This document shows positions 1 to 58,648 of a stretch of 58,648 nt of DNA, one piece after another. How positions within the stretch are numbered: the stretch's first letter is position 1; every line of letters begins with the position of its first letter. Source of the stretch: Phycisphaeraceae bacterium (GTDB lineage Bacteria; Planctomycetota; Phycisphaerae; Phycisphaerales; SM1A02); assembly GCA_004213555.1 (NCBI GenBank), contig SHAP01000012.1, positions 1 through 58,648 on the forward strand, given 5' to 3'. The translations under genes were made by a program, and so were the position numbers. Under the pieces are notes generated by a model that did not search any database, had not been told where the DNA came from, and saw only the letters and a list, made by a program, of their open reading frames with translations.

Positions 1-1
1 C

Positions 2-91
2 AACGCCGCCTTCTCGGTGAACAACATTCCTGCTCCCGGCGCCTTGGCCCTCCTCGGTCTCGCCGGACTCGGTCGCCGTCGTCGCGGCTGA
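2..91 (+). CDS. C-terminal end of a PEP-CTERM-like exported protein (partial)
   Basis: The last 29 codons of a gene that starts left of the window. The tail reads IPAPG, then a short hydrophobic stretch rich in Leu, Ala and Gly, then GRRRRG and a stop. That is the layout of PEP-CTERM sorting signals (Pro-rich motif, helix, basic end), and the PAPG form is common in Phycisphaerae. In the known family the tail directs an exported protein to an exosortase-type enzyme for processing at the membrane. The body of the protein is not in the window, so its function cannot be judged. Confidence 0.75.
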   Translation, partial: NAAFSVNNIPAPGALALLGLAGLGRRRRG

Positions 92-113
92 ACTTGATCT
101 GCAATGCGATCTC

Positions 114-148
114 AACCCGCACCCCCCATCGGGGGTGCGGGTTTTTTT
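114..148 (+). terminator. Rho-independent terminator after the PEP-CTERM gene
   Basis: A 13-bp perfect stem (114-126 with 131-143) with a CATC loop, running into TTTTTTT. It starts 22 bases after the stop codon at 91. The following bases up to about 376 carry no gene that I can support; they should hold the promoter of the next gene, but no clear -35/-10 pair stands out. Confidence 0.9.
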
Positions 149-376
149 GTGCCCTTGCCCTCTGAGCCATGGAATACCAACAATTTGTCCCGATCCATTT
201 CCCAAATCTTGGCGTTGTCCACAACTCGTCCGCGGCACACAGGGAACCCCTCGACAATGTGAAGGGGGGCCATCAAACTACAGAAGTCTCATCGCTCCAA
301 GCGTTTGAGAAATCTGTGCTTCACCACTGGGAGGGTGTGAAGACTCACTGGAACCATCGGTTTGAAAGGGTGGATG

Positions 377-1537
377 ATGGATCGGACTTTCTTGTGTGCA
401 ACCGCAGCGGCAACTGCGCTTTTCGCCTCGAGCTCATTTGCCCAAGACTCCCTTGAGACGGTCAGTACATCTGAGCGTGGAAGTCTTCTTATCTTCCCCG
501 ACATTCGTGCCGCTTGGGACGGTGGCGAGGTGGTCTCAGACACTTTGATCACTTTGACCAACGACGCCCCGGCCGAAGTACGAGTTCAGTTCTACATCGT
601 GTTGGGCACAAACTGCGTCTCCTACGACAACGCCTTTACGCTGACCGCAGACCAGCCCGTCCAGTGGCAAGCCTCAAGCGGCCGGGCATTAAACCCAGTC
701 GAACTCAATCCCATTCTTGCGCCACTCTGGTCGATTGACCCATCCGTGCTGAATCCTCTTGGCGGAGGAGACATTGAAGCCACCCTGTACGTCTGGGCCA
801 CGGGCATCACCAACCAGCCCATCAAGTGGAATCATCTGTTGGGCACCGCCACCCAAGTGGACTACCTCAACCAGACGGCTTCCGAATACGCCGCAAGTGC
901 CTTTCAAGTGCGAACTGCAGGGGCATCCGGCACCGACGTTCCTGGAGCAGCGGATATCGAAACTGGGTACGGCACGTTGGCACTTGATGGCGAGTCATAC
1001 TCCGCCACACCCGACGCGTTGCTGCTGAATTTCCAAGCTCCAGGCGACAATCTCGATTCCTTGTACTCCGGCGGCCCTTACGCCGTCGAAGCTGCGGGGA
1101 TGGAGCTTGTGTTGCAAATTCCCGATTTCGATCTCTTTTACGACGCGGGCTACGACCGCACCGTGAGCCTCCAAATTGATATTTGGAACGAGAACGAAAT
1201 CAAGTTCGAGGGCACGACCAACTGCTTCTCCTGCTACAGCGGACTTCGGCTGGAAAACTACCCCGAAGAAAACTCCTTCCCAATTGCCATTCTTGGAACC
1301 GACGCCGGCAAAGCTCGGATCAATGCCAAGCAAGACGACCATTGCAACGACTCTGAAGATCATTCCCTTCTTGGCGTCTTGCACACCGATCTGGTGTACC
1401 GGCGTTCAGGCACCAACGGAATTCTGGGCCTCGATCGACTGAGCACTCCTCTGACAGGCATTGGCTCCCAACCGGCAACTGTTCGGTACCCCCTAGAAAA
1501 TGGTGGAATCCTTCCTGAGGAGCTCACCGGATCCTAA
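377..1537 (+). CDS. Secreted protein of unknown function
   Basis: Encodes about 386 residues. The N-terminus has a clear signal peptide: a short basic start, a hydrophobic Ala-rich core and a likely cleavage after SSFAQ. The mature part begins with a beta-rich stretch (GSLLIFPDIRA, then TLITLTNDAPAEVRVQFYIV) that looks like an immunoglobulin-like or adhesin-type domain. Two cysteine sites (TNCVSYD and TNCFSCYSG) could form disulfides. The start is chosen at ATG 377, with ATG 374 also possible, because GAAAGGG lies just upstream; an in-frame TTG at 362 is less likely. The gene is alone and closed by a strong terminator. I do not recognise the family. Confidence 0.75.
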   Translation: MDRTFLCATAAATALFASSSFAQDSLETVSTSERGSLLIFPDIRAAWDGGEVVSDTLITLTNDAPAEVRVQFYIVLGTNCVSYDNAFTLTADQPVQWQASSGRALNPVELNPILAPLWSIDPSVLNPLGGGDIEATLYVWATGITNQPIKWNHLLGTATQVDYLNQTASEYAASAFQVRTAGASGTDVPGAADIETGYGTLALDGESYSATPDALLLNFQAPGDNLDSLYSGGPYAVEAAGMELVLQIPDFDLFYDAGYDRTVSLQIDIWNENEIKFEGTTNCFSCYSGLRLENYPEENSFPIAILGTDAGKARINAKQDDHCNDSEDHSLLGVLHTDLVYRRSGTNGILGLDRLSTPLTGIGSQPATVRYPLENGGILPEELTGS

Positions 1538-1581
1538 GTCAGTCCCGGTTTATGGACCGGTTCATGGACCAAGGACTCGCT

Positions 1582-1612
1582 CAACCGCACGCTTCGGCGT
1601 GCGGTTGTTCTT
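1582..1612 (+). terminator. Terminator with a TTCG tetraloop
   Basis: An 11-bp perfect stem (1582-1592 with 1597-1607) capped by TTCG, followed by TTCTT. It ends the secreted-protein gene and abuts the pgi stop codon on the other strand. The minus-strand reading has no U-rich tail, so it probably serves only the plus strand. Confidence 0.85.
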
Positions 1613-3212
1613 AATGGTTTGTGCCCTTTTGACATTGCTGCAACAACCAACGCAGTTGCATGTCCATTTCTGAGTCGCTTCCCGAAAGTTGGGGCAAAAT
1701 TCTCTTGGCCAAAGTCTTGCCCAACTCCACTCCCGGCTGATCAAAAGAGTTCAAACCGTAAAGAACGCCTTCAACAAAAATTCGGTGCTCGTGCAACGCC
1801 ACCAAAGATCCAAGACAATACGGATCCAGACGTTCCAGCAACAAGACGGTCACCGGCCGGTCCCCTGGGAAAGTCATCGAAGCGGTTGCCACTTCGAGCG
1901 CGTCGCCTTGCAAACCCGCCTGCTCTGCTGCCGCTCGAGCGGCTTCTTGCGTGCGACCAAACCGAAGCGCTTCGGCTTGGGCCACCAGGTTGGCCAACAA
2001 TGCTCGATGATGCTCATGATGATCGTGGTCGGGATGAATCACCCCGATCAAATCCACCAGGGCCCGATCTGTTCCTTGGTGCAACCACTGAAAAAATGCG
2101 TGTTGGGCGTCCGTTCCTGGCTCACCGAACACCAAGGCCCCAGTCGGACCGGTGAGCGGTTCTCCCAAGGCGGAAACCCGTTTGCCGTTGGACTCCATAT
2201 CGGCCTGTTGCAGATAAGCGGGCAATCGACCCAGACGTCGGTCGTATGGAATGACCGCATGCCCTGCAAAACCAAGATGCACCCGGCACCAGTACCCAAG
2301 CAACCCCAGCAGCATTGGCGCATTTCGAGCGGTTGGAGCTTCGGCGAAGTGGTGGTCCATGGCAGCCGCTCCGGCCAGCAACTCACGGAATCCTTTGCTT
2401 CCGATCGCACACGCCAAAGACAAACCAATCGGAGACCACATGCTGAAGCGTCCCCCAACCCAATCCCGGAACCCAAACATGCGATCAGGATCAATACCGA
2501 ACTCTCGAACCGCCTCGGCGTTGGTGGAGAGGGCGGCAAAATGCGCTCCCACGCAATCTTCGCCGACCGCTTGAGCAATCCATGAGCGGGCGGTGCGCGC
2601 GTTCATCATGGTTTCTAAGGTGGTGAAGGTCTTGCTCGCGACCAAGCAGAGCGTGGTCTTGGGATCAAGTTCACGGGTCACCAACTCAAAATCATGTCCA
2701 TCGACGTTGGCGACAAAATGCACCCTCGGCCCCGAAGCGTTGGCCCGCAGAGCCTCAGCGGCCATACGTGGTCCCAAGTCGGATCCACCAATCCCAATAT
2801 TGACCACATCGGTAAATGGCACACCACTCGGAGCTTGAACCTTCCCATTTCGGATGGCATCAGCGAAAACAAGCATCCGATCGAGTTGCTCGGTGGCGTA
2901 CCCAACGGGGTCTTCGCCATCAACATGTATGGGCTTCTTGATCCCCCCCCGAAGGGCAACGTGGAGCACCGCTCGATCTTCGCTGGTGTTGATACGCTCC
3001 CCGGCGAACATGGCGTCTCGCGATTCGCACAACTGCTTGGCTTCCGCATGTTCAAGGAGAGTCGTCAAGACATCTGCATCGATGAGATGACGGGTCAAGT
3101 CCAAGCACCCACCAGGAAACTCAAATTGCAGGCCCTCACCAGTGGCCAAAGGGACCCCTTCCTTCAAAGCGAGGGCACTTCCCAACGCGGTGAGCTTGGC
3201 TTCGGTTGTCAT
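1611..3212 (-). CDS. pgi: Glucose-6-phosphate isomerase
   Basis: Interconverts glucose 6-phosphate and fructose 6-phosphate in the cytoplasm (glycolysis and gluconeogenesis). The 533 residues match the usual length. Visible motifs: IGIGGSDLGP at about 139-148 (phosphate-binding SIS loop), the family signature DWVGGRFSMWSPIG at 250-263, QQADMESNGK around 336-344 with the likely catalytic Glu, and GEPGTDAQHAFFQ at 363-375 with the catalytic His region. The start codon overlaps the stop of the upstream kinase gene by four bases (ATGA), so the two are probably co-translated: the kinase makes glucose 6-phosphate and this enzyme passes it on. Confidence 0.96.
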   Translation of the reverse strand: MTTEAKLTALGSALALKEGVPLATGEGLQFEFPGGCLDLTRHLIDADVLTTLLEHAEAKQLCESRDAMFAGERINTSEDRAVLHVALRGGIKKPIHVDGEDPVGYATEQLDRMLVFADAIRNGKVQAPSGVPFTDVVNIGIGGSDLGPRMAAEALRANASGPRVHFVANVDGHDFELVTRELDPKTTLCLVASKTFTTLETMMNARTARSWIAQAVGEDCVGAHFAALSTNAEAVREFGIDPDRMFGFRDWVGGRFSMWSPIGLSLACAIGSKGFRELLAGAAAMDHHFAEAPTARNAPMLLGLLGYWCRVHLGFAGHAVIPYDRRLGRLPAYLQQADMESNGKRVSALGEPLTGPTGALVFGEPGTDAQHAFFQWLHQGTDRALVDLIGVIHPDHDHHEHHRALLANLVAQAEALRFGRTQEAARAAAEQAGLQGDALEVATASMTFPGDRPVTVLLLERLDPYCLGSLVALHEHRIFVEGVLYGLNSFDQPGVELGKTLAKRILPQLSGSDSEMDMQLRWLLQQCQKGTNH

Positions 3213-3949
3213 GATTGGCCCCCTTCCCTGCCGCCAAGGTCTATCACCTTGGTGTGGATGTCCGTGGGCATGATCGCCGTCGGGTCGTGCAATCGGAATC
3301 CGCCTAAAAATGCATGGAGATTGTCGCCAGGATGTACATCAGGGGGAAGTTCTCTGAAGCGTTTGACGTTGCCACCGCCCAATACAACAAAGTCAGCAAC
3401 CATGGCTTCTTTCAATCGCATGATTGTCTCGAAGACATCTTGTTCCCATTCTTTTTTCCCGTTCTTCTTCAAGGCCGCGATGCCCACGCATTGCTCAAAC
3501 GTCTTGCCGTCCCGGTAAGGCAAGTGACCCAATTCCATTGGGACCACCACCGGAAGTCCAGACTTGTCCGGAAGCACCATGGCGTTCCCGAGACCGGTCC
3601 CCAGTCCGAGGTACAGCATTTTTCCTTCACCAGGCCATGAGCCCAAAGCTTGCAACTCGGCATCGTTGGCCAAGATAAAGGGGACACCCGAGAACAGAGC
3701 ACCAAGATCGAATTCGGTCCAGCCAGCCCCCAAATTCACCGGATCGATCAACGGACGGCCATCGGCAATCGGAGCCGGAAGCCCCACGGTTACTGCGTCA
3801 TAAGACCAGCCTTCGGTGGCCACTTTGATGGCCTTGGCAAACCGCTTGGGCGTTAAATTCGGACCTGACGGAAACTTTCTTCGTTCCGAATCACCGGTAC
3901 GCAAGAGTTTGACATTGGTCCCTCCGATATCAATAGCCAATACTTGCAC
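3209..3949 (-). CDS. ppgK: ROK-family glucokinase, polyphosphate-glucokinase type
   Basis: Phosphorylates glucose, probably using polyphosphate and/or ATP. The 246 residues open with AIDIGGTNVK (phosphate-1 loop, about 5-14) and contain the Asn-Asp pair LANDAE, the phosphate-2 loop GLGTGLGN, ELGH, and GGGN near residue 200. The ROK zinc motif CxCGxxGCxE is absent; in its place the protein has a YRDGKTFEQ...KKNGKKEWE stretch, as polyphosphate glucokinases do. That is why I prefer PPGK over ATP-only glucokinase; the phosphate donor is inferred, not shown. First gene of a two-gene operon with pgi. Confidence 0.82.
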   Translation of the reverse strand: MQVLAIDIGGTNVKLLRTGDSERRKFPSGPNLTPKRFAKAIKVATEGWSYDAVTVGLPAPIADGRPLIDPVNLGAGWTEFDLGALFSGVPFILANDAELQALGSWPGEGKMLYLGLGTGLGNAMVLPDKSGLPVVVPMELGHLPYRDGKTFEQCVGIAALKKNGKKEWEQDVFETIMRLKEAMVADFVVLGGGNVKRFRELPPDVHPGDNLHAFLGGFRLHDPTAIMPTDIHTKVIDLGGREGGQS

Positions 3950-4012
3950 GATTTGGTCCTCCTCAAGAGTCTTACAAGGTATCCGGTCGCTGCTCTATAG
4001 GATGTTGATTTG

Positions 4013-6817
4013 ATGAACCGTTCAGAGTTGATCCATCGCGGCTGGCATGAACGCTCGATCTACGCCACCGATGCCAGCATGTACCGCGAGGTGCCCAGCG
4101 GTATTGCGGCTCCACGTGATGGGGAAGAACTCCGACAAATTGTGGCAGAGACTGCCAAACACAACGAGCCCATTCTGGCCCGTGGCGCGGGATCCTCGCT
4201 GGCTGGGCAAACGGTGGGGTCTGGGGTCGTGCTCGATTTTTCTCGGCACATGCATCAACTCCTGAGCCTCGACCCCATTCGTCAATCGGCATGGGTGCAA
4301 CCGGGGCTGGTCTTGGATGAACTCAACCGCCAGGCCTCGGCCCATGGGCTTCTTTTTGGACCAGACGTTTCAACCAGCACGCATGCAACTTTGGGGGGCA
4401 TGATTGCCAATCGATCTGCCGGGTCGTACTCCCTGAAATATGGGATGACCGACGAACATGTCATCGCTTTGGATTGTGTTCTCGCGGACGGGACCAAACT
4501 CAGATTTCAGAAAGGCGCGAGCCGCCAAGATCCTTTGGTCGAACAGTTGACGGCCGAAGTGGCCAAAATTGTCTGGTCGGTAGAAAACGAGATCGATCAA
4601 AGATTCCCCACCACGAAGCGAAATGTCGCGGGATACGCACTGGACGATGTTTTGGCTCAACTTCGCTCCAGCACACCAGGAACCTTCGACCAAGTCAACC
4701 TCAGTTCCTTGATCTGTGGGTCTGAAGGGACGTTGGCTCTGATTGAAGGAGCGGAAGTTCATTTGGTGAAGGCACCGGAACGCACCGAGCTGCTGCTTGC
4801 GTCTTTTGCAGATGTTGACCAAGCGTGTGATGCATTGTTGCATTTGGTGGCCACCAACCCAGCGGCGGTGGAACTGATTGATGCCAACGTCATTCAGGCT
4901 GCCAAAAGTCAAGGTGGGTTCTCCATCATTCTTGACAAACTGCCGGCCGATGGTGCATTGGTTTATCTGGAATATCACGACCAAAGCACGGAACCCGCCG
5001 AAGCTCTGCTTCGCCAGCGAGGCATCGACTCACACAAACCAGTTGACAGTACAGAGGCAAAACTGTTCTGGCGACTGAGGAAAGAAGGACTGGGCCTGAT
5101 TGGCAAGCCATCTGAAGGCAAAATGCCCATTGCTGGTTTCGAAGACTGCGCTATTCCACTCGAACGATACGCCACGTTCCGAAGAGCCTTTGCCCGTCGA
5201 TTGGAAAGAGAACAACGAGAGGCTGTTTGGTACGCCCACGCATCGGTTGGCCTGCTGCATGTGCGTCCTAGGTTTGATCTTCGGGAGGAAATGGAACAAG
5301 AACATTGGGAGTCCTTGGCCCAAGACCTCACGCAACTTGTGATGGAGCACGGCGGCACGGTCTCGGGAGAACATGGTGATGGTCGCATTCGTGCCAAAAT
5401 GGTGCACGACATGCTGGGGCCTCGAATCATGGAGGCCATTCGAAAAATCAAACAGGTGTTTGATCCTGGACAGAGACTCAACCCAGGAAATATCGTTGAG
5501 CCGAGGCCAGCCTTGGTGCCCCTTCGCATTGACGGGCGCCATCAACCGCTGACCGAGCCCGAGGTCACAACGTTTTGGCATTGGCCCGAAGGACTCGCCA
5601 CCGCCACAGGGTCGTGCAACGGCAACGGCCTCTGTCGAAAAGAAACCGGCGGGGCCATGTGCCCTTCTTGGCGTGCCACCAGGGAAGAACGTCATGCCAC
5701 CCGCGGGCGAGGCAACGCGCTGCGTGAAGCGATCATCGCGGGACCAGAGCCCAATTTCAGCGATCCTGATCTTCTGCAGACGCTCGATCTTTGTTTGTCG
5801 TGCAAAGCTTGCCGACACGAGTGCCCCGCCAATTTTGATGTCTCCAAATTCAAAAGTGAAGTGTTGGCCCAACATCATCAGCAACAAGGCACGCCGCTAC
5901 AGGCCAAGCTGTTCGGCAGCATTCGCCCGCTGGCGCGAATCGGATCACGCTTGCATCGATGGATCAATCCAATTCAGAACTTGCCCGTGGTGCGGTATTT
6001 CACAAACCACTGGCTGAATCTTGCTCCCGGTCGGCCATTGCCAAACTTCTCAAAATCACTTTTTCGACGAAGGAAGCCAAATGGGCCGAATACGAGTCCC
6101 AGTGTGATTTTGATGGCCGACTGTTTTTCCTGCTTCTACGACTCAGATCTTGGACTGGCGTCCATCCAAATCTTGGAAGCTTTCGGGTACCAGGTGGTCT
6201 TGAAAGACGTTGGTTGTTGTGGACGCACCAATATTTCGGTTGGGAGGCTCGGAGCGGCTCGAAAGAACATCGAACAAACCGCTCCGGCTTTGGAAGAACT
6301 TCGAAAGCAACACAATGCTGTGGGTGTTGTGGTACTGGAGCCGTCTTGTGCCAGTGCGATGCAGGAAGACTGGGGAGAACTCAAGACCGACGTTCCAGTA
6401 TCAACCACCCGATCCCTTGCCGCCAACACCGCCAACCTCGAATCCTTCCTGCTCACCCACTGGGACCAACACCCGCGCCGACCTGATTTCACCCCCGACC
6501 AGCGAGCCGTGGTGGTGCACACCCACTGCCATGCCAAACATGAGGGCCCCGTGGTCGCAGAGCTTTTGCAAAAACTAGGATTCTTGGCCACCGAAGTGGA
6601 CTCTGGTTGCTGTGGATTGGCGGGATCTTTTGGTTATCGCGCCGAGTGCGATGACGTGTCTCGAGCCGTTGCAGAGCAGTCACTTGGCCCCCACCTCCGT
6701 GCTCATCCGGAGGCTCTGGTGGTCGCCCATGGCACCTCGTGCCGACATCAAGTCAAAGATATTTTCTCCCGAGAAGTCATCTCTCCTACAGAACTTTTGG
6801 CCAGAGCGCTGGCTTAG
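4013..6817 (+). CDS. FAD-linked oxidase fused to an Fe-S (CCG-domain) module, YdiJ / D-2-hydroxyacid dehydrogenase type
   Basis: A 934-residue fusion. The N-terminal half is an FAD_binding_4 domain (GAGSSLAGQ around 63-71 contacts FAD) followed by an FAD-oxidase C domain containing GEHGDGR. The C-terminal half carries cysteines for two 4Fe-4S clusters, including CLSCKACRHECP, and two CCG motifs (DVGCCGRTN and DSGCCGLAG) typical of GlpC/GlcF-like subunits. The family oxidises D-2-hydroxyacids such as D-lactate or D-2-hydroxyglutarate and passes electrons to a membrane carrier; which substrate applies here is not visible. ATG 4013 is preferred over the TTG three bases earlier because AGGA lies just upstream. 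The gene is divergent from ppgK, with 63 bases between start codons. Confidence 0.88.
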   Translation: MNRSELIHRGWHERSIYATDASMYREVPSGIAAPRDGEELRQIVAETAKHNEPILARGAGSSLAGQTVGSGVVLDFSRHMHQLLSLDPIRQSAWVQPGLVLDELNRQASAHGLLFGPDVSTSTHATLGGMIANRSAGSYSLKYGMTDEHVIALDCVLADGTKLRFQKGASRQDPLVEQLTAEVAKIVWSVENEIDQRFPTTKRNVAGYALDDVLAQLRSSTPGTFDQVNLSSLICGSEGTLALIEGAEVHLVKAPERTELLLASFADVDQACDALLHLVATNPAAVELIDANVIQAAKSQGGFSIILDKLPADGALVYLEYHDQSTEPAEALLRQRGIDSHKPVDSTEAKLFWRLRKEGLGLIGKPSEGKMPIAGFEDCAIPLERYATFRRAFARRLEREQREAVWYAHASVGLLHVRPRFDLREEMEQEHWESLAQDLTQLVMEHGGTVSGEHGDGRIRAKMVHDMLGPRIMEAIRKIKQVFDPGQRLNPGNIVEPRPALVPLRIDGRHQPLTEPEVTTFWHWPEGLATATGSCNGNGLCRKETGGAMCPSWRATREERHATRGRGNALREAIIAGPEPNFSDPDLLQTLDLCLSCKACRHECPANFDVSKFKSEVLAQHHQQQGTPLQAKLFGSIRPLARIGSRLHRWINPIQNLPVVRYFTNHWLNLAPGRPLPNFSKSLFRRRKPNGPNTSPSVILMADCFSCFYDSDLGLASIQILEAFGYQVVLKDVGCCGRTNISVGRLGAARKNIEQTAPALEELRKQHNAVGVVVLEPSCASAMQEDWGELKTDVPVSTTRSLAANTANLESFLLTHWDQHPRRPDFTPDQRAVVVHTHCHAKHEGPVVAELLQKLGFLATEVDSGCCGLAGSFGYRAECDDVSRAVAEQSLGPHLRAHPEALVVAHGTSCRHQVKDIFSREVISPTELLARALA

Positions 6818-7782
6818 GTTCGACCTGTTGATTTTGAGTTTGATAAGACCGCGGGGTTGGGCGAGGACAAAAAGAATCCAATCGACACCCAGACCATCAC
6901 GAAGGCCATCAGACGCCGCACCGAAAGCTGTTCTCCGAAGAACACCACCGCCAATGTGAATTGCAACGTGGGGGCGATGTATTGCATGAGCCCCACCACC
7001 GACAGTGGAAGCCGCTTCGCGGACGCACTGAAAAAAAGCAGGGGCACAATCGTGACGATCCCGCCCACCCAAAGAGCGACCATCTGTTGGGACTCGGCCG
7101 AGAACCACACAGCTCGACCTTCCTGAAACAAACACCATTCCAACAGGCCAAGCACTGGCAACAACATCAGCATTTCACCAGCCAAACTGGTGAACGGATC
7201 AGCCTTGGTCTTCTTTTTGGCCAAGCCATAGAGGCCAAACGAAAGAGGAAGGACCACCACGATCCAAGGCAACTCCACCAAGCGACCGGCTTGGAGCAAG
7301 CCGGAGACTTCGAAATCCGAGGCAAAGACAAATGCCCCGATCAACGCAACCACCAAGGCCAGCCAACGGCGGGGAGTCATGGACTCGCCCAAAACAAACA
7401 CACCCAACAACACCGAGAGCAGCGGATTGATGTAGTAGCCAAGACTGGCTTCCGTCAACCGTGAGGATACGACGGCGTAAATAAAAGTGCCCCAGTTCAG
7501 ACCAATCAAGGCACCGGCGACCAACACCGAGATGGGTTGGGTTTGAACGAGGCCCAGCAAATCTCGAATTCCACCAGCACGAAAACTCAGAAATACGATG
7601 AGCAGCGGAAGTCCAGTCAAGACCCGCAGCGCCAGCAATTCCAAGGGCTCGGCAAAATCAACCGATTTGAAATATGCCCCTGTCACCAACCCCCACCACA
7701 CATAGGCGGCCAGGGCGTACACGAGACCAAGACGATCCAAAGACAAGGCATGGCATGGTAGCCGCAGGTGCTGGTGTACCAT
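6814..7782 (-). CDS. rarD: RarD-type EamA permease
   Basis: An inner-membrane transporter-like protein of about 322 residues with roughly ten hydrophobic helices. YALAAYVWWGLVTGAYFK near the N-terminus, GLNWGTFIYAV, ASLGYYINPLLSVLLG and LMQYIAPTLQF are characteristic of RarD within the drug/metabolite transporter superfamily. The natural substrate of RarD is not firmly known. The first 15 or so residues before LVYALAAY look non-native, so the true start may be a TTG or GTG further in; the ATG used here lies only 10 bases from the divergent methyltransferase start. Its stop overlaps the stop of the FAD/Fe-S gene. Confidence 0.88.
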   Translation of the reverse strand: MVHQHLRLPCHALSLDRLGLVYALAAYVWWGLVTGAYFKSVDFAEPLELLALRVLTGLPLLIVFLSFRAGGIRDLLGLVQTQPISVLVAGALIGLNWGTFIYAVVSSRLTEASLGYYINPLLSVLLGVFVLGESMTPRRWLALVVALIGAFVFASDFEVSGLLQAGRLVELPWIVVVLPLSFGLYGLAKKKTKADPFTSLAGEMLMLLPVLGLLEWCLFQEGRAVWFSAESQQMVALWVGGIVTIVPLLFFSASAKRLPLSVVGLMQYIAPTLQFTLAVVFFGEQLSVRRLMAFVMVWVSIGFFLSSPNPAVLSNSKSTGRT

Positions 7783-7792
7783 TCACGGTCAT

Positions 7793-8395
7793 ATGGTGTC
7801 TCTGGCAGATCATGCTCGATGGCTTGGCGCGTTCTTTCGTCATGGAACCCGGGTGGCGTCGTTGGCCCCGACCGGTCGACGACTGGCTCGAGAGATGTGC
7901 CGCGAGATCGATTCGGAGACACCGCAACGCATCCTTGAGCTGGGCACCGGGATGGGGACGGTGACGCGGACGGCACTCGAACTCAAGCATCCGAAAAGCG
8001 AACTCGTTTCTATCGAACTGGATCCCAAACTGCTTGAAGTGGCCAAACGAACCGCCCCTGGGACCACGTTCATTCACGGCAGCGTTGGTGATCTCCCCCA
8101 GCTTTTGGACCAACACGGATGGGATCAGTTTGATGTCTGCATTTCGTGCCTCCCAGTTCCCAGTTTGCCCAAGAGCGTGAACCAAACCGTTATCGAAACA
8201 TGGAAAGAGCGTTGCGCCAGCAGAGTCTTTTCCCAACTCACGGCCATCCCCTGGGTGTATTGGGGCATGTACCGCAAGATGTTTCACCATGTCAGTTTTC
8301 GTCTGGTGTGGCTCAATACCCCCCCCGCGGGCGTCTACCACTGCCAAACCTTACGCGATGATTTTTTGTCCGATGGGCAGCTCGCGGGGCACTGA
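7793..8395 (+). CDS. SAM-dependent methyltransferase, phospholipid N-methyltransferase-like
   Basis: A 200-residue class I methyltransferase. ILELGTGMGTVT (about 47-58) is motif I for SAM binding, and SIELDPK after it is the acidic motif II. The overall pattern (FFRHGTRVASLAPTGRRLA at the start, then CISCLPVPSLPK) resembles PmtA-like phospholipid methyltransferases and the rRNA dimethylase-related group. A role in phosphatidylethanolamine methylation is plausible but inferred. Divergent from rarD and convergent with the DUF1501 gene, whose stop is immediately adjacent. Confidence 0.75.
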   Translation: MVSLADHARWLGAFFRHGTRVASLAPTGRRLAREMCREIDSETPQRILELGTGMGTVTRTALELKHPKSELVSIELDPKLLEVAKRTAPGTTFIHGSVGDLPQLLDQHGWDQFDVCISCLPVPSLPKSVNQTVIETWKERCASRVFSQLTAIPWVYWGMYRKMFHHVSFRLVWLNTPPAGVYHCQTLRDDFLSDGQLAGH

Positions 8396-9793
8396 TCAAC
8401 CAAGCAAAATATCTTTGGCCACCTCACCATGGACATCGGTCAACCGGAAGTCTCGACCAGCATGCTGGTAGGTCAAGCGTTCGTGGTTTAAACCGAGCAT
8501 GTGCAGAATGGTGGCGTGCCAATCGTGGATGTGCATCCGCCCATCCACCGCCTCCCGGCCAAGGGGATCGGTCGCGCCATAGACCATGCCACCCCGCACC
8601 CCACCACCGGCCATCCACATGGAGAAGCCTTTGTTGTTGTGGTCGCGGCCGTCGGTGCCTTGAGCGTCTGGAGTACGGCCAAACTCGCCACCCCAAATCA
8701 CCAGCGTGTCTTCGAGCAAACCACGCTGCGCGAGATCGGTCAACAAGCCCGCAATCGGCCGGTCAATGGAAGTGCACTGGTTGGTGAGTTCCTCCCGCAA
8801 ATTTCGGTGGGTGTCCCAACCGCCAAAGCCCACTTCGACAAATCGAACCCCAGCTTCTGCCATTCGGCGGGCGGCGAGACACTGCCGGCCAAAAACGCTC
8901 GTGGCTTCATCGTCCAACCCGTACAAGTCGCGGATTGATTGAGGTTCTTTGGCCACATCAATGACTTCGGGGAGGGTGTCTTGCATGCGAAATGCAAGCT
9001 CGTAAGCGCTGATCATGCCCTCAATGCCCTCATGCGAACCACCAGCATCGCGAAGTGCGGCTTGATTCAGAGCCTGGATCAAATCCAGCTGCTCTCTTTG
9101 GGCCGCCCGCGTGAGGCGGGAGGACTCCAAGTTTGGCATGGCTTCGACTTCGCGTCCTTGTCGCAAGCGACGGCCGCCCAAATCCATTCGGGTGCCTTGA
9201 TAGTGAGCCGGCAAAAACGCTGCCCCATAGTTCTGCGCATTTCGTGGCGGATTTAAGGCAACGAATCCAGGCAGATTCGCATTTTCGGTCCCCAGCCCGT
9301 ACAAAGACCAAGAACCCAATGAAGGTCGCACAAATTGGGTGGAACCCGTATGCATTTGTACCCGAGCTTGAGCATGGGCCGGGATGTCGGTGTGCATCCC
9401 ATTCAACACACACAGTCGGTCCGCATGGGGTGCAAGGTTGGGAAACAGTTCGCTGATTGGGATACCGCTGTCACCATGCTGCTCAAATTTGAAAGGTGAT
9501 CCCAGCAATCGGCGGTTCCGATTGCCACGCTGGCCGTCGAGCCGAGAAAGTTCTGGCTTAAAATCAAAGGTGTCAACATGTGAAGGCGCGCCTTCCATGA
9601 ACAGAAAAATAACTCTCTTTGCGGTGGCTTGGTGGTGCGTGGCTCGTGGTGCGAGGGGATTTGAATCATCCAAAAGCCCTTGTCCAAAAGCCAGCTGTGA
9701 AAAGCCGAGCATTCCGAAGCCACAGGAAAGACCTTGAAGCATGTCCCGACGGGTGCAGAAGCCGGTTTGCATGCGGTTGGAGCACAATTCCAT
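8396..9793 (-). CDS. DUF1501 family exported protein
   Basis: The 465 residues match DUF1501, a sulfatase-like fold (alkaline phosphatase superfamily) that is greatly expanded in planctomycetes. The N-terminus has TRRDMLQG followed by a hydrophobic stretch ending LAFGQ, a Tat-like signal. Internal motifs FMEGAPSHVDTFD, GGWDTH, IWGGEFGRTP and GRDHN are those expected of the family. The start is supported by AAGGAG seven bases upstream. It follows the DUF1549/DUF1553 gene after 11 bases; the two are usually neighbours and thought to act together outside the cytoplasm, but their substrate is unknown. Confidence 0.9.
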   Translation of the reverse strand: MELCSNRMQTGFCTRRDMLQGLSCGFGMLGFSQLAFGQGLLDDSNPLAPRATHHQATAKRVIFLFMEGAPSHVDTFDFKPELSRLDGQRGNRNRRLLGSPFKFEQHGDSGIPISELFPNLAPHADRLCVLNGMHTDIPAHAQARVQMHTGSTQFVRPSLGSWSLYGLGTENANLPGFVALNPPRNAQNYGAAFLPAHYQGTRMDLGGRRLRQGREVEAMPNLESSRLTRAAQREQLDLIQALNQAALRDAGGSHEGIEGMISAYELAFRMQDTLPEVIDVAKEPQSIRDLYGLDDEATSVFGRQCLAARRMAEAGVRFVEVGFGGWDTHRNLREELTNQCTSIDRPIAGLLTDLAQRGLLEDTLVIWGGEFGRTPDAQGTDGRDHNNKGFSMWMAGGGVRGGMVYGATDPLGREAVDGRMHIHDWHATILHMLGLNHERLTYQHAGRDFRLTDVHGEVAKDILLG

Positions 9794-9804
9794 GACAAGT
9801 CTCC

Positions 9805-12594
9805 TTAGGGTCGGTACAAGAAATCAGCCGAGGCAAACAAAGCTTGGACCAAGGCGCTCCACGCCGCGGTCCGTGCATCCAGCGTCGCAGAACGCGTCGT
9901 GCGAAATTCACGGCTCAGCATATTGGATGGGAAATTGGAGAATCGATCACGTGCGTCCAGCAAGCGGCGCAAGCGTTCAGGAAATCTTGGATCGTTTTGT
10001 GCAATCCCTTGGCGACGAAGTCGATTCAATTGACGCTCTACCGACCGAGGCAATGTCTCGGCCTCAACAAGCGGTCGCAGCCGATCAAATTGCACGGGGG
10101 GGGCACCCATCTCACGCATCGATCGATCAGAAAGTTCTTGAGTCGCATCAGGGGCCAGTCGTCTCAAACGCGACACCGACCATTGATCGGCTGGGTTCAG
10201 AGACTCAAACGCACTGTCTTTGGCATGCAATAGCGCAACATCATGCAGGAATGTCATGGCCGATTGCTGCTCTGATTCTGTTGGATCCCGTCCCAAGGTG
10301 CGGCGAAAGACTTCGTGAATATGCTGCACGTCGTTGCGTGTCGTTTGCAGAACTTGCAGCGCCAGCGCATCCGCCCGACCAACCACAAACTCATCGTTCA
10401 GCAACTGCAATGCTTGGGTGGGCACGTTGGTCTCGTCTCGAATTCCGGTCACAAAGGACGGGTCCGCGCCATCAAAGGCGGCCAAAAATTCGGCAGGAGT
10501 TCCCCGGAAACTGGGCAGATACACTGAGCGATGGTGGTCGGGACCCGAGAGCTCGGCTTGCAATTGTCCCAAACGTGCCGAACCAGAAGAAAATGAGACC
10601 GGTGACCCTTCCGGACGATCTGAAATCAACTCGCCGGAAGCCATCAGCATGCCGTCTCGAATCGCCTCCGCGGGCAACCTGCGTGGAGTCGAACGCCAAT
10701 ACATCTTGTTGTCCGGATCTTTTGCGTAGGCGGCCGCTTGGTGATCGTTCGACAAACCCCAGGCTCTGGACAACACAATCTCACGAATCAAGCCGTCGGT
10801 GCTCCAGTTCAACTCCATAAGCCTCGTGGCCAACTTGTCCAAGAGTTCAGGATGCGAGGGCAACTGTCCAGAGACCCCAAAATTATCTGGCGTCGCCACC
10901 AACGGTCGACCCATCAGATGCAACCAAATGCGATTGGCCCAAACACGAGCGGTCAGTGTGTTCTGCGTCCCGGTAATCCATTGGGCCAATTCAAGCCGGC
11001 CGGACTGGTTTGGATTGATTTCAGGTGCCGTTGAACCAGCCAACATGCTGGGCACACCCCGCTTGACCAGTCGGCGGGGTTCATCGAGTTCTCCCCGAGC
11101 CAAGAATCGACTGTGGATTGGAACACGGCGATCCACCACCCCCATGGCTTTGCGTTCGGAGGTCAACAAACGCCCTTGCCCGTCGTACCGGTCCAGAACC
11201 GTCTGGACGTTCTCGGCATTTTGTTGGTTGTTTCGAATTTGTGCGGGATTGACGCGCTCGCGGCCTTCGACCAACAACCGCTCCGTCAATCGCTCAACAT
11301 TGGCCTCGCTTCGTTCCCTTGAACGCTCCAAAAACGTTCGCATCGCCAACGGCAAGTCAGCGCCATGGGAAACCTCAGCAGCTTCTGGCAATGGAACCAG
11401 CGCCGAGGGCATCCGATTGCCTGGACCCGCCAAAGTGCCGAACAACGTCTCGGTACTTTCAAATATTCCTTTGACCGCGTAGTAGTCGGACTGAGGAATG
11501 GGGTCGTACTTGTGGTCATGGCATCGCGCGCAAGCCACAGTGATTCCCAGGATGCCTTGTGAAAAAGCATCAATCTGTTCATCGATCAAGTCTGCCTGAA
11601 ACTCGCGTCGGCTCCGGGTGTTGTGTCCCTTTGCTCCAATTGCCAGATACCCAGTCGCGATCAGATTGTGAGCGCGTTCGGTTGCATCTTGTGAGTCAAG
11701 CAAATCGCCGGCCAATTGTTTGATGATGAACTCATCAAATGGCACGTCTTGATCAAACGCCTCGATCACCCAGTCTCGGTAACGCCATGCGTTGGCATAA
11801 GCCACGTCATTTTCCCGACCACTTGACTCTGCGTACCGGGCCACGTCCAGCCAATGCCGTCCCCAATGCTCAGCGTGGGCAGGAGAGGCCAGCAAATCAT
11901 CGACGTAAGAAGCAAATGCATTGGGACTTTCATCAACAAGCAACGCATCAAGGCGTTGGGAGTTGGCGGGAAGACCCGTCAGATCCAAACTCGCGCGGCG
12001 AGCCCGAGTGCGCAGATCGGCATCTGGATTGGGGGCGATACCCGCCGACTCAAGTTCAGCCAAAACAAACCGATCGATGACTCCGTTCGGCCAACTTCCA
12101 TCTTGGACCACGGGAGATTCAGGATTCACAATCGGTTGAAAAGACCAGTGGTCGTGCAGCGCGTTTGGATCGAAACCCTTTGAGAGATCAATATCCTCTT
12201 CTCCTACGGCGACATCCGCTGGAACGCGAGGGTCAGGCGCCCCCATCCGGACCCACTCTTCGAAGTATCGAATGGTGTGATCGGGCAACTTCCGCCGCGG
12301 AGGCATGGAGTATTCATCGTCCTCCCAACGAATGGCTTGAATGAGCAGACTCGCGTCGGGATCACCGGGCAAGATCGCGGGACCAGCAGCGCCCCCTGTC
12401 AGCAAATCAATCTTGGTGTCCAACCTCAAGCCCCCTCGGGCCTTTCCGGCATCCTTGGAGTGACAGCCGTAACAGTGGTCCACCAGAACTGGGCGGATAT
12501 GTGTCTCGAAGAATTCAGTCTCTTCAGGACGCAAATCACCGGTCTCAAGGATGGCCGGAACAAGCAGAGCTGAGATCATCACGGTCATCTTCAT
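9805..12594 (-). CDS. Planctomycete cytochrome-c-like protein, PSCyt1-PSCyt2 (DUF1549)-PSD1 (DUF1553)
   Basis: A 929-residue exported protein. A short hydrophobic leader is followed by a cytochrome-c-like domain with CYGCH (about residues 42-46) and MPPRRKLP, the pattern called Planctomycete cytochrome C (PSCyt1). DUF1549 follows, with HWGRHWLDVARYAES and a second CxxCH in CARCHDHKYDPI. DUF1553 forms the C-terminus (NRIWLHLMGRPLV, NFGVSGQLPSHPELLD, and LNDEFV). Together with the DUF1501 protein this is a typical planctomycete pair; carbohydrate or sulfated-polysaccharide processing has been proposed for such pairs, without firm proof. Divergent from the phosphatase gene, with 68 bases between start codons. 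Confidence 0.92.
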   Translation of the reverse strand: MKMTVMISALLVPAILETGDLRPEETEFFETHIRPVLVDHCYGCHSKDAGKARGGLRLDTKIDLLTGGAAGPAILPGDPDASLLIQAIRWEDDEYSMPPRRKLPDHTIRYFEEWVRMGAPDPRVPADVAVGEEDIDLSKGFDPNALHDHWSFQPIVNPESPVVQDGSWPNGVIDRFVLAELESAGIAPNPDADLRTRARRASLDLTGLPANSQRLDALLVDESPNAFASYVDDLLASPAHAEHWGRHWLDVARYAESSGRENDVAYANAWRYRDWVIEAFDQDVPFDEFIIKQLAGDLLDSQDATERAHNLIATGYLAIGAKGHNTRSRREFQADLIDEQIDAFSQGILGITVACARCHDHKYDPIPQSDYYAVKGIFESTETLFGTLAGPGNRMPSALVPLPEAAEVSHGADLPLAMRTFLERSRERSEANVERLTERLLVEGRERVNPAQIRNNQQNAENVQTVLDRYDGQGRLLTSERKAMGVVDRRVPIHSRFLARGELDEPRRLVKRGVPSMLAGSTAPEINPNQSGRLELAQWITGTQNTLTARVWANRIWLHLMGRPLVATPDNFGVSGQLPSHPELLDKLATRLMELNWSTDGLIREIVLSRAWGLSNDHQAAAYAKDPDNKMYWRSTPRRLPAEAIRDGMLMASGELISDRPEGSPVSFSSGSARLGQLQAELSGPDHHRSVYLPSFRGTPAEFLAAFDGADPSFVTGIRDETNVPTQALQLLNDEFVVGRADALALQVLQTTRNDVQHIHEVFRRTLGRDPTESEQQSAMTFLHDVALLHAKDSAFESLNPADQWSVSRLRRLAPDATQELSDRSMREMGAPPVQFDRLRPLVEAETLPRSVERQLNRLRRQGIAQNDPRFPERLRRLLDARDRFSNFPSNMLSREFRTTRSATLDARTAAWSALVQALFASADFLYRP

Positions 12595-12662
12595 CTATTC
12601 TTTCGTCCAAAGTGCCAAACTCCATCCCCGAAAATGGGTCACTTTCCCGATACGGTCCTGAG

Positions 12663-13343
12663 ATGCCAAAAAAACAAGTCATTTTGGACTTCGATTCCAC
12701 GCTATGTGCCGTGGAAAGCCTCGATGCCCTTGCCGACATGGTTTTGGCCGACGATCCAGACTCTGAAGCCAAAGTGGCGGAAATCGAACGTTTGACCAGC
12801 CTTGGCATGTCTGGCGAACTGCCGCTCTCGGAGAGTCTGGCCCGCAGACTCGCCATCCTCACCTTCAATCGAGGCCACGTTGAACGTCTGGTGGAGTCAC
12901 TCCGCCAGAAATTAACTCCAGGTTTGGTTGCAGACCATCAGTGGATCTTCGACCACGGGGAACATTTGCATGTCGTCTCCGGCGGTTTTGTGGATTGGAT
13001 TGTCCCAGTCCTCACTCCATTTGGGTTTCGAACCGAACAGATCCACGCCAACGTGTTGTTCTGGGATGCGGATGTTTGTGTTGGGTTTGATCAACACCAT
13101 CCCTTGTCACGAAACGGCGGGAAGCCAGAAGTTGTTCAACAACTCGGGTTGGGACCAAACATGGGAACAATTGCTGTGGGCGATGGCATCAGTGATTTGG
13201 AACTCAAACGGACCGGGCATGTGGATCAATTCGTTGCCTTTACCGCCCATGCCTGCCGGGATGTCGTTGTTCGCGAAGCCGACACCGAAGTCTCAAGCTG
13301 GACAGGATTGAGGGAAATCTTGGACCAAGCTTGGACGCCCTAG
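12663..13343 (+). CDS. HAD-family phosphatase, SerB-like
   Basis: Encodes 226 residues. The HAD motif I is DFDSTLCAVESLD (about 8-20), with the nucleophile and acid Asp in DFDST. VVSGGF is motif II, and VGDGISDLEL near the end is motif IV. The cap region between motifs I and II fits class IB phosphatases such as phosphoserine phosphatase, so a role in serine synthesis is likely, but related HAD enzymes acting on other small phosphates cannot be excluded. ATG 12663 is chosen because the Lys-rich MPKKQVILDFD start is standard; an upstream in-frame extension has no similarity. Confidence 0.82.
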   Translation: MPKKQVILDFDSTLCAVESLDALADMVLADDPDSEAKVAEIERLTSLGMSGELPLSESLARRLAILTFNRGHVERLVESLRQKLTPGLVADHQWIFDHGEHLHVVSGGFVDWIVPVLTPFGFRTEQIHANVLFWDADVCVGFDQHHPLSRNGGKPEVVQQLGLGPNMGTIAVGDGISDLELKRTGHVDQFVAFTAHACRDVVVREADTEVSSWTGLREILDQAWTP

Positions 13344-13446
13344 CGTCGACTTCAACCACACCATGACAAGCCAGACCGCTGGTGAGACGAAGACCTCGAA
13401 ATAAACCAGGACACCTGCCGCGGGTTTGAGAAATCACAACCCCGTC

Positions 13447-13469
13447 AAAAGACAGAGGACCTCCGTCTT
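13447..13469 (-). terminator. Terminator of the tRNA-Tyr gene
   Basis: Read on the minus strand this is a 9-bp stem (AAGACGGAG with CUCUGUCUU, one G-U pair) with a three-base loop, followed by UU and then a G. It starts a few bases after the 3' end of tRNA-Tyr. Confidence 0.7.
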
Positions 13470-13475
13470 AAGAAA

Positions 13476-13558
13476 TGGGCGTGAGAGGATTCGAACCTCT
13501 GAAGGCGTACGCCAGCAGATTTACAGTCTGCCCCCTTTGGCCACTTGGGTACACGCCC
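13476..13558 (-). tRNA. tRNA-Tyr (anticodon GTA)
   Basis: The minus strand folds into a class II tRNA with a long variable arm, as expected for bacterial tRNA-Tyr. The acceptor stem is GGGCGTG/CACGCCC, the anticodon loop is CTGTAAA with anticodon GTA, and the T arm carries GGTTCGAATCC. The discriminator base is A and CCA is not encoded. Confidence 0.97.
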
Positions 13559-13604
13559 GAATTGTCGACGGCAACGCCGCCAGTTCCCACTTGGGGAAAG
13601 GGCC

Positions 13605-13632
13605 ATTGTAGCGAAACCCGTGCCTGCGTCCA
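13605..13632 (-). promoter_or_regulatory. Candidate promoter of tRNA-Tyr
   Basis: On the minus strand, TACAAT (13605-13610) is a good -10 box and TGGACG (13627-13632) a weak -35 box, 16 bases apart. Transcription would start some 40 bases before the tRNA. Confidence 0.45.
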
Positions 13633-13697
13633 TGATCTGGAATGAAGCAGCGTATGGATTCCCGGACAATCGAAGATCACACCCACGGGTCCCTCGG

Positions 13698-13703
13698 TAG
13701 AAT
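13698..13703 (+). promoter_or_regulatory. Candidate -10 box of tRNA-Thr
   Basis: TAGAAT ends 10 bases before the tRNA 5' end, a normal spacing for a tRNA promoter. The -35 region near 13675-13680 is a poor match to consensus. Confidence 0.4.
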
Positions 13704-13713
13704 TGAACTCCCT

Positions 13714-13786
13714 GCCGCGTTAGCTCAGTTGGTAGAGCAGCTCACTTGTAATGAGCAGGTCATCGGTTCGAGTCCGATACGCGGCT
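13714..13786 (+). tRNA. tRNA-Thr (anticodon TGT)
   Basis: A complete cloverleaf: acceptor GCCGCGT/ACGCGGC, D arm GCTCAGTTGGTAGAGC, anticodon loop CTTGTAA with anticodon TGT, and T arm CGGTTCGAGTCCG. The discriminator base is T and CCA is not encoded. It is divergent from tRNA-Tyr. Confidence 0.97.
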
Positions 13787-13813
13787 TTCCGAAGAATGCC
13801 CATGAAGTTCGCT

Positions 13814-14380
13814 TCAGGAGTTCGAACTGTTTGAGGCGTTGGATCCCACCGGCTCAAGCAATTTTTCGTACGTCGCAAACGCGGCCGTATGACCGGCCAA
13901 TCGCCCTCCCGATCCGCCGATGTCGATGTAGCCCGCCCGCTCATAAAATTTTCGGACCCAGGTCGCATCCCGCGGAACCCGGGCCAAGATGTGCTGTCCC
14001 CCAAGCACCACGGTCTGTTCCTCGGCCCATTTCAGAAGTTTGCTTCCCAAACCCAAACGCCAGTATGGCGGAGCGACAAACAGGGAGCGCACCCGGTGCT
14101 CGTCTTGGGCATCTGGCTCGTCTTCCCACTCTTCGCTGGGCAAACCAAGGGCCGTAAAGCCCAACACCCGACCTTCCAAATTTTGCGCGACCCACGCTTC
14201 ACTGCCCGCACGTCGAAGGATCCGCTGCCATCTTTTTGCTCGAATCGATTCGTCAAGCGACTCCAGAACATGTTGGGGAAGCACTCCGGCGTAGCCCACG
14301 CGCCAACAAGCGGTCTCAATGACGCCCATCGCCCACGTATCTTCGGATTCAGCCCGGCGCAGCAAGACTCCGTCAATCAT
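13814..14380 (-). CDS. GNAT-family N-acetyltransferase
   Basis: A 188-residue acetyltransferase. RSLFVAPPYWRLGLGSKLLKWA contains the acetyl-CoA loop (R-x-x-G-x-G type), and WVRKFYERAGYIDIG is the usual GNAT C-terminal strand. The start is ATG 14378-14380, with GGAG on the minus strand about nine bases upstream; it overlaps the mnmG stop by four bases (ATGA), so it is translated together with mnmG. The acetylated substrate is not evident. Confidence 0.85.
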   Translation of the reverse strand: MIDGVLLRRAESEDTWAMGVIETACWRVGYAGVLPQHVLESLDESIRAKRWQRILRRAGSEAWVAQNLEGRVLGFTALGLPSEEWEDEPDAQDEHRVRSLFVAPPYWRLGLGSKLLKWAEEQTVVLGGQHILARVPRDATWVRKFYERAGYIDIGGSGGRLAGHTAAFATYEKLLEPVGSNASNSSNS

Positions 14381-16356
14381 GTGGGGGCTCCTTTCGAGAC
14401 AGAAGGGTCGCTTGGTCCACGCCGTACCGCAAGGGCCACCAAAGAAAGATCGGTGGGATTCACCCCCGCCAGTCTGGAGGCTTGGCCAAAGGTTCGGGGC
14501 TGAAATTGTTGCAGCACCTCCACGGCCTCCGAACGCAAGCCCGGAATCTGCTGTGGATTGAGCCATTCCGGAATGGGCTTGTTCTCCAGTTCCGCTTGGC
14601 GGCGGGCTTCGGCATCCGCACGTGGCAAGTAACCGGCGTAACGCTGGGCCACAACCGCACGGTCCAATGCAACCGGGCAGATGCTGCTCGAACAATGGCC
14701 TTGAAGATGACCCCGCAACTCCGCAATCTGAACATCAGGTCGTCCCGCCAAATCGCGCAGCAAAGTGCCCTGAATTCGAACCGAATCGAACGCGTTTTCG
14801 ATTTGGTTCCGCTTGGCCATCGCGTCTTGGAAATGTTGCGAGTGCGCATCATCCAGCAGTCCCAGCTGAAGCGCTCGACCACCCAATCGCTCTGAAGCGT
14901 TGTCTGCTCGGAGACGCAACCGATGCTCGGCACGACTGGTAAACATGCGGTAGGGCTCACGAGGGTCCTTGGTGACCAAGTCATCCATCATGACCCCGAT
15001 GTAAGCCTCGTCTCGGCCCAGGCGAATGGGCTCCTCCCCCATCACCCGACGGGCGGCGTTCAAGCCCGCCATCAAACCTTGTCCCCCTGCTTCTTCGTAC
15101 CCAGTGGTCCCATTGATTTGACCAGCCAGAAACAAACCAGGAAGACTCTTGGTTTCACCAGTGGCATCAATCTGCCACGCCGGAACCATGTCGTACTCCA
15201 CCGCGTAACCAGGCTGCAAAATTTCCGCACGTTCACACCCAGGCAATCGTCGGATCATTTCCTTCTGAACGTCCAGCGGCAAGGAGGTGCTGATCCCATT
15301 GGGATACACCGAGTGGGTTGCCAAACCTTCTGGTTCCAAGAACACCAAATGGCTCTCACGATCGGCAAACCGAATCACTTTGTCTTCTATGGACGGGCAA
15401 TACCGCGGGCCTCGACCCTCAATTTCCCCCGTAAACATCGGGGCCCGATCCAAATTTGCCCGGATAAGCTCGTGAATGGCAGGCGTGGTGGCCGTCATTC
15501 GGCATTCCACTTGGGGGAGATGCGGAAATCGGCCCGATGGCATGATGTCCGGGCTGCGATCACTGAAAGGCAATGGAGGGGTGTCACCGTGCTGGGCGTC
15601 CAAAGCAGACCAATCAATCGTTCGACGATCCAGTCGTGGAGGTGTCCCAGTCTTGAGGCGACCAAGCTCGAAGCCCAAACGCTGCAGCACTGCAGAAAGT
15701 GCCGAAGCTGAACCTTCACCGACCCGGCCACCTTCGGTTTTTGCAGAACCGGTATGCATCACCCCACGCAAGAACGTACCCGTCGTCAAGACCACTTGAC
15801 GACTCCTTAGGATTTTTTCTTCACCAGTGGCCAGCCGCTGAAACAACGAATCCGGTCGGGCACCGTCCAAGTATCTGTCCACTGCAGATTCATCTCGTTC
15901 ACAACGAATGGGTGGTGCAGCCAGTTGCACCCCCACCACGCGACCGTCTTCAACCAAGAGATCATCCACACGCGCGACCAACACATCAACACCAGAGACT
16001 TCGCCAATCAAACGCTGCGTCTCCAAGGCGTAGGCATCTTTGTCACATTGGGCTCGGGGCCCACGGACGGCATGGCCTTTCGAGGTGTTCAACATCTTGA
16101 ACATGATTCCGGACGCATCGGCCGCCCGACCCATCAATCCGCCGAGGGCATCAATTTCACGAACGATCTGACCTTTGGCCAAACCACCAATGGCGGGATT
16201 GCAGCTCATGCGTCCAATCCCACCCTCATCCATGGTGAGCAAAGCCACGGTGCCGCGCCCATTCAAAGCGCGAGCGGATGCACGAGCAGCTTCGAGCCCC
16301 GCGTGTCCACCACCGATCACAATGACGTCGTAATTGCCCCGCACCTTGAAAATCAT
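14377..16356 (-). CDS. mnmG: tRNA uridine-5-carboxymethylaminomethyl modification enzyme, FAD subunit
   Basis: MnmG (GidA) works with MnmE to modify U34 of tRNAs that read split codon boxes. Visible motifs: YDVIVIGGGHAGLEAA (FAD-binding Rossmann loop), MSCNPAIGGLAKGQIVREIDALGG, GTFLRGVMHTG, FPHLPQVEC and GYEEAGGQGLMAGLNAA, all highly conserved. The C-terminal helical domain ends GQASRLAGVNPTDLSLV. The start is uncertain: ATG 16356 gives MIFKVRGNYDV, close to the usual spacing before YDV, while ATG 16368 and GTG 16386 are also in frame. The gene is upstream of, and overlaps, the GNAT gene. Confidence 0.95.
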   Translation of the reverse strand: MIFKVRGNYDVIVIGGGHAGLEAARASARALNGRGTVALLTMDEGGIGRMSCNPAIGGLAKGQIVREIDALGGLMGRAADASGIMFKMLNTSKGHAVRGPRAQCDKDAYALETQRLIGEVSGVDVLVARVDDLLVEDGRVVGVQLAAPPIRCERDESAVDRYLDGARPDSLFQRLATGEEKILRSRQVVLTTGTFLRGVMHTGSAKTEGGRVGEGSASALSAVLQRLGFELGRLKTGTPPRLDRRTIDWSALDAQHGDTPPLPFSDRSPDIMPSGRFPHLPQVECRMTATTPAIHELIRANLDRAPMFTGEIEGRGPRYCPSIEDKVIRFADRESHLVFLEPEGLATHSVYPNGISTSLPLDVQKEMIRRLPGCERAEILQPGYAVEYDMVPAWQIDATGETKSLPGLFLAGQINGTTGYEEAGGQGLMAGLNAARRVMGEEPIRLGRDEAYIGVMMDDLVTKDPREPYRMFTSRAEHRLRLRADNASERLGGRALQLGLLDDAHSQHFQDAMAKRNQIENAFDSVRIQGTLLRDLAGRPDVQIAELRGHLQGHCSSSICPVALDRAVVAQRYAGYLPRADAEARRQAELENKPIPEWLNPQQIPGLRSEAVEVLQQFQPRTFGQASRLAGVNPTDLSLVALAVRRGPSDPSVSKGAPT

Positions 16357-16473
16357 CCTAAAGTCCATGACGTGAATTTCGAACACGAGAATGCCGCATC
16401 CGAGATAGAAAAGATTACCGCAGCGCCAACCAAAAGGTTCCCGGTCCTTGCCTCATGGTGGAGCACTTCGGCC

Positions 16474-16830
16474 ATGGGCTGGCAACATGCCCTCGCCGCC
16501 ATCATGGTGGACCCCAACGGGCGGCCGACCGATCCGGAACGGATGGCGTTGCGGCTGGCCTACGTCCCGGAATGTCTCCGTGCAGAACGCGTGGCTGCCC
16601 TCAAACCGCTGCTCCACCGTGTCCTTTTGGAATGCGGGAACCAAGAACTTGTGGTTGACTGCGACGTCACCGATGCTCCGGTGCTGGAGATGCTGAGTCA
16701 ATTCGGCTTTCAGCCCACAGGAACGCCGCCCTACGTCGAGCACGGCCGTACGGTGGAGTGGGTCATGGGGTACATGGATGCCTCGGACGCCAAGGTCGAT
16801 CTCTGTCGACCGAGTAAGGCCTACCCGTAA
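16474..16830 (+). CDS. Small protein of unknown function, possibly a GNAT-like fragment
   Basis: A 118-residue reading frame beginning MGWQHALAAIMVDPNG. Its composition and the pattern of hydrophobic residues (LRLAYVPECLRAERVAALKPLLHRVL, then VLEMLSQFGFQPTG) look like real coding sequence. The ending LSQFGFQPTGTPPYVEHGRTVEWVMGYM resembles the last strand pair of an acetyltransferase, but no acetyl-CoA loop is visible. It is divergent from mnmG, and no in-frame start lies between it and mnmG. I do not assign a function. Confidence 0.55.
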   Translation: MGWQHALAAIMVDPNGRPTDPERMALRLAYVPECLRAERVAALKPLLHRVLLECGNQELVVDCDVTDAPVLEMLSQFGFQPTGTPPYVEHGRTVEWVMGYMDASDAKVDLCRPSKAYP

Positions 16831-17007
16831 AGGCTCGAGATGCAACACAGACTCTTCCCCCCGACATCCTTCCAGGACCAGCCCGCCTCGCAGCACGCGA
16901 AGGGCCGATAATCCGTGTTCCAAGATGCGGTTGTGCTCGAATTTTGACGCAATCGTCATGCGGCAGATCCGAATTGAGGCTTGCAGGCAAATCGGGGTTG
17001 TCGTAGG

Positions 17008-17340
17008 ATGTCGGATTCCCCGGAGACCCAGACCATGCCGGTTACACCGAACGCAGAAAACACCTTCACCATCGTCCGTCGCCCTCTGAAAGATTCAGAG
17101 CGGAAGACGTTGGAGCGTCTCATGACGATGCAAAAGGACGTCCAGCGAGGACGGACAAAATTGGCAGAACGTCGCGGCCGTGAAAATGTCGTGCACGGCC
17201 GTGGTGGGCGCGACTGGGTGGTCCGAAAGACCGTCACCAAGTTGGTCCACGTGGAGATTGGTCAGACGTTCACCATTCACGTCTCTCACAACATTCTCCC
17301 CGATCTACGCAGCGTCGAGCAATACCTCGAAGTGGCCTAA
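17008..17340 (+). CDS. Small basic protein of unknown function
   Basis: About 110 residues, or 101 if ATG 17035 is used. The middle is rich in Arg, Lys and Glu (RPLKDSERKTLERLMTMQKDVQRG, then TKLAERRGRENV) and is probably helical, followed by a more beta-like C-terminus. There is no signal peptide or membrane segment. The high charge would fit nucleic-acid binding, but no known motif is visible. Confidence 0.6.
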   Translation: MSDSPETQTMPVTPNAENTFTIVRRPLKDSERKTLERLMTMQKDVQRGRTKLAERRGRENVVHGRGGRDWVVRKTVTKLVHVEIGQTFTIHVSHNILPDLRSVEQYLEVA

Positions 17341-17380
17341 GCCGGTTCTTCTGACAAGAACACCTCTTGTCATCCACCGA

Positions 17381-18085
17381 TCACTGTTCAAACCGACCTT
17401 CATCAACGCCAAGCGTTGACCCCTTTGCGTGGATCAGCAGGTCCGCAAGCCGCTCGGCGATCGGTGCCATGGGACAAGGCAGGGACGACGGCGTAAACCA
17501 ACCGCATGCGGTGTGCTCCCCGGGTTGAGAAGGAGACCCCTCGGCACGTTCGACTTGTAATTCATACACCACTTCCCAAGTTCTGGCCGGGGGGTCGTAG
17601 CACAACGCTTTGGCCACCGGCGGGGCCTGAGGCACCAAGCCCGTTTCTTCTTCGAGCTCTCGAACCACGGTTTGCAGAGGGTCTTCTTCTGGCTCGACCG
17701 AGCCTCCGGGCAAGAATTCCCACCGATTCGGGTATGCATGCACGGTGCTGGCACGTTGACCACAGAGCAGAAGTCCGTCAGGATCCCGCACCAAAGCCTT
17801 CACGCCCAGAGGTCGGAGTCCCAAGTCGAAAGTGTCATCCTGGACCGCATACCACCGATACGGACAAGGGGAAACTGTCAAGGTGACGCCGCCGTGGCCA
17901 TTCCTGGCCACCCCCCCTACCGCCAAGAGCGCCCCATCGAAATACTCAGGCCGCGCTGAACACAAAGCATCCCATTTGGACTCGGCTTCGACAATCCTGT
18001 ACCCCATCTGGTCCGCGGTCAACGGAGAGCCACGCAACAGCACAGGGGGCCGACGCAACGCGATCGTTCGCGGGTGATCGATCAA
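17381..18085 (-). CDS. Nudix hydrolase
   Basis: A 234-residue protein with a perfect Nudix box at about 128-150 (Gx5Ex7REUxEExGU), flanked by VHAYPNRWEFLPGG. Nudix enzymes hydrolyse nucleoside-diphosphate-linked compounds; the substrate here is unknown. The first 95 residues before the Nudix domain are extra. Its start overlaps the end of the aldehyde dehydrogenase gene by four bases, so both are translated from one message. Confidence 0.88.
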   Translation of the reverse strand: MIDHPRTIALRRPPVLLRGSPLTADQMGYRIVEAESKWDALCSARPEYFDGALLAVGGVARNGHGGVTLTVSPCPYRWYAVQDDTFDLGLRPLGVKALVRDPDGLLLCGQRASTVHAYPNRWEFLPGGSVEPEEDPLQTVVRELEEETGLVPQAPPVAKALCYDPPARTWEVVYELQVERAEGSPSQPGEHTACGWFTPSSLPCPMAPIAERLADLLIHAKGSTLGVDEGRFEQ

Positions 18086-19623
18086 CCGAACTGAATGCCT
18101 TGGGCCAATGGCAAATCACGGCCCCAGTTCATGGTGCAGGTTTGACGGCGCATGTACGCCTTCCAAGCATCGGAACCAGACTCGCGACCACCGCCGGTAT
18201 CTTTTTCGCCGCCGAAGGCGCCACCGATTTCTGCACCACTGGTGCCGATGTTGACGTTGGCAATACCGCAGTCCGAACCATTGTGGGACAAGAAATTTTC
18301 TGCGCTGCGGAACGAGTCGGTGAAGATCGCACTCGAAAGGCCTTGATCCACAGAATTCTGCAACCCGATGGCCTCGTCGAGATCTTCAAACTCGTAGACG
18401 TACAGCAGCGGTGCAAAAGTCTCTTCGCGGGCCATGTCTGGATCTCCGCCCTTCGGGACCCGAGCAATGGTTGGGCGAACGAAGTGACCAGGCGTCGAGG
18501 CGAACTCATCGACGCCGGCCGTTCCCCCAACCAAGATTTCACATCCTTGGGAAGCAGCGGTTTCGATGGCCGCTCGATAGGCGTCCACCGATTCTTGGTG
18601 AATCAATGGCCCCATCAAAGTGCCGTCTGCCAAGGGGTCGCCAATTGGAACCTGCTTGTATGCGGCGACGAGTCGGTCGCAAACATCATCCACCACCGAA
18701 GAGTGCACGATGAGGCGACGCGTGGAGGTGCAACGTTGACCAGCGGTTCCGACCGCACCGAAAACGGTGCCCCGAACCGCCAAATCCAGATCGGCGTCCG
18801 GCATCACGATGATGGCGTTGTTGCCGCCCAACTCGAGCAACGACCGGCCCAGCCGTTGGGCCACGGCCGCGCCAACCACCCGGCCCATGCGGCAGGAACC
18901 TGTGGCACTGATCAGTGGCAAACGACGGTCATGAATCATGGGTTCTCCGACTTCAGAATCGGTACCGATGACGAGACCAAACACATCCTTGGCGTCACCT
19001 TGGGTGGGCTGAAAAATATCCTGCTCGTCCATCACTCGGTGGGCGACCTTGGTCATCGCGATCGCACAAAGGGGCGTGACCAACGATGGTTTCCAGATCA
19101 TGGTGTTGCCACAGGCGGCGGCAAGCATCGCGTTCCAGGCCCAAACCGCGACCGGGAAATTAAACGCAGTGATAATGCCAATGGTGCCCATGGGATGCCA
19201 CTGCTCATACATGCGGTGCTGCGGACGTTCAGAGTGCATGGTCAAACCATGCAGTTGGCGAGAAAGGCCCACGGCAAAATCGGCAATGTCGATGCACTCG
19301 ACCACCTCACCGACCCCTTCCGGGAGGATCTTGCCCATCTCGAGACTGACCAGTGCCCCAAGGTCTTGTTCATGCTCACGGAACGCGTTGCCGATGCGAC
19401 GAACAATTTCCCCTCGCTTGGGCGCGGGAAGCATTTGCCACTCCCGCTGCACTGCTTGGCAACGCTTGATGAGCGCTTCATAATCGGCGGTGGATTCGAG
19501 CTTCACACCGGCGATGGGTTCCCCCGTCGCGGGGCTGTGGGTCAGCACCACCCCATCGGCGGCCGTGGCGGCCACAACACGAGGATCTTGATCGATTCCG
19601 AGACGCTTGAGGATGTCGTGCAT
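18082..19623 (-). CDS. Aldehyde dehydrogenase, antiquitin (ALDH7) type
   Basis: The 513 residues match NAD-dependent aldehyde dehydrogenases. The catalytic Cys is at about 298 (GQRCTSTRR) and the general-base Glu at about 264 (LELGGNNA). The C-terminal stretch GGEKDTGGGRESGSDAWK is specific to the ALDH7/antiquitin group, whose members oxidise alpha-aminoadipate semialdehyde to alpha-aminoadipate in lysine breakdown. That makes L-aminoadipate-semialdehyde dehydrogenase the best guess, but other substrates such as betaine aldehyde are also reported for the group. Upstream partner of the Nudix gene. Confidence 0.92.
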   Translation of the reverse strand: MHDILKRLGIDQDPRVVAATAADGVVLTHSPATGEPIAGVKLESTADYEALIKRCQAVQREWQMLPAPKRGEIVRRIGNAFREHEQDLGALVSLEMGKILPEGVGEVVECIDIADFAVGLSRQLHGLTMHSERPQHRMYEQWHPMGTIGIITAFNFPVAVWAWNAMLAAACGNTMIWKPSLVTPLCAIAMTKVAHRVMDEQDIFQPTQGDAKDVFGLVIGTDSEVGEPMIHDRRLPLISATGSCRMGRVVGAAVAQRLGRSLLELGGNNAIIVMPDADLDLAVRGTVFGAVGTAGQRCTSTRRLIVHSSVVDDVCDRLVAAYKQVPIGDPLADGTLMGPLIHQESVDAYRAAIETAASQGCEILVGGTAGVDEFASTPGHFVRPTIARVPKGGDPDMAREETFAPLLYVYEFEDLDEAIGLQNSVDQGLSSAIFTDSFRSAENFLSHNGSDCGIANVNIGTSGAEIGGAFGGEKDTGGGRESGSDAWKAYMRRQTCTMNWGRDLPLAQGIQFG

Positions 19624-19639
19624 AGATCGGCAATTCTAC

Positions 19640-20698
19640 TCATTCCCCCTCTTCGCCGAAAGGATCAGGTTCGGGAGGAGGCGATTCCCCCTCCCGAAGG
19701 AGGGCAAAGGGCTCTCCTTTGATCTCCACGTCAAAGGTCACCGACTGGAAGTCGATGCAGATGGCATCACTCTCCTTCTCGGAGTCTTTTAAAACAACAG
19801 TTTTGGGAAACCGAATCCCTTCGACGGTCTGCGAGCCTTGCCAAAGAATTTGGGTGAAATCCAAGCCGTCAGAGGCCTTCCATCGAGCACTTTGAAAGCT
19901 TGAGCGTGAACGATCAAATGTGAACTCCACCGGACCGAGATGCTGAACCATCCCAGTGAACCTCGAGGTGGTGGATCCTTCGGAATCTTCTTCAGAGAGG
20001 ACTGGGCCGACGTGATGAATCAGAGCGCTCCAATCGCCCAACCAGAAAGTTGGGTGAAGCAAGCGGAACGTTTGCCGCAAGGGTGGAGCAACCGGCTGCC
20101 GTTCGCCCTGAAAGAAATCATCCTGATACCACTTGAGACCTGCGCCCGCAATCCGCATTTGGTCCGCACCAGATTCTTCTTGGAACCCAAAATAAAATCG
20201 GTCGAATCCCGCCGCCAAGATTCGGAAGGGGGCCGGTTCGTCATCTGGCAACGGATTCTGTGAACGGATGGTGCCTTGAACCAAGACATTTTGCTTGGTC
20301 CGCCACACTTGGGCGCCCCCTCGGGCGGCCACCGATGCAGCCAGCGACTCGATCTCCGGTGACTCGGACTGCGTGACTGGATCAAGGCGAACGAATTCTC
20401 GTGGAGCTTGCTCTGAAGCCGTCAAGATGAACCCAGTAACACGCTCTCGCCATTCGCCTTGAAACGCAATCTTCATGCGGTCGCCAAAAGAACGCAGGCC
20501 CCGCTCTCCGGGATCACCGATCGGAATCAACCGCTCGCCCTGGATGGCGTGCAAGGTTTGGGGAAGACTGCCATCGATGCATGAAGAAGCAACTCGCCAC
20601 ACCGGTGGAGCCTCCACCCCAACTTCAACGTAGCGACCAAAATACATGGCCTGCGTCGCACAGTCAGAGACGAGAAGAAGAGTCGGAAGCAGCATCAT
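19640..20698 (-). CDS. Secreted protein of unknown function
   Basis: A 352-residue protein. A short hydrophobic N-terminus (MMLLPTLLLVSDCATQA) suggests export. The mature part is rich in Trp, Phe and acidic residues; the C-terminus is Pro- and Glu-rich (ESPPPEPDPFGEEGE). The general beta-rich pattern, with lines such as TFRLLHPTFWLGDWSALIHHVGP, recalls outer-membrane-associated or DUF-type planctomycete proteins, but I do not recognise it. It lies 16 bases upstream of the aldehyde dehydrogenase gene on the same strand and may be co-transcribed. Confidence 0.65.
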   Translation of the reverse strand: MMLLPTLLLVSDCATQAMYFGRYVEVGVEAPPVWRVASSCIDGSLPQTLHAIQGERLIPIGDPGERGLRSFGDRMKIAFQGEWRERVTGFILTASEQAPREFVRLDPVTQSESPEIESLAASVAARGGAQVWRTKQNVLVQGTIRSQNPLPDDEPAPFRILAAGFDRFYFGFQEESGADQMRIAGAGLKWYQDDFFQGERQPVAPPLRQTFRLLHPTFWLGDWSALIHHVGPVLSEEDSEGSTTSRFTGMVQHLGPVEFTFDRSRSSFQSARWKASDGLDFTQILWQGSQTVEGIRFPKTVVLKDSEKESDAICIDFQSVTFDVEIKGEPFALLREGESPPPEPDPFGEEGE

Positions 20699-20729
20699 GC
20701 AAGCAACTTATCAGGTCTGGAAACCATTC

Positions 20730-21275
20730 TCAGTCGAACGAGTCCCCCTTCTCTAAGAAGCTTGAAATCCTGCAGTACAACTCGATGACTTGATACTCAG
20801 ACAGCCCGACTAGCCATGCAACGTCCTCCATCTCGAACTCTCTGACGTAGTAGAGAAATTCTTTTGCCTTCGATCTTGTGGATTCTTCGGCAAGAAACTC
20901 ACACGCCAGAGAGGTTTGAATACTCTCATTGCGAACATCGATGTACGGCTGCAAAAGGGCCAAACTGGAACGAAGCAATTTATCCACCCGAGACTCGGAC
21001 CAGCCACAGCAGCTCCCGATCTGACTCGTGGTGAGTCCTTCTTCGAAGTGGAGCGTTAATACCAACTTTTGATTGTCCGAAAGAGCTTTCCCGATTTCGT
21101 TCCGCATCTCGAGGTATTTTTTAAAATTGAGGCCATCGGCCTCAGGGCCGATTGGTACCACTTGGGTTGTTGATGTTTTGAAATCACTTGGAGGCGCCTC
21201 GGCAACACGCACCGTTCCCACGCCAAGCGTCTTGAGCAAAGTAATTCCAAAAAGAAATCCAATCAAAAGTTCCAT
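20730..21275 (-). CDS. Membrane-anchored protein with two sigma-region-4-like helix-turn-helix segments
   Basis: A 181-residue protein next to fliA. Residues 3-20 are strongly hydrophobic (one membrane helix). Residues 64-110 (ALSDNQKLVLTLHFEEGLTT...WSESRVDKLLRSSLALLQ) align by eye, position for position, with region 4 of the adjacent FliA. Residues about 139-172 (EMEDVAWLVGLSEYQVIEL) look like a second, shorter helix-turn-helix. There is no region 2, so it is not a complete sigma factor. It lies downstream of the fliA terminator, on the same strand, with no clear promoter. A regulator of sigma-28 activity held at the membrane is a reasonable guess; it could also be a decayed sigma factor. 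Confidence 0.7.
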   Translation of the reverse strand: MELLIGFLFGITLLKTLGVGTVRVAEAPPSDFKTSTTQVVPIGPEADGLNFKKYLEMRNEIGKALSDNQKLVLTLHFEEGLTTSQIGSCCGWSESRVDKLLRSSLALLQPYIDVRNESIQTSLACEFLAEESTRSKAKEFLYYVREFEMEDVAWLVGLSEYQVIELYCRISSFLEKGDSFD

Positions 21276-21395
21276 ACGGGCAATCTCAAGCTGGCTTGCA
21301 GAACCACGGCTGGAAATGCAAGGGGCAATGGTGGTTGTTCAAATGAATCTGAGCAATCGACAGCTTCCCGGCCTGGTGAGGCCGACAAGTGAAGA

Positions 21396-21420
21396 ACGAA
21401 GGCCGCACCGCGGTGCGGCC
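21396..21420 (-). terminator. Terminator of the fliA operon
   Basis: A perfect 8-bp stem GGCCGCAC/GTGCGGCC (21401-21408 with 21413-21420) with a CGCG loop. On the minus strand it is followed by a U-rich tail, TTCGTTCTTC. It begins 17 bases after the fliA stop codon. Confidence 0.75.
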
Positions 21421-21437
21421 ACTTTGGGTTCTATGAC

Positions 21438-22307
21438 TTACTCTTCTTCGTCACGCTCTTGACGATGCTGAAGTTGGGACTTCAAACGTGCCAATATCGA
21501 TGAGTGCAACTGGCTCACTCGGGACTCGGACAACGCAAGTGTTCGCCCTATATCCTTCATGGTGAGCTCTTCGAAATAGTACAACGTCAAAATGAGCTTC
21601 TCGGTCACCGAGAGGCCCTTCTTTAACAAGTTATTAAGTTCAGCACCCTGCACTGCATCTCTAGGATCAGTCTGACGGGTATCACGAATCACATCAATTT
21701 CACGAACATCTTTGTTGGAATCTCCATCAAACGCTTTGCGATCAAGAGAAACCATGGAGACAGGCCGCGAATCTCGAAGGATCTTTTGGTACTCGGAATC
21801 ATCCACTCCGAGTTCACCAGCAATTTCGTCGTCTGTGGGGGCCCGGCCGGTTCGCGACTCAAATGACTTTTTGGCCGCCTCCACTTTGTTGGTCCGGGAG
21901 CGGACCAAACGAGGCACCCAGTCCATGGCACGAAGTTCATCAAAGATGGAACCGCGAATGCGCTGGGTGCAAAAGGTTTCAAACTTCACGCCGCGAGCAA
22001 GGTCAAAGTTGTCCGCTGCTTCCATCAGTCCGAAACACCCGGCGGTGACGAGGTCATCGACATCAACTTCGTTGGGAAGACGGGCATGAATGCGCTCCGC
22101 CAGATACCGAACGATGTGCACGTAACGTGAAACAAGTTCGTTGCGAACATTCTTGTCCCGTTGTTTGGGGTCGGGTTGTTCTGCATACCGGGCCCAGAGT
22201 TCAAGGGAGTCAATTGAACTCAGGTCCTCTGACGCATCTCGTGCGTCCGCTGCACGCGACGCGCGCGCAACGCTCTTCTCTGCAACTGTAGATTTGGTTT
22301 GGGGCAT
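21438..22307 (-). CDS. fliA: Flagellar sigma factor sigma-28 (FliA/WhiG type)
   Basis: Directs RNA polymerase to late flagellar and motility genes. With the chosen start it has 289 residues, against about 240 in E. coli, because of an N-terminal extension rich in Ala and Lys. Region 2 is clear (LVSRYVHIVRYLAERIHARLP, then GLMEAADNFDLARGVKFETF, IRGSIFDELRAMDWVPRLVR), as is region 4 (LILTLYYFEELTMKDIGRTLALSESRV). Two in-frame ATGs exist at 22316 and 22307; AAGGAG touches the first but is nine bases from the second, so 22307 is the likely start. An anti-sigma factor (FlgM) is not visible in the window. Confidence 0.93.
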   Translation of the reverse strand: MPQTKSTVAEKSVARASRAADARDASEDLSSIDSLELWARYAEQPDPKQRDKNVRNELVSRYVHIVRYLAERIHARLPNEVDVDDLVTAGCFGLMEAADNFDLARGVKFETFCTQRIRGSIFDELRAMDWVPRLVRSRTNKVEAAKKSFESRTGRAPTDDEIAGELGVDDSEYQKILRDSRPVSMVSLDRKAFDGDSNKDVREIDVIRDTRQTDPRDAVQGAELNNLLKKGLSVTEKLILTLYYFEELTMKDIGRTLALSESRVSQLHSSILARLKSQLQHRQERDEEE

Positions 22308-22316
22308 AGTTGCCAT

Positions 22317-22322
22317 CTCCTT
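22317..22322 (-). promoter_or_regulatory. Ribosome binding site that decides the fliA start
   Basis: AAGGAG on the minus strand. The ATG directly after it (zero spacing) is too close; the next in-frame ATG (22305-22307) lies nine bases away, a normal spacing, which supports initiation there. Confidence 0.65.
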
Positions 22323-22387
22323 GGCGAAAGCCGTTGACGCCGAATCCGTGGCGACGCCGGGAGAGTACCCCGACGTGCGCTCAAGAA

Positions 22388-22567
22388 TCAAGCGCCGATC
22401 CGAATTCCGTGACGTTCGATGGTTCGGAACACTGGCAACGCAATGCGGGCCAGCACGAAGGCCCCGACCGCACCGGCGGCCAGACCCCAGATGGGCCAAG
22501 CAACCACACCAACGATGGCTCCCGCCAACACCATGCCTCGCGACCAACGTCGTTCATCCGTTCGCAT
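22388..22567 (-). CDS. Small two-helix membrane protein in the flagellar locus
   Basis: A 59-residue protein beginning MRTDERRWSRG, then a continuous hydrophobic stretch from about residue 12 to 47 that could form a helical hairpin with a turn near the Trp-Pro-Ile-Trp, then a basic tail. ATG 22567 is preferred because AAGGTGG lies about six bases upstream; an in-frame ATG at 22594 is further from any such site. It sits between flhG and fliA. No homolog is recognised; the position suggests a role in flagellar assembly, which is inference. Confidence 0.6.
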   Translation of the reverse strand: MRTDERRWSRGMVLAGAIVGVVAWPIWGLAAGAVGAFVLARIALPVFRTIERHGIRIGA

Positions 22568-22625
22568 CACATCCACCTTCGAATTTCGACTCAAACTTCA
22601 CAAATGCCTTTTGGGGCACTCAGCC

Positions 22626-22653
22626 CCATCGGAGCAAAAGCAACGCGAATAAA
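22626..22653 (-). promoter_or_regulatory. Candidate sigma-28 promoter before the small membrane protein and fliA
   Basis: On the minus strand TTTA (22650-22653) is followed after 16 bases by TCCGATGG (22626-22633). The known sigma-28 consensus is TAAA-N15-GCCGATAA, so the CCGAT core matches and the -35 box and spacing deviate slightly. The start would lie about 50 bases before the ATG at 22567. Confidence 0.35.
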
Positions 22654-22686
22654 GCGAACAGACGGAAAAATCAGAACTTTTTTTGG

Positions 22687-23544
22687 TTACGACCACAGTC
22701 TCGACCACCAGCGACGCTTTGTGGGCTTGTCGAGCCCCAAAAGCCGTCCGGCAATTCGATCCACCGCTTTGGAGGGCGCTGAATTTGGGTCAAGCAACAT
22801 GAAAGGAAGCCGCTGGCGGACGGCATTGCGCACCACAGGATCCAGCGGGATGCCCGGATGAACCTCCAAAGTCACCCCTTGGAAAAGATCGCAAGTGCGA
22901 AGGAACCGTTCCTGAACCTCGGCCAATTCCCCCTTGTCTTGGGCCATATTGACCACCAAGTGCAGCCGGGGCACCACTGGAGCGTCCGCCACGGCGACCA
23001 CCAACGCGTACGCATCCACCAACGCCGTGGGTTCAGGTGTCGTCACGATGATCAGATCATCAACCGAGCGCGTAAACGCGCATACATTGCGCCCGATGCC
23101 CGCCGCACAATCAAACAAGACGACGGACGCGGCTTCTCCCAAACTCTCAGCCAATTCAACCAATCGACTCCGATCTTGTTCATCCAAACTTGGACGACCC
23201 CGGCCGCCGCCAATGCCAGGAAGCAATCGCAATCCCCCGGGGCCGAGCACCATGGCGTCTTCCATGTCGCATTGGCCATCCAGAACATCAGCGAGGGTTC
23301 GTTCTGGCTGCACCGAACACAAGACGTCCGCATTCGCCAAGCCAAAATCGATATCCACCAGACAAACATCGGAACGACCGGTCCGCCGCGCCATCGCCAA
23401 GCCAAGATTCAAACTGAGATTGGTTTTGCCGACCCCGCCCTTGCCTGAGGCCACCGCGACGAGGCGGGGACCGCTCTTCGCGGCCTCCCCAGCGTGGAGA
23501 CGAGCTTCTACCAAGGCACGAAGTCGGGCCGCTTGATCGGTCAT
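22687..23544 (-). CDS. flhG: Flagellar number regulator FlhG (MinD/ParA-like ATPase)
   Basis: A 285-residue P-loop ATPase. The deviant Walker A SGKGGVGKT is at about 33-41, and LVDIDFGLANAD is the switch region. The N-terminus MTDQAARLR contains the DQAxxLR motif through which FlhG binds and stimulates FlhF. In other bacteria FlhG limits the number of flagella and can bind the C-ring protein FliN/FliY. The C-terminus is basic (KRRWWSRLWS) and may touch the membrane. Its start overlaps the flhF stop by four bases (ATGA). Confidence 0.94.
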   Translation of the reverse strand: MTDQAARLRALVEARLHAGEAAKSGPRLVAVASGKGGVGKTNLSLNLGLAMARRTGRSDVCLVDIDFGLANADVLCSVQPERTLADVLDGQCDMEDAMVLGPGGLRLLPGIGGGRGRPSLDEQDRSRLVELAESLGEAASVVLFDCAAGIGRNVCAFTRSVDDLIIVTTPEPTALVDAYALVVAVADAPVVPRLHLVVNMAQDKGELAEVQERFLRTCDLFQGVTLEVHPGIPLDPVVRNAVRQRLPFMLLDPNSAPSKAVDRIAGRLLGLDKPTKRRWWSRLWS

Positions 23545-25151
23545 GAACCCAACAACTTCTCCGGCAAGCCGGCATCTCGAGCCGGGCCCAAGTCATCGGG
23601 AACCCCTTGTCCGGTCGTCACCCAACCAATCGGACGACCTGCATCCCGACCGATGGCCAAAAGAGGACCAAAAGACGCGGCTTCATCCAGTTTGGTGAAC
23701 AACAGGGTGTCTGCCCCAATTCCTCCGAATGCCGAAAGACCTTCTCGCAACACTTTTGGCGCTGCCGCCGCCGACAAAGCAAGATGGGTTTCGTCGGGGG
23801 CGAAGGCCGCAAGGAGCTCTTGTAATTCACTGATGTTCTGCTTGTCGCGTTGACTTCGTCCCGGCGTATCGATCAGGATCACATCGCAGTGGTCAAGCGC
23901 CTCAAGCGCGGGAGCCACATCATCTGAAGTTCGAATCACCCGCAAAGGAATGTTCAGGATGCGGGCGTAGTTCCGCAACTGCTCCACTGCCCCAATGCGA
24001 TAGGTATCCGCCGCCAAAAGACCCACGGTGCAGCCTCGCTCCAGACGAAGTGAGGCCGCCAACTTGGCCAGAGTGGTGGTTTTGCCCACGCCGGTTGGGC
24101 CCACCAGGGCAATTCGGCGTTTGGTCCCGGGGCTCGGTTCTGCGCCTTCAACCACACAGGGCAGCATGGAACGCAGAACTTGCAACATGGCCTCTTGTGC
24201 ATCTTCCTCGGATGGATGTTCACTTCCGGCACGGACAATCGCCAGGTCGAGAATCTCACGACGCAATGGCTCTGGCACATCCTGTTCGGCCAATCGCGCC
24301 AATGCATCCGCAAACGCTGGGGGCACGGTTGGCACCTCAGATGCCGCACTGGGGGATTGGGCGCCACCCGATGACGGAATTGCAGCGGACGCCGAGGCTT
24401 GCTCGGCCAACAGACGAATGCGGCTCATTTCAGCCGCCAAGCCTTCCACTGCCGCGCCGACCGATTGACGAACCGCTTCTTGCAAAGCCGCCTGATCCAA
24501 ATCGGTTGAAGGCGCAGACCCTTCGGTTGGTCCAACCGAAGCCACGACGTCTGGAGACACCGGCTTGGAGACGTCCGGCTTGACCTCCACGACACTTGGA
24601 GATGATGATTCAATGACCTCACCGTCAGGTCCCAACCGATACCGACGAGGACGCTCGGGGACTTCGGGATCCAGAGGTGTTGGCGGAGTCGCAAACTCGG
24701 TGTGTTCTGGGGTGTCCGGCGATTCGGAATCGAATGGGTTCACACTTGGGGCGGCACCACGAACCGGTTCAAGTTCCGGCTGCGTCTCTGGATCCTGATC
24801 CTGATCCTGATTCACATTTGATTCTTCAGAAGCGTGATCCAGCCGACCCAACCCCTGCCGGATGGCTTCGGCCGCATCCTTTAAAGGAGACAAAGCTTCC
24901 GCCACGTCGCGGGTGGTTTGATCCGATGGGTCCAGTTCGGGGGCGGGAGCTTCTTCCACCGCGCGACGCGCTGCCGTCAATTCCCACCCGGTACGTCGAC
25001 CAAGACCAAAGAAGCCACCACGCCGAAATTGATGTGCTTCCAGAACAATGACGTCTTCTCCCAGTTCCTCTCGAGCCGCTGCGAGAGCCTCTGGCATCGA
25101 CCATGCTTGGTAGGTCCGCGTCTCAAATTCGGCGTTGCTCTCAGTCGTCAA
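23541..25151 (-). CDS. flhF: Flagellar placement GTPase FlhF
   Basis: An SRP-type GTPase of 536 residues that marks the site of flagellar assembly. The N-terminal B domain is recognisable (TRTYQAWSMPEALAAAREELG and RRGGFFGLGRR). A long, low-complexity linker (about 65-280) rich in Pro, Glu, Ser and Val follows. The GTPase domain has GPTGVGKTTT at about 351-360, LLAADTYRIGAVEQL, and IDTPGRSQRD. Overlaps flhG by four bases. Confidence 0.95.
   Translation of the reverse strand: MTTESNAEFETRTYQAWSMPEALAAAREELGEDVIVLEAHQFRRGGFFGLGRRTGWELTAARRAVEEAPAPELDPSDQTTRDVAEALSPLKDAAEAIRQGLGRLDHASEESNVNQDQDQDPETQPELEPVRGAAPSVNPFDSESPDTPEHTEFATPPTPLDPEVPERPRRYRLGPDGEVIESSSPSVVEVKPDVSKPVSPDVVASVGPTEGSAPSTDLDQAALQEAVRQSVGAAVEGLAAEMSRIRLLAEQASASAAIPSSGGAQSPSAASEVPTVPPAFADALARLAEQDVPEPLRREILDLAIVRAGSEHPSEEDAQEAMLQVLRSMLPCVVEGAEPSPGTKRRIALVGPTGVGKTTTLAKLAASLRLERGCTVGLLAADTYRIGAVEQLRNYARILNIPLRVIRTSDDVAPALEALDHCDVILIDTPGRSQRDKQNISELQELLAAFAPDETHLALSAAAAPKVLREGLSAFGGIGADTLLFTKLDEAASFGPLLAIGRDAGRPIGWVTTGQGVPDDLGPARDAGLPEKLLGS
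24791..24808 (+). repeat. Three direct copies of GATCCT in the flhF linker
   Basis: A perfect 6-bp unit repeated three times in the sequence coding for the flexible linker of FlhF (Gln-Asp repeats on the coding strand). Copy-number change would keep the frame. Confidence 0.85.
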
Positions 25152-25180
25152 CTCGGTCCTCCTGACCAGACATCACAGGC

Positions 25181-27319
25181 TTAAGCCCGCCGCTCCGCGG
25201 CGGTTGGTTGGTCACAAGATATCAAGCCCACCGACTCAAGATCGATGCTGCGGTCAATCTCGTTGAACCCCACAACAGAGGCTTCGATCCGGTGAGATTC
25301 CAAAATCCGAACCAAGCCCAGTCGAACCGCGGGAGATGCCACAACCACGGGCAGATACCCCAGATCGAGCAACTTGGGCAACGCGTCTCGGGTGCCTCGA
25401 GCAATGGTCTCAATGCGATCGGGCGCGAGGCCAATCTGGATGCCCGCCCCCGTACGCTCGATGCCTGCGGTCAACTCTGCCTCGAGTTCTGGCGCGATCG
25501 CCAAAGCTCGAATTCTCCGGGTGCCGTCGGCTTCGTCGGTGGCCAACCGAGCGGTGATGGTCCGGCCAAGGGCATTCCGAACGTATTCCAAAAGCACGTC
25601 GGGATCCTTGGTGTGCGGGGCCCAGTCGCCCAAGGTTTCCACAATGCGTTCCAAATCCAAAATGGGCACCCGCTCGGCCAACAGCCGCTGCAGCACCGCC
25701 TGAAGCTCGCCGAGCTTGATCACCGCCGGGATGGTTTCTTCCACCAACTTGGATCGCCGGGCCTTCAAATCCTCGACCATGTCGGCCACCGCTTGTCGGG
25801 TCAGAATTTCGTCGGCATGCTGCAACGCCAATCCATGCAAATGCACCGTCAACACGCTTGCTGCCTCGACGACGGTCCAATCCCCTGCCTCGGCCTCGGT
25901 GCGACGTTCTGGATCGATCCACATCGAGTCCAATCCGTAACAAGGGTCGCGTCCGGGCACCCCATCCAGCGGTGCCGAATGGGGGCCAGCGGGGATGGCC
26001 ATCAATTTGCGGGGGTGAATTTCACCACGGCCGACAGATTCACCACGCAAGCGAATTCGGTATTCGCGTGGTCGCAACGATTGATCGTCCCGAACACTGA
26101 CCCCGGGCAAGATCAACCCAAACTCGGCCGCAATTCGATTGCGCTGTTGTCCAATGCCCATCACGATGGGTCCATCCGCGCCAGCCAAACCCAGCAAAGC
26201 CGTCCCCAGATCAATTTGCAGCTCGGAAATTTGGGCCAGCCGTTCGGGAGTCACGCTGTCATTGGCAGGGGCTTCTCGGGGTGCCGCCCGCTCGGAAGCT
26301 CGCTGGGCTTCTGCTTGCGCGTCGCGCCCCGCCCATGCCACAAAACCAAGGCCCAGAGCACCGGCCAACAAAGGGACCGTGGGCAGAGGAGTGATGGCCA
26401 GCAAACCAAGGAAGATCGAGATGAACAACAAGGCCTTCGGGCGGGCGGCCAATTGTTCAGGGATCCGATCACTGATGGTGCCTTCGTCCCCCCCGCGTGC
26501 GATCAGCATGCCCGCAGCGGTCGCGATCAAGAATGCCGGCACTTGTGCCGCCAGACCATCACCAATGGTGAGACGCGTAAATGCCGACGCGGTCTCGCCA
26601 AAGGTCCAGCCCTTCAGCCAAACGCCCACCAAAATACCACCCACCAAGTTGATCCCAGTGATGATCAATCCTGCAACGGCGTCTCCCCGTACAAATTTCG
26701 AGGCACCGTCCATCGCACCATAAAAGTCGGCCTCGGCGGTGATTTCCCCACGGCGTCGTGTGGCTTCCTGCTCGTCAATCAGGCCTGCCGACAAATCTGC
26801 ATCGATGGCCATCTGTTTGCCGGGCATGGCGTCAAGCGTGAACCGCGCTGTAACTTCACTCATTCGGGTTGCCCCTTTGGTGATCACGACAAACTGCACG
26901 ATGACCAAAATTGCAAAAATGATGAACCCAACGATCAACGAACCTCCGGCCACAAACCCACCAAAGCCAGAAATCACCGCTCCGGCCACTTCCCCTACGG
27001 CCGCAGGAGAACTGGCGTCGGCACCCAAGATCAAGCGGGTTGACGCAATGTTGAGCACCAAGCGCAGAAGGGTGGTGCCCAACAGCAGCGCGGGAAAGGA
27101 AGAAAATTCCAACGCCTTCCGTTGGGTGATGGCATTGATCAACATCAACGACGCAATGGCAATATTGGCCACCAACAACAAGTCAAGGATGGCCGCCGGC
27201 AAAGGCACAACCAGAACGACCAGCAGACCAAGCACTGTGGCGGGCAGCAGCAAGTCGCGCCGCGCCCCAAAGGCGTCGCCGATCTTGCGTGCGGTCTGAC
27301 TGAGCCGATCCGTTGGCAT
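25181..27319 (-). CDS. flhA: Flagellar export gate protein FlhA
   Basis: A 712-residue protein of the export gate. The N-terminal half contains about eight membrane helices; the conserved FHIPEP-region sequence is visible as RMSEVTARFTLDAMPGKQMAIDADLSAGLIDEQEA, read here in short pieces. The C-terminal cytoplasmic domain (from about residue 340) binds chaperone-substrate complexes in known systems. It lies between flhB and flhF on the same strand, with 29-base spacers on each side. Confidence 0.97.
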   Translation of the reverse strand: MPTDRLSQTARKIGDAFGARRDLLLPATVLGLLVVLVVPLPAAILDLLLVANIAIASLMLINAITQRKALEFSSFPALLLGTTLLRLVLNIASTRLILGADASSPAAVGEVAGAVISGFGGFVAGGSLIVGFIIFAILVIVQFVVITKGATRMSEVTARFTLDAMPGKQMAIDADLSAGLIDEQEATRRRGEITAEADFYGAMDGASKFVRGDAVAGLIITGINLVGGILVGVWLKGWTFGETASAFTRLTIGDGLAAQVPAFLIATAAGMLIARGGDEGTISDRIPEQLAARPKALLFISIFLGLLAITPLPTVPLLAGALGLGFVAWAGRDAQAEAQRASERAAPREAPANDSVTPERLAQISELQIDLGTALLGLAGADGPIVMGIGQQRNRIAAEFGLILPGVSVRDDQSLRPREYRIRLRGESVGRGEIHPRKLMAIPAGPHSAPLDGVPGRDPCYGLDSMWIDPERRTEAEAGDWTVVEAASVLTVHLHGLALQHADEILTRQAVADMVEDLKARRSKLVEETIPAVIKLGELQAVLQRLLAERVPILDLERIVETLGDWAPHTKDPDVLLEYVRNALGRTITARLATDEADGTRRIRALAIAPELEAELTAGIERTGAGIQIGLAPDRIETIARGTRDALPKLLDLGYLPVVVASPAVRLGLVRILESHRIEASVVGFNEIDRSIDLESVGLISCDQPTAAERRA

Positions 27320-27348
27320 GGTTTACGGCCTCCTTGCCGTCGAAGACA

Positions 27349-28431
27349 TCATCGCGCCTCCGCGCCCCGAACGCCAGTCAGGTCACGACCCTGCAGCTTC
27401 CAAACGTACGCCAGCACTTCCGCCACGGCTTCAAAGTGGGTCACCGGCACTGGATCACCCACCGCCACCTCACGCCAAAGGGCTCGAGCCAGGGGCGGCC
27501 GCTCCAGCACCGGCACGTCGTGTTCCAAGGCCAAACGGCGAATACGAAAAGCCAAATCATCAGCCCCTTTGGCGCACACCACCGGAACATCGGTTCGCCC
27601 GGGCTCGTACCGCAAGGCCACCGAAAAGTGGGTGGGATTGGTCACCACGACGTCGGCCAGTGGCACTTCTGATTCAATTCGTTGACGCGCCAGTTGGCGG
27701 TGAAACTGCTGCCGGCGCGATTTCATCTGCACGTCACCCTGCAGTTCCTTGGATTCATCACGAACTTCCTTTTTGGTCATGCGCAACTTCTTGCGGTGCT
27801 GTTTGCGTTGCCAAACAAAATCAATGCCGGCCAACAACACCAACATGAGCAGCATGGCCGCCGCGGTTTCCATCAAAAGCTGGAAGGCCAAGACCATGCC
27901 CGGCTTGATTTCGAGTTGCAAAACCGAACGAATCGCATCCTGCCGCCAAGCCAAGTGCGCTCCTGCCACCAACAGCAACAGCATCACTTTTCCAGAATCC
28001 AGCGCCCCACGGACAAAACCCTCTGGCCCCAAGATTCTCTGAAGCCCCTTGACAGGATTCAATTTCTCGGGCTTGAACCCAATGGTTTTGGTGGTCGGTC
28101 GGAAGCCGACTTGTAAAAAACCACCCGCAGCCGCCAAAAGCGTGACCAACCCAGCCACCGGAAAAACCACCAACGCAAACCCAAGGCCTGCATCTCGGAA
28201 GCTGCGCAAACCATCGTCGAACCCCCCCGTGGCACGATTCAATCCAAAGGCCAGCCAATCTTTCAAAAGTCCCGTCCCAAAGATCGCCAACAACATCAAA
28301 GCAACCGTGCCCGAGAACAAAACGACAAAGGACGCAAAATCTTTGCTCCATGCCACTTGGCCTTCGTCACGCGCCTTGTTCATTCGGTGTGCGGTCGGCT
28401 CCTCGGTTTTTTCTCCAAGTTCTTCCGCCAT
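27349..28431 (-). CDS. flhB: Flagellar export switch protein FlhB
   Basis: A 360-residue membrane protein with four hydrophobic helices and a cytoplasmic C-terminal domain. VVVTNPTHFSVALRY contains the NPTH motif, where FlhB cleaves itself between Asn and Pro to switch export from hook to filament proteins. The N-terminus (EKTEEPTAHRMNKARDEGQV) is typical. Its ATG shares one base with the fliR stop codon (TGATG). Confidence 0.97.
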   Translation of the reverse strand: MAEELGEKTEEPTAHRMNKARDEGQVAWSKDFASFVVLFSGTVALMLLAIFGTGLLKDWLAFGLNRATGGFDDGLRSFRDAGLGFALVVFPVAGLVTLLAAAGGFLQVGFRPTTKTIGFKPEKLNPVKGLQRILGPEGFVRGALDSGKVMLLLLVAGAHLAWRQDAIRSVLQLEIKPGMVLAFQLLMETAAAMLLMLVLLAGIDFVWQRKQHRKKLRMTKKEVRDESKELQGDVQMKSRRQQFHRQLARQRIESEVPLADVVVTNPTHFSVALRYEPGRTDVPVVCAKGADDLAFRIRRLALEHDVPVLERPPLARALWREVAVGDPVPVTHFEAVAEVLAYVWKLQGRDLTGVRGAEAR

Positions 28432-29204
28432 CAGTCCGCTCCCGCCAAAATACGAACGCTGTCGATCATGTCACCCGCGAACGCTTGCCAAGGGCCAGCA
28501 ATCGCCGGCAGAACCAAGACAAAGACCAACAAGCCGATTGGGATCCGAACCAAGAAACCCACACTCAAAATGTTGATTTGAGGCACCGACCGGCCCAGAA
28601 ATCCCATCAAGATCGTTTGGGCCAGCACAATGGTCAGCACTGGCAGGGAACAGCGAAGCAACACTTCAAAAGCTCCATCGAGCAACGCTGGGATGGCCTC
28701 GGTCATCAATCCCATATCCAACATCACCCCAGGAGGAAAGCGATCCATGCCCTCACGTACGGCCATAAAGAGGGCCTCAGGCACGCCGAGGACCACAAAG
28801 AGGCCCAGCGCGAGAGCGGCCATAAATCTGCCGGTGGTGTCCACCTCTTCGCCCACGTTGGGGTCGTACAACGTGGCAAACCCCAAGCCAATCTGCTGCC
28901 CCGAAACCAAACCCACGCCCTGCAGCGCGGCAATGGGAATCAAAGCCAAAAGACCCAGTGCCGCCCCATAGACGAGTTCAAAGCCCGACAGCACACCCAA
29001 TTCCAACAACGTGTTGGGGCTCGGCCCCAGCGTCTCCACCGAACCAAACGCCACCACGCCCAACATCACCCCGAGCAGCACCCGCACCACACCCGGGACC
29101 AATGGACTGGAGACACCAGGCGCGACGAACAGCAGACCCGCCCCGCGACAACCCGCCAGCATCAGGCCCGGCACCGCTCCGGCGTACTCGGCGAAAGCGC
29201 TCAT
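28431..29204 (-). CDS. fliR: Flagellar export gate protein FliR
   Basis: A 257-residue, very hydrophobic protein with about six helices, including GAALGLLALIPIAALQGVG and the conserved QQIGLGFATLYDPN. FliR forms the core of the export gate with FliP and FliQ. Its start overlaps the end of fliQ by four bases. Confidence 0.95.
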   Translation of the reverse strand: MSAFAEYAGAVPGLMLAGCRGAGLLFVAPGVSSPLVPGVVRVLLGVMLGVVAFGSVETLGPSPNTLLELGVLSGFELVYGAALGLLALIPIAALQGVGLVSGQQIGLGFATLYDPNVGEEVDTTGRFMAALALGLFVVLGVPEALFMAVREGMDRFPPGVMLDMGLMTEAIPALLDGAFEVLLRCSLPVLTIVLAQTILMGFLGRSVPQINILSVGFLVRIPIGLLVFVLVLPAIAGPWQAFAGDMIDSVRILAGAD

Positions 29205-29461
29205 CCAAAGATGTCCGGTGCGAACATGGAACGGGTGAAGTCACCAAGACGAGCGACCATCCAGCCCAACAGCAACACCGCGACCACAATCATGGCGACC
29301 AGCTTGGGAAGAAAGGAGAGCGACTGTTCTTGCACGCTGGTCACGGCTTGACCAATGCTGACGATCAACCCAACCACCAAGCCAATCCCAAGGATTGGTG
29401 CCAACAACAAAAGCGTTTCCATCAACGCACCGCGAGCTGGGTCCAACAGCATGCCCGTCAT
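29201..29461 (-). CDS. fliQ: Flagellar export gate protein FliQ
   Basis: An 86-residue protein with two membrane helices. LLLLAPILGIGLVVGLIVSIG and QAVTSVQEQSLSFLPKL are the standard FliQ pattern. It overlaps fliP and fliR by four bases on either side, so translation is tightly linked. Confidence 0.96.
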   Translation of the reverse strand: MTGMLLDPARGALMETLLLLAPILGIGLVVGLIVSIGQAVTSVQEQSLSFLPKLVAMIVVAVLLLGWMVARLGDFTRSMFAPDIFG

Positions 29462-30294
29462 CCAAAGCCACCGATCATGGAGGAAAGAGGATCTGCCACC
29501 TGCCCCAGGATCCCTACCGAAAGCAACGTCCAGCCGTCCACCAACACAAACAGCAAGAGTTTGAATGGAAGCGAGACCAATACGGGCGGCAGCATCATCA
29601 TTCCCATCGAAATCAGAATGCTGGAAACAACAAGATCAATCACCAAGAAGGGCAGTGCGATCTTGAATCCCACGATGAAGGCCGCCCGCAGTTCACTCAG
29701 CATAAACGCCGGCACCAAGGTCAAAGTGGGGACATCGTCGTAGGCAACAATGGTGGGATCGGTGAGATCCATGCCACGGTGCTCCAGCAAGGCGTACAAC
29801 GCGCTCCAGCCACCCGTGGCATCGATCTGAGCAAACATAAAGTCGCGCATCGGACGCTCACAATTGGTCCACGCAACACGGTAATCCGGCTGTTCATCGC
29901 TCACAAAAGGCTGAACACCATCGGACCAAACCCGTTCCAACGTCGGCGCCATGGCGTACAGCGACAGAAACAAAGCGAGTCCCGTGAGAACTTGCCCAGG
30001 CGGCAACCCTTGGGTGCCAATGGCTTGTCGCAACAAACCCAAGATGATCACCACCCGAGTGAAGCAGGTGCACATCAGCAGCACGCTCGGAACGAGCGTA
30101 AGGACGGTGAGCATCAGCAAGATGTTCAGAAGTCGGCTTCGACCCTCAGCCCCCTCCCCCATCAAGGCCGCAGATGCCTCATCCAAGGCCACCAAAGGAT
30201 TGCTTGGATCGCCCAATGGATTGTCCACGACCGATTGGCCAAACGTCCCGGTCGCTGGGATCAAGCAACACAGGATGAGCAGACCAAGTTTCAC
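29458..30294 (-). CDS. fliP: Flagellar export gate protein FliP
   Basis: A 278-residue protein with a signal peptide (cleavage likely after TGTFGQ) and four membrane helices. CTCFTRVVIILGLLRQA, LALFLSLYAMAP and LVPAFMLSELRAAFIVGFKI are strongly conserved. FliP builds the central ring of the export gate with FliQ and FliR. The start overlaps the stop of the fliO frame by four bases. Confidence 0.97.
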   Translation of the reverse strand: MKLGLLILCCLIPATGTFGQSVVDNPLGDPSNPLVALDEASAALMGEGAEGRSRLLNILLMLTVLTLVPSVLLMCTCFTRVVIILGLLRQAIGTQGLPPGQVLTGLALFLSLYAMAPTLERVWSDGVQPFVSDEQPDYRVAWTNCERPMRDFMFAQIDATGGWSALYALLEHRGMDLTDPTIVAYDDVPTLTLVPAFMLSELRAAFIVGFKIALPFLVIDLVVSSILISMGMMMLPPVLVSLPFKLLLFVLVDGWTLLSVGILGQVADPLSSMIGGFG

Positions 30295-30995
30295 GCGGTA
30301 ATCCGTACCCTTCGCCCCTTGGTCAGATCAACCACCACGCCACGCTTGGGGCGATTCGATCGCTCCGCCGGCTGCGAAGTGGTCTCCACCAGTGCGGCAG
30401 GACGAGGACGACGGGTTCTTCCAGAATCGCCTTGGGTCGCCACCGCTTCGAGGGTTTGGCGGAACGCATCACGGTCTGGCTTGCCCTCAATGGCTTCCGT
30501 GATTCGGGCCAGTGTCGTCAAATCGTCGACCTCGCACAGTCGGTTCCATCCCTGACCCGCGTCGTGACACAGGAGCATGCGGCGGTCAAATTTCACCAGA
30601 ATCAACCGCTCCCCTTTGGCAACAGGCCAGCGGGCCACAATTTCCACCACGCCTGAGGGACCCGAAGAAGCACGCTGCCGAACTTTCCGAGGCAACTTTG
30701 ACAGCACCAAGACCGCCAAAAGGAGCACCCCAGCCGTTGCGGCCGCAAGACGGATCAACGCGGAATTGGCCAAGGACATGGTCTGGCTTTCCACCCCGGG
30801 ACCGTTGCGGGCCGGCAATGTTGGAACATTGAACGCCGGCGGAACCGGCAAGACTTCAGGAAGAGTGAGTTCTTCTGGACGATCTGGAGCCACAGACTCT
30901 TGTGGAATTGCCGGAACAACATCCGACGCCTGAGGAACCGCGGCCTCAGCCGACGGCAGAGCCAATCCCGAGGGGGCCGATTCCACCGACTCCAC
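30291..30995 (-). CDS. fliO: FliO-like export accessory protein, cut off from its signal peptide by an in-frame TAG
   Basis: A 234-residue frame, if the GTG at 30995 is used, with a single membrane helix at about 78-97 (ALIRLAAATAGVLLLAVLVL) and a cytoplasmic part (VEIVARWPVAKGERLILVKFDRRMLLCHD...GWNRLCEVDD) that matches FliO. FliO is a helper that stabilises the FliP ring. The first 70 residues are Pro- and Val-rich and would be the periplasmic part. Upstream and in the same frame is a clean signal peptide (31109 to 31002), followed by TAG at 30999-31001, then CCA and this GTG. The gene is therefore either interrupted, or restarted after the stop. Confidence 0.8.
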   Translation of the reverse strand: MESVESAPSGLALPSAEAAVPQASDVVPAIPQESVAPDRPEELTLPEVLPVPPAFNVPTLPARNGPGVESQTMSLANSALIRLAAATAGVLLLAVLVLSKLPRKVRQRASSGPSGVVEIVARWPVAKGERLILVKFDRRMLLCHDAGQGWNRLCEVDDLTTLARITEAIEGKPDRDAFRQTLEAVATQGDSGRTRRPRPAALVETTSQPAERSNRPKRGVVVDLTKGRRVRITA

Positions 30996-30998
30996 TGG

Positions 30999-31109
30999 CT
31001 AAGGCAAAACGAAAGAAACGGGACGGTTGGCCCTTGCCTCTTCGGCCTGGGCAGCATTTGCCGCCAGGACTAAGGCCACGAGAACACTTGCTTGTTTGAT
31101 CCATGCCAT
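30999..31109 (-). pseudogene. fliO: Signal-peptide fragment of fliO ending in TAG
   Basis: Thirty-six codons beginning MAWIKQASVLVALVLAANAA, a textbook signal peptide with cleavage likely after AQA, then EEARANRPVSFVLP and TAG. GAAGG lies nine bases before the ATG. The fliO body continues in the same frame directly after the stop, so this is most simply the 5' end of fliO separated by a nonsense change. TAG also ends the FAD/Fe-S and serB-like genes here, so it is an ordinary stop in this genome. Confidence 0.7.
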
Positions 31110-31127
31110 CCTGGCCATCCTTCAATT

Positions 31128-31255
31128 TCAGAATGACGCCTCCGCGCCACCCAAACTGCTCTGCATTCCGTCCGCGCTGCCGAACTTCTCTCAAATTCTC
31201 TCCGCGCTGCCCAGAATTTCTCTCAGATTCCCTCCGCCGCCCGTCCCAAAATTTC
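31128..31255 (-). repeat. Four degenerate tandem copies (about 32 bp) at the 3' end of fliN
   Basis: Copies at 31221-31255, 31189-31220, 31160-31188 and 31128-31159. Read on the minus strand, the common core is GAAnTT-TGGG-GCGCGGAG-GAAT-TGAGA. The first copy encodes the last residues of FliN and its stop codon; the others follow in the spacer toward fliO. The fourth is the weakest match. Confidence 0.65.
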
Positions 31256-31708
31256 CGTAATCCGAACACAAAATCGCTCGTCCAACACCACCACTTCACC
31301 GCGAGCCACCAAACCGTTGTTGACGAAGATGTCGACGGGATCGCCCGAAGGCCGGTCCAATTCAACAACCGATCCGGAACCCAGACGCAAAACGTCATCC
31401 ACCAACATTCGACTGCGACCCAGCTCAACTCTCACATCGAGCTGGACATCGTTGAGGCGATCCAAAGCGGAATCACCCCCAAAAAACTCTGACTTCAACG
31501 CTTCCGCAGCCTCGGCCACGCCATCCATGGCCGCCACGGGATCGACCGGCCCGGCCGGGGTCGGCGCTGGAGCCGAATCCGAAGGCGATGACGCAAAGCC
31601 CTCTGCCGACTCAACTTCTGTCGATGTTGCGTCGCTGGGGAGGTTTGATTGTTCTTGTGGGTCGGTCACGCCTTCCTGGCTCCCTTGATTCTCCGACTGG
31701 GCAAACAC
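31223..31708 (-). CDS. fliN: Flagellar motor switch protein FliN
   Basis: A 161-residue protein. The C-terminal 80 residues are a SpoA/FliN domain (LNDVQLDVRVELGRSRMLVDDVLRLGSGSVVELD, then PVDIFVNNGLVARGEVVVLDE and FCVRITEIL). The first 80 residues are a low-complexity Ser/Pro/Glu/Ala-rich extension. It starts at GTG, with GGAGGA about five bases upstream. FliN forms the lower C-ring and serves as the docking site for export and switching. No fliM lies next to it, unlike in most flagellar operons. Confidence 0.93.
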   Translation of the reverse strand: MFAQSENQGSQEGVTDPQEQSNLPSDATSTEVESAEGFASSPSDSAPAPTPAGPVDPVAAMDGVAEAAEALKSEFFGGDSALDRLNDVQLDVRVELGRSRMLVDDVLRLGSGSVVELDRPSGDPVDIFVNNGLVARGEVVVLDERFCVRITEILGRAAEGI

Positions 31709-31779
31709 TGGATCCTCCAGCGGGCACAGACGTGCGCATCATGAACTATCGGCAGTCTTCCGCGGCCGGCTTGAATTTC

Positions 31780-32286
31780 TCAGCGGTTGCTTTGGTCAAC
31801 GATGACCTGCCAGGCGTACACCACTTGGGGCCGCTCGGGACCACGGACAAAGCTGAAAAGCTTCTCAAATGATGTCCCAACGGCTTCCGTGAAGACCACC
31901 GGCTCCAAAGCCTCGATTTCCTTCCTTGATGCGGACCGCCAACATCGCACGAAGTTGCTCTCGATCCGGTGTTGAAATGGCTCAACCACGGCCGTGAATT
32001 CCGCGACAAACGGTGCGGGCACCAAGGCCACCACTTTGACCGACCACGTCGTGTCCCCCTTGCGCTGATTGGCTTCCTCGTACACCACGACCTCAACCAG
32101 TTCATTGGGAGCAAAGGTGGTGTCTTGGGCGAATCCATCGGCCTGAACATTGCTTGGACGCATCCATTCGATCACGCCAAAAATTCCTGCCGCTTCAAAG
32201 ACCATCAGTCCCAAGATCAGCAACAGGGTGCGACTGCTTCGTGATGATTTTTCGGCAACAGCGGTTTCATTTTCGAATTTCGACAT
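31780..32286 (-). CDS. fliL: FliL-like motor-associated membrane protein
   Basis: A 168-residue protein with one membrane helix (about 21-42) and a periplasmic domain. Position between motB and fliN, size and topology all fit FliL, which sits around the stator and helps it work. Sequence similarity is modest, so the assignment rests partly on context. ATG 32286 gives the natural start MSKFENETAV. Confidence 0.72.
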   Translation of the reverse strand: MSKFENETAVAEKSSRSSRTLLLILGLMVFEAAGIFGVIEWMRPSNVQADGFAQDTTFAPNELVEVVVYEEANQRKGDTTWSVKVVALVPAPFVAEFTAVVEPFQHRIESNFVRCWRSASRKEIEALEPVVFTEAVGTSFEKLFSFVRGPERPQVVYAWQVIVDQSNR

Positions 32287-32296
32287 GACAAGTACC

Positions 32297-32986
32297 TCAA
32301 GGCAAGTTGGATGTGGTTTCAATCAACCGAAGTTCAACGCGACGCATCTCGGGACCGATGGCCCCTTGAACCACGCGAGATCCTCGAGTGGCAATATGGA
32401 TTCGTTCTGCTTCAAGAGCCCACCGGCCATCGCTGCCGGTGTACGCCCGCAAAAAAGCTTCAACAGATTTGGCCCGCCGATATCCCAGCTCGTCGTCGTC
32501 GGACAATTGGGCGCCTTCGGCTTCGCCTGGTTCGGCAAATCCAGTCAGTCGCACCCCCAAACGGTTGTGCAAGTGCTGGTCGGCAAAAGTCTGAAGCGAC
32601 ACTTCTGCGGCCGGCAACAATGTCCATGAGCCCACATCAAACGCTTCCGGGCCGGCCAAGGCAATCTGAACGCCTTGTTCTTGGACCCGCTGCACGGAGT
32701 TGCCATCGATCAAGACCGCGCCACTTCCTGGGATGTTCTCGCGGCCAGGCAGGAATCGTGCTTCGCCACCGGTCCGGTCAGGGTCAAAGTTGGTCGCCTC
32801 GCTTGAAGAAGGCAGCAAGCCTTGCTGGAAACCTTCAATCATTCGGGCCTTTTCTTCTTCGGTGGTGGCCGCGCTGATCATCCAAAGAAGGACAAAAAAG
32901 CACAACAACAGACTCATCATGTCACCAAAGGTGACCACCCAGTCTGGTGCGCCTTCAGGGGCGGAACGGGCCTTGCGGATTCGCAT
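32297..32986 (-). CDS. motB: Flagellar stator protein MotB
   Basis: A 229-residue protein. One membrane helix (about 20-40, DMMSLLLCFFVLLWMIS) contains the proton/sodium-carrying Asp at residue 22. The C-terminal part is an OmpA-like peptidoglycan-binding domain (LGVRLTGFAEPGEAEG, then LGYRRAKSVEAFL). Three bases separate it from motA, so the pair is co-translated. Confidence 0.95.
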   Translation of the reverse strand: MRIRKARSAPEGAPDWVVTFGDMMSLLLCFFVLLWMISAATTEEEKARMIEGFQQGLLPSSSEATNFDPDRTGGEARFLPGRENIPGSGAVLIDGNSVQRVQEQGVQIALAGPEAFDVGSWTLLPAAEVSLQTFADQHLHNRLGVRLTGFAEPGEAEGAQLSDDDELGYRRAKSVEAFLRAYTGSDGRWALEAERIHIATRGSRVVQGAIGPEMRRVELRLIETTSNLP

Positions 32987-32989
32987 GGT

Positions 32990-33778
32990 TCACGCCGCCT
33001 TTTTCTCTTGGTCTTGATTTGGCGTCCACGCCAAAAGACGATCGGAAAACTCAGAGGGACGAACACCTTCCAAAATCATCAAAGCGGCTTGCATGGCGAT
33101 CGCGTTGCAAAACTGTTCTTCGGAACTGCGACGTCCCAGTTTGTCCGCCAATGGGTTGCAGATCATGTTGGCGAACATCGCGCCGTACAACGTCGTCAAC
33201 AGCGCAACGGCCATCCCTGCCCCCACACTTGAAAAGGAGTTGGGGTCTTGGGGATTCATGGAAATCATCATGAACACCAAACCAATGAGGGTTCCGATCA
33301 TGCCAAAGGCCGGAGCACTTTTGCCCATGGATTCCACCATTGATTTTCCTGTTTCATGCCGGATGGTGATGGCGTCCAATCGACGATTCAGCTGAGCTTC
33401 CACCGTCGAGGATTCGGTCTCGTTGGCCGCGAACACCACACACTCTGAGAGAAAGGGGTACATCTCAGGTCGTTTGCACGCTTCTTCCACATCCTTCACC
33501 CCACCCTTGCGCGAGATGGTGTTGAGCTCGATGGCTTGATCAATGACTTGCTGCACATCAACCGCTTTCCAGAAGACGGTCTTCATCAGAACCTTGGGCA
33601 GCCGTTTGAGGTCGGAAAAGGGGAAAGCCGCCATTGTGGCCGCAGTACATCCCCCCAGCACAACCAAAAAGGAGGTCGGATCGATCAACGCGGCCGCTTT
33701 GCCGTCCGCACCCAAATAAATCGCGGTACCGACGAACAGCCAAGCCAGGGCAACACCAAGAACAGTTGAAAGATCCAT
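32990..33778 (-). CDS. motA: Flagellar stator protein MotA (PomA-like)
   Basis: A 262-residue protein with four membrane helices and the conserved GKSAPAFGMIGTLIGLV and GAGMAVALLTTLYGAMFANMI. The size matches the PomA/sodium-type group rather than the longer E. coli MotA, but ion choice cannot be read from this. The start MDLSTVLGVALAWLF at ATG 33778 is preferred over an extension that adds 15 poorly conserved residues. First gene of the flagellar cluster in the window. Confidence 0.95.
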   Translation of the reverse strand: MDLSTVLGVALAWLFVGTAIYLGADGKAAALIDPTSFLVVLGGCTAATMAAFPFSDLKRLPKVLMKTVFWKAVDVQQVIDQAIELNTISRKGGVKDVEEACKRPEMYPFLSECVVFAANETESSTVEAQLNRRLDAITIRHETGKSMVESMGKSAPAFGMIGTLIGLVFMMISMNPQDPNSFSSVGAGMAVALLTTLYGAMFANMICNPLADKLGRRSSEEQFCNAIAMQAALMILEGVRPSEFSDRLLAWTPNQDQEKKAA

Positions 33779-33819
33779 GTGACACTCCACGTGGGATACA
33801 GAAGAAAGACTCTTGATGC

Positions 33820-33847
33820 CCATCGGGAAGTGAACCGCCCAACTTCA
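33820..33847 (-). promoter_or_regulatory. Candidate sigma-28 promoter before motA
   Basis: On the minus strand TGAA (33844-33847) is followed after 16 bases by CCCGATGG (33820-33827), about 40 bases before the motA start. It has the same spacing and the same CCGATGGG core as the candidate before the small membrane protein upstream of fliA. Confidence 0.4.
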
Positions 33848-33870
33848 ACCTCGTTGAGAGATTTCGGTGG

Positions 33871-33893
33871 GATTGAAGGACCCCATGGGGTCC
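33871..33893 (-). terminator. Terminator after the lipid kinase gene
   Basis: A perfect palindrome GGACCCCATGGGGTCC (33878-33893), 30 bases after the kinase stop on the minus strand, followed by TTCAATC. It separates the upstream kinase transcript from the motA promoter. Confidence 0.6.
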
Positions 33894-33922
33894 GTTTGTG
33901 AGGGTTGTTCAGGTGGTGAGGT

Positions 33923-34810
33923 TTACGCGTGACTGGCTGGCATGGAAGGCGAAGGCACAATCACTTCGTATCCCAAGGGAAGCAACGTGATGTCCACCTT
34001 GTCCTGCAATCCGGCAGCATCGCCATCCAATTGGAGGGCCATCTTTTCGGGCCCCGACAACGTGACACGGGCACCACGGGCAACCACTGCCGCCGAGTGA
34101 TCCACGGCGACGCCGCTGCGGGAACGCCACGCCCACAACAACGTCCGAGTGACGGATGAGGTGGGCAAAAAGACAACATCCAACAGCCCGTCGTCTGGCT
34201 GGGCGTCACGGGCGGGATCCATACCAAACGCGTATCCGGAAAAATTGGCCACGATGGCCAAGCCGCGACGTTGTTCGACAACCAGTTGTCCGTCCACATC
34301 GATACTGACCTTTGGCCACTTGCGTCTCAGAGCGGTTCGCAAAATGGGGGCGATGTAGGAAGCATGACGGATGGGCCCGTGACGTCGAGCATGCAAATCA
34401 TGAATCACTTCCGCGTCAAAGCCAACCGAGACCATGAGGGTGAACGGTCCGTAAGGCGTTCGCCCCGCATCAATTCTTCGAGTCCCCCCTCGGACCGCCA
34501 ATTCAGCGATGTCCTCAGGTTCTCGCGGCAAATGCAACATGCGGGCAAACAAATTTTCCGTACCCAGCGGGGCATGAAGAAAAGGAACACCCACTTCCCC
34601 GAGGGCGGCTGCCGCACGACGAAGAGTGCCGTCGCCACCAACCACAATGGCCCTTTCAATCTCATCGGGCAGCCGAATCTCATCTTTTTCCGTCTCTCGA
34701 ACCACCGGTTCGAAGCCCCGATCTCGAAGAGCAGCACCGATGGCCTCGGCATAAGCCGGGGCCAAACCTCGGCCCGCCCGAGGGTTCAGCAGAATGCCAA
34801 TTCGAGGCAA
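33923..34810 (-). CDS. Diacylglycerol / lipid kinase family protein
   Basis: A 295-residue member of the DAGK catalytic family. LLNPRAGRG at 8-15 is the nucleotide-binding entry, GGDGT at 58-62 binds ATP and PLGTEN at 81-86 is conserved. The C-terminal half is beta-rich, including the conserved LQLDGD stretch. It probably phosphorylates a membrane lipid or a sphingoid base. Two bases separate it from the cyclophilin gene upstream. Confidence 0.85.
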   Translation of the reverse strand: MPRIGILLNPRAGRGLAPAYAEAIGAALRDRGFEPVVRETEKDEIRLPDEIERAIVVGGDGTLRRAAAALGEVGVPFLHAPLGTENLFARMLHLPREPEDIAELAVRGGTRRIDAGRTPYGPFTLMVSVGFDAEVIHDLHARRHGPIRHASYIAPILRTALRRKWPKVSIDVDGQLVVEQRRGLAIVANFSGYAFGMDPARDAQPDDGLLDVVFLPTSSVTRTLLWAWRSRSGVAVDHSAAVVARGARVTLSGPEKMALQLDGDAAGLQDKVDITLLPLGYEVIVPSPSMPASHA

Positions 34811-34812
34811 AC

Positions 34813-36051
34813 TCAGGGGGAATCCTCAACGCGTTTGGCCGAACGAATGATGACTTGCTCCTCGGGTACGTCGCGCATTCCGCGACGAACCGTCGTGCGC
34901 TCCTTGGCGATGGCATCGATGGTGCTCATCCCTTCAACCACCCGACCAAAAGCGCAATACGGGCCATCGTCCAAGAAGGCGTTGTCTTTGTGGTTGATGT
35001 AAAACTGACTGGTGGCCGAGTCCGGAGCAGAAGTTCTCGCCATGGCGATGGTTCCGCGGGTGTTGCGGATGGGGCCCAGTCCTGATTCGTTTTGAATGGG
35101 GCCTCGGGTTTCCTTACGCCGCATTTCTGTGTCAAATCCACCGCCTTGGACCATGAACCCAGATATCACACGGTGGAACAGGGTGTCTTCGTAGAAGCCT
35201 GCATCGACATAAGCCAAAAAGTTGCGGCAAGTGATGGGATAATTTTCCGGATCAACCTTGACCACAAACGCGCCAAGATTGGTTTCAAACCGCACCAAGA
35301 CTGGAGTTGTCGATGCCTTTTTTGATTCGTCGACCTCCGGAGTCGCCGGGGCAACGGGCCCATCATCCTTGCCTTGGAACGTCACGGTTTCATCTGCTTC
35401 AGACATGTTGAATCCAATGACATTGGTACGCCCCAGGGCATCGGTCCAAGCCATGTTGGTCAAGGGAACAACTCCACCCACTCGACCCTCCGGGCGGATC
35501 ACACGCATTCCGGGGCCACTGAAGCCCACGCGCCGCTTGCCATACCGCCAGACCACCTTGCCTTGGTTGCCATTGCTCATGATGGTCCCACCGGACAAGG
35601 CCGAGTCGCCTTTGCGAGGAAGTGATTCCACAATCACGTCCGCAGCTCGGCAGGCCAAGGGAGATCCTTGGAACACCAAGACATCTTCGGAATTTCGTTC
35701 CGGGTGCCGTTGGGTCAGCCGCACCAATCCTTCCTGAAGCTCAAAGACACACTGACCTTCTTGATCTTCCAAACGTTTGATGGTCGTGTTGAACCCGAGC
35801 AGCATCACATCGGTTTGGCCAGGCTGAACACCATCCCAACGCCATTCCAAGCAAGCCCGACCTTCGGCTTGGGTTTGCAAAACACTGCCCACCGGGACCA
35901 CACTGCCTTCTCGACACTTCAACGAGGTCCCATCGGCCGCCTGAAGCACGGGGGAACTCTCAATCATCCGAATTCGCACCGTTTCACCACGGCTGGCGGC
36001 CGAGAGCAAAAGGATGGTCAAGAACATCGAGAACCGTTTCGTGAGGATCAT
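34813..36051 (-). CDS. Exported cyclophilin-type peptidyl-prolyl isomerase with an extra N-terminal domain
   Basis: A 412-residue protein with an N-terminal signal peptide (MILTKRFSMFLTILLLSAASRG). The first 240 residues form a beta-rich domain (VRIRMIESSPVLQAADG, SLKCREGSVVPVGSVLQT) resembling FecR-type repeats. The last 160 residues are a cyclophilin domain (FETNLGAFVVKVDPE, LFHRVISGFMVQGGGF, ATSQFYINHKDNAFLDD, YCAFGRVVEGMSTID) with the catalytic Arg in FHRV. It would help periplasmic proteins fold. Divergent from the TPR-protein gene, with 34 bases between start codons. Confidence 0.88.
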   Translation of the reverse strand: MILTKRFSMFLTILLLSAASRGETVRIRMIESSPVLQAADGTSLKCREGSVVPVGSVLQTQAEGRACLEWRWDGVQPGQTDVMLLGFNTTIKRLEDQEGQCVFELQEGLVRLTQRHPERNSEDVLVFQGSPLACRAADVIVESLPRKGDSALSGGTIMSNGNQGKVVWRYGKRRVGFSGPGMRVIRPEGRVGGVVPLTNMAWTDALGRTNVIGFNMSEADETVTFQGKDDGPVAPATPEVDESKKASTTPVLVRFETNLGAFVVKVDPENYPITCRNFLAYVDAGFYEDTLFHRVISGFMVQGGGFDTEMRRKETRGPIQNESGLGPIRNTRGTIAMARTSAPDSATSQFYINHKDNAFLDDGPYCAFGRVVEGMSTIDAIAKERTTVRRGMRDVPEEQVIIRSAKRVEDSP

Positions 36052-36085
36052 TTGTTCACTCCTGAAGTCAATTACAGTACCGGCA

Positions 36086-37132
36086 ATGCGGACTGGATTG
36101 TTCATCTTGATTCTCGCAGTCACGAGCCAAACGGCGTTTGGGCAGGCGTACCGCCTCAACGACGAGGATGGTTGGTCCCCGCTCCCCGAACCCGCCGCAG
36201 GATCGGCCGAAGAAGGGCTGCGAAATGCAAGAAGAGCGATCGCGAGAGAAGCTTGGGATCAAGCGGAGACCATTTGTCGCGATTGGCTGACCCGGTTCAC
36301 CTCCACCGCCCGCATTCGACCCCTTCTTGGAGATCAAGACGTGCCCGTGGTCCAAGTGGAGCAAGCCCAATCTCCTCTGGTTGGTGAAGTTCGACTGCTG
36401 CTTGGCGATGCGTTGAGGGCACGAGGAGAGCTGTACCCCGCCGCCGTTGAATACGAAACGGTGGCCCGCTCCTATCCGGACTCTCCGGCTTGGCTCGATG
36501 CCGTCGAACGGTGTTACGAAATCGCGGTCATCTGGTCCAAAAAAGAACCCGAATTTCTCCTGGGTATTTTCCCCGTCTCGGACTGGACCGAAGAGGTCGA
36601 AGAACTTCTGATCAGAGTTCAAGAACGGGTTCCTGGAAGCATCTTGGCAGAACGGGCAGGGTTTGCCTTGATGGAGTTTTATTTCCGCGAAGAGAATTAC
36701 CGCCTCACCGCCGACATGGCGGCCATTGTTTTGGAAAACCATCCCACCACGCCACAAGCGGATCTGGCCCGACGCCGCATTGTTGATGCCAACCGGCGTT
36801 TGTGGAAAGGACCAGAGAATGATCTCTCGGGCCTTGAAGAAGCCTCATCCATCTTGAGTTATTTCATGGCCGAGGATCCGGTCGCCGCCCAACGCATCGA
36901 CAGCGCGCAGCAATTTCGTGAGGTTCAAGAAGATCTGGTGCAATCCGAGTGGTCAACCGCCCAGTGGTACCTTCGCTCTGGAGATCCTATCAGTGCGGCG
37001 TATGAAGTCAGCCGTTTGGCCGACCGGTACGCTGAAACCACCCTTTGGCCAAAAATCAAAGCTTGGGCCACCGAACAGGTTCGGCCGCTGATTCCCATCC
37101 CGTTGCGCTCGTTGGTGGATGACTTGCCATGA
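36086..37132 (+). CDS. Exported TPR protein, BamD-like
   Basis: A 348-residue protein starting with a signal peptide (MRTGLFILILAVTSQTAFGQ), then helical repeats of the TPR type (GDALRARGELYPAAVEYETVARSYPDSPAWLDA; RAGFALMEFYFREENYRLTADM). BamD/YfiO-like proteins help insert outer-membrane proteins. No lipobox Cys is visible, so it is not a canonical BamD lipoprotein. It overlaps the LptE-like gene by four bases, which supports an outer-membrane role. Confidence 0.7.
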   Translation: MRTGLFILILAVTSQTAFGQAYRLNDEDGWSPLPEPAAGSAEEGLRNARRAIAREAWDQAETICRDWLTRFTSTARIRPLLGDQDVPVVQVEQAQSPLVGEVRLLLGDALRARGELYPAAVEYETVARSYPDSPAWLDAVERCYEIAVIWSKKEPEFLLGIFPVSDWTEEVEELLIRVQERVPGSILAERAGFALMEFYFREENYRLTADMAAIVLENHPTTPQADLARRRIVDANRRLWKGPENDLSGLEEASSILSYFMAEDPVAAQRIDSAQQFREVQEDLVQSEWSTAQWYLRSGDPISAAYEVSRLADRYAETTLWPKIKAWATEQVRPLIPIPLRSLVDDLP

Positions 37133-37644
37133 GCCGGTGGGTGAAGTTGATGTTGTGTTTGGTGTTGCTCGGCTGTGCCAATGACCCCCGAGCGGGATTG
37201 GCCTTCATGAACGAAGGTCCCGCCCGCCGGGTTGCGATCGAACCTTTCGTGGGCGGTGGCGAAATCGAAGGGTTGGCCCTGCCGCTCCGCGAAGCCGTGG
37301 CGGCCGAGCTCCTGCGACGGACCAACCACACGGTGACCAATCGGCCGACCGCCGACACCCTGCTTCGGGGTGAGATCCGGTCGGCCTCCCGCCGCCTCTT
37401 GGGACGCTCCACGGAGTCCGGACTCCCCTCGGCCCTTCGACTGGAGATCACCCTCGACTTGGAATGGGTGGATTTGGCCAGTGGGGCCGTGTTGAAATCA
37501 CTGCGGAACGTCCGAATTGCGGCGGATTACGCCCCCGGTGGGGCGGGCGTCGCCCCGGGCGGGGAACGAGAAACCGTCGCACGGCAACAATTGTTCCGGC
37601 GTACGGCCCGAACTGTCGTGGATGCGTTGCAGTCGGACTGGTGA
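37129..37644 (+). CDS. LptE-like outer-membrane lipoprotein
   Basis: A 171-residue protein with a lipobox (LVLLGC, with the lipidated Cys at about 16). The mature sequence (RRVAIEPFVGGGEIEGLALPLREAVAAELLRR, then TLLRGEIRSASRRL) has the LptE/DUF4136-like beta-alpha pattern, with a likely role in LPS assembly at the outer membrane. ATG overlaps the stop of the TPR gene (ATGA). Confidence 0.75.
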   Translation: MSRWVKLMLCLVLLGCANDPRAGLAFMNEGPARRVAIEPFVGGGEIEGLALPLREAVAAELLRRTNHTVTNRPTADTLLRGEIRSASRRLLGRSTESGLPSALRLEITLDLEWVDLASGAVLKSLRNVRIAADYAPGGAGVAPGGERETVARQQLFRRTARTVVDALQSDW

Positions 37645-37716
37645 TCGTCCGATGCAGAGCCAAGTTCCCTCCTATGGTGGAGGACCCATTTTCCTCCCGC
37701 GACCAGAAGCTCCCGA

Positions 37717-40026
37717 ATGACCCAGCAACCACCGCCTTCCGACCCAAACAACGACGAACAAACCCAACCACCGGCCCGCCGAGGCGGTTTTTTGGGGTGG
37801 CTTCTCGCCTTTTCGATCGTGGCCATCGTGTTCTCCATCGCCAACCAACCCAGTGGCGGCGTCGAGATCAAGAGTTGGGAAACGTTTTTGGCCTACGTCG
37901 AAGGCAACAACCAACAAGTGACCGTCCCCTCTTCGGAAGCCGAAGGCGCGTTCGTCACTTCAGACGGACAAGTGGCATACCGAGACGAATTGGGTTGGCT
38001 GCGAGACGAGGAAAACGCCATTCTTGGTCGCAATGGCCAGCCCTTGGAAGGCAAGCCCACCGAGATGACCCCTGTCCTCGCCACCAAGAGCGTCAAGGTC
38101 AACGAGCTGGGGCAAGTGCTCGACGACGGCGGGTTGGTGCAACGAAATCCTTTGGGCCAAGCCATCGTGCCAAATTTCTTGGCCACGGCTCCCATCCAAT
38201 CGGGTGGCTTGGAAGGCCCAATCTCGGTGGAAAACAACCGGCTGATCGCCAACATCCGCTCGGGAACCGGTGGGCTGGGCGAAACGCCAAACGGGCGCCC
38301 CCACCGAATCTTCTTTGAGATCAGCCAACCCGGCATTTACGTCGAGCAACTGAACGAACGAAACATCGACTACACCGATGAAGCAGGCACCAGCGTTTGG
38401 ATGAGCCTGCTCGCCGGCGTGTTGCCACTGGTCATCTTGATCGCGGCCATTTGGTTCCTCTTTATCCGGGGCATGCGTGGTGCGGGTGGTGGACCTGGCG
38501 GGATGTTGGGCAGCTTCGGCAAATCCAAGCACCGACTGTCGACCAAGGAAACCGTCAGCGTGACCTTCGCCGACGTGGCCGGCATCGACGAAGCCAAAGA
38601 CGAAGTGCACGAGATCGTGGAGTTTTTGAAGAGCCCCGAGAAGTTTGCCCGTCTTGGCGGACGCATCCCCCGCGGCGTGTTGCTTGCGGGGCCTCCCGGC
38701 TGCGGCAAGACCCTGTTGGCCAAGGCCATCGCCGGGGAAGCCGACGTCCCGTTCTTCTCGATCAGCGGCTCCGACTTCGTGGAAATGTTTGTCGGGGTTG
38801 GGGCAAGCCGGGTGCGCGACCTCTTCAAGCAAGCCAAAGAAAGCAGCCCGTGCATCATCTTCTTGGATGAAATCGATGCGGTGGGTCGCAAGCGTGGCAG
38901 TGGCTTCTCAAGCGGCGGCCACGACGAACGCGAGCAAACACTGAACGCCATCCTCGTCGAAATGGATGGCTTCGAGATGCAAGACCAAGTCATCGTGATT
39001 GCGGCCACCAACCGGTCCGACGTGCTCGACCCGGCGTTGACCCGCCCCGGTCGCTTTGACCGCACCGTGCAGGTGATGCTGCCCGACATCGAAGGCCGCC
39101 GTCAGATTTTGGGCGTCCACTCCGGCAAAGTCCGCATGTCCCCCGACGTCGACATGGAACGCGTCGCCCGTGGCACCCCGATGTTCTCAGGCGCCGAGTT
39201 GGCCGCGCTGATCAACGAAGCCGCCATCATCGCCACCCTGTCTGGCAAAGAATTCGTCGAGTTGCAAGACCTCGAAGAAGCCCGCGACAAGATCCGGTAC
39301 GGCCGCGCTCGTCGAAGTCGGCGGATTGAAGAACAAGAACGCGAAGCCACCGCCTACCACGAGGCCGGACACACCGTCATCCAGTGGCTTCTGGAAGATG
39401 CCGACCCGGTCCACAAGGTCACCATCATCCCCCGAGGCCAAGCGATGGGGGCGACATTCTCGCTTCCCGAAAAAGACCGTTACGGCTACGGCCGGAAATA
39501 CATCGAAGCCACCCTGCGGGTGCTGTGCGGCGGCCGAATCGCCGAGCAGCGGCACACCAGCGACATCTCCAGTGGCGCTTCGATGGACATTCGCATGGCC
39601 ACCGACTTCTCCCGGGCCATGGTGCTCGAATGGGGCATGTCAGATCGGTTGGGCTTTGTGAAGTACTCACCCGACGAACAGCGTGAATCGTTGCTCGCCG
39701 GACAAGAATATTCTGACGACACCGCCCGTATTATCGATGAAGAAATCAAGCGTTTGGTCGATCACGCTTACGCCGAAGCCCAGCGCATCCTTGACGAGAA
39801 CTGGGACAAGGTGGAAGCGGTGGCCCAAGCGCTTCTTCGACACGAGACGTTGAACTCCGACGACATCGAGACCCTGATGAAGGGCGGCCAAATCGACCGT
39901 CCCACCGTGGCGGACATGTTGCGGGCCGAGATGGAAGCGCCAAAGCCTCAAGAAAGCCCCAGCCCACCAACCGGTGCAGATGAAGGCGATCTTTCGGATG
40001 ACGGCGTGTTGCCCAGCCCTGCCTGA
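37717..40026 (+). CDS. ftsH: ATP-dependent zinc metalloprotease FtsH
   Basis: A 769-residue membrane AAA+ protease that degrades misfolded and regulatory proteins. TM1 at about 25-42 and TM2 at 229-250 enclose a periplasmic region of about 186 residues, roughly twice the usual size. AAA motifs: GPPGCGKT at 325-332, IIFLDEID at 380-387, and a second region of homology [19 protein letters not shown]. The protease zinc site is HEAGH at 548-552. No terminator is visible between it and the convergent uvrC gene, whose stop is three bases away. Confidence 0.97.
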
Positions 40027-40029
40027 GCC

Positions 40030-41397
40030 TCACTCTCCAGTCATTTTCTTTCGCCGCAAGATGTGGTGGTAATGCTGCGCAAACCGGTGGGCTTCGTCAC
40101 GGATCGCTTGGCACAACTTCAACCCGAGGTTTTCCCGCCCCAATCGAATCGGTTCGGTCTTCTCTTGGACATAAATGCGTTCGTCTTTCTTGGCCAGGCT
40201 GATCACCATGGGCGGCTTGACCGAAAGGTCGGCAAAAGCCTCCATGGCGGCGTGCAACTGTCCAAGCCCGCCGTCAATCAAAATCAAATCGGGATACAGC
40301 TCTTCTCCTACGCCAGCATCCCGGTAGCGACGTGAAACCACTTCACGAATGGCCGCGTAATCGTCGTTGTCGACGGTGCGGATCTTGAACCGGCGGTACA
40401 GATCTTTGAACGGTCGGCCGTCCACGAAGCAAACTTTGGAGCCCACCGTTTCCCCCCCTTGCAGATGGGCAATATCGATGGCCTCCATGGAACGAACAGG
40501 CAACGTCAAGCCCAAAGTGCGCTGCAAGGACTTGAGGGCCGGCGCCGGATCTCCGCTGAACACCGTAACCTCAGGCTGCCATTGCACACCGTCCTTGGCG
40601 CGCTTTTCGCGATCGTCCAATTTCTCAATGGCACTGATTCGATCACGCAACTTGGCGGCGTCTTCAAATCGCAAATCCGCGGAGGCTTGCGCCATTTCTT
40701 CACGGAGCTCACGGAGCATGGTGGAGCGCTTTGATCCCAAGAAACGGACAAACGCATCAACGTCACGCCGGTATGAAGCCTTTGAGATGCGATCCGCACA
40801 TGGGGCGGTGCACTGCCCAATGGAGTGCAACAGACAGGGCCGAAAACGGCGGTTTTTCGGATCACCATCTTCAATGTCCAAGTGACACGTGCGGTACCGA
40901 AAAACCCGCTGCAGCAATTGCACTGCTTCTCGCAGCGCTCCCGCCGAGGCAAAGGGTCCAAAAACTTTCGCGCCGCGATAGTCCTCGTGGGTGGGCTCCC
41001 GGGTGACAAACACCCCGGGGAAATCATCCCGCATCGTCACCACCAAGTACGGAAAAGTCTTGTCGTCAACCAAACGCGTGTTGAACGGGGGACGCGTGTC
41101 CTTGATCAAACGCGATTCCATCAAGAGGGCTTCCCACTCCCCGTCGCACTCGATGGTGTCGATGGAATCGATCTTGGCCAGCATGGGTTGCTTCTTGGGC
41201 CCCAACTCCGCCGAAGGCACGAAATAAGACGAGACGCGATTTCTGAGGCTGCCGGCCTTGCCCACATAGAGGACATGCCCGTCCACATCCTTCATCAAAT
41301 ACACCCCAGGCTGCTCGGGAAGTGCCTTCGCCAAGGCCGAAAGACGGCTCCGACGTGCTTCCCAAGCCTCAATTTCAGGTCCAGAAGGGGGCATCAC
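40030..41397 (-). CDS. uvrC: Excinuclease subunit UvrC lacking the C-terminal HhH domain
   Basis: Makes the two DNA incisions in nucleotide excision repair. The 455 residues are short; E. coli UvrC has about 610. The GIY-YIG domain is at about 30-110 (QPGVYLMKDVDGHVLYVGKAGSLRNR), the UVR motif at about 230-265, and the RNase H-like endonuclease domain at about 285-450 (AIDIAHLQGG, DLILIDGGLGQLHAA). The protein ends in RRKKMTGE, right after the sequence that normally leads into the tandem helix-hairpin-helix domain, which is missing. Confidence 0.92.
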   Translation of the reverse strand: MMPPSGPEIEAWEARRSRLSALAKALPEQPGVYLMKDVDGHVLYVGKAGSLRNRVSSYFVPSAELGPKKQPMLAKIDSIDTIECDGEWEALLMESRLIKDTRPPFNTRLVDDKTFPYLVVTMRDDFPGVFVTREPTHEDYRGAKVFGPFASAGALREAVQLLQRVFRYRTCHLDIEDGDPKNRRFRPCLLHSIGQCTAPCADRISKASYRRDVDAFVRFLGSKRSTMLRELREEMAQASADLRFEDAAKLRDRISAIEKLDDREKRAKDGVQWQPEVTVFSGDPAPALKSLQRTLGLTLPVRSMEAIDIAHLQGGETVGSKVCFVDGRPFKDLYRRFKIRTVDNDDYAAIREVVSRRYRDAGVGEELYPDLILIDGGLGQLHAAMEAFADLSVKPPMVISLAKKDERIYVQEKTEPIRLGRENLGLKLCQAIRDEAHRFAQHYHHILRRKKMTGE

Positions 41398-41452
41398 CCA
41401 ACTCTAGCGGTGAAAAGAACGGGTTTCAGTCCCCCCCCACCTCGGATTCGGG

Positions 41453-41458
41453 TACAAT
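41453..41458 (+). promoter_or_regulatory. Candidate -10 box before the Cys-rich lipoprotein
   Basis: TACAAT on the plus strand, about 60 bases before the start codon. No good -35 box is found 16-18 bases upstream, so this is weak. Confidence 0.3.
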
Positions 41459-41520
41459 CGCGTCCTACGGTCCGATGTGGGCCCATGTTACGCTCTTCCG
41501 ATTTCGGAAAGGATAAACCA

Positions 41521-41916
41521 ATGAAGATCTTCTCCATCATCGCTCTCGCGGCCATGGGCTTCCTTGCCGGCTGCCAAACCTGCCAAGATCACGGACACGA
41601 CCACGGCGAAGCCGCATGCTGCGGCGCCTGTGGTGGTGACGCTGCACCGGGTGCCGGCGAAGCCGCATGCTGCGGCGCCTGTGGTGGTGACGCTGCACCG
41701 GGTGCCGTCGAAGCCTGCTCCAGCAGCTGCTCCGACTCCTGCAAAACCGCCTGCGACAAGATGGCTGCCCCAGCTGCTGCTGAGCCATCCTCCTGCGCTT
41801 CCGAGTGCTCGTCCTCCTGCGACAAAATGAAAATGGCTGCCCCCGCGGCTGCCGAACCCGCATCCTGCGCCTCCAAGGCCGAATGCGGTGGCTGCCCCTT
41901 CTCCAAGAAGGACTAA
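41521..41916 (+). CDS. Cysteine-rich lipoprotein with a duplicated CCGACGG block
   Basis: A 131-residue exported lipoprotein. The signal peptide ends with the lipobox FLAGC (Cys 18). The mature chain has 18 Cys among about 114 residues, counting the lipidated one, and a His cluster DHGHDHG at 23-29. An exact 17-residue block (GEAACCGACGGDAAPGA) occurs twice, at about 29-45 and 46-62. Further CxxxC and CC patterns follow, with two MAAPAAAEP repeats between them. The composition suggests metal binding at the outer face of the cell, but no known metallothionein motif is matched. Start and RBS (GGAAAGGA seven bases upstream) are convincing. Confidence 0.85.
   Translation: MKIFSIIALAAMGFLAGCQTCQDHGHDHGEAACCGACGGDAAPGAGEAACCGACGGDAAPGAVEACSSSCSDSCKTACDKMAAPAAAEPSSCASECSSSCDKMKMAAPAAAEPASCASKAECGGCPFSKKD
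41605..41706 (+). repeat. Exact 51-bp tandem duplication inside the Cys-rich lipoprotein gene
   Basis: Positions 41605-41655 and 41656-41706 are identical, including third codon positions, which means the duplication is recent or is kept identical by slippage or recombination. The unit keeps the reading frame. Confidence 0.95.
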
Positions 41917-41940
41917 GACCAGCCTTCCCATGCTGAATGC

Positions 41941-41970
41941 ACGGCCGCCCTTCGGGGCGGCCGTCTTCGT
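41941..41970 (+). terminator. Terminator of the Cys-rich lipoprotein gene
   Basis: A 10-bp stem ACGGCCGCCC/GGGCGGCCGT with a TTCG loop, followed by CTTCGTTTCT. It is 24 bases after the stop. Confidence 0.8.
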
Positions 41971-42000
41971 TTCTGACTTTCATCAAACGCCTGTCTTCGC

Positions 42001-42006
42001 TACAAT
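42001..42006 (+). promoter_or_regulatory. Candidate -10 box of the rpsB-tsf transcript
   Basis: TACAAT on the plus strand with TTTCAT 17 bases upstream as a weak -35. The implied leader before rpsB is about 150 bases long and contains GC-rich hairpins (CCGCCC-TTCG-GGGC and CGCCC-TT-GGGCG). Whether it acts as a ribosomal-protein leader cannot be told. Confidence 0.35.
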
Positions 42007-42159
42007 TTTGAATTCCCCAACGGTTGTGGTGACTTTTGGGGACGCCATTTCAAACCGCCCTTCGGGGCACCCCTGAAGCGCCCTTGGGCGGACATGCCTC
42101 CAACGAGGACTCACCACCATGCCCCGCCGGTGTCGCTGCACGAGAAAGGCTTCGCGCCA

Positions 42160-42990
42160 ATGTCGACTGTTCAAACCCTCGTTGATTCTGGAATTCACTT
42201 CGGCCAACGCCGCACCAACTGGAATCCGAAAATGGCTCGCTTCATCTTTGGCGAGCGCAACAAAATTCACATCATCGATATCCGGGAGACGCTGAAAGGT
42301 TTGCTCTTGGCCCAACGCTTCATTGAGCAAGTCGTGGCCTCGGGCAAAGACGTCTGCTTTGTCGGCACCAAGCGTCAAGCCAAAGACTCCATTGCCAAGT
42401 ACGCCGCCGAAGTCGGCATGCCTTTTGTCAACGAACGATGGCTCGGTGGCATCCTCACCAACTTCCGCACCATTCGTGACCGGTTGGGTCGCTTGGAAGA
42501 ACTCGACCGCTTGGTGGAATCTGGCGAGATCGACACCTACTCCAAGAAGATGGCCAGCCAATTGATGCGCGAGCGTCGCAAGATCACCCGCAACCTCGAT
42601 GGCATCCGCAACATGGAAAAAATGCCGGGCGTCTTGATGGTGGTTGACGTCAACCGCGAAACCAACGCGTTGCGTGAAGCAAAGTCACTGGGCATTCCAA
42701 CCATTGGCCTGGTCGACACCGACGGCGATCCCGATTTGGTCGACATTGCCATTCCCGGCAACGACGATTCGATCCGCGCGGTCGAAGCCATTCTTCGCGA
42801 GCTCTGTGCCTCCATCAGTCGCGGCAAGGGGCAACGCACCGCCCAAGCCGAGGGCGACGACGCCGCGGCGGTCGCCACCGCCGGCGACGATGATGCCGCC
42901 CCCACCCGACGACGTCGCTCCAGCCGCGCCAGCTTCCGTTCCGACGACGGTGGCGCTCCTGCCGCCGAAGCCCCAGCCACCGAAGGCTGA
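42160..42990 (+). CDS. rpsB: 30S ribosomal protein S2
   Basis: A 276-residue S2. SGIHFGQRRTNWNPKMARFIFGERN, NERWLGGILTNFRTI and MLMVVDVNRETNALREAKSLGIPTIGLVDTD-type motifs are diagnostic. The C-terminus carries an extension of about 45 residues rich in Ala, Asp, Ser and Arg (DDDAAPTRRRRSSRASF) not found in E. coli S2 (241 residues). ATG 42160 is chosen because GAGAAAGG lies about ten bases upstream; an in-frame ATG at 42094 has no such site. Confidence 0.96.
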   Translation: MSTVQTLVDSGIHFGQRRTNWNPKMARFIFGERNKIHIIDIRETLKGLLLAQRFIEQVVASGKDVCFVGTKRQAKDSIAKYAAEVGMPFVNERWLGGILTNFRTIRDRLGRLEELDRLVESGEIDTYSKKMASQLMRERRKITRNLDGIRNMEKMPGVLMVVDVNRETNALREAKSLGIPTIGLVDTDGDPDLVDIAIPGNDDSIRAVEAILRELCASISRGKGQRTAQAEGDDAAAVATAGDDDAAPTRRRRSSRASFRSDDGGAPAAEAPATEG

Positions 42991-43047
42991 ACACGACCCT
43001 CATTCGTTCCCCGAACACCCCACGTATCCACACCAAGGAATCCAACT

Positions 43048-43833
43048 GTGAGTTTCACTGCCGCTGACGTGAAAGCCCTCCGGGAAAAAACCGGACTGGG
43101 CATGATGGACTGCAAAAAAGCCCTCACCGAACACAACGGTGACGCTGCCGCCGCCGAAGAATGGCTCCGCGAGCAACGCAAGGGCAAGATGGACGAGCGG
43201 ACCGAGCGTGCCGCCGGTGAAGGACGCATCGCCGTCCGCACCGGTGACAACTGGGCCGCCATGATCGAAGTCATCACCGAAACCGACTTCACCGCCCGCA
43301 ACGACGACTTCGTCGCCATGGTCGACAAAGTTGCCGACCATGCGGTGAACTGTCCTACCGGCTGCATCACCGCAACCGAAGAGATGACCAAGACGATCGA
43401 TGACATGCGCATCGTGACCGGCGAGAACATGAGCTTCTCCCGTGGCGTCAAACTGGAAGGCGGCAACTTCGGGGTGTACATCCACCACGACGCCAAGCGT
43501 GCCGTCATCCTTCAGTTTGATGGCGATCTTGATGCGGACTCCGCCAAGGGCATCTGCCAGCACATCACCTTCCACGATCCGATTGGCATCGACGAGACCT
43601 CCGTCTCCGCCGACAAGATCGAAGAGATCCGGGCCGCCGCCATCCAAGAAGCGGAAGAGTCCGGCAAGCCCACCGAAATCGCCCAAAAAATGAGCGAGGG
43701 CAAAGTTCGCAAGTACTTGGAGGAGAACACCCTCATCCACCAGAAGTACGTGCTGGACGAGTCCAAGAAAATCAAAGAAGTCCTCGGCGGGGCGACCGTC
43801 AAGACCTTCGTCCGCTACACCTTGGGCGGCTGA
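43048..43833 (+). CDS. tsf: Translation elongation factor Ts
   Basis: The 261-residue nucleotide exchange factor for EF-Tu. The N-terminal domain (TAADVKALREKTGLGMMDCKKAL) and the core (IEVITETDFTARNDDF) are characteristic. It starts at GTG, 57 bases after rpsB, a gene order shared by most bacteria. Confidence 0.96.
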   Translation: MSFTAADVKALREKTGLGMMDCKKALTEHNGDAAAAEEWLREQRKGKMDERTERAAGEGRIAVRTGDNWAAMIEVITETDFTARNDDFVAMVDKVADHAVNCPTGCITATEEMTKTIDDMRIVTGENMSFSRGVKLEGGNFGVYIHHDAKRAVILQFDGDLDADSAKGICQHITFHDPIGIDETSVSADKIEEIRAAAIQEAEESGKPTEIAQKMSEGKVRKYLEENTLIHQKYVLDESKKIKEVLGGATVKTFVRYTLGG

Positions 43834-43858
43834 TCTTCTCGAACAACCCAGAATTTTG

Positions 43859-43885
43859 CGGGACGCCTCGGCGTCCCGTTTTTTG
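43859..43885 (+). terminator. Terminator of rpsB-tsf
   Basis: An 8-bp stem CGGGACGC/GCGTCCCG with a CTCG loop, followed by TTTTTTG. It lies 25 bases after the tsf stop. Confidence 0.9.
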
Positions 43886-43904
43886 TTTCCCGTAGGCTTT
43901 CCCC

Positions 43905-45320
43905 ATGACTTCCCCCGATGTTCTGGCGGCCCTTCGTCTCATGGAAGGTGGACAACTCCGCGAGGCCGCCCTCAAACTCAAACACCTTCGTCAAGGTCAA
44001 CCAAACGACGCTGAAGTCTTGCAAGCTGAAGCCATGGTGGCCATGCGGCGTGGTGATTTTGGTACCGCAGAGAACGCGTGCGCGGCTTGGGAACAATGCA
44101 TGCCCAACCTCCCCTTGCCGAAAGCCAGATTGGGCGCCGCCCAATTGCACCAAGGCCGATTTGATGACGCCCGCACCACCCTCGACCAAGCCTTGGTGGA
44201 CCACCCCAACGATCCGCACCTCACCCGCGCCCGAGCAGAACTGGCCGAACGCGAAGGTCAACCTGAAGATGCGTGGCAACAACTCGAACCTCTGCGTGAA
44301 CACGAAGATCCGGGCATCCGCGCTGAAGCGGCCCGAGTCGCGCTGTCGGCCGGGCACGCAGAGATCGCGCAAGCTGGAGCGGAGGCGTTGCTGCGCGAGA
44401 CCGCTGTGCCCACCATGGTGCACCGGCGGGCGGCCTTTGTTCGCGCTCGCGCTTTGGAAGTCCAAGAACAACTGGATCTGGCTTGGAATGCGTACGTTGC
44501 GGCAAACCGAATTGGCGCTCGACCTTTCAATCCAGACGCCTACGACGAGTACGTCAATCAAATCATGGCCGCTTTCCCTTCCGTGCCTGATGGAGACCGA
44601 GAGCCGTTGGCCAAAGACGTGGTTCTGATTGTGGGTTCACCCAGAACCGGATCGACCCTGCTGGAGCGCATCCTCGACGCCCACTCGGAGGCGCAAGGCC
44701 TTGGGGAAATTTCATTGGGAGGAGAATTGCTTCAGCATCTCCCCTCCGACGGCCAGAAGCCATGGTTTAGCAGAGCCCGAAACCTAAGTGCTGCGGTTCA
44801 ACACAAACTGCGTGACCTCTACCTCTCACCAGTGCGTGAGCTGGCGCCCAATGTCACAAAACGGGTCGACAAGAATCTCACCAACTTGGCCCGAATTGGT
44901 TTGTTGGGACAACTTCTTCCCGGGGCCACCGCATTGGTCTGCCAACGCGAACCCATTCCCTGTGGACTTTCATGCTTTGTGCAGGATCTCTCCACCGCCG
45001 GGTTCCCCTGGTCGAGTCAACCCGATCACATTCGTCGCGCGCTGCAAGCCCAAACCCGATTGTGCCAGCACTGGCTGGAGACGACGCCCCTTCGGACGAT
45101 CGATGTGCAATACGAAGTGTTTGTGGGGGAAGGTGAAGCCGCCCAACGCAAGCTTATTGACCAGTTGGGTCTGGATTGGGATCCGGCGTGCGCATCCTTT
45201 TTCTTGCCCAGAGGACGCGGCACCACCACCAGTTCCTACGCCCAAGTGCAGCAGCCCATGCATGCTTCGGCCAACCAAGCCGGAGAGAAGTGGGGCGAGC
45301 GTCTGAAGCTGTTTGGTTGA
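43905..45320 (+). CDS. TPR protein with a sulfotransferase domain
   Basis: A 471-residue protein. The first 230 residues are helical repeats of the TPR type (RDAE, ALVDHPNDPHLTRARAELAER pattern). The rest is a sulfotransferase domain: VGSPRTGSTLLERILDAHSE (5'-phosphosulfate loop for PAPS), VCQREPIPCGLSCFVQDL (3'-phosphate region), and FLPRGRGTTTSSYAQVQQPMH. TPR-sulfotransferase fusions are widespread in planctomycetes and proteobacteria; the acceptor here is unknown. Confidence 0.85.
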   Translation: MTSPDVLAALRLMEGGQLREAALKLKHLRQGQPNDAEVLQAEAMVAMRRGDFGTAENACAAWEQCMPNLPLPKARLGAAQLHQGRFDDARTTLDQALVDHPNDPHLTRARAELAEREGQPEDAWQQLEPLREHEDPGIRAEAARVALSAGHAEIAQAGAEALLRETAVPTMVHRRAAFVRARALEVQEQLDLAWNAYVAANRIGARPFNPDAYDEYVNQIMAAFPSVPDGDREPLAKDVVLIVGSPRTGSTLLERILDAHSEAQGLGEISLGGELLQHLPSDGQKPWFSRARNLSAAVQHKLRDLYLSPVRELAPNVTKRVDKNLTNLARIGLLGQLLPGATALVCQREPIPCGLSCFVQDLSTAGFPWSSQPDHIRRALQAQTRLCQHWLETTPLRTIDVQYEVFVGEGEAAQRKLIDQLGLDWDPACASFFLPRGRGTTTSSYAQVQQPMHASANQAGEKWGERLKLFG

Positions 45321-45460
45321 GCCTGAATGAAGCCTTGGCCATGGGCGACTTCGCTGATGCGTGAGGTCTGGGCCTACGCGCACCGCCAGACATCCAAAGC
45401 CCATCTGGCACGGGGTCCGCACCGATCGCTCCGGTCGCAGCCAACGCAACAAAGCGTGGT

Positions 45461-45754
45461 TCACTCGTTGATGATTTGGTTAGGGCCTTTGCCTGCCTTC
45501 TTTTCGTACAAACCATCCCCGGCCTTTTGGTACTTGGTGAAACCAAGTCGGTCGAGGTTCTTGTCCGAAAGCTTCTGCGCCGTGGCGTGGTCGGACCAGT
45601 CGCCCAAGATGGTGGGTCGAGCGGGGATGCGGCGGCAAGCTTGCCCAGTTTCCGGATGCTCCGTCAGAGGATCGTCGCTCATCGGCTGCACCACTTCAAA
45701 GATCTCCCCTTCGGAGCCATCATCCTCAATGCACTGGTAGACGTAGGTGGGCAT
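45461..45754 (-). CDS. FmdB-type zinc-ribbon protein with lost cysteines
   Basis: A 97-residue protein with the FmdB/CxxC_CxxC_SSSS pattern MPTYVYQC...FEVVQPMSDDPLTEHPETGQACRRI. The usual CxxC pairs are reduced to one Cys in each, with an insertion DDGSEG in the first, so a normal zinc site is unlikely. It is nine bases downstream of the old-yellow-enzyme gene on the same strand and probably shares its transcript. Confidence 0.65.
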   Translation of the reverse strand: MPTYVYQCIEDDGSEGEIFEVVQPMSDDPLTEHPETGQACRRIPARPTILGDWSDHATAQKLSDKNLDRLGFTKYQKAGDGLYEKKAGKGPNQIINE

Positions 45755-45763
45755 GTCTCTATG

Positions 45764-46849
45764 TTACGCGTCTGCGTACCGCGGGTAGTCGGTGTATCCC
45801 TCAGAACCCCCGCCATAAAAGGTGGACTCATCTGGTTCCGCCAGAGGCAGGTCTTCTCGGATCCGTCGGCCCAAATCGGGGTTGGCAATCAGCAACCGAC
45901 CAAACATGACCGCATCGCAACGGCCCGAGGCGTACGCCGCTTTGGCGTCCTCCACCGTCATGCCTCCCCCCGCCACGTAACGGCGCTGGCCGTCTTGACC
46001 ATCGAAGGCCTGCCGAAGTCGAGCGCAGATGGCATCGAGTCCTGGCTCCCGCTCGCCGACCACAAAGCTTTCCACCACATCGAGGTGGTGCAGGTTCCGT
46101 TCGGCCAAGGCGTCGGCAAGAGCGCCGTAAGTGCCCATGACATCAGGCTCACCCCGGTCTTCGTTGACATCGGCGTAGATCGGAGACACCCTGAACCCCA
46201 CCCGCTCCGCGCCCAAAACCGAGATGGCCGCGTCGGTCACTTCCAACGCAAACCGCATGCGGTTCTCCAAGGATCCGCCGTAAGCATCGGTGCGGTCATT
46301 GATGCCGGAACGGAGAAATTGTTCCACCAAGTACCCATTGGCCCCGTGAATTTGGACGCCATCAAATCCGGCCATCTCAGCCAGCTCGCACGCTCTTCGG
46401 TACGACGCCACCACGCCAGGAATTTCATCCGTGGCCAAGGCACGGGGTGGTGAGCACTTCACCCGCTTGTAATCAGGACCGACCACCACGTGCCGCGGCG
46501 CCGCGGTGTTGGTGGAAGAAACCGGAGCACCACCGCCCGGTTGCAAATCCACGTGACTCATCCGCCCCACGTGCCACAGTTGACAGAAGATCTGCGAGCC
46601 CGCGTCGTGCACCGCTTGGGTGACGGGCTTCCAGCCTTCCGCTTGCTCTTCGGTATGAAGGCCGGGTGTTCGGTAGTACCCATGCCCCTCTGGACAGACC
46701 GGGGTTGCTTCGGTCAGCAGCACCCCTGCACCATCAGGTCCCGAACGCTGCGCGTAATACTCGGCGGCGTGGGGCCCGGGCACATTGCCGGGCAGATCGG
46801 CCCGCAAGCGGGTCAGCGGGGCCAACCACAGATCGCCAGAGGGGATCAT
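45764..46849 (-). CDS. NADH:flavin oxidoreductase, old yellow enzyme family
   Basis: A 361-residue FMN-dependent ene-reductase-like protein. WLAPLTRLRAD, FCQLWHVGRMSH, GFDGVQIHGANGYLVEQFL (substrate His and Asn), NDRTDAYGGSLENRMRF, and the C-terminal GRLLIANPDL are conserved. The start MIPSGDLWLAPLTR lacks about ten residues of the usual N-terminus, and no better in-frame start is available before the end of the redoxin gene, four bases upstream. Confidence 0.88.
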   Translation of the reverse strand: MIPSGDLWLAPLTRLRADLPGNVPGPHAAEYYAQRSGPDGAGVLLTEATPVCPEGHGYYRTPGLHTEEQAEGWKPVTQAVHDAGSQIFCQLWHVGRMSHVDLQPGGGAPVSSTNTAAPRHVVVGPDYKRVKCSPPRALATDEIPGVVASYRRACELAEMAGFDGVQIHGANGYLVEQFLRSGINDRTDAYGGSLENRMRFALEVTDAAISVLGAERVGFRVSPIYADVNEDRGEPDVMGTYGALADALAERNLHHLDVVESFVVGEREPGLDAICARLRQAFDGQDGQRRYVAGGGMTVEDAKAAYASGRCDAVMFGRLLIANPDLGRRIREDLPLAEPDESTFYGGGSEGYTDYPRYADA

Positions 46850-46853
46850 GCCA

Positions 46854-47408
46854 TCATGCCTTCCATTTGATGCCGCAGCCGATGCTGGGCACTTGGTCTT
46901 GCGGCACCGGACGGCCGGCAATCAACGCATCCAGGGCCGCCCGAAGATCCGCGCCGTCGGCTTTCGTACCAGAGTCCGGCCTGCTGGCATCAAGTTGTCC
47001 GCGGTAGACCAAAGCGTTGGTGGTATCGAAGACAAAGAAGTCAGGTGTGCACTCGGCCCCGTAGGCTTTGGCCACTCCTTGCGATTCGTCATAGAGGTAC
47101 GGGAAAGAAAGCCCCCATGACTTTGCGGTTTCCACCATCTTGTCCGGCCCGTCATCCGGGTAATTCACCACATCGTTCGCGCTGATGCCCACGATGCCAA
47201 TACCTTGTTCAGGGTAGTCCTGTCCCAGCCGGGCCAGTTCCTCAGCAATGTGCACGACGAACGGGCAGTGGTTGCACATGAAAATGACCAGGGTTCCCTT
47301 TGAACCTTGGACGCCAGCAAGCGTGTGATCCGTGCCCGAGCCATCCGGAAGGGCGAAGTCTGGGGCGGTCGTACCGAGGGGCACCATCTGTGAAGATTTT
47401 GGGGGCAT
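46854..47408 (-). CDS. Thioredoxin-like / AhpC-TSA family redox protein
   Basis: A 184-residue protein. APDFALPDGSGTDHTL and VIFMCNHCPFVVH give a thioredoxin-fold with a CNHC active site, and ISANDVVNYPDDGPD and YGAECTPDFFVFD match the group of thioredoxin-like proteins with CNHCPF. Probably reduces peroxides or disulfides in the cytoplasm. Divergent from rmuC, with 61 bases between start codons. Confidence 0.82.
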   Translation of the reverse strand: MPPKSSQMVPLGTTAPDFALPDGSGTDHTLAGVQGSKGTLVIFMCNHCPFVVHIAEELARLGQDYPEQGIGIVGISANDVVNYPDDGPDKMVETAKSWGLSFPYLYDESQGVAKAYGAECTPDFFVFDTTNALVYRGQLDASRPDSGTKADGADLRAALDALIAGRPVPQDQVPSIGCGIKWKA

Positions 47409-47469
47409 GACATGTCTCCTAAGCGGAATGAAAGCCTAGCCCGTTCGGGAGCCCCGTACACTCCATCCC

Positions 47470-48753
47470 ATGGAACCGATCAGCTTGATTGTTGGAATCG
47501 TCGTAGGTGTCGCACTTGGCGCAGGCGTGGTGCATCTGACCAAACCCAAACAACCCGCGGGCTCTGAGCCAGTCAGCGATGGCGGACTAGACGTACTTCG
47601 AACCGAATTGAGTACGGCCAAAGAGGATCTCAAGGCTGAACGCACCCATCTGGACGAAGCGCGAAAAGAATTGGCCACCCTCACCGAACGGGAGCGTGGA
47701 CTGCAAGAGAAGTTTGCCGAGCAGAAAGCCCTGCTGGAAGAAATGCAAACCAAATTGCACGAAAGCTTCGATGCCGCCAGTCGGAAAGCACTGCAGGACA
47801 ACAACAAGATCTTCAACGAGCAGGCTGAAGAACGGATGAAGCCCCTTCGCGAGCAGCTGACCAAACAAGAAGAATTGGTGCAATCTCTCGCGAAAGAGCG
47901 AACCAAGCAATTTGGTGAAATCGGTGAACTCATGAAAACCGTGCTTGCCTCCAACACCGCATTGCAAAACGAGACCAAGCAACTCGAAAGCGCCTTGAAA
48001 CGTCCCGATCAACGCGGCCGCTGGGGCGAAGTGCAACTGCAACGCATCGTCGAAATGGCGGGCATGACCGAACACTGTGACTTCAGCACCCAAACCCACA
48101 CCGAAACCGAATCCGGAGCGCACCGACCAGACATGGTGGTGCACTTGCCCGGTGGCGGGTCGATTGCGGTGGACTCAAAAGTTCCTCTTTCCTCGTATTT
48201 GGATGCGATGGAGAACGAAGATCAGCGCGAAGAATTGCTCGATCGCCACGTCAAGGCGGTCCAAGATCGCTGGAAGGAATTGGCAAAAAAAGCGTACTGG
48301 GACAGTCTCGACCACTCTCCCGAAGTTGTGGTCATGTTCATCCCGGTGGAGTCCGCCCTCACGGCCGCCATGGAACGCAAGCCAACCATGCACGCCGACG
48401 CGCTTGAGAACAAAGTGTTGATTGCCACTCCCACGCTGTTGATCGGGTTGCTCCGCACCGCGGCCTATGGATGGCGACAAGAAGCTCTGGCCGACAACGC
48501 CAAAAAGATTGCCGACTTGGGCAAAGAACTGCACGACCGCATCGGGACGTTTGTGGGGCATTTGGGCAAAGTGGGCAAAGAACTGAAAAGTGCGACCGAC
48601 GCGTACAACAAGTCGGTGTCCTCTTTGGACAGTCGATTGCTGGTCACCTCACGCAAACTCAGCGAACTCGGGGTCTCTGAGGGTGAGCACAGCACCCCCG
48701 ATCAAGTTTCTATCGCCCCCAGCCTGCCATCGGGCACTGACACCGCAGACTGA
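47470..48753 (+). CDS. rmuC: DNA recombination protein RmuC
   Basis: A 427-residue protein. One N-terminal membrane helix, then a long coiled coil (about 35-165), then the RmuC nuclease-like domain (GRWGEVQLQRIVEMAGM, VHLPGGGSIAVDSKVPLSSYLDA, and VVMFIPVESALTAAM). In E. coli RmuC limits recombination at inverted repeats. Its stop is directly adjacent to the convergent uup stop. Confidence 0.92.
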   Translation: MEPISLIVGIVVGVALGAGVVHLTKPKQPAGSEPVSDGGLDVLRTELSTAKEDLKAERTHLDEARKELATLTERERGLQEKFAEQKALLEEMQTKLHESFDAASRKALQDNNKIFNEQAEERMKPLREQLTKQEELVQSLAKERTKQFGEIGELMKTVLASNTALQNETKQLESALKRPDQRGRWGEVQLQRIVEMAGMTEHCDFSTQTHTETESGAHRPDMVVHLPGGGSIAVDSKVPLSSYLDAMENEDQREELLDRHVKAVQDRWKELAKKAYWDSLDHSPEVVVMFIPVESALTAAMERKPTMHADALENKVLIATPTLLIGLLRTAAYGWRQEALADNAKKIADLGKELHDRIGTFVGHLGKVGKELKSATDAYNKSVSSLDSRLLVTSRKLSELGVSEGEHSTPDQVSIAPSLPSGTDTAD

Positions 48754-50565
48754 TCAGCCCTGCTGGCCTTCCAGCTCGCTCCACCGAGCGTACAAACGCT
48801 CCACTTCCGATTGGGCGGCCGCCAAGTCGGCCCACACCGTGGTCATGCGTTCGTGGTTGTTGGCCAAATCCGGATCGTTGGATTCGGCTTGCAACGCCTC
48901 AACCTTTTCCTCCGCCACCAAAATGGCTTCTTCCATGCCATCAAACTCGCGCTGTTCGTTGTACGACAGCTTCTTGGTGCGTTGTTTGGGCTTGGCCGCG
49001 GCCTTGGGTTTGGCCACCGCTTCGCTGGGAGCATCGACTTGACGCTTGGCCGCCCGCCACTGTTCCATGGACGCAAAGGGTTTGGCGCTGCCATCGCCCA
49101 GGAACGCCACGAACTCCGTGGAAACCCGATCCAACAGGAATCGGTCGTGGGTCACGAGTACCAACGCCCCGGGGAATTCCAAAAGGGCTTCTTCCAGAAC
49201 CTCCAGCGAAGGGATGTCCAAATCGTTGGTGGGTTCGTCGAGCAGCAACACATCCGCCGGCTGGAGCATCAGGTTGGCGATCAGCACCCGGGCTTGCTCA
49301 CCACCGGAAAGCAACTTTACTTTCGTCGAGAGTTGATCGGGCTCGAACAGGAACCGCTTCGCCCATCCGGCCACATGAATCATCTTCCCGCGGTAATCGA
49401 CCATGTCGTCTTTGGCCCCAAGGGCTGCCGAAAGTTGATCGTTGGGATCCAACGTGCCCCGGTGCTGGCTGAAGGTGACCACCCGCAGGTCCACCGCCCG
49501 CTTGACGGTTCCCGCATCGGGTTCCAGGGCTCCCGTCATCAACCGCAACAGCGTCGTCTTGCCGGAACCATTGGGGCCCAACAGGCCAACCCGTTGACCG
49601 GGCGTAAGGACCAAATCCAAGTTGTTGAAGAGCGGCTTGCCTCCCATCGCCTTGGCGACCGAATGCAGCGCCAGCAGACGCTTGGTTTTTCGTTCGGTGG
49701 CTTCGAAATCGATTTGGGTGGTTTTGTCTTTCGCCTCATTGCGGGCGGTGGTGGCTTTGAGGTCTGACTTGCGGTCTTTGGTGTCTTCCACCGTGTTCTT
49801 GCGGCGGGTCGCGCGGGCCTTGATGCCCTGCCGCAACCAAGCGGTGTCGCGACGGACCTTGTTGGCCAAGGCCGACTGTTCGGCGGCTTGAGCGTCCAAG
49901 AATTCTTCTTTGCGGCGCAGGAACTCGGTGTAGTTGCCTTCGACCTTAAAAGTGCCCCCGGGATAGACCGCCGACAGTTCGATGATGCGTTTGGCGGTCT
50001 CCTCGAGGAAGGTCCGGTCGTGGGTGATGAAGACCATCGCACACTCAGCTCGGCGCATCCATTGCTCCAACCACTCCACACCTTCGAGGTCGAGGTGGTT
50101 GGTGGGTTCATCCAGGAACAGCAGGTCAGGTTCGCGGGCGATCCCCGCCGCCAAAGACACCCGCTTGCGCCAGCCCCCCGAGAGCACACCAAACGTGGAT
50201 TCTTGCATCGCCTCGGTGAACCCCAACTTGGAGAGCGCGATACGAGCCCGATGTTCAGGGTCGGTGCGGTCCGAGGCATCGTCGTTGGCCATGGCCGCAC
50301 CGACGATCTCGATGGGCGACGCCTCCATGGGGTGGTCGTCCATCTGACCGACGTAGACGGTTCGGGTGCCGCGAGGCACGAGGATCTCTCCCGCGTCCGC
50401 CTCATCCAGCCCAGCGAGCACTTTCAACAAGGTGGACTTGCCCGCCCCGTTGGGGCCAATCAACCCGATTCGGTCTCCAACCTCGACATGAACCGTCACG
50501 TCCTCGAAGAGAGGGCGGGCGGGAAAGGCTTTTTCAAGATGGCGGGCGGTGAGAAGCGCGGGCAT
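48754..50565 (-). CDS. uup: ABC-F family ATPase Uup
   Basis: A 603-residue protein with two ABC domains and no membrane part. First domain: GPNGAGKST, LSGGWRKR, LLFLDEPTNHLD. Second: GPNGSGKTT, LSGGEQAR, LLLDEPTNDLD. A Lys-rich linker and a C-terminal coiled-coil (about 530-600) fit Uup. ABC-F proteins act on ribosomes or DNA structures. ATG 50565 (MPALLTARHLEKAF) is chosen; an in-frame extension upstream overlaps the photolyase gene and lacks similarity. Confidence 0.93.
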   Translation of the reverse strand: MPALLTARHLEKAFPARPLFEDVTVHVEVGDRIGLIGPNGAGKSTLLKVLAGLDEADAGEILVPRGTRTVYVGQMDDHPMEASPIEIVGAAMANDDASDRTDPEHRARIALSKLGFTEAMQESTFGVLSGGWRKRVSLAAGIAREPDLLFLDEPTNHLDLEGVEWLEQWMRRAECAMVFITHDRTFLEETAKRIIELSAVYPGGTFKVEGNYTEFLRRKEEFLDAQAAEQSALANKVRRDTAWLRQGIKARATRRKNTVEDTKDRKSDLKATTARNEAKDKTTQIDFEATERKTKRLLALHSVAKAMGGKPLFNNLDLVLTPGQRVGLLGPNGSGKTTLLRLMTGALEPDAGTVKRAVDLRVVTFSQHRGTLDPNDQLSAALGAKDDMVDYRGKMIHVAGWAKRFLFEPDQLSTKVKLLSGGEQARVLIANLMLQPADVLLLDEPTNDLDIPSLEVLEEALLEFPGALVLVTHDRFLLDRVSTEFVAFLGDGSAKPFASMEQWRAAKRQVDAPSEAVAKPKAAAKPKQRTKKLSYNEQREFDGMEEAILVAEEKVEALQAESNDPDLANNHERMTTVWADLAAAQSEVERLYARWSELEGQQG

Positions 50566-50582
50566 GAAGCCTAAAAAGGTAC

Positions 50583-51950
50583 ATGCGAACGCTCCTCTGG
50601 TTCCGACGAAATCTTCGTGTGCACGACCAACCCCTGTTCCGGGTCGATGAAGCGGCGGTTGGGGTGTGGATTCTCGATCCACGCGAGATCTTGGCCACTG
50701 ACCCCGCCGGCTTCCCGCGCTGTGGCACGCACCGACTTCGGTTCCTCCTTGAGAGTGTGGCCGACCTGCGTTCCCGGTTGCGAGCGTTGGGCAGCGAACT
50801 GATCGTTCGCGTGGGCGAGCCCGAGACCGTCTTGGCCGAACTGGCCCAACACCTTGAAGTGGCCACCGTTCGGACCATCGAAGAACCAGGCACCGAAGAG
50901 CGCACCACCGAACGGGCGGTCGCCAAAGCCCTGACTGACCAGTGCGTCTTCGAGCGGATGCCTCCCGAGACATTGTTTGAATTCGACGACCCCCACGAGG
51001 TGTCCCGGGAGTTGCCGGAAGTCTTCAGCAAATTTCGTCGCACCAGCGAAAAACGGGAACACATTGGCGTGCCATTGCCCACGCCCACATCGCTGAATGC
51101 CTTTCCCATCGACGTGCCTCCCGGCGACATCCCAACCCTTCGCGATTTGGGCCACGAAGACCAAGCCCCCAACCCCAAAGGCGTCATGGCTTTCCAAGGT
51201 GGTGAGACGGCTGGTCTGTCCCGCGTAGAGGATTGGATCTTCACTGGAGATCATCTGCAGCGGTACAAAGAAACCCGAAACGGCCTTGTGGGTGCGGACT
51301 ATTCCTCCAAGTTCTCGCCGTGGCTGGCCTTGGGCTGCATCTCATCGCGGCAGGTTGCCGCCGAGACGTTGCGGTACGAAGCAGAACGGATGGCGAACGA
51401 CTCCACCTACTGGCTGCGCTTTGAGTTGATTTGGCGGGAGTATTTTCGCCTGTACTTGTTGAAGCACGGACCACGTCTCTTCCGAAGAGGCGGACCCCAG
51501 GATCGAGATCTTGGCTGGGCCAATCCCGCGGGACACTTCGAAGCTTGGTGCGCTGGAGAGACCGGCGAACCCTTTGTGGATGCGAACATGATCGAACTCA
51601 AAGAGACGGGCTTCATGAGCAACCGGGGCCGCCAGAACGTGGCCAGCTTTCTCACCAAGAACTTGGACGTCGATTGGCGTTTGGGGGCGCGGTGGTTCGA
51701 GTCGAACTTGATGGATTACTGCCCCGCCGCCAACTGGGGCAACTGGGCGTATGCCGCCGGCGTCGGCGCCGATCCCCGTGGGTTCCGAGGCTTTGATGTT
51801 CAAAAGCAAGCGCGGAATTATGACCCAAACAAAGAATTCGTCAGACTGTGGAACAACGATGGTCCAGATGCCGTTCCAATTGTCGACCCCAAACAGAGTT
51901 TGGCTCGAGCTGAAAATCGATGGGAATCCTCTGAGCACAAAAGCCATTGA
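50583..51950 (+). CDS. DASH-type cryptochrome / photolyase
   Basis: A 455-residue flavoprotein. MRTLLWFRRNLRVHD at the N-terminus belongs to the antenna domain; the FAD domain contains YSSKFSPWLALGCISSRQV, STYWLRFELIWREYF, and the nucleotide-contact region TGFMSNRGRQNVASFL...DWRLGARWFES...GNWAYAAGVG. The WLRFELIWREYF and DWRLGARWFE combination is typical of the DASH group, which repairs CPDs in single-stranded DNA. Divergent from uup; AAAAAGG lies just before the ATG. Confidence 0.93.
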   Translation: MRTLLWFRRNLRVHDQPLFRVDEAAVGVWILDPREILATDPAGFPRCGTHRLRFLLESVADLRSRLRALGSELIVRVGEPETVLAELAQHLEVATVRTIEEPGTEERTTERAVAKALTDQCVFERMPPETLFEFDDPHEVSRELPEVFSKFRRTSEKREHIGVPLPTPTSLNAFPIDVPPGDIPTLRDLGHEDQAPNPKGVMAFQGGETAGLSRVEDWIFTGDHLQRYKETRNGLVGADYSSKFSPWLALGCISSRQVAAETLRYEAERMANDSTYWLRFELIWREYFRLYLLKHGPRLFRRGGPQDRDLGWANPAGHFEAWCAGETGEPFVDANMIELKETGFMSNRGRQNVASFLTKNLDVDWRLGARWFESNLMDYCPAANWGNWAYAAGVGADPRGFRGFDVQKQARNYDPNKEFVRLWNNDGPDAVPIVDPKQSLARAENRWESSEHKSH

Positions 51951-51967
51951 TACTCAAATGGATCGCT

Positions 51968-52636
51968 TCAATCATCCGCTTGAACTCTTGGGCTCTCCGT
52001 CCAGTCCTCACCCTCGTTGTAAGAAACGATATTGATCAGACGGCGAACAGAATCGCAGTCGCCTTTGTTGTAAGCCAAAAGTTGCATGGCCTGGGTCTTT
52101 CGCCGTTCTGGCCAACTTCTCCATCTGGAACATCGTTGACCCGTGGCCAGCAAATCTCGACAGGTTTGGGCAGTCGATGGCTGAGGTGGAGGTGGGTAAG
52201 CACAACGAGGACGGAGACCTGTCATCACATCCTCTAAGGTCTTATCGCCAGAGCTGCGACCCCTTCTATTCAAAATCTTGACCGCCAAAGGTTTGATGTT
52301 GAACAGCTTTGGTCGGATTCGATTCCAGTCACGACGACCAAGGTGATCTTTCAGAATGCGTGCCTCATGAGGTGAGTAGTGGACCAATCCACAGCGACGA
52401 TCTTCGGCGAGAAGCACCAATTGTCTTGCGAGCGTGTGGAAATCAAGAACTTCCCGAAGACCAACACAAGATGTCGACCGGCAGATCGGTGCAAATGCTT
52501 CATCAAAGAACCAAGCGTGGTATTTCGGACGACCTCTCTCTGACGGGACCAAGGCCCCCAGCATGGTGGGGAAAGGACTGACCTCCGAGTTTCGAGACTT
52601 GCCCACACCTTCAAAATCAATACAAATATGCTTCAC
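51968..52636 (-). CDS. Predicted YprB-type RNase H-like exonuclease
   Basis: A 222-residue protein. ICIDFEG at 4-10 supplies the first acidic residues (DxE) and the C-terminal AYNKGDCDSVRRLINIV the last Asp, as in RNase_H_2/YprB-type 3'-5' exonuclease domains. VHYSPHEARILKDHL in the middle fits the second motif. Its start overlaps the acetoacetyl-CoA synthetase stop by four bases, so it is read in that operon although the function looks unrelated. Confidence 0.65.
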   Translation of the reverse strand: MKHICIDFEGVGKSRNSEVSPFPTMLGALVPSERGRPKYHAWFFDEAFAPICRSTSCVGLREVLDFHTLARQLVLLAEDRRCGLVHYSPHEARILKDHLGRRDWNRIRPKLFNIKPLAVKILNRRGRSSGDKTLEDVMTGLRPRCAYPPPPQPSTAQTCRDLLATGQRCSRWRSWPERRKTQAMQLLAYNKGDCDSVRRLINIVSYNEGEDWTESPRVQADD

Positions 52637-54594
52637 TCAAATCCTCGATAAGCATCCAGCGCTTCAGGGTTCTTCAACGCATCTTTGTTCTTCACTTCCT
52701 GACCCAGCACCACACACCGCACCGCCAACTCAACCTTCTTGCCACTGATGGTGTACGGAATGTCCGGGACGGCTTGTACATGCGCAGGAACATGCCGAGG
52801 TGTACACCCCGCACGAATGTCACCACGGATCTTCTTCACCAACGCTTCATCCAACGAGACGCCGTCCGCCAACTGCACAAACAGCATCACTTCGACGTCA
52901 CCTTCAATGGGTCGACCAATCACGATGGAGTCCACCACTTCGTCCATGGCTTCCACCACCCGGTAAATCTCCGCCGTGCCGATCCGAACCCCGCCAGGAT
53001 TCAACGTGGCATCGCTTCGGCCGGTGATTCTGATGCCACCCTCTTCAGTAAACATCATGAAGTCGCCGTGGTGCCACACCCCAGGGAACTTCTCGAAATA
53101 CGCGCTTCGGTATTTGGTTTGCGCATCGTCGTCCCCCCAAAAACCGAGTGGCATGGATGGGAACGCCTGTTCACAGACCAACTCCCCCATCTCGTTCAAA
53201 ACCGCTTGCCCATCCGAGTCATACACCTGCACCGCCATGCCAAGCCCAGGGCCTTGGATCTCTCCCCGAATGACCGGACGCCACGGTACTCCGCCCACAA
53301 AGCAACCATTCAGGTCGGTTCCGCCCGAGATCGACGCCAGGCTCATCTCTGATCCCGGGTGGCAAATCTTGTCGTAGCAGTAGTCAAAGCTTTCGTCGAT
53401 CAACGGTGAACCGGTCGACAAAATCAAACGAATCTTGGAAGTGTTCGCCGCCGTATTGGGAACGGCATCCATTTGCTCAAGTGCGGCCAAGTATTTCGCG
53501 CTGGTGCCAAACACGGTGACGCCCGCTTCTTCCGACCATTGCCACAAAACGTTTGGGTCGGGGAATATCGGATTCCCGTCGTACAACGTGATGCAAGCGC
53601 CCGCGCCCAACCCGGCCACCAACCAGTTCCACATCATCCAGCCACAGGTGGTGAAGTAGAACAAGTTGTCTTCGGGCGTTAATGAGCAATGCAAGACGTG
53701 TTCTTTGAGCTGGTTCAGAAGCACGCCCCCCGCCGATTGCACGATGCATTTGGGCAAGCCGGTCGTGCCACTAGAGAACATGATGTAGTGCGGTCTGCCA
53801 AATGGCGCTGGCGTGAGATCGGGCGGCATCCCTTCGCCTTGCTCCAGAAAATCATCCCAGCGTACGGCTTGCGGCAAGGCCTCGGTCGTGGCTTCGGGAT
53901 CCAAAAAAGGGACCATCACCACTCGGGGCGCACTGGCGGTCGTCTTGGCCAGCGCCTCCAAGATCTCGGCCGTCCGCGGTCGACAGTCGATGCGCTTGCC
54001 GCCATAGGCATACCCATCACAACACACAAGCAGTTTGGGCTCGAGCCGTTCGAATCGATCAAGCACGCCTCGTACGCCAAAGTCCGGTGAACACGAACTC
54101 CAAATCGCACCCAAGGTGCTGGCCGCCAGCATCGCCACGATGGTCTCGGGAATGTTGGGCAGGTACCCCACGACCCGGTCACCTTCGACCACGCCCGCTT
54201 GCCGCATGGCCTCGGCCGCCGCGCCCACCATCTCGTGCAACTCACGCCGACTGATGGTGCGCCACTGCGCTTGATGTTCACCGCGAGCGCGAATGGCCGG
54301 TCTTTCGTCGGCTTCCCGAAGAATTGTGCCCGCAAAAGACACCCGTCCTTCGGGGAACCACAATGCACCAGGCATGCGTTGTAGGTCGTCGATCACGGTG
54401 TCGCCCGGATCCCCTTGCAGATCCAAGAACGACCACGCGGCCCGCCAAAAGTCTTCCGCTTCTTCCACGCTCCACGCATGCAGGGCGGCGTAGTCCTCAA
54501 AGCAATGTCCCGTCACCGCCTCCACCTGCTGCGCGAAGCGCGTGAGGGGAAGGTTGCGTAGGTGTTCTTCTGAGGGTTGCCACAGCAAGGTCAT
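52633..54594 (-). CDS. aacS: Acetoacetyl-CoA synthetase
   Basis: Activates acetoacetate with ATP and CoA. With the chosen start the protein has 653 residues, the usual length. HYIMFSSGTTGLPKCIVQ is the AMP-binding loop; TTCGWMMWNWLV and ISGGTDLNGCFVGG are typical for AacS; the C-terminal hinge contains ITGRSDATLNPGGVRIG and the Lys in ISGKKVE. ATG 54594 (MTLLWQPSEEH) is preferred; an upstream in-frame ATG would overlap the preceding gene. Confidence 0.93.
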   Translation of the reverse strand: MTLLWQPSEEHLRNLPLTRFAQQVEAVTGHCFEDYAALHAWSVEEAEDFWRAAWSFLDLQGDPGDTVIDDLQRMPGALWFPEGRVSFAGTILREADERPAIRARGEHQAQWRTISRRELHEMVGAAAEAMRQAGVVEGDRVVGYLPNIPETIVAMLAASTLGAIWSSCSPDFGVRGVLDRFERLEPKLLVCCDGYAYGGKRIDCRPRTAEILEALAKTTASAPRVVMVPFLDPEATTEALPQAVRWDDFLEQGEGMPPDLTPAPFGRPHYIMFSSGTTGLPKCIVQSAGGVLLNQLKEHVLHCSLTPEDNLFYFTTCGWMMWNWLVAGLGAGACITLYDGNPIFPDPNVLWQWSEEAGVTVFGTSAKYLAALEQMDAVPNTAANTSKIRLILSTGSPLIDESFDYCYDKICHPGSEMSLASISGGTDLNGCFVGGVPWRPVIRGEIQGPGLGMAVQVYDSDGQAVLNEMGELVCEQAFPSMPLGFWGDDDAQTKYRSAYFEKFPGVWHHGDFMMFTEEGGIRITGRSDATLNPGGVRIGTAEIYRVVEAMDEVVDSIVIGRPIEGDVEVMLFVQLADGVSLDEALVKKIRGDIRAGCTPRHVPAHVQAVPDIPYTISGKKVELAVRCVVLGQEVKNKDALKNPEALDAYRGFE

Positions 54595-54613
54595 GGTCGG
54601 GATTGTGCCACAC

Positions 54614-56308
54614 TCACCCGCCCGCGGGGCGACCACCCTTGCCCGGGTCGCACGCCGCGTGCACCCCGGATTCGGTGACCTTGATGGCTTGGCAAATGCC
54701 CAGTCGACCTTCGACGGCTTCGGTCTGATGGCCGATGCTGGTCGTCATGTCAAAAAAAGTGAGATCAATCTCAGCTTCACAACGCACGATGTTGGGCATC
54801 CACTGGTGGTGGATCCGCGGACGACGAACGGCGGTTCCTGGATCGTCCCCATGCAGCATGTGCCACAGCACTTGTGACGTCGCGGAAATGATGCGGGGCC
54901 CTCCCGAAGCACCGGCCAGCGCCACCGCTTTGCCATCGCGCAACACAATCGTCGGACTCATCGAAGACAACGGACGGTTGCCCGGTTGTGGCGCGTTGGC
55001 CTCCGATTGCACCAACCCAAACGCGTTGGGCTCACCCGGTCGGGCGGTGAAGTCATCCATCTCGTCGTTCAGCATGAAACCGAAGCCTTCCACGCACACG
55101 CAAGATCCCCACGACAAGTTGATGGTCTCGGTGCATGACACCGCCATTCCGTTTGCGTCCACCACGCTGAGGTGGCTGGTGCCGGCGTCTTCATTGGGTG
55201 TGGGGGCCGTGCCGTAATGCTCGGGGGGGAATGTCTCAAGATCTTTGATGTTGGCCGCACGGGCTCGGAACACCTCGCGATCCAACAGCGACTGGATGTT
55301 GTCCAGCGACGAAGGGTCGGCCAAGAACTTCGCCCGATCGGCAAACGCATGCTTGCTGGCTTCTATATAAGTATGCAGATGACCAGCATGGGCCAGCGCG
55401 CCCACGCCAGCGGCCTCGAGCACCCCAAAAATCTGTCCAATCACCACCCCACCCGAAGAAGGTGGAGGAGCGGCGTACACCGTGTGCTTGCCGGAGTCGA
55501 ACACCACCGGGGCCCGCAACTCGGGCCGATACCTCCGAAGATCACGGCGTGACAACACGCCACCGCCGACCTCCACCGTTTTGGCGATGGCTTCGGCGAG
55601 TGCCCCTTCGTAAAAAGCAAACGTGCCCGACTCGGCGATGAGTTCCAGAGCTTTGGCCTGCGGCTCGTTGACCAACCGGTCGCCCACCGCCACTTCGCCT
55701 TCGCCCATCACGTCGGTCCACAACGAACCCGCCCAAGCTTGGAGGTTCGCCCGATCTTTGGACTTGCGAAGGAACTCGCCCACAGCGTGCACATGGGTGG
55801 CATCGGCTTCCCAACCTTCGCGGGCAATGCCAATGGCCGGGGCCAACACATCTGCCCGTTCCAAGGATCCCCAGGTTTCATGCATGCGCAACAGCCCCGC
55901 CACCGTTCCGGGCACCGCGCAAGCGTGGTGTCCGTAGCGCGGACTTGGAGCATCATCGGCCTCGTAGTACGTCGGACCGATGGCTTGCGGACACATTTCC
56001 CGGTAATCCAAGAAAACCGGAGCCTGTTCGGGGATGTGCAGCATCATGAAGCCGCCACCCCCAATGCCGCACGACTGGGGACGCACCACCGACAACGTGA
56101 ACGACGCGGCCACCGCTGCATCCACCGCATTCCCCCCTTGGGCCAACATGTCCGCCCCAGCCCGACTGGCCAAATGATGGTCGCACGCCACCGCGTAGTT
56201 CGGGTACACCTCATCGTGCTTGGCTGAAGTGGTGGCTGGAGCAAGCGAGTGCTCTTCGCATCCCACCAAGACGGTGGAGACACTTACGGCGGCAAGGAAC
56301 ATCATCAT
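54614..56308 (-). CDS. ggt: Gamma-glutamyltransferase, lipoprotein form
   Basis: A 564-residue exported enzyme that hydrolyses or transfers the gamma-glutamyl group of glutathione and related peptides. The signal peptide has the lipobox VLVGC (Cys 17). The self-processing site DAGTSHLSVVD has the nucleophile Thr at about 377, giving the usual large and small subunits. RPLSSMSPTIVL and SGGPRIISATSQVL bind the gamma-glutamyl group. ATG 56308 shares a base with the stop codon of the upstream gene (TGATG). Confidence 0.92.
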   Translation of the reverse strand: MMMFLAAVSVSTVLVGCEEHSLAPATTSAKHDEVYPNYAVACDHHLASRAGADMLAQGGNAVDAAVAASFTLSVVRPQSCGIGGGGFMMLHIPEQAPVFLDYREMCPQAIGPTYYEADDAPSPRYGHHACAVPGTVAGLLRMHETWGSLERADVLAPAIGIAREGWEADATHVHAVGEFLRKSKDRANLQAWAGSLWTDVMGEGEVAVGDRLVNEPQAKALELIAESGTFAFYEGALAEAIAKTVEVGGGVLSRRDLRRYRPELRAPVVFDSGKHTVYAAPPPSSGGVVIGQIFGVLEAAGVGALAHAGHLHTYIEASKHAFADRAKFLADPSSLDNIQSLLDREVFRARAANIKDLETFPPEHYGTAPTPNEDAGTSHLSVVDANGMAVSCTETINLSWGSCVCVEGFGFMLNDEMDDFTARPGEPNAFGLVQSEANAPQPGNRPLSSMSPTIVLRDGKAVALAGASGGPRIISATSQVLWHMLHGDDPGTAVRRPRIHHQWMPNIVRCEAEIDLTFFDMTTSIGHQTEAVEGRLGICQAIKVTESGVHAACDPGKGGRPAGG

Positions 56309-57123
56309 CAACACATTCCGTGGGTGGTCACACATTGTTTGGCCGCGATGATGTCTTGCTCACGGGTTCCTCCAGCTTCACGCTCAATCACCAACGTCTC
56401 CGCGGGACACGACCGCGCGGCTTGGAAAAAATCCGACCATGGCACGGCGCCAGATCCCACCGCCACTTCAGCGCCCCACGTGCCGGGCGTTTCGGTAGGC
56501 GTGGCATCTTTGACATGGATCTGCACCACCGACGAAGCCAAAACCCGTATGGCTTCCAAGGGATTCCCCATGCCGTACAAGATCATGTTGGCGGGATCGA
56601 AGTTCACGCCCACGTTGGGTCGATCAAGTTCGGTCAACACACTGGCCAGAGTGACGGCGGACTCTTGACCGGTCTCGAGGCCAAGCTTCACCCGCTTGTT
56701 GGCAAACACATCGGCCACATCACGAAGCCGCCCAAGCAACTTGGCCCGCTCTGGGTCTTCAGCATCATGGGGCAAGAAACCTGCGTGGAACGTGACCAAC
56801 TCAAGTTCGTGGTACCTCGCGAGCTCCGCCACCGCTCGGGCGTGTTCCAAGTTGGCGTCCCAGTGTTCGTCGGGTCGCAGGCCTCCAGTCTGGGCGATGG
56901 ATTCGAGCGACGAATAGTCCTCCCCTACGGTTTCCATCATGCCGCTTTCCACTGAAATGTCGGCGTCTTGCAGCACTTCGAACACGAGTCCCCAGACGTC
57001 CGGAGCACGAACCACCGGCGAGAGGGCCAATTGCACTCGGTCCAGACCACAGGCTCTGACTTTCTGCACCAGATCCTCGGGATCGGTGGGCTGCAAACTC
57101 CACGAACAGACGGCCAATCGCAT
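56308..57123 (-). CDS. Sugar-phosphate isomerase/epimerase-like TIM-barrel protein
   Basis: A 271-residue member of the xylose-isomerase-like family. Metal-ligand positions are visible: LGLETGQE, GVNFDPANM, VQIHVKDA and VIEREAGG. In planctomycetes such proteins are numerous and their substrates mostly unknown. Upstream member of the ggt-aacS operon and divergent from the DUF4442 gene. Confidence 0.8.
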   Translation of the reverse strand: MRLAVCSWSLQPTDPEDLVQKVRACGLDRVQLALSPVVRAPDVWGLVFEVLQDADISVESGMMETVGEDYSSLESIAQTGGLRPDEHWDANLEHARAVAELARYHELELVTFHAGFLPHDAEDPERAKLLGRLRDVADVFANKRVKLGLETGQESAVTLASVLTELDRPNVGVNFDPANMILYGMGNPLEAIRVLASSVVQIHVKDATPTETPGTWGAEVAVGSGAVPWSDFFQAARSCPAETLVIEREAGGTREQDIIAAKQCVTTHGMC

Positions 57124-57149
57124 GGGTGAACCTCCGTGGACAGGCTAGC

Positions 57150-57728
57150 ATGAGCAGTTCGATGACCTTGGCATCTCCCCCCCAACCCCGTCTCCCTTTT
57201 TTCCAGCGTGTGGAGCGTTTCTGCGCTGCCCTGTCGGTCCGCGACAACTTTTGGCACCGGGCGTTCAGCTTTGTCTTTTTGCCCGCCGCCTCGAAGTCTG
57301 GCATCTCCATGCGTTGGACCGATGACGGTGAACTTCGCCCTCGCATGCCCTACCGCCGCGTCAACAAAAATTGGTACGGCGCCATGGCTGGGGCCGCCCT
57401 GGCTGGCAACGCCGAAATCGCCGGCGGACTGATCATCAACGCCCAAATTGGCCGCGATTACACCTGCGTCTGCAAAAAATTGTCGTACCGCTTCCTGCGT
57501 CCGTGCAAAGGTCACGCTGAATATCGCATGGCCGCCATAAGTGGCATGGAAGAGGGCGTGGCGTCCGGTGAGGCCTTCAACCTGAACACCACATTGCACA
57601 TTTACCAAACCGGACGAGGCCCGGACAAAGTGGTGGGCAAAGCCGAAGTCACGTTCCACTTGGTGCCCAAGAACAAAGTGGGCGCGAGCCTCTTGAACTT
57701 GAGCGGCTCTCGGAAAGGTGGGACGTGA
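57150..57728 (+). CDS. DUF4442 hotdog-fold protein
   Basis: A 192-residue protein. NKNWYGAMAGAALAGNAEIAGG and the strand pattern DYTCVCKKLSYRFLRP match DUF4442, a hotdog-fold family related to thioesterases (PaaI-like). The substrate is unknown. ATG 57150 is the first start after the divergent region; it shares the last base of its stop with the next ATG (TGATG). Confidence 0.8.
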   Translation: MSSSMTLASPPQPRLPFFQRVERFCAALSVRDNFWHRAFSFVFLPAASKSGISMRWTDDGELRPRMPYRRVNKNWYGAMAGAALAGNAEIAGGLIINAQIGRDYTCVCKKLSYRFLRPCKGHAEYRMAAISGMEEGVASGEAFNLNTTLHIYQTGRGPDKVVGKAEVTFHLVPKNKVGASLLNLSGSRKGGT

Positions 57729-58648
57729 TGCTCAAGACCTTGATCGCCGGTCTCGCCCTCGCCAGCAGCTGGACGTGGATCATCGGGATGTACCTGCCCC
57801 GCATCATGATGGAGCGTCACGGGTGGGCGGGCTTCTTGGCCTTCGCCGTCCCCAACGTCATTGGATGCACGGCGTTTGGCTTCGTGCTCCGCAAACGTGG
57901 AGCCGCCACCGCCCTGCGCACGCAAATTGAAGGCGAAGCCAAGTGGTTCTCTTCCGCGACCATCGCGTTCCACGTGTTGTTCGCGGTGTTCTTGGTGAAA
58001 AGTTTGCTCGGCGAAGACGGCTTGTCCGTGCCTCAGAGCGAGGCCCCCGTCGCGGCGGGCGCCTTCTTGGGCGCGGCGTTCTTGTTGTCCCTCTTGCCCA
58101 AATCCGTCTTTCCTTGGTTGGGGGCTTTGGTGTGGGTGGGATCCATCACCTTGTTTGGTCTTCGGGCCGACACCCCCATCACCTCGGCGGCCCCGTGCGA
58201 TTTGAACGCGTTGTGGTCGTTGCCGCTGTTCACCGCCGGCCTGTTGATTTGCCCGTATCTCGACCTCACCTTCCATGAAGTGCGACGCTCGGCCCACCAT
58301 GCCGCCTTTGGCATTTTCGGGGTGGCCTTCGCGCTGATGTTGCTGCTCACCGTGGTGCTGTGGATGGGGGATGGACCTCGGCTCGGGCCATGGGTTCTTG
58401 GACACTTGGTGGGTCAAGCGCTCTTCACCACCTCTTGGCATTTGGGCGCTTTGCGACGAGAAGAAGACAGCATCCGAGCCTACGGTTGGCGCGGGCTTTT
58501 GATTCCCGCAGCTGTGATCTACGGGGCCCACACCGTGATGACCGGCGACCGCATGGACGACCAAGAGTGGTACTTGCGATTCCTCTTCCTGTACGGCTTC
58601 GTGTTCCCGGCGGCCTTCTTGCTTCGACTCCGCGGCGGCCTGGTGCTT
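57728..58648 (+). CDS. Polytopic membrane protein of unknown function (cut by the right edge)
   Basis: An open frame of 307 codons from ATG to the window end without a stop. It shows at least seven long hydrophobic segments, starting with MLKTLIAGLALASSWTWIIGMYLPRI, and charged loops between them. No signature of a known transporter is evident. It is coupled to the DUF4442 gene by the TGATG overlap, so both probably work on the same membrane-linked substrate. Confidence 0.7.
   Translation, partial: MLKTLIAGLALASSWTWIIGMYLPRIMMERHGWAGFLAFAVPNVIGCTAFGFVLRKRGAATALRTQIEGEAKWFSSATIAFHVLFAVFLVKSLLGEDGLSVPQSEAPVAAGAFLGAAFLLSLLPKSVFPWLGALVWVGSITLFGLRADTPITSAAPCDLNALWSLPLFTAGLLICPYLDLTFHEVRRSAHHAAFGIFGVAFALMLLLTVVLWMGDGPRLGPWVLGHLVGQALFTTSWHLGALRREEDSIRAYGWRGLLIPAAVIYGAHTVMTGDRMDDQEWYLRFLFLYGFVFPAAFLLRLRGGLVL

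Follow-up and report, generated by a model that had tools for sequence, protein, structure and literature searches.

The window, the whole 58,648-nucleotide stretch of Phycisphaeraceae bacterium contig SHAP01000012.1 (assembly GCA_004213555.1) that was analysed, carries fliO on the reverse strand directly upstream of fliP in a flagellar export-gate cluster, in which fliQ, fliR, flhB, and flhA then follow (Table 1). The fliO frame opens with an ATG, and 8 bases 5' of it lies a Shine-Dalgarno-like AAGGA whose bases are identical in the window and in three congeners; the first-pass annotation had given the gene its own ribosome binding site, and the region has a duplex energy of -7.9 kcal/mol. 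The 36 residues before the stop (MAWIKQASVLVALVLAANAAQAEEARANRPVSFVLP) comprise a signal peptide, recognised by eye, followed by a few more residues. As that annotation had also described, an in-frame TAG stands behind the signal peptide in the assembly and the frame continues past it, with a GTG one codon after the stop. The intervening codon is proline (CCA), and 235 sense codons remain open from the TAG to a terminal TGA.

Table 1. Features of the interrupted fliO gene and of the export-gate genes downstream (window positions).
Feature	Positions	Strand	Basis or remark
Shine-Dalgarno-like AAGGA of fliO	31118..31122	-	sequence; region duplex -7.9 kcal/mol
fliO frame (interrupted)	30291-31109	-	ATG start 31109-31107, TGA end 30291-30293
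fliO 5' segment, signal peptide plus few residues, 36 aa	31002..31109	-	translation; signal peptide by eye
Premature in-frame TAG	30999..31001	-	sequence; sense in 3/3 congeners and 31/31 full-length relatives
GTG put forward as restart, judged weak	30993..30995	-	no Shine-Dalgarno pairing
Variable Pro/Glu-rich linker	30780..30998	-	low conservation; putatively periplasmic
Shine-Dalgarno-like stretch before internal ATG	30784..30799	-	-9.5 kcal/mol
Internal in-frame ATG, codon 111, predicted short-FliO start	30777..30779	-	invariant Met
FliO core, membrane helix and cytoplasmic domain, TGA end	30291..30779	-	TIGR03500 match; most conserved part
fliP, intact, GTG start	29458..30294	-	PF00813 and TIGR01103 over cut-off; no stop against congeners
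fliQ, intact	29201..29461	-	PF01313
fliR, intact	28431..29204	-	PF01311
flhB, intact	27349..28431	-	PF01312
flhA, intact	25181..27319	-	PF00771

The name FliO is supported by the gene position and a predicted membrane helix. The family match to TIGR03500 (FliO) covers residues 90-154 of the 234-aa body (E 5.2e-5, 23.2 bits, against a curated cut-off of 55.25). An AlphaFold model of the body places a helix at residues 72-99 and strands at 118-145 with a mean pLDDT of only 42.7, and a hydrophobic stretch lies shortly past codon 111 of fliO. The position ahead of fliP, an apparent membrane helix ahead of a cytoplasmic part, and the weak family match are shared with FliO as defined by TIGR03500; the differences are that a signal peptide and a variable Pro/Glu-rich linker precede the core and that the N-terminal part is, in this genome, cut off by the TAG. 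The linker is the least conserved part of the protein, with a mean identity of 0.45 to the nearest database protein (P0001) vs 0.83-0.94 for the other regions. The available part of PMC12403147 calls FliO poorly conserved and its annotation inconsistent, and also describes FliO proteins with N-terminal extracytoplasmic AMIN/LysM domains. These likewise have an extra part ahead of the membrane helix, whereas here that part is a low-conservation linker and a Pfam search of the 234-aa body gave no match.

Matches to fliO were sought in 61 genomes and, separately, in a protein collection, and were found in 50 of the 61 genomes (the organism's own included in both counts) and in 37 database proteins. 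The three other genomes of the genus (G001, G002, and G003) are all open through the TAG site, and the 31 database proteins that cover it all have a sense residue there (24 Glu, 3 Ala, 2 Lys, and 2 Ser). The two sides of the TAG align to a single continuous protein in all three congeners and in 31 of the 37 database matches, so the interruption is more than chance. The other matches lack the N-terminus (P0011, P0032, P0034, and P0036) or are frame-shifted at the site (P0035 and P0037); P0011 (196 aa) starts within the linker and may be another interrupted allele. P0034-P0037 are broken, frame-shifted FliO pieces of other metagenome contigs that look like indel errors in assemblies, and P0035 and P0036 both list a longest contig of 376268.

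Over the 36 N-terminal residues the nearest protein, P0001, has the same sequence, and apart from the stop it departs from the window only at residues 72, 89, and 115; it is listed without a source and so may not be independent of this assembly. P0003, 97% identical, comes from a named MAG. There are thus intact fliO alleles closely similar to this one, and the stop is seen in this sequence only. As the relatives are uninterrupted at the site, the TAG points to a private, recent nonsense allele or to a consensus error. Relatives that all share the stop and have a separate fliO elsewhere, named in the first-pass annotation as a refuting observation, were not seen: the relatives examined are open, and the genome (91% complete as assembled) gave a single fliO match and no second copy.

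A nonsense mutation in this strain, one of two explanations first offered, is the best supported, since the codon is open in relatives and the genome, 91% complete, gave a single match to fliO. We put at roughly 0.6 the probability that the TAG is a private, likely recent nonsense mutation of this strain in an otherwise ordinary fliO, one that would abolish the full-length, signal-peptide-bearing protein. Assembly or consensus error over an intact fliO is the main rival, and we hold it to be rather unlikely. Genes within 8573-41403 (33 kb) were compared with the congeners in 67 rows, G002 covering only the part from 29461 on, and fliO was the only congener-supported gene judged interrupted; the remaining stops in the 67 rows were placed by eye before a start codon or in antisense or non-coding frames. 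This comparison bears on both readings, since a sole interruption judged real suits an error, while 33 kb checked against congeners with no other interruption speaks against one, and the assembly appears clean on this comparison, though a single base is not proven by it. The TAG is one base from the relatives' sense codons, all 31 full-length relatives are intact, a nearly identical intact protein exists in P0001, and other assemblies hold clearly broken FliO pieces (P0034-P0037), all of which would fit an error. Long-read errors are, however, more typically indels than substitutions, and four other equally coding-like TAG sites, among 139 in 258 kb, read as gene boundaries.

Taken as a strain-level nonsense allele, the fliO stop is ordinary, and it resembles those generally known from motility genes in affecting one codon in one genome with intact neighbours; it is unlike them in that a conserved internal ATG and Shine-Dalgarno-like sequence could soften the effect. 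Two flagellin matches were found elsewhere in the genome. The dN/dS of the fliO body against G002 is 0.20, vs 0.03-0.12 for neighbours, and the body exceeds fliP, motA, and motB in all three comparisons. By these values fliO evolves fast. Relaxed selection was considered and dropped: the window is one partner in each of the three comparisons, and the divergence may for the most part be older than the stop, so dN/dS gives no date for it.

Stop codon usage was taken from a simple codon-score gene caller applied to the window and to a 200-kb sample. The 36 genes called in the window end in TGA (26), TAA (9), or TAG (1) and the 111 in the sample in TGA (77), TAA (27), or TAG (7); overall TAG ends 8 of 147 called genes and is a real stop but the rarest. 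The sole TAG-ending gene called in the window (4010-6817) encodes full FAD-oxidase domains and weaker Fe-S domains. No CUA anticodon was found among 39 tRNA genes of the 91%-complete assembly (ARAGORN anticodon readings; 30 tRNAs as loci and 9 further ones), and a CUA tRNA in the missing part is possible. An RF1-like gene with an open frame at C1:197022 scores 335 bits to prfA (cut-off 423) and 187 bits to prfB, below the curated prfA cut-off yet far nearer prfA than prfB. TAG codons with 30 codons ahead of them and 60 behind were also scanned over 258 kb, with a sensitivity sufficient to flag the stop in fliO; of the 139 sites obtained, five, fliO included, are at least as coding-like on both sides as fliO. 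No other TAG-interrupted gene was recognised in the 258 kb, the further four sites (window 3998, L090:14125, L092:1877, and L093:8350) being gene boundaries by eye. The TAG at L090:14125, followed by 666 open codons, was considered as a second case and rejected, as it reads as the end of one gene, presumably a prephenate dehydratase, with another gene in the same frame.

The first-pass annotation had argued against recoding from the use of TAG as a normal stop by other genes; the argument holds and gains from the RF1-like gene and from a tRNA set in which no CUA anticodon was found, its soft point being that TAG is the rarest stop. TAG recoding or suppression was rejected on the tRNA set, the RF1-like gene, TAG usage, and the lack of other interrupted genes, and recoding in this genome is very unlikely. 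That this particular TAG is read through or recoded to give full-length FliO is barely credible: it would suit the rarity of TAG as a stop (8/147 called genes) and the intact frame downstream, and it is opposed by zero CUA anticodons in 39 tRNAs, by an RF1-like gene that favours prfA (335 vs 187 bits) though under the prfA cut-off, by a TAG that terminates the 4010-6817 gene with its full FAD-oxidase domains, by the failure to recognise any further TAG-interrupted gene in the scan, and by relatives without the stop. prfB (RF2) was not found in this genome (G000) though TGA is the commonest stop; prfB is over cut-off in two of the four genomes of the genus, and the G000 copy probably lies in the 9% that the assembly lacks.

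The other explanation first offered was that ribosomes terminate at the TAG and restart at the adjacent GTG, yielding a FliO without its signal peptide. A review reports that ribosomes restarting after termination use the first start codon with a Shine-Dalgarno-like sequence ahead of it, and that their scanning radius exceeds 40 bases (PMC5972666, available part). The GTG, 3 bases past the stop, is within that radius; it has no Shine-Dalgarno pairing (+0.7 kcal/mol, against a mean of -3.3 for 1000 random positions), on which the same source reports strong dependence. This codon is GTC in two of the three congeners, and a FliO begun there would need to get a linker of about 72 residues across the membrane with no signal peptide. 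Restart here is therefore highly improbable, and the ATG at 30779 is, by its genus-invariant methionine and its upstream sequence, the better candidate for an internal start.

This ATG lies 219 bases past the TAG and seven residues before the most hydrophobic stretch, and its methionine (codon 111) is invariant in all 25 genus-level rows of an alignment of the window with 24 of the 37 database proteins (A2). It was singled out with its Shine-Dalgarno energy already known; that energy is -9.5 kcal/mol in the window and -6.4, -8.6, and -6.9 kcal/mol in G002, G001, and G003, respectively. The fliO start itself (-7.9) has a weaker value than this ATG in the window, and so do seven of eight other starts (fliP -5.0, fliQ -6.2, fliR -3.2, flhB -7.0, fliN -9.3, motB -7.1, and motA -5.9 kcal/mol), with only flhA (-11.4 kcal/mol) above the ATG. 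Among 98 internal ATGs in 15 genes that are conserved in all congeners available, it ranks third, or fourth by mean energy, with a Fisher P of 0.0025 uncorrected and about 0.25 after correction for 98, which is not significant; the second-ranked ATG is inside fliP, and the first is codon 37 of the gene at 34813. In that gene (window 34813-36159) the codon 37 ATG, with a strong Shine-Dalgarno sequence, is kept in four genomes and is probably the true gene start.

Synonymous-codon P values for the codon-111 signal, in the window, G002, G001, and G003, are 0.115, 0.081, 0.067, and 0.012, and in a second run 0.139, 0.087, 0.027, and 0.021, for genomes that share ancestry. The in-frame TTG at codon 131, inside the helix, also reaches -8.3 kcal/mol, and 5% of random positions reach -8.4 kcal/mol. 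At distant loci (L005-L030) an ATG occurs in the scanned 25-codon stretch in 7 of 26, the strongest at -5.3 kcal/mol, so the start signal would be at best a genus-level feature. The evidence for codon 111 as the internal start of a short FliO is suggestive only.

Ribosomes scanning on from the TAG would probably find this ATG too far, while fresh ones could use it, and since it adjoins the hydrophobic stretch a product begun there would be the core alone. In Salmonella, residues 22-95 of FliO are reported as most important and the periplasmic N-terminus as non-essential, from plasmid-expressed truncations, and deletion of fliO drastically lowers motility (available part of PMC2947984); the predicted short product would match the part that matters most there. 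In C. jejuni the N-terminal AMIN domain of FliO does matter, as far as the available text of PMC12403147 goes, which counts against a short core being sufficient. A broader proposal, which we consider distinctly doubtful, is that fliO in this genus is a two-product gene giving a long signal-peptide FliO and, from the internal ATG, a short core like that of enterobacteria, with the TAG as a natural knock-out of the long form alone.

For the preferred nonsense allele, ribosomes terminating at the TAG would release a 36-residue peptide, and the adjacent GTG, lacking a Shine-Dalgarno match, would support reinitiation only inefficiently. A short core FliO with the membrane helix and cytoplasmic domain could still arise from fresh initiation at 30779, so that assembly of FliP and the export gate may be reduced, perhaps not lost. 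The Salmonella residue data (PMC2947984, available part) and the low conservation of the linker lead us to expect export-gate assembly that would be impaired rather than absent. The GTG start of fliP at 30294 shares 4 bases (GTGA) with the end of fliO, and a polar effect of the premature stop on fliP is plausible; it would be partial, because fliP has a moderate Shine-Dalgarno match of its own (-5.0 kcal/mol).

The stop is thus probably an ordinary, recent nonsense allele, with assembly error as its main rival and the internal start as the only novel lead. The case raises the possibility that an internal start can yield the membrane-anchored core of a signal-peptide FliO by itself; if true, this would reveal whether this FliO requires its long N-terminal part. 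Upstream of the gene, about three imperfect tandem repeats of 30-32 bases (window 31139-31237) lie between fliN and fliO and extend into the end of fliN.
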